Origin: a virus
IMG/VR virus record: IMGVR_UViG_3300049595_001338
Location: 1-28,106 of that record
Strand: one strand, 5' to 3'
Length of the DNA: 28,106 bases
The translations under genes and the position numbers were made by a program. Of this stretch, positions 1 to 28,106 are shown piece after piece. The notes below the pieces were generated by a model. The model was not told the origin of the DNA and searched no databases. It saw nothing but the letters and a program-made list of their open reading frames with translations. Position 1 is the stretch's first letter, and every line of letters starts with the position of its first letter.

Positions 1-2
1 TT

Positions 3-53
3 AATGTTGATTGGTGCATAGTACTTTATAAAATACAAAGCACTAACTCTTAA
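3..53 (+). other. Possible 3' tail of an upstream gene
   Basis: One frame is open from the left edge and ends at a TAA at 51-53, giving about 16 residues (NVDWCIVLYKIQSTNS). The stop lies 10 bases before an intrinsic terminator, which is where a gene end would be expected. The stretch is too short to identify, and a second frame also stops at 19-21, so this is only a weak suggestion of a truncated CDS. Confidence 0.2.
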
Positions 54-62
54 CTAGAGATT

Positions 63-94
63 AACACGCCTTAAACAAGCGTGTTTTTCTTTTT
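63..94 (+). terminator. Intrinsic terminator upstream of the reductase gene
   Basis: A perfect 7-bp stem, AACACGC (63-69) with GCGTGTT (79-85), encloses a 9-base loop and runs into a T-rich tract (84-94). It would end transcription arriving from the left before the candidate promoters of the reductase gene. Confidence 0.75.
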
Positions 95-101
95 AATTCT
101 A

Positions 102-145
102 TGATATACTTAACACTACTTTGGATTCTGCAAAGTACTTATAAT
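102..145 (+). promoter_or_regulatory. Two candidate -10 boxes for the reductase gene
   Basis: An extended -10, TGATATACT, lies at 102-110 directly behind the terminator, and a plain TATAAT lies at 140-145, 23 bases before the ATG at 169. No convincing -35 box is at the right distance from either. TGATATACT is identical to the motif at 5702-5710 in front of the 131-residue gene. Confidence 0.5.
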
Positions 146-168
146 ATTAATAGAAAGTTGGAACGTAA

Positions 169-2199
169 ATGTCAGATATCTTTTCTTTTCGTTTGTCAGA
201 TGAGTTTGTAAATAAATATACTGAGGTACCAGCCCCGTTTGGCTTTTCAGATGCTGGATCAAACTCTTTAGGAGAAATTACCTTTATACGTACCTACTCT
301 CGGATGAAAGAAGATGGAACAAAGGAAAGATGGCATGAGGTTTGCAAGCGGGTAATTGAAGGAATGTACTCAGTACAAAAGAACCACGCTAAAGATAATA
401 GACTTCCATGGAACGACAACAAAGCACAGAAGTCTGCACAAGAAGCCTTTCAGAGAATGTTTGAACTAAAGTGGACACCACCAGGTCGTGGTCTCTGGGC
501 ATTTGGAACTCCTATGACTATGGAGAAGCGTAACTCAGCATCCCTTCAAAATTGTGCAATGGTATCAACTCGTGACCTTGATCGCAATGATCCAGGAGCC
601 TTATTTGCATGGGTAATGGATGCATTAATGCTGGGTATTGGTGTAGGGTTTGATACCGTCGGTCAAGACAAAGAAATGCCTATCTATGCTCCAACAGAGC
701 CAGAAAATGTATGGGAAATCCCAGACACTCGTGAAGGTTGGGTTGACTCAGTAAGAATGCTTTTAAATTCATACCTACGACCTAATCAGGCTATACAAAA
801 GTTTAACTATGACCTTATCCGTCCTCTAGGAGCCCCAATAAAAGGCTTTGGTGGGGTGGCTAGCGGTCCAGCACCACTGATTGCATTACACAGTAAGATA
901 GACAAAGTAATTGGCGGTAGATCAGGAGAAACTCTTGATTCTCGTGCAATAGTAGACATTGTAAACCTTATTGGTACATGCGTTGTTTCTGGTAATGTTC
1001 GTCGTTCTGCTACCTTGGCTTTAGGAAATGCTGAAGACAAAGATTTTATTAATTTAAAAAATGCAGAGGTTTTTCCAGATAGAAATTCATTTGATTCAGA
1101 GAATCCAGGATGGGCTTGGATGTCTAATAATTCTATTTCTGCAGAGGTTGGAACAAAGTATGAAGACTATGTTGACTTAATTGCAGACAATGGGGAGCCA
1201 GGATTTATTTGGCTAGATGTTGCTAGAGATTATGGAAGATTAGCAGACGCTCCAGATTATAAAGATTCTCGTGTTATGGGATTCAATCCATGCGCTGAAC
1301 AACCATTGGAAAGTTATGAATTATGCACACTTGTAGAAGTTCATCTAAATCGTCATGAAAATAAAGAAGACTTTTTACGTACATTAAAGTTTGCTTACTT
1401 ATACGGCAAGACTGTTACGCTTATGCCAACACATTGGCAAACTACAAATGGAATCATGCAACGTAATCGTCGTATTGGAACATCACTTACTGGCATTGCA
1501 TCTTTTGCAGATAAAAAGGGTATGCCAATTATTCGTGAGTGGATGGACGAAGGGTATAAAAAGATTCGTTCATATGATCACACATACTCAGAATGGCTAT
1601 GTGTACGTGAATCAATTCGTGTAACTACCGTCAAACCTTCAGGCTCTGTTTCATTGTTATCTGGTGCAACACCAGGAGTTCATTGGGGTCCAGGAGGAGA
1701 GTTCTATCTTCGTGCTATAAGGTTTGGAAATACAGACCCAATGATGCATTTATTTAAAGCAGCAGGGTATAGAATTGAAGATGACGTAGTATCAGCAAAC
1801 ACTTCAGTAGTATATTTCCCAGTAGCATCTGGACATCCTCGTTCTGAAAAAGATGTAAGTCTTTTTGAAAAGATTGGTTTGGCTGCTACCGCTCAAAAAT
1901 ATTGGTCTGATAATGGAGTATCTGTAACTTTGTCATTTGACAAGGAATCTGAAACCAAGCACATTGCTCCAGCATTACACATGCATGAAGGTCAATTAAA
2001 GGCAGTTTCATTTTTGCCTATGGGTAATAAAACTTATCCTCAACAACCATATACAAATATTACAAGAGAAGAATATAACTCTTATGTTGGTAAAATTGGT
2101 AAAATTGATTGGTCTGCTATTTATGATGGCAAGGATAATCTTGATGCAGAGTCTGAAAAATATTGTTCTACAGATGCATGTGAGATTAAATTATATTAG
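169..2199 (+). CDS. nrdJ: Adenosylcobalamin-dependent ribonucleoside-triphosphate reductase (class II RNR)
   Basis: This 676-residue monomeric class II reductase should convert ribonucleotides to deoxyribonucleotides for phage DNA synthesis, using adenosylcobalamin to form a thiyl radical. The active-site set is visible: C129 and C386 as the reducible pair, and NPCAE with N373, C375 (thiyl cysteine) and E377. The spacing C375 to C386 is the same as C408 to C419 in the Lactobacillus leichmannii enzyme. The C-terminal tail CSTDAC gives C666 and C671, with the same spacing as the C731/C736 pair that re-reduces the active site. The SGSVSLLSGATPGVHWG loop is also present. It is somewhat shorter than the 739-residue reference but appears intact. 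It is a nucleotide-metabolism gene placed next to structural genes. The ribosome binding site is weak (GGAA before ATG 169). Oxygen independence and B12 dependence follow from the family; cofactor supply by the host is inferred. Confidence 0.95.
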   Translation: MSDIFSFRLSDEFVNKYTEVPAPFGFSDAGSNSLGEITFIRTYSRMKEDGTKERWHEVCKRVIEGMYSVQKNHAKDNRLPWNDNKAQKSAQEAFQRMFELKWTPPGRGLWAFGTPMTMEKRNSASLQNCAMVSTRDLDRNDPGALFAWVMDALMLGIGVGFDTVGQDKEMPIYAPTEPENVWEIPDTREGWVDSVRMLLNSYLRPNQAIQKFNYDLIRPLGAPIKGFGGVASGPAPLIALHSKIDKVIGGRSGETLDSRAIVDIVNLIGTCVVSGNVRRSATLALGNAEDKDFINLKNAEVFPDRNSFDSENPGWAWMSNNSISAEVGTKYEDYVDLIADNGEPGFIWLDVARDYGRLADAPDYKDSRVMGFNPCAEQPLESYELCTLVEVHLNRHENKEDFLRTLKFAYLYGKTVTLMPTHWQTTNGIMQRNRRIGTSLTGIASFADKKGMPIIREWMDEGYKKIRSYDHTYSEWLCVRESIRVTTVKPSGSVSLLSGATPGVHWGPGGEFYLRAIRFGNTDPMMHLFKAAGYRIEDDVVSANTSVVYFPVASGHPRSEKDVSLFEKIGLAATAQKYWSDNGVSVTLSFDKESETKHIAPALHMHEGQLKAVSFLPMGNKTYPQQPYTNITREEYNSYVGKIGKIDWSAIYDGKDNLDAESEKYCSTDACEIKLY

Positions 2200-2208
2200 T
2201 CTTCATCC

Positions 2209-2217
2209 TGCTATAAT
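2209..2217 (+). promoter_or_regulatory. Extended -10 promoter TGCTATAAT before the 1154-residue gene
   Basis: TGCTATAAT lies in the short gap after the reductase stop and is identical to the motif at 7733-7741. A start near 2224 would leave a leader of about 11 bases carrying AGGAG (2226-2230) before ATG 2235. No clear -35 box was seen. Confidence 0.6.
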
Positions 2218-2234
2218 AAGGGGATAGGAGAAAT

Positions 2235-5200
2235 ATGTCTACCCCATCAAATTTATATGCAGAAAAAATATATTCTGAGCACCCATTAGTTTTATGGGCA
2301 CTAGACGATACCCTTAATTATAAAAGTTTAATTTCTGAAGCACAGCGTGATATCTCTGATTCTTGGACTATATCAGATGCAACAGCAACATTAGAGTCAG
2401 AATCTCTTAAGCAGCCATTTTTAAATAGTGCTTTGACATTAGTTGAAGTTGATGTGCCAGTTACTGAAACTCTTGAAGCATCAATAATTAGCCCAAATAT
2501 ATTAAACTTTAATGTTCTTGAAGATCTTGAAACATTTACAATAGGTTCATATTTTTATTCAAATAGTGTTTATTTGCAAAGTGTTTCTATAGGATATGAA
2601 TATACAGATCCAAGCACTTCTCAAATAGTTCAAGAATTAAAAACTTTTACAAGTACGCTTTATCAAAAATGGGGCTTTATCTCTGAAACTTTTGCAATTC
2701 CAAATGTCTCTGCACAATTAAGAATTGTTTTTAAAATAAAAATATTTGAAGGGTCTGGACTTACAACAGAAAATCAATTTTATTTTAATGGTATTACTTT
2801 AGGTCAATGGAATGAAGAATTTAACACATATTCTTTAAATGGAATAACAGAAACTACAGTTCCATCAACAGTAAGCATTTATGGTGGTTTGGATGCAGTG
2901 GAGGCCCAAGCATACGGTATTGCAGAAGATTCTGGGTACTACATTACCGAAGGCGGATTAAAAAGCAAAAATGCAGGCATACCTTTGGTTTATGGCGCAA
3001 GCGGTGCAACAAGGTTAGAGCCTTATACAGATGCATCTTTAATAATTCCAGGAAAAGGTTTTTTAAATAAAAAAGGACAGTATAACGATTACACAATTGA
3101 ATTTTGGGCAAGGATAGCAGCAAATACACTAACACCATTTAAAATTTTTGGACCAATTGCATCTAACGATGGCTTATATGTTGAAGATGGATTTTTAACA
3201 TTAGTTGTTGGAAATCAGTTTGCTTCTCACTTTATTGGTGAATGGTTTAGGCCAATTTTAATTCATATTCGTTTAATTAGGAACTCAGCATCTTTATTAA
3301 TAAATGGAGAAGAGGTTTTATCACTGTCTTTTGATACATCTACCCTTTCTTTACCAGAAGAACTTGATGCTAACGGGGATAGCCAGGATTGGCTTGGCTT
3401 TTATTCAGATGCCAGCGTATATCCTTTTGAAATTGACTGTGTTGCAATTTATTCATATCAAGTTCCAGTTACAGTAGCAAAACGCAGATGGGTATATGGA
3501 CAAGGAGTTATATCTCCAGAAGGAATTAACTCAGCATATGGAGGAATAACTGCATTCGTAGACTATCCATTTGCTAACTATACTGCAAACTACAATTACC
3601 CAGACTTTGCAGGATGGAACCAAGGAAGTTTTGATAATTTAACAACAACCACAACAAGTTTAAGAACTCCAGAATATTTGTTACCTGAAATATTTTTAGA
3701 TGATAAAACATTGGAAGATTTATATGAAGACAATCAAGCCATACAAGATAACGAATCTGGTCCATTTATTGAAAATAGGTTTTTGTCATTTAGGCCAAAC
3801 AACACTTGGAATTCTAAAAATACCTACATTAATTTTGATAAGTTTAATGTTTTAGCAAATCAGGTTGATGCTTTTTATGGTGTTTTTAGTTCCCATGATT
3901 TGGTTTCTGAAGAAATATTGTTTAAAATATATAATCCTGTCAATGGCAACTATTTTTCTATTATTAAAGATGGCGATGAAATTAAATATTCTTTGACCAA
4001 TAGTGAAGGTACTGAATTATTATTTACCTCTGATCCGATAACAGCAAACACTACTTTTGCAGTTGGGTTTAATTTAAGAAGTTTATCTGATAATTTTGGT
4101 GGAGGTGTTAATTCATTTTTAGGAAATCAAAATTCTTTAAAAATGTATGTTGGTGGTGACGATTCTGGAGAATATGCTTTTACTGGAAGAATTTATTCTG
4201 TTGGTGTTTGTAGCACAACTAACGCTTCTAAGATATCAAATAATTTTGATGAAAATGGAATTGTTATTTTAAGTCATGGTTCATCATTAATTTCTCACAC
4301 AGCAAGTTATACACTTCTGCCTTCTGAAGCATATGAAAGATATTTTTTAGATATAGGTGTTGCTGGATATTGGCAAGATTATTTACCACTTTCTTATTTT
4401 GGGCAATTTGTAAAAAATAAAGATAGCGAAGAATACTATGATTTAGATTTTTTACAGTTTAACTTGGCATACCCTACTACTACAACTTTAGCCGAAGAAT
4501 CTGGTAATGGTGGATACTATTATGATACAAGTGGAGCACAAATAAAAAGTTATATTACTTTTCAATATGTTTCTGAGGGAGCAAATCTTGTAACACCTTT
4601 TGCAAATGAGCAAACGTTAAATCAATATAAAGTTGTTGATATAAATGATTATGAAGATTGGGAGACCACAAGGTTTGAAGTTTTAAATAATACATTAATA
4701 TATCCTATTAAAACAAAAGACTTTAATAGTCTTGCAATTGTTTATAGTCTTGAATTTAATAGCCGTGGTATTTTGACCAAACCCATATTGTTGAATAAGT
4801 TGCAGTTGGCTTCTCAAGCATTTAACAACAATTCTTCAAATCCTGTTGGAACAAGATTTGGTGTAGACTTGTTCCCATATAAGAAAAATGGAATATATTT
4901 TGATTATAAATCAAAAAATCCGTTTAGCATATACAAAGAAAGCACACCATATCTATATTTAACCAAAACTTCTGGGCTAGAAGTGCGTGGAGAACTTAAT
5001 GTTTTAGAAAATCGTGGGCTTTCTCTTCCAATTAATAAAGAACTTGCAACATCTTATAAGGTAAGTGCTATGCAACTCTGGCTAAGATATGATCAGGACA
5101 CCTTTCCAGAAACAGCAACAGAAATATTTGAAATTAATCACAAAGATGGTACATTAAAGTTTTATATTCAGGCAAATAGTTCTAGCATGAATAGGGCAAA

Positions 5201-5699
5201 AATATTCGTTTTGAATGAAAATGGCGTTGAATATAATGGAGTTGCTTTTTATTTAAATGGCAATCTTGTAAGAGAGCCAGTCTTGTCGCTTAAGGAGTGG
5301 TCATCTATTGGTGTTTCATTTTTAACATCCCTGGTATATAATTCATATTTAGGAAGTATAAATCTTACAGGCCCAGCACTATTTAATAATATTGCATACT
5401 ATCAAGCAAATAGTTTGCAAGAGGTTGAAAGCAGAACCTTCAGGCCTTGGTATAAGGTTTTAACGGATGGAATTACAACCTTTGATTGGCAATTTTGGAA
5501 TAATAACTTTACTTGGGACGGTATGTTGGTCATAGGCTCATCTGAGTTTTATGGAATTAGTCCATTAGACATTTATAAAACATACATCGGAACGAATAAA
5601 ATTATAGTTGATGACGGAGAAGGGCTAATTTATCAGCCTGAAAAGTTAAAAATATACTCCGAAGTAGAATGGTTAAGCACTGTCGCCACACCAGTATAA
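2235..5699 (+). CDS. Large LamG/concanavalin-like structural protein (fibre or minor tail/head protein)
   Basis: A 1154-residue protein beginning MSTPSNLYAE and followed by HPLVLWALDD, an opening I associate with actinophage surface proteins. At least one jelly-roll lectin-like domain is fairly clear at about residues 280-410 (YTIEFWAR at 286-293, LLINGEE near 357). Two weaker copies of the same pattern lie near 525-660 and 930-1055 (MQLWLRYDQ, then FYLNGNLV). The composition is rich in N, S, Y and T with many predicted strands, and there is no signal peptide. The likely role is a virion surface protein binding host glycans, but the exact site (head fibre or tail fibre) cannot be told. It has its own promoter and AGGAG site and lies upstream of the portal, an unusual place for a tail fibre. 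Its C-terminus shares the KIIVDDG motif, with an identical 20-base DNA stretch, with the tail-tip gene at 24203. Confidence 0.65.
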   Translation: MSTPSNLYAEKIYSEHPLVLWALDDTLNYKSLISEAQRDISDSWTISDATATLESESLKQPFLNSALTLVEVDVPVTETLEASIISPNILNFNVLEDLETFTIGSYFYSNSVYLQSVSIGYEYTDPSTSQIVQELKTFTSTLYQKWGFISETFAIPNVSAQLRIVFKIKIFEGSGLTTENQFYFNGITLGQWNEEFNTYSLNGITETTVPSTVSIYGGLDAVEAQAYGIAEDSGYYITEGGLKSKNAGIPLVYGASGATRLEPYTDASLIIPGKGFLNKKGQYNDYTIEFWARIAANTLTPFKIFGPIASNDGLYVEDGFLTLVVGNQFASHFIGEWFRPILIHIRLIRNSASLLINGEEVLSLSFDTSTLSLPEELDANGDSQDWLGFYSDASVYPFEIDCVAIYSYQVPVTVAKRRWVYGQGVISPEGINSAYGGITAFVDYPFANYTANYNYPDFAGWNQGSFDNLTTTTTSLRTPEYLLPEIFLDDKTLEDLYEDNQAIQDNESGPFIENRFLSFRPNNTWNSKNTYINFDKFNVLANQVDAFYGVFSSHDLVSEEILFKIYNPVNGNYFSIIKDGDEIKYSLTNSEGTELLFTSDPITANTTFAVGFNLRSLSDNFGGGVNSFLGNQNSLKMYVGGDDSGEYAFTGRIYSVGVCSTTNASKISNNFDENGIVILSHGSSLISHTASYTLLPSEAYERYFLDIGVAGYWQDYLPLSYFGQFVKNKDSEEYYDLDFLQFNLAYPTTTTLAEESGNGGYYYDTSGAQIKSYITFQYVSEGANLVTPFANEQTLNQYKVVDINDYEDWETTRFEVLNNTLIYPIKTKDFNSLAIVYSLEFNSRGILTKPILLNKLQLASQAFNNNSSNPVGTRFGVDLFPYKKNGIYFDYKSKNPFSIYKESTPYLYLTKTSGLEVRGELNVLENRGLSLPINKELATSYKVSAMQLWLRYDQDTFPETATEIFEINHKDGTLKFYIQANSSSMNRAKIFVLNENGVEYNGVAFYLNGNLVREPVLSLKEWSSIGVSFLTSLVYNSYLGSINLTGPALFNNIAYYQANSLQEVESRTFRPWYKVLTDGITTFDWQFWNNNFTWDGMLVIGSSEFYGISPLDIYKTYIGTNKIIVDDGEGLIYQPEKLKIYSEVEWLSTVATPV

Positions 5700-5701
5700 T
5701 C

Positions 5702-5710
5702 TGATATACT
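5702..5710 (+). promoter_or_regulatory. Extended -10 promoter TGATATACT, leaderless arrangement
   Basis: TGATATACT ends only 7 bases before the ATG at 5718, so transcription would be expected to start on or next to the start codon. There is no Shine-Dalgarno in between. This decides in favour of ATG 5718 over the GTG at 5712, which would lie upstream of the predicted transcript start. Confidence 0.6.
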
Positions 5711-5717
5711 TGTGGTT

Positions 5718-6113
5718 ATGGAATCACTAATTAACCCAAAAACTGGTAAACCGTATGTACAAAATGTTCGTCGCAAAGTAATAGATAAGCACTATGACTG
5801 GGGACTTTACGTATATAAGAAGTCTGATGGAAAGTGGTTTACAGACGACACTGGATCAATCTTAAACATCCCTTCAGATCGTGGTGATTTATCCAAGATT
5901 GCAGAACTACGAAAGGCTGCCATGCATTATGGAGATGACGGTGAAGGCAAAGCAGTTTTTGTTCCTGGCCTTACAAGAATTAGTGAAGAAGAATATTCTG
6001 AACAAAAAGAAAGAATGAGAGAAGGACTAATTCCTTCAATGAATGACTTAGGTGCTTGGCATGCAGCACAACAGACATTAGATAAATATGGAAAGGATGC
6101 TGTAAATGAGTGA
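5718..6113 (+). CDS. Conserved-looking hypothetical protein upstream of portal
   Basis: A 131-residue soluble protein with no family I can name. Visible traits are an N-terminal MESLINPKTGKPYVQNVRRK, a central WFTDDTGSILNIPSDRG segment, a helical KIAELRKAAMHYG stretch, and an acidic/basic helical C-terminus with WHAAQQTLDKYGKDA. No membrane segment or cysteine was seen. Its last 8 bases overlap the portal start at 6106, so the two are probably translationally coupled and the product may act in DNA packaging or portal assembly. That role is inferred from position only. A GTG two codons upstream (5712) would give 133 residues, but it falls at the 3' edge of the -10 box and is less likely. Confidence 0.75.
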   Translation: MESLINPKTGKPYVQNVRRKVIDKHYDWGLYVYKKSDGKWFTDDTGSILNIPSDRGDLSKIAELRKAAMHYGDDGEGKAVFVPGLTRISEEEYSEQKERMREGLIPSMNDLGAWHAAQQTLDKYGKDAVNE

Positions 6114-7710
6114 TGAGCAAGAATACATTCGTGTAGGTCTTAATACACAGAACAAAGAAGAAAATCCTTTTAGGCATCAAGATCCCTTTAATAAAAGTTG
6201 GGATGATTTAAAAGATTATTCTGGACTAGATCAAAATTTTCGTCGTAGAACAACCCGCAATTTATCAAAATATATTAGTCCAGAAACAAACCAAGCATAT
6301 TTAAATGCAGCAAATGTTACACCTTCAGGAGTAGATGCAAGTTCAAAGCAAATCAATCCTGGCACGGTATATAGAAATGGTTACGGACTATTTGATGTAA
6401 TCACTCCTCCATATAACATGTACGAATTAGCCAACTTTTATGACACATCATTTGCTAACCATGCTGCTATTGACGCTAAGGTAGAAAACGTAGTCGGTCT
6501 TGGATATCGCTTTGATATTTCAGACAGAACCATGTTAAGGTTTGAAATGAACGAAGATCAAGCAGCGGTAGATCGTGCTCGTAATCGTATTGAAAGAGCA
6601 AAGATACAGTTGCGTGATTGGTTAGAAAGTTTAAATGATGATGACAGTTTTACAAAAACTATGGAAAAGGTTTATACAGATCTTCAAGCAACTGGTAATG
6701 GTTTTATTGAAGTAGGTAGAACAGTGGCTGGAGATATTGGATATGTTGGACATATTCCAGCAACTACTGTTCGTGTACGTCGTTTACGTGATGGTTTTAT
6801 TCAAATTATTGGTCAAAAGGTAGTTTATTTTAGAAACTTTGGAGCAAGAAATGCAAACCCTATGGGCACAGATCCAAGACCAAATGAGATTATTCATCTT
6901 AAAGAATACTCTCCTTTAAATACATTCTATGGAATTCCAGATATTGTTGCAGCAATGCCGTCTTTAATTGGAGACCAGTTGGCATCTCAATACAATATTG
7001 ACTACTTTGAAAACAAGGCGGTTCCAAGATATGTAGTAACATTAAAGGGTGCAAAATTATCTGGCGATGCCGAAGATAAAATGTTTAGATTTTTACAGAC
7101 TGGACTTAAGGCTCAATCCCATAGAACTCTTTATATCCCACTTCCTGGAGATACGGACGGTAATAAGGTTGAGTTTAAGATGGAACCAATTGAAAACGGT
7201 ATTCAGGACGGCTCATTTAAGGAGTACCGCAAACAAAACCGTGATGATATTTTAATTGCACATCAGGTTCCAATTTCTAAACTTGGCGGTGCTGATTCAG
7301 GCATTGCAGCAGCACTTTCACAAGATCGCACATTTAAAGAGCAGGTGGCTAGACCAGCACAAAAACATCTTGAAAAAGTAGTTAATAAAATTATTAAGGA
7401 AAAAACAGATATCCTTGAACTTAAATTTAATGAACTTACCCTTACTGATGAAATTGCTCAATCTCAGATTATTGAGCGTTATGTTAAGACTCAGGTTATG
7501 ACTCCAAATGAGGCTCGTGAAAAATTAGACTTGCCACAAAGAGCAGATGGGGATGATCCTTTTGTTATGTCGCCAAGACAAGCAACTGACTCTAGAGCAA
7601 ATTTGGCGGGTACTCGCCAAAGAGATTCAGAAAGAACAAATAATAATTCTGATTCACCAACTACAATATCTGGACGCAATCCCCAAGGCGAAGGCAGATC
7701 GTCTCAATAG
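6106..7710 (+). CDS. Portal protein (PBSX/HK97-type)
   Basis: This 534-residue protein should form the dodecameric ring at one capsid vertex through which DNA enters and to which the neck attaches. The core fits the phage portal family: NGFIEVGRT and IPATTVRVRRL strands in the middle, then EIIHLKEYSPLNTFYGIPDIVAAMPSL near residues 265-290, and the helical FKEYRKQNRDDILIAHQVPISKLGG and SQDRTFKEQVARP segments typical of PBSX-type portals. The C-terminal 50 residues are S/N/R-rich and probably disordered. The start is supported by AGGA (6094-6097) at 8 bases and by the 8-base overlap with the preceding gene. It is followed by the protease/scaffold and capsid genes, the classical head module order. 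Confidence 0.92.
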   Translation: MSDEQEYIRVGLNTQNKEENPFRHQDPFNKSWDDLKDYSGLDQNFRRRTTRNLSKYISPETNQAYLNAANVTPSGVDASSKQINPGTVYRNGYGLFDVITPPYNMYELANFYDTSFANHAAIDAKVENVVGLGYRFDISDRTMLRFEMNEDQAAVDRARNRIERAKIQLRDWLESLNDDDSFTKTMEKVYTDLQATGNGFIEVGRTVAGDIGYVGHIPATTVRVRRLRDGFIQIIGQKVVYFRNFGARNANPMGTDPRPNEIIHLKEYSPLNTFYGIPDIVAAMPSLIGDQLASQYNIDYFENKAVPRYVVTLKGAKLSGDAEDKMFRFLQTGLKAQSHRTLYIPLPGDTDGNKVEFKMEPIENGIQDGSFKEYRKQNRDDILIAHQVPISKLGGADSGIAAALSQDRTFKEQVARPAQKHLEKVVNKIIKEKTDILELKFNELTLTDEIAQSQIIERYVKTQVMTPNEAREKLDLPQRADGDDPFVMSPRQATDSRANLAGTRQRDSERTNNNSDSPTTISGRNPQGEGRSSQ

Positions 7711-7716
7711 TTGAGA
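7702..7716 (+). repeat. Inverted repeat with the portal stop codon in its loop
   Basis: TCTCAA (7702-7707) and TTGAGA (7711-7716) are perfect complements, and the 3-base loop is exactly the TAG stop of the portal gene. There is no T tract behind it, so it is not a standard terminator. TTGAGA could also be a poor -35 box, 19 bases before TATAAT. Confidence 0.5.
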
Positions 7717-7732
7717 AAACTGTATAAAGCAG

Positions 7733-7741
7733 TGCTATAAT
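7733..7741 (+). promoter_or_regulatory. Extended -10 promoter TGCTATAAT for protease/scaffold
   Basis: TGCTATAAT ends 9 bases before ATG 7751, giving a predicted leader of 0-3 bases. The intervening TATAACGTT contains no Shine-Dalgarno, so the protease is predicted to be translated from a leaderless or nearly leaderless mRNA. Confidence 0.65.
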
Positions 7742-7750
7742 TATAACGTT

Positions 7751-9085
7751 ATGTTAATAAACAAGGCTCATTGGGAAACTAAAGGTGACAATGTTCGCCT
7801 TTCAATGCCCATTGGAAAAGTGGATGTTGAACGCCGTATGGTGTCTGGCTTTGCTACGCTTGATAATGTTGATCGTCAAGGCGACATAGTTACAACAGAA
7901 TCTAGTGTAGAGGCTTTTAAAAACTTCCGTGGCAATCTTCGTGAAATGCATCAGCCCAGCGCAGTAGGAAAGATTGTTTCTTTTAAAGAAGATAAATATT
8001 TTGATCCAAATGACAAAAAGTTTTATAGTGGAGTTTACGTATCTGCGTATGTTTCTAAAGGTGCACAAGATGCTTGGGAAAAAGTTTTAGATGGAACATA
8101 CACTGGATTTTCAATTGGTGGCAACATAAAGACTTGGGATGATGCTTATGATGAAAAAATTGATAAAACAATTCGTGTAATCAAAACATATGAACTACAT
8201 GAGTTATCTCTTGTAGATAATCCAGCAAACCAATTTGCAAATATTTTATCTATTGAAAAGGTAAATGGACAAAACGTAGTAGATGGATACTTATCAAAAA
8301 CAGAAATTGAAAATGTATTTTGGGATTCAGAAAACGGTATTGTTATGGTTTCAGATTCTGACTCAGTAACAAGTCCAGTAACTGGAAACAAAATGCAAAA
8401 TATTGGTTTTATAGAAAAGAATGATAAAGATAATGCAGAAATGATAAAATTCTTAGTTGATAGTGCTAAAGGCATTAATACAATTAAGATTACTAAGGAG
8501 GTAAATCAAATGACAGAATCAACAGAAGCAGTTGTAGAAACTGCAGTTGAAAATGCAGAGATTGCTCCAGAGGCACAGCCAGCAGAAGTAGCAGCAGACG
8601 TAACAACAGAGGTTGTTGCAGAAACAGCAGAAACTCCTGCAGTCGCTGAAGAAGCACCAGTAGTTGAAGAACTTGCTGTTGCTAAATCGGATGATGGTGG
8701 TGCAGAATCTTCTGCTGCAAAAGCAGCAGTTGAAGTAGAGAATGTAGTGGAAAAATCTATTGCAGATGTTAAAGAAGAAGTTGCCAAGGCAGTTTCAGAA
8801 ATTAATACTTCTCTTACTAATGCCTTTGGCGATCTTGCTGCAACTATCAAATCTCTTAATGAGAAGGTAACAGCAGTAACAAAATCTCTTGATGCAGTAA
8901 CATCAGATGTTAACGGTATCAAGAATAACTTTAACGAGTTTGGCAAGCGAGTAGATCTTGTAGAGCAAGATACCGCTTTCCGCAAGTCTGGCGATCTAGG
9001 CGAGATCGTACAGGAATCACCACAAGTGGTTCAAAAATCCCTATGGGGCGGTCGTTTCCTCACATCAACCGACCTATTTAACTAA
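7751..9085 (+). CDS. Prohead protease-scaffold fusion protein
   Basis: The 444-residue product joins an N-terminal HK97-type (S78/U35) prohead protease, about residues 10-175, to a C-terminal scaffolding region. The protease part shows the expected order: VSGFATLDNVDRQGDIV, the likely catalytic H67 in REMHQ, the likely nucleophile S121 in TYTGFSIGG, and the closing ELHELSLVDNPAN (150-160) with acidic candidates E151 and D156. Residues 254-330 are a low-complexity A/E/V-rich stretch. Residues about 328-408 look like a coiled coil (VEKSIADVKEEVAKAVSEIN and following), as in capsid scaffolds. The long form would tether the protease inside the prohead, mature it and then be degraded. The gene is leaderless by prediction, and an internal start at codon 254 would give scaffold alone. 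The capsid gene follows after 27 bases. Confidence 0.88.
   Translation: MLINKAHWETKGDNVRLSMPIGKVDVERRMVSGFATLDNVDRQGDIVTTESSVEAFKNFRGNLREMHQPSAVGKIVSFKEDKYFDPNDKKFYSGVYVSAYVSKGAQDAWEKVLDGTYTGFSIGGNIKTWDDAYDEKIDKTIRVIKTYELHELSLVDNPANQFANILSIEKVNGQNVVDGYLSKTEIENVFWDSENGIVMVSDSDSVTSPVTGNKMQNIGFIEKNDKDNAEMIKFLVDSAKGINTIKITKEVNQMTESTEAVVETAVENAEIAPEAQPAEVAADVTTEVVAETAETPAVAEEAPVVEELAVAKSDDGGAESSAAKAAVEVENVVEKSIADVKEEVAKAVSEINTSLTNAFGDLAATIKSLNEKVTAVTKSLDAVTSDVNGIKNNFNEFGKRVDLVEQDTAFRKSGDLGEIVQESPQVVQKSLWGGRFLTSTDLFN
8495..8502 (+). promoter_or_regulatory. Strong internal ribosome binding site inside the protease-scaffold gene
   Basis: AAGGAGGT stands 7 bases before an in-frame ATG at 8510. The spacing and core are the same as the capsid gene's site (AGGAGGTG, 7 bases before ATG 9113). 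The beginning of the full-length gene, by contrast, has no such site. Confidence 0.7.
8510..9085 (+). CDS. Nested in-frame scaffolding protein
   Basis: Starting at Met254 of the protease-scaffold reading frame, this in-frame nested gene would give a 191-residue protein beginning MTESTEAVVE. It contains only the A/E/V-rich linker, the predicted coiled coil and the C-terminal VVQKSLWGGRFLTSTDLF segment, which could be the capsid-binding end. A near-perfect Shine-Dalgarno (8495-8502) exactly at the protease/scaffold boundary is hard to explain otherwise. The arrangement is known from lambda, where Nu3 scaffold is read from inside gene C. Making scaffold in large excess over protease would fit HK97-type assembly. 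Independent production is inferred from the start signal; it has not been observed. Confidence 0.65.
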   Translation: MTESTEAVVETAVENAEIAPEAQPAEVAADVTTEVVAETAETPAVAEEAPVVEELAVAKSDDGGAESSAAKAAVEVENVVEKSIADVKEEVAKAVSEINTSLTNAFGDLAATIKSLNEKVTAVTKSLDAVTSDVNGIKNNFNEFGKRVDLVEQDTAFRKSGDLGEIVQESPQVVQKSLWGGRFLTSTDLFN

Positions 9086-9097
9086 GGTAAAATCACT

Positions 9098-9105
9098 AGG
9101 AGGTG
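9098..9105 (+). promoter_or_regulatory. Near-consensus Shine-Dalgarno of the capsid gene
   Basis: AGGAGGTG stands 7 bases before ATG 9113 and is one of the best ribosome binding sites in the window, in keeping with the most abundant virion protein. A TAAAAT at 9088-9093 could be a weak -10 box but lacks the TG extension seen elsewhere. Confidence 0.8.
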
Positions 9106-9112
9106 AAAAATA

Positions 9113-10264
9113 ATGTCGGAACAAAATAAAGACCTAGAAAAAAACTATCCAGGATCAGGCGGAGCAGGCGCAGAGATTAACTCTCAAGGCTCATTCGTTT
9201 CTGGTGGTGTAGGTAGTGCAACTGGTTTGGACTCTGCAGCACAGTCTGTAGGATCACAACTTGGTAACACTGCTACTGCAGCATTCGGTGCAACAACTGG
9301 AGCAAACGCAGTAAACCCAACAGGTGTTGCAGGTGGTATTTTAGCACCAGAGCAAGCACGTCGTTTTATTGACTACGTATGGGATGCAACTGTCCTCGCT
9401 AAAGATGGCCGTCGTGTCACCATGAGAGCAAACACCATGGAAATTGAGAAGGTAAACGTTGGTGAACGTGTAATTCGTGCTGCTGCTCAAGGCGCACCAG
9501 ATTATACAAACATCGGTGCAACATTCTCAAAGGTAGAACTTACAACCAAAAAGATTCGTCTTGATTGGGAAGTATCAACTGAAGCACTTGAAGACAATAT
9601 TGAAGGTGGAGCACTTGAAGATCATTTAGTTCGCTTAATGACCAATGCTTTCGCAAATGATATTGAAGATCTTGCTATCAATGGTCTTGGAACAGGCGCA
9701 GACGCATTCCTTTCAATTATGGCAGGATTCGTAAAGCAGACCCGTGGAACAGTAGGAAATGCTGCTCACGAATATGCTGCAACAGTTTCAGATAACAACT
9801 ACACTACATCAGTAATGCAGGGCTTGCTTCTAGCAATGCCACGCAAGTATCGTGCACTTAAGTCAAACCTTAAGTTCTATGCTGGTACTGATGCTTTTGC
9901 TGGTATCGTTCGTAATAACGGTACTCTTGCAGATGCTATCTCAGCAGCGTTCTCAGATCGCACTGGTAGCACACAAGCAAACCGTCAAGAATTCCTTGAT
10001 GGAACTGCACAAACACTTGGTAATGCACGTACAACTCGTGTACTTGGTGTAGATGTTCTTGAGGTTCCTTACTACCCTGCAGGTTATGTTGATTTAACAT
10101 TCCCTCAGAACCGTGTATGGGGCTTCCAGAGAGATATCACTGTAAACCGTGAATACAAGCCAAAGAAAGACACAATTGAATACACAGTATTCGTACGCTT
10201 TGGTATTCAATGGGAAGAACTAGATGCAGTCGCTTATGTTGACTCAGATAGCGCTGATTCCTAA
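9113..10264 (+). CDS. Major capsid protein (HK97 fold)
   Basis: This 383-residue protein should form the icosahedral shell. After a Gly/Ala/Ser-rich N-terminal arm (about residues 10-75), the conserved body starts at NPTGVAGGILAPEQARRFID. It continues with a TMRANTMEIEKVNVGERV/APDYTNIGATFSKVEL segment (E-loop region), a LDWEVSTEALEDNIEGG helix (spine region) and NDIEDLAINGLGTGADAF. The C-terminal part has VLGVDVLEVPYYPAG and an RDITVNREYKPKKDTIEYTVFVRFG strand set, typical of HK97-like capsids. The gene follows the scaffold, has a near-perfect Shine-Dalgarno, uses more C-ending codons (TTC, ATC, AAC) than its neighbours, and is closed by a strong terminator; all fit very high expression. The N-terminal arm may be cleaved by the protease, but no cleavage site can be fixed from sequence. 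Confidence 0.93.
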   Translation: MSEQNKDLEKNYPGSGGAGAEINSQGSFVSGGVGSATGLDSAAQSVGSQLGNTATAAFGATTGANAVNPTGVAGGILAPEQARRFIDYVWDATVLAKDGRRVTMRANTMEIEKVNVGERVIRAAAQGAPDYTNIGATFSKVELTTKKIRLDWEVSTEALEDNIEGGALEDHLVRLMTNAFANDIEDLAINGLGTGADAFLSIMAGFVKQTRGTVGNAAHEYAATVSDNNYTTSVMQGLLLAMPRKYRALKSNLKFYAGTDAFAGIVRNNGTLADAISAAFSDRTGSTQANRQEFLDGTAQTLGNARTTRVLGVDVLEVPYYPAGYVDLTFPQNRVWGFQRDITVNREYKPKKDTIEYTVFVRFGIQWEELDAVAYVDSDSADS

Positions 10265-10285
10265 AATATAACAATCACGTACTAG

Positions 10286-10322
10286 GGAGGGCGGTATAAA
10301 AACCGTCCTCCTTATTGTTATT
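10286..10322 (+). terminator. Strong intrinsic terminator after the capsid gene
   Basis: A 10-bp stem, GGAGGGCGGT (10286-10295) with ACCGTCCTCC (10302-10311), contains one G-T wobble and a 6-base loop ATAAAA. It is followed by a T-rich TTATTGTTATT. It would separate capsid transcription from the connector genes. Confidence 0.85.
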
Positions 10323-10323
10323 C

Positions 10324-10332
10324 TGGTATAAT
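10324..10332 (+). promoter_or_regulatory. Extended -10 promoter TGGTATAAT for the connector genes
   Basis: TGGTATAAT lies directly behind the capsid terminator and would restart transcription for the five neck genes. The predicted start is near 10338-10340, which coincides with an ATG at 10338 opening a 6-codon minicistron. The leader to ATG 10355 carries AGGAG (10346-10350). Confidence 0.65.
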
Positions 10333-10354
10333 TACAAATGAGTACAGGAGAATT

Positions 10355-10711
10355 ATGAATACAACAATGGAAGAACTATCAACTAAAAGTGTCTTAGCAT
10401 TAAAGTCATATGCTAAAAAAAATAATATAGAACTTTTTGAAGCAACTACCAAACTTGAAATTTTAGAAATCATTGCTAGTTGGTTTCCACCAGAAAATAA
10501 AGAAGAGCGTGTAGAAGAAGTGGATAAGGCTGAAAACATAACAAACAAAGTAGCCTTATATTCAGATAAAAATCTTCACATGGATAATTTAGGTGCATTA
10601 AAAGTGGGGTACAACATAGTATCAAAGGAGGCATCGGAAAAGTGGCTAACTCATAGGCTAGTACGTATAGCGTCGCCTGAAGAAGTAGCATCTTATTACC
10701 GTAAAGATTAA
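10355..10711 (+). CDS. Small neck-region protein with SAP/Rho-N-like N-terminus
   Basis: A 118-residue protein. Residues about 6-43 (MEELSTKSVLALKSYAKKNN, then an IELFEATTKLEILEIIASW helix pair) look like the SAP/HeH/Rho-N helix-extended-loop-helix fold found in small proteins encoded just after phage capsid genes. Residues 65-118 form a second small unit (KVALYSDKNLHMDNLGALKVGYNIV, then RLVRIASPEEVASYY), possibly a beta-rich contact domain. It has its own promoter behind the capsid terminator and an AGGAG site 4 bases before the ATG. Its TAA overlaps the next ATG by one base (TAATG). Position suggests a head or head-tail joining accessory protein; the exact role is unknown. Confidence 0.78.
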   Translation: MNTTMEELSTKSVLALKSYAKKNNIELFEATTKLEILEIIASWFPPENKEERVEEVDKAENITNKVALYSDKNLHMDNLGALKVGYNIVSKEASEKWLTHRLVRIASPEEVASYYRKD

Positions 10712-11712
10712 TGTCAACAGTACTTCGCTTACCACCATACCCGCTTTCCGTAACCTATAAGGTTCCAGACGAAACAGCAGACTATATACTTGTCATTGAA
10801 GATGTTCCAGAGCAAACAGAAATTGAAGAATTCATTAGTGGAGAATCTGGATTAACATCTTCTTCAGAAGGAACAATTACATATGAGTTAAATGGAGATT
10901 TTGTAAAATATGACAAATCTTATGCAGTTACTATTTATGAAGACATTAATGGAGAGCGTGGTGACATTGTAGTTGAAGATAACCTACAGATTGAGCGCCC
11001 ATACGTAGATCCAACAGAACTGGCAATTGCAAACAATGAAACCTCTGCAACAGATATTGCCAAGTATAAAGAATATGAATCGTTAGCACGAGCAATTATT
11101 GATACTATAGTTGACGGATTTTATTATAAACGCAAATATCTTGAGGTAGTTGGACAAGAAACAGACTATATTCCACTTTGGGATAGAACACATAAAATTT
11201 TAAAGGCATATGAAAATGCAGAACTGGTTTACGATATTAATGATTCAGATGGACCAGCATTAGGCGATTTTAATTATTTAATTACTAAAGATAAAACTGC
11301 AATTACAAAAGACCCAGTACAAGCAACAGATTCTTTAAATAGGGCAGAAAGACGTCCAGCAAGAATTCCAGTAGCCTCTTCAGATTCATTTGCAATATTT
11401 GATACAGAGGATAGTGGAAATGTTCAGACCATCACCGCTGGCGTAGGATTTCCAAATGGAACAGATTATATTTTCTTAGTAGAAACAGGATATAAGGTGG
11501 TTCCTATTGATATTCAAGATGCTACAAAGTTATTGATTAATGATATTAAATGTGGCAAATTAGATTATTATAAGAGATATGTAAAAAACTACAGCACTGA
11601 TCAATTTAAAATTGAGTATGACAAGAGAATGATTGAGGGTACTGGAAATATTATTGTAGACAAAATTTTGTCTAAGTATGTTGATAATATTGTTCGTCCT
11701 GGAGTTTTATAA
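10711..11712 (+). CDS. Head-tail connector (adaptor) protein
   Basis: A 333-residue protein. The N-terminal 95 residues (LPPYPLSVTYKVPDETADYILVIE and following) read like a small Ig- or fibronectin-like beta domain. Residues 96-333 carry helical segments common to head-tail adaptors: IARAIIDTIVDGFYYKRKYLE-like helices near 125-150, then IQDATKLLINDIKCGKLDYY and YSTDQFKIEYDKRMIEGTGN near 267-315. The expected role is binding under the portal to start the neck. It starts in a TAATG overlap with the preceding gene and ends in another with the following gene, so translation is probably coupled; no Shine-Dalgarno is seen. Adaptor assignment rests on motif feel and gene order and is moderately certain. 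Confidence 0.7.
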   Translation: MSTVLRLPPYPLSVTYKVPDETADYILVIEDVPEQTEIEEFISGESGLTSSSEGTITYELNGDFVKYDKSYAVTIYEDINGERGDIVVEDNLQIERPYVDPTELAIANNETSATDIAKYKEYESLARAIIDTIVDGFYYKRKYLEVVGQETDYIPLWDRTHKILKAYENAELVYDINDSDGPALGDFNYLITKDKTAITKDPVQATDSLNRAERRPARIPVASSDSFAIFDTEDSGNVQTITAGVGFPNGTDYIFLVETGYKVVPIDIQDATKLLINDIKCGKLDYYKRYVKNYSTDQFKIEYDKRMIEGTGNIIVDKILSKYVDNIVRPGVL

Positions 11713-12161
11713 TGAACTCATGTGAAGTTACAGACTTTATGTATCCAATGAAGGCTGATGTATATTTTCCAATTCTTACACAAGGGGAATATGGTCAACC
11801 TAAAAAGGATTGGGTTTATGATAGAACTATAATCTGCAATGCAACACCAGTAGGTGGTTTAGGAACAGAAGATATTAAACCAGAAGCATTTTTACAATAT
11901 GAAAATAAACTTATTGCAAGGACCCAAAATGACCCCAGACTTTCTTCAAATAATGCTAACAATGCAACAACAAATATACTTGTAACAAATGTTAGAGATG
12001 CAAGTGATAACACAATTTATAAAGAAACTGCTGGGCCAAGATCTGGCAGAGGAACTATTTATGAGATAGCAACAGTTGAGCCATTTACTGGACCATTTGG
12101 ATCTATAGAATATTATAAAATGCTATGGCGTAGAACTGAAAATCAGACTGTAGGTGACTAA
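11712..12161 (+). CDS. Head-closure / stopper protein
   Basis: A 149-residue, mostly beta-strand protein (MKADVYFPILTQGEYGQPKKDW, FLQYENKLIARTQNDPRLS, GTIYEIATVEPFTGPFGSIEYYKMLWRR). The pattern of a short N-terminal strand describing a pipe, the internal ILVTNVRD, and the terminal YEI..VEP..G.....YYKMLW fits SPP1 gp16-type head-closure proteins that seal the connector after packaging. It lies between the adaptor and the HK97 gp10-like gene in the usual order, with TAATG overlaps on both sides. The call is inferred from fold impression and order. Confidence 0.65.
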   Translation: MNSCEVTDFMYPMKADVYFPILTQGEYGQPKKDWVYDRTIICNATPVGGLGTEDIKPEAFLQYENKLIARTQNDPRLSSNNANNATTNILVTNVRDASDNTIYKETAGPRSGRGTIYEIATVEPFTGPFGSIEYYKMLWRRTENQTVGD

Positions 12162-12838
12162 TGATAGTTACAATGAATACAAAACTTTTTGATAAACAAA
12201 TGAAAAATATTATTGACTATTCTGTTGGATTTTTAGATGGTATTCATAAAGGTAAAAAAGTATTTTTAGATAGGTTAGGCCTCGGAGTGATTCAGGCTCT
12301 TGCACAATATGTTGATGTTGAAGCAAGATCAAATCCAAAAGCATTGCACCATATTTATGAGTGGAATCAAACTGGTAGCCCAAATGCAAGATTGTTTGAT
12401 TTAAAATATACTGTTAGTAATCTTGGATTGTCTATTAATTCTTCATTTAGACAGTCAAGAACGGTGTCTGAAAAAATGACTGTGCCATTTTATAATAAAG
12501 CAAAGATTATGGAAAATGGTGTTCCAGTTACAATTGCGCCAACTAAATCTAGGGTGTTAAAATTTGATGGACCAAGTGGAGAAGTTTTTACAAGTAAGCC
12601 AATTACCGTAGACAATCCTGGGGGAGATATGGTTTATGGAAGTTTTGAAAAAACAGTAGATGAGTTTATCTTAAGATATTTTAAGCAATCATTTTTAAAG
12701 GCTTCTGGTATTTATGATTATATTAAAAAGCCAAAACTTTATAAGGCAAACATGAAGGCTGGATCAAGAATGGGTAGAAGCAAGGGTATTGATACAGGGT
12801 TTAAATGGATTGCTAATGCAACAATTGGGGTAGAATAA
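12161..12838 (+). CDS. Neck / tail completion protein (HK97 gp10-like)
   Basis: A 225-residue protein in the position of HK97 gp10-type neck or tail completion proteins. Seen are an N-terminal amphipathic helix (TKLFDKQMKNIIDYSVGFLDG), a segment VDVEARSNPKALHHIYEWNQ with probable conserved H/Y/W residues, strands around FDLKYTVSNLGLSINSSFRQ, and a basic C-terminus. AGGTG (12152-12156) sits 4 bases before the ATG and the start overlaps the preceding stop (TAATG). It probably joins the head connector to the tail tube. The function is inferred mainly from gene order. Confidence 0.65.
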   Translation: MIVTMNTKLFDKQMKNIIDYSVGFLDGIHKGKKVFLDRLGLGVIQALAQYVDVEARSNPKALHHIYEWNQTGSPNARLFDLKYTVSNLGLSINSSFRQSRTVSEKMTVPFYNKAKIMENGVPVTIAPTKSRVLKFDGPSGEVFTSKPITVDNPGGDMVYGSFEKTVDEFILRYFKQSFLKASGIYDYIKKPKLYKANMKAGSRMGRSKGIDTGFKWIANATIGVE

Positions 12839-12842
12839 GACT

Positions 12843-13421
12843 ATGAGTATATTAACGGACACTGGTTTTCCACCCACATTTTTAAATAGATATGTTTTGT
12901 CTGAGTTAGCATTTTATGAACTTGTAGCAGAATCAGATTTATTATCTCCAGGTGTAAATCCTATGGTTCCAGCACAAATTCCAACCAATATTGAAGATTT
13001 ATATAATGATAGTATTCAAATTAGGCAAACAGAAAGCCCAGTATTAATTGTCTATGATAGATTGATGAGATTTAGACCTACCCCTTTTTATGCTCATAAA
13101 AGAGAACAGTTGATCTATTTTATATACTCTACGGATGTTGGTAAATTAATAGACTCAGTTCGTGTTATTTCAAATGCCCTTGATCGTGAAGACGCCTCAG
13201 CCCAAGACATCAACTCCTACAGTCTTTCAAATCCAATACTAAACTCCGCTGGAGAAGTATCTATCCCATATAACATTTATTTTCACAATACCAGGGTATA
13301 TCAGGCGGACGAAAGTAGGGACGTAGCAGAGTTGGCATCCGCAAGAACCCTTTTTGTTAACAAACTAATTATTGAGTATGACTATCACATCAAGACTGAG
13401 CCAGATTCTAGATATACATAA
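12843..13421 (+). CDS. Tail terminator-like protein
   Basis: A 192-residue protein directly before the major tail protein gene, the usual place of the tail terminator that caps the tube and binds the head. It begins with a helical FLNRYVLSELAFYELVAESDL. It then has the strand pattern SPVLIVYDRLMRFRPTPFY/REQLIYFIYST and helix-strand VGKLIDSVRVISNALDRED, compatible with terminator folds. It starts 4 bases after the preceding stop without a Shine-Dalgarno, so it depends on coupling. It could instead be another neck protein; no diagnostic motif was recognised. Confidence 0.6.
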   Translation: MSILTDTGFPPTFLNRYVLSELAFYELVAESDLLSPGVNPMVPAQIPTNIEDLYNDSIQIRQTESPVLIVYDRLMRFRPTPFYAHKREQLIYFIYSTDVGKLIDSVRVISNALDREDASAQDINSYSLSNPILNSAGEVSIPYNIYFHNTRVYQADESRDVAELASARTLFVNKLIIEYDYHIKTEPDSRYT

Positions 13422-13426
13422 ACAGC

Positions 13427-13471
13427 GGTATAATAGGTTTTGAGGAAACACGCCAAACAACTTAATATACT
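13427..13471 (+). promoter_or_regulatory. Tandem -10 boxes before the major tail protein gene
   Basis: GGTATAAT at 13427-13434 and TATACT at 13466-13471 lie in the 71-base gap upstream of the tail tube gene. The first resembles the motif before the 118-residue gene (GGTATAAT) but lacks the T of TG. The second would start a leader of about 15 bases that still includes the Shine-Dalgarno GAGGTG at 13480-13485. Two promoters would fit a highly expressed protein. Confidence 0.5.
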
Positions 13472-13492
13472 TTATGAAAGAGGTGAAATAAT

Positions 13493-14125
13493 ATGCCATA
13501 TAGCCGTGGTACGTCAAACAACATTATCGTTGGTGCAGCAGCACTTTTCGTTGCTGATACAACTCTAACTCCAGGTACACTGGAGGCTTTTGACGCAAGT
13601 GAGTCTTTTAAAGATACACTTTCAGATGAAGCAGATTACACTAACATAGGTTACACCATGAACGGTCTAGAATTGCAGTTCCAACCAGACTTCGGTGAAG
13701 TCCAGGTAGACCAAATTCTTGACGTTGCAAAACTATATAAGCAAGGTATGCAGGTTAATCTTGCTACCGCTTTTGCTGAAGCAACACTAGAAAACTTGCT
13801 TCTTGCATTAGCATTTTCTGATGCACAACTTACAGGAAACAAGGCAGCATCTACAGGTCAGACACTTAATCTATCTGCAGGTGAACTTGGAGAATGTCCA
13901 GTAGAACGAGGAATCGTTGCTGTTGGACCAGGAACTGGAGATTGCGACAACTCTGACTCTGTTGAGCGTGTTTACACAGCATATCGTGCTCTATCAATTG
14001 AGAACGTAACTGTATCCGCAAAGCGTGACGAAGCGTCAATGTTTGAAGTTTCATTCCGTCTTCTTCCAGAAGATGCGTCAGGATCATACGGTAAGATCGT
14101 AGATCGTACATTTGGTCAATCATAA
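13493..14125 (+). CDS. Major tail (tube) protein
   Basis: This 210-residue protein should polymerise into the non-contractile tail tube. Its traits fit the siphophage tube family: N-terminal MPYSRGTSNNIIVGAAALFVAD, an early SFKDTLSDEADYTNIGYTMNGLELQFQPDFGEVQVDQ strand set, an alanine-rich helix (LATAFAEATLENLLLALAFS), and a closing KRDEASMFEVSFRLLPE strand. It has GAGGTG 7-8 bases upstream, two candidate promoters and a terminator immediately downstream. Codon choice is richer in C-ending codons than its neighbours, like the capsid gene. It is followed by the chaperone genes, as in most siphophages. Confidence 0.88.
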   Translation: MPYSRGTSNNIIVGAAALFVADTTLTPGTLEAFDASESFKDTLSDEADYTNIGYTMNGLELQFQPDFGEVQVDQILDVAKLYKQGMQVNLATAFAEATLENLLLALAFSDAQLTGNKAASTGQTLNLSAGELGECPVERGIVAVGPGTGDCDNSDSVERVYTAYRALSIENVTVSAKRDEASMFEVSFRLLPEDASGSYGKIVDRTFGQS

Positions 14126-14140
14126 TCTAATTTTAGATTA
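14123..14140 (+). repeat. Perfect palindrome on the tail tube stop codon
   Basis: TAATCTAA (14123-14130) and TTAGATTA (14133-14140) are perfect inverted repeats separated by two T residues. The left arm begins with the TAA stop codon. It could fold into a stem protecting the mRNA 3' end or be a protein-binding site. It lies 9 bases before the terminator stem. Confidence 0.6.
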
Positions 14141-14142
14141 AA

Positions 14143-14181
14143 GCAAAAGCCCATCTCTTATGAGGTGGGTTTTTTCTTTTG
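14143..14181 (+). terminator. Intrinsic terminator after the major tail protein gene
   Basis: CCCATCT (14150-14156) pairs with AGGTGGG (14163-14169), with one T-G wobble and a 6-base loop. It is followed by TTTTTT, C and TTTT. The flanking GCAAAAG (14143-14149) and CTTTTGC (14176-14182) are also complementary and could extend or alternate the stem. Confidence 0.85.
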
Positions 14182-14185
14182 CCTA

Positions 14186-14194
14186 TGATAGAAT
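14186..14194 (+). promoter_or_regulatory. Extended -10 promoter TGATAGAAT, leaderless long chaperone
   Basis: TGATAGAAT ends 9 bases before ATG 14204, with no Shine-Dalgarno in AGATAAATC. The start codon is supported independently, because the protein aligns from its first residues with the paralog at 15681 (MATT versus MATS). A leaderless or nearly leaderless mRNA is predicted. Confidence 0.6.
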
Positions 14195-14203
14195 AGATAA
14201 ATC

Positions 14204-14899
14204 ATGGCAACAACAGTTTATCAAAATAAAGTAATAAATCTTATTGATGGAACAGAACTAGAGATTATTCCATTAAAAATAAAATATCTTCGTGAGTTTA
14301 TGGAGGCTTTTGAAAATGTAAAAAAGGCCGAGGACGATGACCAAGCAATAGATTGCTTAATGGAATGTGTTAGGATTGCTATGAAGCAATATTATCCAGG
14401 AATAGCGTTAAAAAAAGATGACATAGAAGATAGTTTTGATATGCCCACAATATATACAATTTTAGATGTTTCAGCAGGAATAAAAATAAACAGGGGATCA
14501 GAGGAAACTGTTAAAACTCAGGCAACAGAGAGTGGATCAACCTGGTCTGATTTAGACTTAGCAAAAATTGAGGCTGAAGCATTTTTATTGGGTATTTGGA
14601 AAGATTATAAGGAGTTAGAAGAGTCTTTATCTATGCCAGAGTTAATGGCTACACTTTCTAGTCGTAGAGAACTTGATTACGAAGAAAAAAAATTTCTTGC
14701 TGCAATTCAAGGGGTAGATTTAGACAAACAGTCTGGATCGTCACGAGGCCAAAAGGAGTGGGAAGATATGAAGGCTAGAGTATTTAGCAAAGGTGCAACA
14801 AATGATAGTAAAGACATCTTGGCACTCCAAGGACAAAATGCTAAAAAAGCAGGGTTTGGTATTGGCATGGGATTAGAGTATGAAGATTTGACAAAATAA
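14204..14899 (+). CDS. Long tail assembly chaperone (G+T fusion in one frame)
   Basis: The 231-residue protein has two parts. Residues 1-97 match the short chaperone at 15681 throughout: DGT at 15-17, PLKI at 23-26, LR at 29-30, IAMKQY at 58-63, P81-T82, Y84 and the SAGIK region at 90-94. Residues about 110-231 (SDLDLAKIEAEAFLLGIWKDYKELEESLSMPE, then WEDMKARVFSKG, ending GFGIGMGLEYEDL) correspond in position to the T part of G-T chaperones that bind the tape measure protein. Normally G-T is made by a programmed frameshift; here G and T parts are continuous in one frame, and no slippery heptamer is needed. It is predicted leaderless, hence perhaps modestly translated. T-domain identity is inferred from architecture. 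Confidence 0.75.
   Translation: MATTVYQNKVINLIDGTELEIIPLKIKYLREFMEAFENVKKAEDDDQAIDCLMECVRIAMKQYYPGIALKKDDIEDSFDMPTIYTILDVSAGIKINRGSEETVKTQATESGSTWSDLDLAKIEAEAFLLGIWKDYKELEESLSMPELMATLSSRRELDYEEKKFLAAIQGVDLDKQSGSSRGQKEWEDMKARVFSKGATNDSKDILALQGQNAKKAGFGIGMGLEYEDLTK
14375..14392 (+). repeat. 18-base direct repeat with hairpin, copy 1
   Basis: ATTGCTATGAAGCAATAT here is identical to 15855-15872 in the paralogous chaperone gene. Within it ATTGCT and AGCAAT are complementary around a 4-base ATGA loop. It encodes IAMKQY in both proteins. Confidence 0.7.
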
Positions 14900-14912
14900 A
14901 ATAATAGGTATG

Positions 14913-14921
14913 TGATAAACT
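14913..14921 (+). promoter_or_regulatory. Extended -10 promoter TGATAAACT, leaderless methyltransferase
   Basis: TGATAAACT ends 6 bases before ATG 14928, so transcription would be expected to begin at the A of the start codon. There is no Shine-Dalgarno. The hexamer TAAACT is the least consensus-like of the set. Confidence 0.45.
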
Positions 14922-14927
14922 ATAAGA

Positions 14928-15575
14928 ATGGAAAAAACTAAAAAAATGAAAAAAGGCTTTTGGGATTCAGTTTGGGCTGGAAACCATTCATATGTTAGTA
15001 AAAATAGTACAAAAGAATTGCCATGGGAAACGTATACCTATGATAAAAATTTGGAAGAATTTGTAAATCAAAATAATATTGAAGAATATGATGTTCTTGA
15101 ACTTGGATGTGGGTCTGGAAATGATACATTATTCTTATCAAAAAAAGCAAAAAGCGTAACTGCCATAGATGTATCTGAGGTTGCAATAAATATTGCTAAG
15201 GAAAATAATGTCGGTAGAAATAACGTAGAATTTATTGTGGGAGATTTACACTTTGATTTGCCAGACAAAAAATATGATCTTATATATGATAGGGGTTGTT
15301 TTCATAATAATTTAGATATAATAAATACTTATTTTAAAATTTTGTACTCAAGGCTAAAGCCTGGTGGAAAGGCAATTTTAATTTCTGGTAATCTAAATAA
15401 TAAAAATAACAGATATACCACACCAGATGCCATAAACATCTCAGCAGTAGAATTACCATCCTCTGGCTTATTTCATATAAAATATGTAAAAGAAATAGTG
15501 CACGAACTAAACAAGAATTATGAAAACTGCCTAGGCTGGTTTTTTGTTTTAGAAAAAATAGACCCCTTTATTTAA
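14928..15575 (+). CDS. Class I SAM-dependent methyltransferase (TehB/thiopurine methyltransferase-like)
   Basis: A 215-residue Rossmann-fold methyltransferase. Motif I is VLELGCGSGND (56-66), the acidic end of strand 2 is D81 in TAIDVSE, GDLHFD (105-110) follows, and DLIYDRGCFHNN (117-128) and LKPGGKAILIS are the post-I and later motifs. The N-terminal FWDSVWAGN (11-19) and LPWE (31-34) resemble TPMT/TehB-type small-molecule methyltransferases more than DNA methylases, and no DNA-methylase catalytic motif (DPPY, PC) was seen. Substrate is unknown. It is inserted between the two chaperone paralogs, has its own -10 box, and is even richer in A/T and in K/N codons than its neighbours. These are marks of an acquired accessory gene (moron). 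It might modify a metabolite, a toxic compound or a host molecule. Confidence 0.85.
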   Translation: MEKTKKMKKGFWDSVWAGNHSYVSKNSTKELPWETYTYDKNLEEFVNQNNIEEYDVLELGCGSGNDTLFLSKKAKSVTAIDVSEVAINIAKENNVGRNNVEFIVGDLHFDLPDKKYDLIYDRGCFHNNLDIINTYFKILYSRLKPGGKAILISGNLNNKNNRYTTPDAINISAVELPSSGLFHIKYVKEIVHELNKNYENCLGWFFVLEKIDPFI

Positions 15576-15631
15576 TTACCTCCCATATTTAGTTTTTTAG
15601 GCATTTAAGGCATTAAAAATACTTGTAAAAA

Positions 15632-15653
15632 TAAGGCCCTTACATGATATAAT
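15632..15653 (+). promoter_or_regulatory. Extended -10 promoter TGATATAAT before the short chaperone, with inverted repeat
   Basis: TGATATAAT at 15645-15653 is the best match to consensus in the window, with a possible weak TTGTAA (15623-15628) at 19 bases. TAAGG-C-CCTTA (15632-15642), an inverted repeat, sits directly upstream and could be an operator, though it is short. The leader to ATG 15681 is about 20 bases. The 105-base gap holds no other gene. Confidence 0.6.
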
Positions 15654-15666
15654 TAACATAGCCTAT

Positions 15667-15672
15667 AGGAGG
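15667..15672 (+). promoter_or_regulatory. Consensus Shine-Dalgarno of the short chaperone
   Basis: AGGAGG stands 8 bases before ATG 15681. The long paralog at 14204 has no such site, a contrast that would favour production of the short form. Confidence 0.8.
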
Positions 15673-15680
15673 AAAAATCA

Positions 15681-16013
15681 ATGGCAACAAGCACGTATGA
15701 AGAGGTAGAACTAGTTCTTTTGGACGGTACAAAGATTAAGGCAAGACCGCTTAAAATCTCATTACTTCGTCCATTTATGAAGAAGTTTTCAGAACTAGCA
15801 GAGGTGGCAGAAGATAATGACAAGTCAACGACTGTCCTTATTGATTGTGTTCAAATTGCTATGAAGCAATATAAGCCAGAAATTGCAGATGATGCTAAAA
15901 AGTTAGAAGAGAATATTGATCTTCCAACTGTTTATAAGATTATTGAATCTGCTTCAGGGGTAAAACTTCAAGATGCAAATGCACTCTTGAACACAGTTCT
16001 TGCAAACAATTAA
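15681..16013 (+). CDS. Short tail assembly chaperone (G-type)
   Basis: A 110-residue protein homologous along its whole length to residues 1-97 of the long chaperone at 14204. Shared are MAT, DGT (15-17), PLKI (23-26), LLR (28-30), FM, DC, IAMKQY (59-64), LPT, Y and SGVK. It is the size of phage G-type chaperones, which coat the tape measure protein during tail assembly in excess over the G-T form. No T-like sequence follows: the stop is at 16011-16013 and the tape measure starts at 16029. A -1 shift near the end would add only about eight residues before a TGA at 16032, and a +1 shift stops at once. It has a good extended -10 promoter and AGGAGG site. Confidence 0.82.
   Translation: MATSTYEEVELVLLDGTKIKARPLKISLLRPFMKKFSELAEVAEDNDKSTTVLIDCVQIAMKQYKPEIADDAKKLEENIDLPTVYKIIESASGVKLQDANALLNTVLANN
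15855..15872 (+). repeat. 18-base direct repeat with hairpin, copy 2
   Basis: This is the second copy of ATTGCTATGAAGCAATAT, in frame with the copy at 14375-14392. It is the longest identical DNA stretch I noticed between the two chaperone genes. Confidence 0.7.
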
Positions 16014-16028
16014 ACAATGAGGTGACAA

Positions 16029-19000
16029 ATGAGTGATGTTAATGCCAAAATTGGCGTACAAATTGATACGTCGCAGGCGTTAGCGGAACTTAAAAGTTTA
16101 CAGCGACAGTTAGCACTATTCCATACTTCGGTATCAAAGGGTAGTGCTTCTGCTGCTGCTCAACAAAGAAACATGCAGCAGAATCTGCTGAACTCAATAA
16201 ATGCTACTGGTAAATTCTCAGCACAGATGGGTGTCGTTAGAACATCCACAGAATCTTTCACAAATGCTCTTGAAAAAAACAAACTTTCAATGCGGGAATA
16301 TTTCCGTTATGCTGGCGGATCTACAAAAACATTTGGAAGATTATTTAAATCAGAATTTGACACAATTGGCAAAGTAGCACAAGATCGTGTAAAAAGATTA
16401 CAAACACAATATATTAAGTTAGGCCGTGATGCAAGCGGTGCAATGAAGGCTATCTCTGTTACTCCAACTAGCCTAAATATGAAAGACTACGGAACACAGG
16501 TTGCATTAGCAGCACAAAAGCAAGCATTATTCAATCAGTTAGTAAAACAAGGATCTACAAATCTTTTAAACTTTGGTAAAAATACACAGTGGGCAGGTCG
16601 CCAACTTATGGTTGGTTTTACAATTCCTCTTGCCTATCTTGGAACTGTTGCTGGAAAAACTTTTATGGATCTTGAAGCACAAGCCATCAGGTTTAAGCGT
16701 GTATATGGAGATATATTTACAACAACAGAACAAACAAATGAGGCTCTTGAAAATGTAAGACAACTTGCAGAATCATTTACTAAGTATGGAATTGCAGTTG
16801 TAGATACGATGAAGATGGCAGCAGATGCTGCAGCAATGGGTAAGACTGGTGCAGAACTTACAGCGCAGGTAGCCCAAGCAACAAGACTTGCAGTTCTTGG
16901 TGGTGTAGAGCAAGGACAGGCTCTAGAAACAACTATATCTATTACAAACGCATTTGGTACAGCAGCAGAAGATTTGGCAAAAAAGATTAACTTCCTTAAC
17001 GCAGTTGAAAACCAAACAGTCGTATCTATTGAAGATTTAACTATTGCAATTCCTAAAGCAGGTCCAGTTGTAAAACAACTTGGTGGAGATGTTGAAGATT
17101 TAGCATTCTTTTTAACAGCAATGAAAGAAGGCGGAATCAATGCATCAGAAGGTGCTAACGCACTTAAGTCTGGTTTAGCATCACTCATTAATCCAACTAA
17201 AAAAGCATCTGAAATGCTTGCAGATATGGGAATTAATATCAAAGCAATTGTTGAAGGTAATCAGGGTGATATTAAGAGTACAGTTATTGACTTTTCAAGA
17301 GCGCTGGATACTCTAGACCCACTTAATCGTGCTCGTGCAATTGAGCAGTTATTTGGTAAGTTTCAGTTCTCACGTTTATCAACATTGTTTCAAAACGTAA
17401 CAAAAGACGGAACACAGGCTGCAAAAGTTCTTGGATTAACAACAAATTCTGTTGAACAACTTGCAATTATGTCTGAAAGAGAACTTGGAGTTTTAGAGGA
17501 TGCAGTTGGAACTAAGTTTAAAAAAGCAATTGAGGATCTTAGATTAACACTTGAACCAGTTGGCAAAACATTTTTAGAGGCAGTAACACCAATTGCACAA
17601 TCAGTTGCAGGTTTGCTAGATAAGTTTAATAATCTTGGAGATGGCACAAAGAAGTTTATTGTAGTTGCAACAACGCTGGTTGGAATTATTGGTCCAGTAT
17701 TATTAATGACTTTTGGTTTATTAATGAACGCAGTAGCAAACGGAATAAAACTATTTGCAATAATGCGTACAGGATTTTTAAAACTTGGTGGAAATAGCAA
17801 AATTCTTGCAGAACAAACAAACTATTTATCGGTAGAGCAACTAGAGGCTGCAACAGTAGCAGCATCATTAAACCAAGCACATAATAGACTCACACAACAA
17901 TTTAATATTGAGGCATCTGCTGTAAGAGCACTTCGTCAAGCATATATTGATGCAACAGTCGCTGCAGCCAACTTTGCAAGAACAAATCCAGGAATGATGA
18001 TGCCTGGCAGAGGCGGGGCACCAAAGAAATTTGCAAGAGGAACTGCATCTGTACCAGGAAGAGGTAACAAAGATAATGTTCCTGCAGTGCTTATGCCTGG
18101 AGAAGCGGTAATTCCAACAGACATTGCACAAAATCCACAAGTCCAGCCAATTATTGAAGCATTGCTTGGCGGTAAACTTCAGGCATTTGGAACTGGAACT
18201 GGAGATGCACAACCATTTGCTAACTCTCCAAAGTTCCAACCAAAGATGGATCTTAGTGGGCCTTCAGCACAAGTTCTTAATACTAACCCAAGCCAAATAA
18301 ATAGTCTTCTTTTGGGCAAATCAGCATTTACAGAAACCAACGAAGCCTTTGCTGCAAGAAACGCAGCACTTCTCGCAAGAATGCAAGGGGCAAAATCTCA
18401 AACAAAATCAAACCTAGTATTTGGACATGCTGTAGATCATAAACAGATTTCTGGAACAAAGGTTTCAGAGCAGTTTAGAAAACTTGGTTTTGGAAGAGAA
18501 AACCTATACACTGCTGTTGGGTTTGATATTCCTAAAGAAATGAATGGGCAACTAAATAGAAAAAATTCAACAGTTACTGCTGGAGAATATAGACGAGCAA
18601 TTCTTGATGATAACTCTTTAAGAACAATGACAATAAGTCTTTCTAAGCAGGGAATTCCAGATACAGATGCGCTTAGAGTTGCAAAAGAAATTAGAACTAA
18701 TTTATTAAAATCTTTAAATTCTTTACCAGATAATGCTTTAATTAATGACAAGATGATTTATTCTAGAATGGGTAATGAAAGGTCTGGAATCATGGGTGCT
18801 CTTGCAAAATCTGCAGACCCAATTGTATCTAGATCAGCAAGAACCTTGCTTGGTGCAGCATCTACAAGTGCTGTTGGTGGATCAAGCATTAAAACAGATA
18901 AATTAAAATCAATTGATGATGTTATTAAGGCTGTACAAAAAACTAATTCAAATCCAATATTAGTTAAAAAATTAAATGAATTGAAAGCAATTGATCCAAA

Positions 19001-22000
19001 ACTATTAATTCCAACCAGTTTAAATGATAAAGGTGAAATTGTTGCTTACCGCAGACCTGAAATAACAGGTGGAAAAATTACAAAGAATAACGTAATTAAT
19101 GGACTAATTGATGGTAAGTTTAAATCACAAAGAGAGTTCCTTGGTGGAGGAAGACAAGTTCTTAAAATTACTAAATCAATGAATGATCGTTTTGATAGAT
19201 TAATTGGTAAACAACCTCAAAAAGAAACTGTTGCTGTTAGAGCAAGAGGAGAGTACAAGGTTGACGCAAAGGGTAATTTAACCCCACTAACTGGACAAAA
19301 CACCGAAAGAAAACCAGCATCCATTCAAACAACAAGTAGAAATGTTTCAGACAATAGAACAACAACACTTAATCCAAACGAAACTGTAGTTCAAAGAATC
19401 CGAAGACTTCGTGGGTTTGCAAATGCACCACAAGTTGATCCAAAAACTGGAAGCACAACAATGGGAGAAGTATCCCAATCAGCAAGACTATCTCGTGCAC
19501 AGTTGTTGGCAGCGGTAGAAAAAATAAGTTTAAAAGAAGCCAAAAGACGTATAGCAGCAGAAGGCAAACTAACAAATGCAATGAATGAGTCTACAGAGGC
19601 TCAAAAGACAACAAAGCAAAAGTTATCAGAGTTTAGTTCAAAGGCAAGTCTTGGTATAGGTGCAGTTTCTGGACTTACAATTGCAGCATCTTTTGCTGGC
19701 GGTAAATTAGGAGAAATGGCTCAAACAATAATGCCATTTGTTTTTGGATTACAAGGTATAGTTGCATTACTTCCAATGCTTGCAAATCCATGGGTTGCAG
19801 CAGTAGCAGCAATTGCTTTGGTTGGTGGAACATTATATAAGATGTCAAAAGACATGGAAAAAGCAAGGCAAGAAGGAATTAATCTTTCTAATGCAATGAG
19901 TATGACTTCAAAGAAAATTGTTGATCTATCTGTAATATCTGGAACTGTTAGCGCAAGTGAAGAGGCTGCTAGAAGAAGAAAGAATATCGTTTCTGGAACA
20001 GTTGAGGGACAAAGGCAATTTGGACAAAATGTATTGGGTAGTGAATTTGGAAAACAAATACTTGCAGATATAGAAATTCAATCTAAAAATGGTCAATCTA
20101 TTAAGCAAATATCTCAAAATTTAGCCAATAACTTAGCAGTAGCAGTTGCTCAAGGTGCAGTAACAACAAGCCAAGCAAGAAGTATTGCTGCAGCCCTTGG
20201 AGAAGAACTTGGAAGTTATGAAATACCAGCGCTTGTTAGCGGCAAACTTGTATCACTTCTTGGTCCTAATGGAGAAAACCTCACTACGGATCCTTTGCAG
20301 GTAACATTAGAAATACAAAGATCCTCAATGGACAAGCAGGCGCAAGCATTTCAAACTGCAATAAAAGGAGTGCTAGAAAATAAAAATACATTTGCTGGTG
20401 CAAAATTAGACATGGCTCCAACAAGTATTTTTGATAGATTTAAAAATTTATTTGACCCTACAACACTTTTTGATTATTTTGGAGAAAGAAAACAATCTGC
20501 AAAACTTACATCAGCAGCAGTTCAATTAGGCTTACAAGAAGTAGCACAAAATCAAGGACTTGTAGATTCATTAAACAGACAATACGACATAAAATTAAAA
20601 TCTGCAAAAACTGAACAAGAAATAAATACAATTCAAGGACAACGAAAAGATGCTCTTAATCAGTTGAATGCCAATAATGCAAATGCTTTAAACTTATTAA
20701 TTAAACAAAAAGATCAGTTGGGCGTAGATGGGTTTACTAAAGGTATTAAGGCTGCAGCAGATGCAATGTATAAAGAAGGCCCTATGGCAGTCTTTAAAGA
20801 TCAGGCAATAGAAGCATTAAATAAATTAAAAGATTCAAAATTTAAAACAGAATTGCAGGTAGGTCTTGCATCTGGTCAGGTTAGTCCAACAGTAATTACA
20901 AAAATTCTTTCAACTGCAGCAGGAAATAAAGGATTTGAAACAGCATTTAAAATTTTGGTTGACAAGCAAGGTCTTGCAGATGCCTCACTAATATCAGAAT
21001 TATTGCCATCAGGAGGCGCTGACGATACAACTAGAACTCTTATGATGTCATATATTAATAATAATGAAGAAGACTTTAAAACAGATATGGAAGCATTGGC
21101 TTTCTTAAATCAAATAAATCCTACATATGGAATTACTCTTGACCTTAAGGCCAATGGAATACAACAAATAGCAACTGCAACAAATGCTTTAAAACAAGTT
21201 GAAGGGTTAGATCCTCAATTAACTAAAGAAGTTGTTGCAAAACTTGCTGAAGAAAAGCCTGGAGAATGGAAGGCATTTTATGATCAGTGGAGCATTTTAT
21301 CTGAAGGAAAAGATTTTGTAAATAAAAATATAAAAGTGGCTTTTGACGTTGTTTCTAATGATCCAAACTTTAAAGGGTTTGGTTCTTCTGCTGGCAAATC
21401 TGTTGCAGATATTATTGCAAAAGGTGGCATATTGCCAGGCCCTGTTCCAACAGGCCCAGATCCAGTTGACAACAAAAATAAAAATAGAGATACATTCCTT
21501 GATGATTTATTAATAAAGTTAAAATTATTTAGAAAAGAATCCGTAAATGCTATGGGTGGCTGGAACGAGTTATTAAAGCAACTTGGCAAAGGTAAAACAA
21601 TAGATAACTTTGATGGTGTTGTTAACAAATTATCAAGGTTAAAAGTTAACGAAAGTGTTTTACAATTTGCAGAAGGACTAGATGCAGAAAATGCTGCAAA
21701 ATTCTTTAATAAAATTACGGATAAGGCTAAAAATGGAAAATTAGTTTTAAATCAATACGGTAAAGCACTTAATCAATTATTCCCTACAATTCAGGCTGGA
21801 ACTTATTTAAGAGCACAAGAAAAAATAAAAAATGAAAACAATATACAAATTAAAGCATTAGATACTCTTAAGAAAAAAGGTGTTGATGCAGCCACCGCTT
21901 TAAAGATGCTTGAAGACCCAGCAACAGCAGCAGCAATTGCAACTGGAAAAATAACTCCTGAAGCATTTACTAAAATGGCTGAGGAAACAAAAAAAGCAAC

Positions 22001-23567
22001 TGCTGAGGCTAGAAAATTTGAAGCAGCACTTAAGGCTGTTCAATTTGAGGCAGATGAATTAGCAGAGGGTGCAGCAGAACAGTTAAGTGAAAGATTTGAT
22101 TTTGGTTTTCTTGAAATTGAAAGAAAAGCAAGAGCAGCATTTAAATCAATAAATAAAATGACTCCAGAAGAAATGGAGTTAAGCGTTGCTCTAGATGAAA
22201 GATCAATTGATAAAATACAAAATACGATTGGTGATATTAATTCAAAGATTAAATCTTATAATCGTACTCTTGATTTGATTGGTAGACAAGAAACTGCAAT
22301 CACCGAAACATATGATCAAAAGATTGATTCTTTAAATAAACAAAGAGATGCCTTAGAATCAATAAAGTCAATTAATTCATTTTTGATTTCACAACAACAG
22401 AAACAATTGGGTATTGCCAATGCATTAACACAAGGCGATATTTCTGCAGCAGCAGCAGCAGCACAAGAAATGAGAGCAGAGGCTGCACAAGAATCTTTAA
22501 ACAGAATGGGTACTGGTTTAGAAACTGCAGCAAATAATTTAGAAGTACAAAAACAAAGAGAATTATCTTCAATTACAGCAGTTGTTAATGGTCAAAAATT
22601 AACTAGAAAACAAATTGAAACAGAAATTACAACACTAAGTGATCAAATTTATAATATTGAAATTTTACAATTAGAGCCTTTACAAAAACAAGCAGATGTA
22701 AAGCGACAAATTTTATCAGACCTTGCATTTCAAATTGACCGAGAACAAAAATCTTTACAGATTAATGGAATGACAAGACAAGAGTGGAACTTTATTCAAC
22801 AATATGTAGAAGCATCTAATAAAGAGTCAAATAGTCTTAAAATTAATATAGACGGAATTGCAACTTCTTCTACTACGGCAGCAGGTGCCTGGGCAAGCAT
22901 TCTTGAATCAATGAAGGCTGCTTCATCATTCAGTGTTCCAGGAGCAGGTGCAGCAGGCAGTGGAACTCCTTTTGGTCAGGCAGGATCAGCCACAGCCACA
23001 GCAACAGGAACAGCAACTAAATCAACTGGATCAACTGTTACAGTAAAGTCTGGCAATACATTAAGTGGAATTGCAAAAGCAGCAGGAGTTAGCCTTTCAG
23101 ATGTAATTAAGGCTAATCCACAAATTTCAAATCCGAATTTAATTAGACCAGGACAAGTAATCAAGATACCAGGAAAAATGTATGGCGGTATGGTTAAGCC
23201 AATGAGTATGGGTGGAATGGTTCCTAAATACCTTGCTAATGGTGGACGTATAGGTTCGGATAGTGTACCAACAATGCTAACCCCTGGAGAGTTCGTAATG
23301 AACAAGAGGGCAAGTGCAGAATTTGGCCCAATGCTATCAATGTTAAATGAGTCAAAATATCCATCAATGATAGGTAGTGGATTTGGCACACAAACTCCAA
23401 TTAATAATGTTTCAACATCTGTAAGTGACAACTCAACGGCAGTGTATAATTATAATTTGGGCTTTAGCATTAACGGAAACAATGTAAATGCAAATGATAT
23501 TGCTAGAGTAGTAATGAGAGAAATTAAAAATGTTGATTCACAAAGAGTTAGGGGGCAAAGAGTCTAA
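16029..23567 (+). CDS. Tape measure protein (TP901 type) with LysM domain
   Basis: This 2512-residue protein sets tail length and is ejected first. At about 0.15 nm per residue a tail of some 350-400 nm is implied (inference). Residues about 200-500 are the TP901-type core (AAAMGKTGAELTAQVAQATR, ALKSGLASLINPTKKASEML). Hydrophobic segments lie at about 543-576 and 1208-1270. A glycine-rich DNVPAVLMPGEAVI motif (682-695) recurs as DSVPTMLTPGEFVM (2411-2424). Between these are an unidentified region around 795-1110 starting FGHAVDHK (798-805), and long helical/coiled-coil stretches, strongest near 2060-2290. A LysM-like peptidoglycan-binding unit occupies about 2337-2381 (VKSGNTLSGIAKAAGVSLSD, then NPNLIRPGQVIKIPG). 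I see no cysteine anywhere. GAGGTG (16019-16024) precedes the ATG, and the stop overlaps the next start (TAATG). Confidence 0.93.
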   Translation: MSDVNAKIGVQIDTSQALAELKSLQRQLALFHTSVSKGSASAAAQQRNMQQNLLNSINATGKFSAQMGVVRTSTESFTNALEKNKLSMREYFRYAGGSTKTFGRLFKSEFDTIGKVAQDRVKRLQTQYIKLGRDASGAMKAISVTPTSLNMKDYGTQVALAAQKQALFNQLVKQGSTNLLNFGKNTQWAGRQLMVGFTIPLAYLGTVAGKTFMDLEAQAIRFKRVYGDIFTTTEQTNEALENVRQLAESFTKYGIAVVDTMKMAADAAAMGKTGAELTAQVAQATRLAVLGGVEQGQALETTISITNAFGTAAEDLAKKINFLNAVENQTVVSIEDLTIAIPKAGPVVKQLGGDVEDLAFFLTAMKEGGINASEGANALKSGLASLINPTKKASEMLADMGINIKAIVEGNQGDIKSTVIDFSRALDTLDPLNRARAIEQLFGKFQFSRLSTLFQNVTKDGTQAAKVLGLTTNSVEQLAIMSERELGVLEDAVGTKFKKAIEDLRLTLEPVGKTFLEAVTPIAQSVAGLLDKFNNLGDGTKKFIVVATTLVGIIGPVLLMTFGLLMNAVANGIKLFAIMRTGFLKLGGNSKILAEQTNYLSVEQLEAATVAASLNQAHNRLTQQFNIEASAVRALRQAYIDATVAAANFARTNPGMMMPGRGGAPKKFARGTASVPGRGNKDNVPAVLMPGEAVIPTDIAQNPQVQPIIEALLGGKLQAFGTGTGDAQPFANSPKFQPKMDLSGPSAQVLNTNPSQINSLLLGKSAFTETNEAFAARNAALLARMQGAKSQTKSNLVFGHAVDHKQISGTKVSEQFRKLGFGRENLYTAVGFDIPKEMNGQLNRKNSTVTAGEYRRAILDDNSLRTMTISLSKQGIPDTDALRVAKEIRTNLLKSLNSLPDNALINDKMIYSRMGNERSGIMGALAKSADPIVSRSARTLLGAASTSAVGGSSIKTDKLKSIDDVIKAVQKTNSNPILVKKLNELKAIDPKLLIPTSLNDKGEIVAYRRPEITGGKITKNNVINGLIDGKFKSQREFLGGGRQVLKITKSMNDRFDRLIGKQPQKETVAVRARGEYKVDAKGNLTPLTGQNTERKPASIQTTSRNVSDNRTTTLNPNETVVQRIRRLRGFANAPQVDPKTGSTTMGEVSQSARLSRAQLLAAVEKISLKEAKRRIAAEGKLTNAMNESTEAQKTTKQKLSEFSSKASLGIGAVSGLTIAASFAGGKLGEMAQTIMPFVFGLQGIVALLPMLANPWVAAVAAIALVGGTLYKMSKDMEKARQEGINLSNAMSMTSKKIVDLSVISGTVSASEEAARRRKNIVSGTVEGQRQFGQNVLGSEFGKQILADIEIQSKNGQSIKQISQNLANNLAVAVAQGAVTTSQARSIAAALGEELGSYEIPALVSGKLVSLLGPNGENLTTDPLQVTLEIQRSSMDKQAQAFQTAIKGVLENKNTFAGAKLDMAPTSIFDRFKNLFDPTTLFDYFGERKQSAKLTSAAVQLGLQEVAQNQGLVDSLNRQYDIKLKSAKTEQEINTIQGQRKDALNQLNANNANALNLLIKQKDQLGVDGFTKGIKAAADAMYKEGPMAVFKDQAIEALNKLKDSKFKTELQVGLASGQVSPTVITKILSTAAGNKGFETAFKILVDKQGLADASLISELLPSGGADDTTRTLMMSYINNNEEDFKTDMEALAFLNQINPTYGITLDLKANGIQQIATATNALKQVEGLDPQLTKEVVAKLAEEKPGEWKAFYDQWSILSEGKDFVNKNIKVAFDVVSNDPNFKGFGSSAGKSVADIIAKGGILPGPVPTGPDPVDNKNKNRDTFLDDLLIKLKLFRKESVNAMGGWNELLKQLGKGKTIDNFDGVVNKLSRLKVNESVLQFAEGLDAENAAKFFNKITDKAKNGKLVLNQYGKALNQLFPTIQAGTYLRAQEKIKNENNIQIKALDTLKKKGVDAATALKMLEDPATAAAIATGKITPEAFTKMAEETKKATAEARKFEAALKAVQFEADELAEGAAEQLSERFDFGFLEIERKARAAFKSINKMTPEEMELSVALDERSIDKIQNTIGDINSKIKSYNRTLDLIGRQETAITETYDQKIDSLNKQRDALESIKSINSFLISQQQKQLGIANALTQGDISAAAAAAQEMRAEAAQESLNRMGTGLETAANNLEVQKQRELSSITAVVNGQKLTRKQIETEITTLSDQIYNIEILQLEPLQKQADVKRQILSDLAFQIDREQKSLQINGMTRQEWNFIQQYVEASNKESNSLKINIDGIATSSTTAAGAWASILESMKAASSFSVPGAGAAGSGTPFGQAGSATATATGTATKSTGSTVTVKSGNTLSGIAKAAGVSLSDVIKANPQISNPNLIRPGQVIKIPGKMYGGMVKPMSMGGMVPKYLANGGRIGSDSVPTMLTPGEFVMNKRASAEFGPMLSMLNESKYPSMIGSGFGTQTPINNVSTSVSDNSTAVYNYNLGFSINGNNVNANDIARVVMREIKNVDSQRVRGQRV
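22446..22463 (+). repeat. Six tandem GCA codons in the tape measure gene
   Basis: Six consecutive GCA triplets encode a run of alanine in the C-terminal coiled-coil region of the tape measure protein. The tract is short and in frame, and could change length by whole codons through replication slippage. Confidence 0.6.
23037..23171 (+). other. LysM-like domain coding segment within the tape measure gene
   Basis: The segment encodes residues about 2337-2381 of the tape measure protein. It has the LysM layout: VKSGNTLSGIAK strand-helix, a second helix with SDVIKANP, then LIRPGQVIKIP. LysM binds N-acetylglucosamine polymers, so this part may contact peptidoglycan during DNA entry. Confidence 0.8.
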
Positions 23568-24202
23568 TGGCTACTAGTGCTTATTTGACAGGTAGACGCA
23601 GGTATACAAGACCACAGGGTATATTATGGGCAAACAACCCTGGAACCCTCTCTAATGGCTTATATGTGCCTAATGGCATAGAGGTAGGAGCAGATACAGA
23701 AGAAACAGATGTCAACCTATTGGATCAGTTTATTATTCTGTCTGATCATAATAGGGGAGAAATGCAGTTCAATACTCAAAGAATTGAGCAACGAACAAGA
23801 ACAATTAATGGTCGTATGCGTTCATATCATATTGCAGATAAACTAAGTATGTCTGTATCATGGAGCATGATTCCTTCAAGAGGGTATGCAGGATTGGCTA
23901 ATTTTAATGAAACAACAGGTATAGCACCAAACGAAGGATCTACATCTGAATATACAGCAGATGGTGGTGCTGGTGGAGTAGAAATTCTTGATTGGTATGA
24001 AACTCATCAAGGGCCTTTTTGGATGTATCTTGCCTATGACAAGTACACAAACTTAGAAGGACAGGGATACAAGTATGATGGTTTGAACAGATATAATCAA
24101 ATCATTCAAGTTTATTTTGCAGACTTTAATTATTCCGTAGTAAAACGTGGTGCAACAAATCATGATCTTTGGAACATATCGGTAACACTGGAAGAAGTCT
24201 AA
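23567..24202 (+). CDS. Distal tail protein-like
   Basis: A 211-residue protein encoded directly after the tape measure gene, where distal tail (Dit) or minor tail proteins normally lie. The sequence is strand-rich: RRRYTRPQGILWANNPGT at the N-terminus, then MQFNTQRIEQRTRTINGRMRSYHIADKLSMSVSWSMIP, GGVEILDWYETHQGPFWMYL, and RYNQIIQVYFADFNYSVVKRG near the end. The paired pattern of strands and the closing ISVTLEEV are compatible with a tube-like or ring-forming fold, but I recognise no decisive motif. Its start overlaps the tape measure stop by one base and its stop abuts the next ATG, so three tail-tip genes are tightly coupled. Confidence 0.65.
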   Translation: MATSAYLTGRRRYTRPQGILWANNPGTLSNGLYVPNGIEVGADTEETDVNLLDQFIILSDHNRGEMQFNTQRIEQRTRTINGRMRSYHIADKLSMSVSWSMIPSRGYAGLANFNETTGIAPNEGSTSEYTADGGAGGVEILDWYETHQGPFWMYLAYDKYTNLEGQGYKYDGLNRYNQIIQVYFADFNYSVVKRGATNHDLWNISVTLEEV

Positions 24203-27200
24203 ATGTTTGAAAGTACTGAATTAAAAAATCACTTTGAAACATCTGCAACAATACAGACAGAGTCTTTGGTTCTGGTTGAATGGAATATGAATATGCCAGA
24301 CAATATATCTAAACTTGGTAATTATAGATATAGACCACAAGAACAAAGTTCTCAATTTTTAACATTAGCAAATGTTTTTGATCCAGCAGACGTTGGTTTA
24401 TTTTATACGGGCGCAACAGATGCAGACATTGTTGTTGATGGTGGATTTGAAAACAATGGAACACCTCAAATATTTACTTCAACAAAAGAAAAAAATAAAT
24501 TACTATATTCTTTAGAAGATTGCATAAAGCCATTTAGACCAAGATCTGGAATTAATAAGGCAACATTTTTTAATGGCAAATATTTAGCAAACTCTGGAAA
24601 AGACATTGCAAGACGACCAAGATATTATATGGCATCAAGGTATGACCAATTTAAATATTGGAGTTCTTTTAGAACTGAATCAGGAATTGAAAGAGGTATT
24701 GCTAAAACAATAGTTAATGGGAGTTATTACATAGATGATACTGTACCATTTGTTGTATATAAAAAAAATGTTCCAACAAATAGAATTATTGTAAAGATGC
24801 AAACAAATGTTGGAGACGTGGATTTAGGAGATTTTACAGATATCTCTAAAACATTTTCAGATCCATTATATGGTGATGCAAATAAAACAACCCCAACAAG
24901 GTGGAAAATTCAATATCTTGAAGAAAATAATTGGATTGATGCGTATAATTTTAATGAAAATGATTTACGAGAAGATGGGTTTCCAATTATTTCTAATAAT
25001 GGATATGTTGAGTTACAGTATGCACTAAAAAACATTCCAGATAAATTTAAAAATAATTTTGTTATAGCAGAAACATTTTCTTCTTCAACATTATTGCCAA
25101 CAGAATCAATTGATGGATATGCATATTTGGTTATTGAGAATGAAGGTAGTGTTGGAACATTTTATGTTTGGAATTCAACCACACAAGATTATGAAACTTT
25201 TGTACCATCTTATGGATGGATTTTAGGAAATGAAAAAATTGATAATAAAACAAGTTTTGTAACAGATCTGACATCACCATTATTTTTTACAGAAACGGTA
25301 AACGGAAAAATAGTTTATAGAGAGTTTCAAAATATTCGTGGTTTAAGAATTGTAGTAGAAAAAATGAACAAGTTTGATTCTACTTTTGATTTAATTGAAA
25401 TGTCCCCAAGACTTGTTGCTAATATCTCTGACAAAGTTATAGAATATAACGTAAAAAAAATGCTTTCAGATTTGGGAAATTCTTCTTTACCAGTAGGGCA
25501 GTTGTTGGCTTCAACTGGAAACTTGTCTTTATTTGATGATGATCAAGCATTTAATGATAATAATGATAATAGTATTGTTAGTGACTATATTCGCAAAAAT
25601 ATAAAATTTAATTTTTATGAAAAAATATTAAACGTAAGTGGGTATGATTATTGGGTACCCATTAAAACTTTGTACTCAGATGGTTTTCCACAGGCAAACG
25701 TAACTGCTGGAACACTAGATTTGCCATTAAGAGATTTTTATTTCTTTTTAGAGTCTATGCCAGCGCCAAGAATGTTGGTTACAGAAGTATCACTTAGTTA
25801 TGCCATTACCTTAATTCTTGATTACATCGGATTTAGCAATTATGTTTTTTATAGAAATACGGATGAGCCAGAAGCAGTAATTCCATATTTCTTTATTGCG
25901 CCAGACCAAACTGTGGCAGAAGTTTTAAATCAATTGGCGGTAGCAACACAGAGTGCAATGTTTTTTGATGAATATAATAATTTTGTTGTAATGAGCAAAA
26001 ATTATATGTTGCCAAAAGAAAATGACAGAACAACTAACCTTATTTTGTCTGGATCAAATAATCAGTCTATTAGCGGAATAATTGAAAACCAAACATCAGG
26101 AATATTACCTAATATTTTATCAATAGCATCTGAAGATAAAAGAATTTATAATAATGGAAAAATTAACTATACAACTAGATATATTCAAAGATCTTATGGA
26201 AATATTCGTCAAGCAAGTATGATTGACCAAGAAAAAACTTGGATATACAAGCCAGCATTACTTTGGGAAGCATCTGGAACTGATTCAACAAAAACAATTA
26301 ATGAAGTTGCATCTAAGCAATCAAAATATGTTCTTGGAGCAATGCCAATAAATTCAGACTTATCCAATAATGTTCCAACAGTATCTAATCATAAAATTCA
26401 AAACAATGTAATAGATCTTGGAGAAAACGTTTATTGGCTTACTAGATACCAAGGATATTTTTATTCTAATGGAGAAATTATTAGATATGATGCTGCTCAG
26501 TTTAATGTTACTCTTGCAATTTGGTATCCTATTCAATCAGATGGGTCATTGCTAGAATCTTCACCACAGGTTGTTTTGCCTGGAAGGCTAGCCCCAGTTA
26601 GTATTATTGATAATTTAGATAAAAAAGTTGCCAATGGAGAAATCACAGAAGCGCAAAAAGGTCAAGAAATTCAGGCATGGAGAACTTCACATAGACAGGG
26701 TAGTAGCAATGTTTGGATTACAAGTAATCAAGAATATCAAAATTATTTTAAATCACTACCATTTAATGGAAAAATATATCCTACAGGATTAGTTAGAATA
26801 TATACTATTCCATTTTATGAAACAGTTGATGGAATTACTCGTTTACAAGATGGTCCAGTTTATGAGCATGGACGTGCACAATTCGGAACACCAGTTACAA
26901 CACATTCTGCAGGCATAAATTCTTATTGGTCTAATAATGACTATGTTAAGGGATGCGAAATGAAGACAGAATATTTATTTACAACTAAACTACTTGAAGA
27001 TATATCTGTACCATCAACAACAATTGGTGCAGCAGGAATTAATAATACAAAAGCAAGACAGACATCAAGAAATGGAACCATAAAAAACTTTATGTCTTCA
27101 AGTTATTCAAATGAGACATCGGTTAATAATACTTTATCAACACAGTCTGGAACAATACAATCTTCTGCATTAGTTATGAATGGTCCATCTTTTGCAACAA

Positions 27201-28106
27201 CAGAAAAACCTATTGACTTAGTTTCGTATGTTTATAAAAATTTAAACAATGCATATAAACATTTTGGTGCTAGGGTAAGAATTATTGGAAAAATTGAAAA
27301 CAATGAAATTCGTAGCCAAACTCCAATAGGAAGCACTACATATTACCAGGTTGCTGGAGTAAAACCAGATCAAAACGTAAACATAGGTGGAGGCTCTGGT
27401 GGTTTAGCGGTATTGCTTAATCCAGAAACAAATAATGGATATTATTTTGAAATTGTTGCTTTAACAGAACAAAATGTAGAATCATATTTGAATTTAGACA
27501 ATAATAATAAATCTAGTATTTCGGTTAATAACGTAGTATTTTATAAAATCAAAAAAAATTCTTCAAACAGTGAAGCAATACCTGTAAAACTTTGGGGCGG
27601 ATTATCAAAAATTATAGTTGATGACGGTAGATTTACAGGACAATATAGGATGACTGGCGAAGAAAACCCAACGGTTTATGATTTGGCTGTAGAGTATCAG
27701 GATATAGGAAAGGTTAGAAGGTTCTTTTTGTATATCAATAATCAATTAATTCAGGTTGTGGATGATCCAGATCCACTTCCAATATATAATAATATGGCCC
27801 CATTTGTTCGTGGATCTTCTAGGGTTATGTTTGAAAATATTTATGCATTATCTGAAAATTATTCTCAAAATAGTGTTTTTACAGTTGGAGAAACTCTTTC
27901 ATCAGCATTTGGGAATAAAGAAATAAATGCTAGTGAATCTTTTAGAAGGTATGCTATGAGCGGAATTATTCAGTCAACCTATCTGTCTGGAATTAGTTCT
28001 CAAGAATCACCTAAATATAATTTATATTTTGAAGAATTTGGCTCAATTATGAGAGAATGTTCTTATTTTGATATAAAATATGATCGTGCATATCCTGCTC
28101 TTTATG
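24203..28106 (+). CDS. Large tail-tip / minor tail protein, 3' end beyond window
   Basis: An open frame of 1301 codons starts at ATG 24203, directly after the preceding TAA, and runs off the right edge, so the C-terminus is missing. It begins MFESTELKNHFETSATIQTE. Residues about 515-610 (MLVTEVSLSYAITLILDYIG, then FIAPDQTVAEVLNQLAVATQ and FFDEYNNFVVMSKNYMLP) resemble tail-hub or baseplate-type minor tail proteins. From about residue 1025 there is a concanavalin/LamG-like region: HFGARVRIIGKIE, GGGSGGLAVLLNPETNNGYYFEIVAL, then VYDLAVEYQDIGKVRRFFLYINN. It shares KIIVDDG (1136-1142) with the 1154-residue protein. A role in the tail tip and host surface contact is inferred from position and the lectin-like end. 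No Shine-Dalgarno is obvious. Confidence 0.8.
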   Translation, partial: MFESTELKNHFETSATIQTESLVLVEWNMNMPDNISKLGNYRYRPQEQSSQFLTLANVFDPADVGLFYTGATDADIVVDGGFENNGTPQIFTSTKEKNKLLYSLEDCIKPFRPRSGINKATFFNGKYLANSGKDIARRPRYYMASRYDQFKYWSSFRTESGIERGIAKTIVNGSYYIDDTVPFVVYKKNVPTNRIIVKMQTNVGDVDLGDFTDISKTFSDPLYGDANKTTPTRWKIQYLEENNWIDAYNFNENDLREDGFPIISNNGYVELQYALKNIPDKFKNNFVIAETFSSSTLLPTESIDGYAYLVIENEGSVGTFYVWNSTTQDYETFVPSYGWILGNEKIDNKTSFVTDLTSPLFFTETVNGKIVYREFQNIRGLRIVVEKMNKFDSTFDLIEMSPRLVANISDKVIEYNVKKMLSDLGNSSLPVGQLLASTGNLSLFDDDQAFNDNNDNSIVSDYIRKNIKFNFYEKILNVSGYDYWVPIKTLYSDGFPQANVTAGTLDLPLRDFYFFLESMPAPRMLVTEVSLSYAITLILDYIGFSNYVFYRNTDEPEAVIPYFFIAPDQTVAEVLNQLAVATQSAMFFDEYNNFVVMSKNYMLPKENDRTTNLILSGSNNQSISGIIENQTSGILPNILSIASEDKRIYNNGKINYTTRYIQRSYGNIRQASMIDQEKTWIYKPALLWEASGTDSTKTINEVASKQSKYVLGAMPINSDLSNNVPTVSNHKIQNNVIDLGENVYWLTRYQGYFYSNGEIIRYDAAQFNVTLAIWYPIQSDGSLLESSPQVVLPGRLAPVSIIDNLDKKVANGEITEAQKGQEIQAWRTSHRQGSSNVWITSNQEYQNYFKSLPFNGKIYPTGLVRIYTIPFYETVDGITRLQDGPVYEHGRAQFGTPVTTHSAGINSYWSNNDYVKGCEMKTEYLFTTKLLEDISVPSTTIGAAGINNTKARQTSRNGTIKNFMSSSYSNETSVNNTLSTQSGTIQSSALVMNGPSFATTEKPIDLVSYVYKNLNNAYKHFGARVRIIGKIENNEIRSQTPIGSTTYYQVAGVKPDQNVNIGGGSGGLAVLLNPETNNGYYFEIVALTEQNVESYLNLDNNNKSSISVNNVVFYKIKKNSSNSEAIPVKLWGGLSKIIVDDGRFTGQYRMTGEENPTVYDLAVEYQDIGKVRRFFLYINNQLIQVVDDPDPLPIYNNMAPFVRGSSRVMFENIYALSENYSQNSVFTVGETLSSAFGNKEINASESFRRYAMSGIIQSTYLSGISSQESPKYNLYFEEFGSIMRECSYFDIKYDRAYPALY

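Follow-up and report, generated by a model that had tools for sequence, protein, structure and literature searches.

A two-gene tail assembly chaperone locus, probably derived by duplication from a frameshifting ancestor, in uncultured relatives of the Stanwilliamsviridae

Genes and signals of the chaperone locus

We analyzed the tail region of a metagenomic IMG/VR virus record of 28,106 bases (the window, meaning the whole stretch of DNA at that length). The features of the locus are as follows, in window coordinates.

13493-14125, + strand: major tail tube protein gene (Ig-domain family; phrog_2175, E 4.6e-34), before the chaperone locus
14145-14174, + strand: intrinsic terminator between the tail tube gene and GT, a 13-pair stem followed by a T run
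14186-14194, + strand: extended -10 box TGATAGAAT with its end 9 nt upstream of the GT start codon, a predicted promoter that would give GT a leaderless mRNA
14204-14899, + strand: long tail assembly chaperone GT, 231 aa in one frame (G-like residues 1-96, a linker, T-like residues ~109-231)
14913-14921, + strand: extended -10-like motif TGATAAACT, 6 nt before the methyltransferase ATG
14928-15575, + strand: SAM-dependent methyltransferase, 215 aa, inserted between GT and G (PF13649, Methyltransf_25, E 4.7e-17)
15645-15653, + strand: extended -10 box TGATATAAT, predicted promoter of G, 27 nt before the G start codon
15667-15672, + strand: Shine-Dalgarno sequence AGGAGG of G, upstream of the short gene
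15681-16013, + strand: short tail assembly chaperone G, 110 aa, without a T frame after it
16029-23567, + strand: tape measure protein, 2512 aa (homologous gene annotated as tape measure in Streptomyces phages; profile match in relatives)

As originally predicted, a 231-residue protein combines G-like and T-like parts in one continuous frame (ORF 14204-14899), and a 110-residue gene encodes the G-like part only (ORF 15681-16013). The predicted gene pair stood, but the methyltransferase between the two genes had gone unmentioned. The two proteins had been said to align over about 97 residues from the first codon; BLASTP gave 41 of 96 positions identical (43%, E 9e-27; residues 1-95 against 1-96). 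The claims made about the end of the short gene also held: no T-like frame follows it, the tape measure gene beginning at 16029, and frameshifts there add few residues, a -1 shift at codon 96 running 7 past codon 110 and a +1 shift reaching a stop before codon 110.

The chaperone genes lie between the major tail protein and the tape measure, in the window as in the patterns of its relatives and in annotated relatives. The tail tube protein matched phrog_885 “major tail protein” only weakly (E 0.006), and the syntenic gene in Streptomyces phages is annotated as “major tail protein”. Phrog_10504 was matched by the N-terminal parts of both chaperones (E 4.9e-22 and 2.5e-22), phrog_10474 by residues 131-222 of the long protein (E 3.4e-14); both families are without an assigned function in PHROGs. 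At its cut-off, Pfam returned no family for GT, for the short G, or for nine G proteins of the wider set, and a PDB sequence search gave chance-level matches for the two proteins (best E 0.25 and 0.32). Judged from the sequence, the locus has coding capacity for two products with a common N-terminal domain, the longer of which also carries a C-terminal (T) domain.

The fold models had a pLDDT of 68-70 (mean 70 for GT). Against a viral structure library, the GT model first matched two unnamed proteins (E 8.4e-14 and 1.5e-7), followed by named tail assembly chaperones (best E 1.1e-4) and, further down, by N15 GT (E 0.033) and an Enterococcus chaperone frameshift protein (E 0.043). Among PDB entries, the HK97 chaperone 2ob9 was the first row for GT, as a weak match (Z 4.6, 86 aligned, rmsd 4.5), and the fourth row for the short G model, with a low Z of 4.1. 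Foldseek gave the short G model 0 matches in the PDB at E 0.001.

Elsewhere in the window, a 1154-aa ORF (2235-5699) lies between the ribonucleotide reductase gene (169-2199) and the portal region; PHROG, Pfam and phage tblastn searches gave no match for it at E 0.001 to 0.01.

Frameshifting relatives and the distribution of the two locus types

A tblastn search of 50,697 phage records with the long protein matched 129, comprising 127 Streptomyces and two Rhodococcus phages. Circinus, Targaryen, Patelgo, TunaTartare, Coruscant, Yaboi and Trina are annotated with a tail tube, a chaperone, a second ORF or frameshift-joined product, and a tape measure, the joined product being annotated in Patelgo, TunaTartare and Yaboi. 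In seven Streptomyces loci, purpose-built profiles placed G and T in different frames, with T in -1. The short protein matched 127 Streptomyces phage records at one place each, so no second G copy was seen there.

The C-terminal part of the long protein, predicted to be T-like, finds its homologue in the frameshifting relatives, where T is the ORF in the -1 frame after G. An alignment of T from a set of nine spans the domain, with 35-70% identity to Coruscant, and the T parts of two frameshift loci of the sister lineage (L266 and L273) are 57% and 68% identical to that of the window. The frameshifting locus of Stanwilliamsviridae (Circinus, Targaryen, Coruscant, Patelgo and Yaboi) resembles the window in G and T homology and in gene order from tail tube to tape measure, but there G and T share one locus, T being read in the -1 frame, and many members have a slippery heptamer. 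We assign the window locus to the tail assembly chaperone locus of a long-tailed phage related to Stanwilliamsviridae.

Genome-contig scans with GT and with the GT alignment found no relative, so the host was read solely from WhiB genes and from the isolated relatives, whose hosts are actinobacteria. Of 14 large related contigs, which included the frameshift-type L323, 11 carried a WhiB gene, and among 14 control genomes the family was matched only in Corynebacterium. The host is probably an actinobacterium.

We then typed related loci by profile. The survey drew on two scans with the window proteins, two with mixed alignments, fetched phage records and two own-genome hits; it held 328 loci (two being the window), which together with the window made 329 entries, i.e. 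326 related loci and three window copies. Each viral scan contributed the best 80 loci per query, three of the four scans filled their list or matched more loci than were retained, and two queries were the window proteins, so proportions are not population frequencies; some contigs entered twice, and many duplicated-type entries are near copies. Among the matches listed, 196 of the 329 entries (the window included three times) had a fused GT and a separate G (duplicated type), 113 had G and T in the -1 frame (frameshift type), and 20 were cut or broken. Eight of these 20 had a fused GT without an intact second G: seven ended in or before the second G, and in L043 it was present but frame-broken. 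Ten reached the contig end with only G or only a partial T; the last two were L144 (T frame broken, second G present) and L314 (frameshift type, G broken). Among the matches listed, a second G accompanied every fused GT whose contig extends far enough (frame-broken in L043 only), and no second G of any size was found in the 113 frameshift-type entries. The methyltransferase lay between GT and G in 10 of the 329 entries among the matches listed, namely the window and five other contigs; this confinement indicates that it is probably a late insertion and that the plain GT-G pair is probably the older state.

The window being a single 28-kb metagenomic virus record, the arrangement could in principle be an artefact, either one broken contig or two unrelated small proteins. 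The same order in 196 of 329 entries among the matches listed, far beyond chance, and the selection on both genes leave this next to no probability; the recurrence of the gene order across entries refutes it. Both GT and the short G are under purifying selection, with a median dN/dS of 0.10 for GT and 0.12 for G (pairs not independent). By part, dN/dS was 0.186 for the N half of GT, 0.124 for the short G and 0.082 for the T half, in different and non-independent pair sets. The weaker constraint on the GT N half than on the short G or the T half agrees with most of the work falling to G and with GT being needed chiefly for its T part.

A tree was built from the tail tube and the N-terminal tape measure, leaving the chaperones out. 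Of 309 typed entries, 51 lacked a full match to the tail tube or to the tape measure and stayed outside the tree; the 258 eligible entries were reduced by shared 4-letter words to 71 representatives (37 frameshift, 34 duplicated). All duplicated representatives fell on one side of one branch (SH-aLRT 99, 71 rows), and the other seven members of the larger starred group that holds them are all frameshifting. With three long rows removed (68 rows, quick method), the branch had an SH-aLRT of 96, and five frameshift rows adjoined it at 100. Rooting on the Streptomyces or Rhodococcus phages makes frameshifting ancestral and lost once. With the duplicated type forming a single clade nested within frameshifting lineages, and with the C part homologous to T, the original proposal of a duplication is supported.

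The G-domain tree (98 columns only) united the short G, the GT N part and the sister-lineage frameshift G in one starred clade (SH-aLRT 97). Within it the GT N part formed one clade (90), and the short G was not cleanly apart from the sister frameshift G. The tree places the short G closer to the sister frameshift G than to the GT N part, as would be expected had the short G come from a different phage within this wider group and settled beside an already fused GT, with no tandem duplication. We consider such an acquisition improbable: all three kinds of G share the starred clade, the fast evolution of the GT N part may draw its branch away from the others, and among the matches listed no fused GT with enough downstream sequence was without a second G.

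Start signals and slippery sites

A TANNNT motif about 10 nt before the start is the mark of leaderless genes, which are common in actinobacteria according to the available text of two reports (PMC3160421, PMC3898074). In all 126 distinct duplicated-type loci among the matches listed, such a motif ended 5-10 nt upstream of the GT ATG; 124 of them also had TG at the extended position, and none had a Shine-Dalgarno core in the last 20 nt. The box letters vary at this fixed position (TAGAAT, TATACT, TACAAT, TATAAT, TAAAAT). The short G has the opposite arrangement: among the same listed matches, its extended -10 lay at 20-33 nt in 126/126 distinct loci and at 5-10 nt in none, and 125/126 had a Shine-Dalgarno core in the last 20 nt (four of the 126 short-G starts are off ATG at the profile position and are counted). 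Only one of the 34 short-G representatives, L316, was without a Shine-Dalgarno sequence. The frameshift G resembles the short G, with the leadered arrangement in 32 of 37 representatives and a Shine-Dalgarno core in 34 of 37. With a -10 box some 6-10 nt upstream and no Shine-Dalgarno sequence, GT is predicted to be translated from a leaderless mRNA, whose start is here predicted from the -10 position alone. Another in-frame start codon lay upstream of the GT ATG in 14 of the 34 representatives. The start codon of GT was ATG in 34/34 duplicated representatives, and that of G was apparently TTG after a strong Shine-Dalgarno sequence in 22 of the 37 frameshift representatives (e.g. L178 and L243).

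The distance from the tail tube gene to the first G was 66-88 nt in the 34 duplicated representatives versus 94-136 nt (one 259) in the 37 frameshift ones; the shorter distance fits the loss of a leader. A terminator-like structure preceded GT in 33/34 and the frameshift G in 31/37 representatives. Taken together with the distances, this suggests that the terminator and promoter stayed and the leader went. Such a structure occurred in only 2 of 112 distinct GT-G gaps, so GT transcripts should run into G.

GT could alternatively be translated, without a Shine-Dalgarno sequence, from a transcript reading through from the tail tube gene, the -10-like motif then being no promoter. Both the motif and the genome are A+T-rich, the window as a whole shows no enrichment of the motif (6 on the + strand and 0 on the - strand, against a mean of 4.1 in base shuffles), and a generic sigma-70 scan showed no promoter excess (11 found, 11.3 expected) and listed none of the extended -10 boxes. 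The case for a promoter rests on the fixed position across relatives. An extended -10 ending 5-10 nt before the start was expected in 0.6 of 34 by shuffling; 5 of 167 control ORFs had one, as against 0 of 57 tape measure genes and 0 of 71 tail tube genes. A terminator-like structure also precedes GT in 33 of 34 representatives. We regard readthrough as unlikely, if somewhat less so than the acquisition of G from another phage, and prefer a leaderless GT mRNA.

Two other window genes have similar upstream motifs. The methyltransferase has its own TGATAAACT box 6 nt before the ATG, and may on this ground also be leaderless. At the head maturation protease gene (7751; region 7733-7751), TGCTATAAT ends 9 nt before the ATG with no evident Shine-Dalgarno sequence, making the gene another possible leaderless candidate.

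A canonical X XXY YYZ heptamer was present in frame in the G/T overlap of 84 of 94 distinct frameshift-type loci among the matches listed: CCCAAAC in 55, CCCAAAT in 13, AAATTTG in eight, GGGAAAC in six, GGGAAAA in one, and GGGAAAC plus AAACCCA in one. The ten without it were L314, with its broken G, and nine Streptomyces phages or close contigs (L162, L165, L167, L169-L174) that carry CCCGGAA at the overlap. In the duplicated representatives, a heptamer lay near the GT junction in 2/34 and in the last 25 codons of the short G in 7/34. The short G of the window has TGCAAAT where frameshift relatives have CCCAAAT, by an eye comparison. An A AAA AA[A/G] run occurs at GT codons 162-164 in 13 of 34 duplicated representatives (window 14686-14692), over a conserved Lys-Lys of the T domain; it is probably a by-product of these codons, and a -1 product there would not be G-like. 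The window lies outside the lambda-type frameshift class, in which T is in another frame and a slippery site stands at the end of G: here the first copy has G and T in a single frame, and no T follows the second. From the loss of slippery sites together with the coupled gene content we infer that the need for recoding was removed, as had been proposed.

Duplication could have replaced frameshifting and the short G nevertheless have taken on a new role, with GT alone doing both jobs through an undetected slip or proteolysis. The paralogs are only 43% identical, and the GT N part evolves faster than the short G (dN/dS 0.186 versus 0.124) and has long branches in the G-domain tree. We give this little credence, about as little as the acquisition of G from elsewhere: the short G retains the ancestral kind of promoter, leader and Shine-Dalgarno sequence and groups near the sister-lineage frameshift G, heptamers near the GT junction are rare, and the second G is never missing on contigs that are long enough (among the matches listed).

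Proposed origin of the two genes and comparison with known systems

We propose that in the ancestor one locus would have produced the short G, along with a minor long GT through -1 ribosomal slippage. A unit of promoter, leader and G would then have been duplicated once in this lineage. The upstream copy would have become the in-frame fused GT gene and lost its leader and Shine-Dalgarno sequence; the downstream copy would have kept promoter, leader and Shine-Dalgarno sequence and lost T and the slippery site. Both products would now come from two genes. GT would be made from a leaderless mRNA begun just past the tail tube terminator; G would have a strong promoter and ribosome site of its own and would also be read from the GT promoter. 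The unequal G:GT ratio, once fixed by slippage, is today probably determined at initiation. If lambda is a guide, G would coat the tape measure and the T part of GT would recruit the tail tube protein; these assembly roles, like the transcript starts, the protein ratio and the order of the duplication steps, are what we infer. The account as a whole, with a frameshifting ancestor, one duplication, a fused leaderless GT, a leadered G and a ratio most likely set by initiation, seems to us likely.

In TP901-1, permanent fusion of gpG and gpT gave normal-looking but non-infectious particles, as described in the accessible part of PMC4493119. This would explain why a fusion needs a second G, and presumably the GT fusion could be kept only because the second G existed. 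Low output from leaderless mRNA is, in the portion of Cortes et al. available to us, no general rule in actinobacteria.

According to the accessible text of PMC5009743, the G/GT frameshift is widely conserved in long-tailed phages except T4, and lambda makes GT by -1 slippage at a G:GT molar ratio of 30:1, T binding the tail tube protein. The window shares with lambda a short protein and a long form with a common N part, but in lambda, as that source describes it, the long form is the product of -1 slippage. Some T4-like phages have separate short and long tail assembly chaperone genes (Vladimirov, Gautam, Davidson 2022, as reported in part in PMC10885494 and PMC12846349). Compared by that description only, they resemble the window in having a short gene and a longer fused gene and no frameshift; the window differs in that its own family of loci includes documented frameshifting relatives and in that promoter and leader signals contrast between its two genes. 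Microbacterium Cluster EA phages likewise have no evident chaperone frameshift, and the available description (PMC7302621) gives two separately expressed ORFs without stating a duplication of G. With these T4-like and Microbacterium precedents, the principle is already known. Among the titles and abstract starts listed, with subscription papers mostly beyond reach, there was no paper on the chaperones of this lineage. As far as these searches go, what is new is a separate, independent instance among relatives of Stanwilliamsviridae, one whose frameshifting kin can be compared directly, together with the switch of start signals.

Our more specific proposal is that stoichiometric control moved, in one duplication event, from frameshifting to a leaderless GT versus a leadered G with a Shine-Dalgarno sequence, and that this was kept across a large uncultured clade; we hold it with somewhat better than even confidence. 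The loss of the frameshift can be placed on a tree: frameshifting relatives adjoin the branch, and all descendants that could be tested have a second G. Comparison across this branch can ask whether selection keeps the ratio itself rather than the frameshift, and how a fixed translational ratio is rebuilt from promoters and start sites. The arrangement also provides an annotation rule for many unannotated phage contigs.
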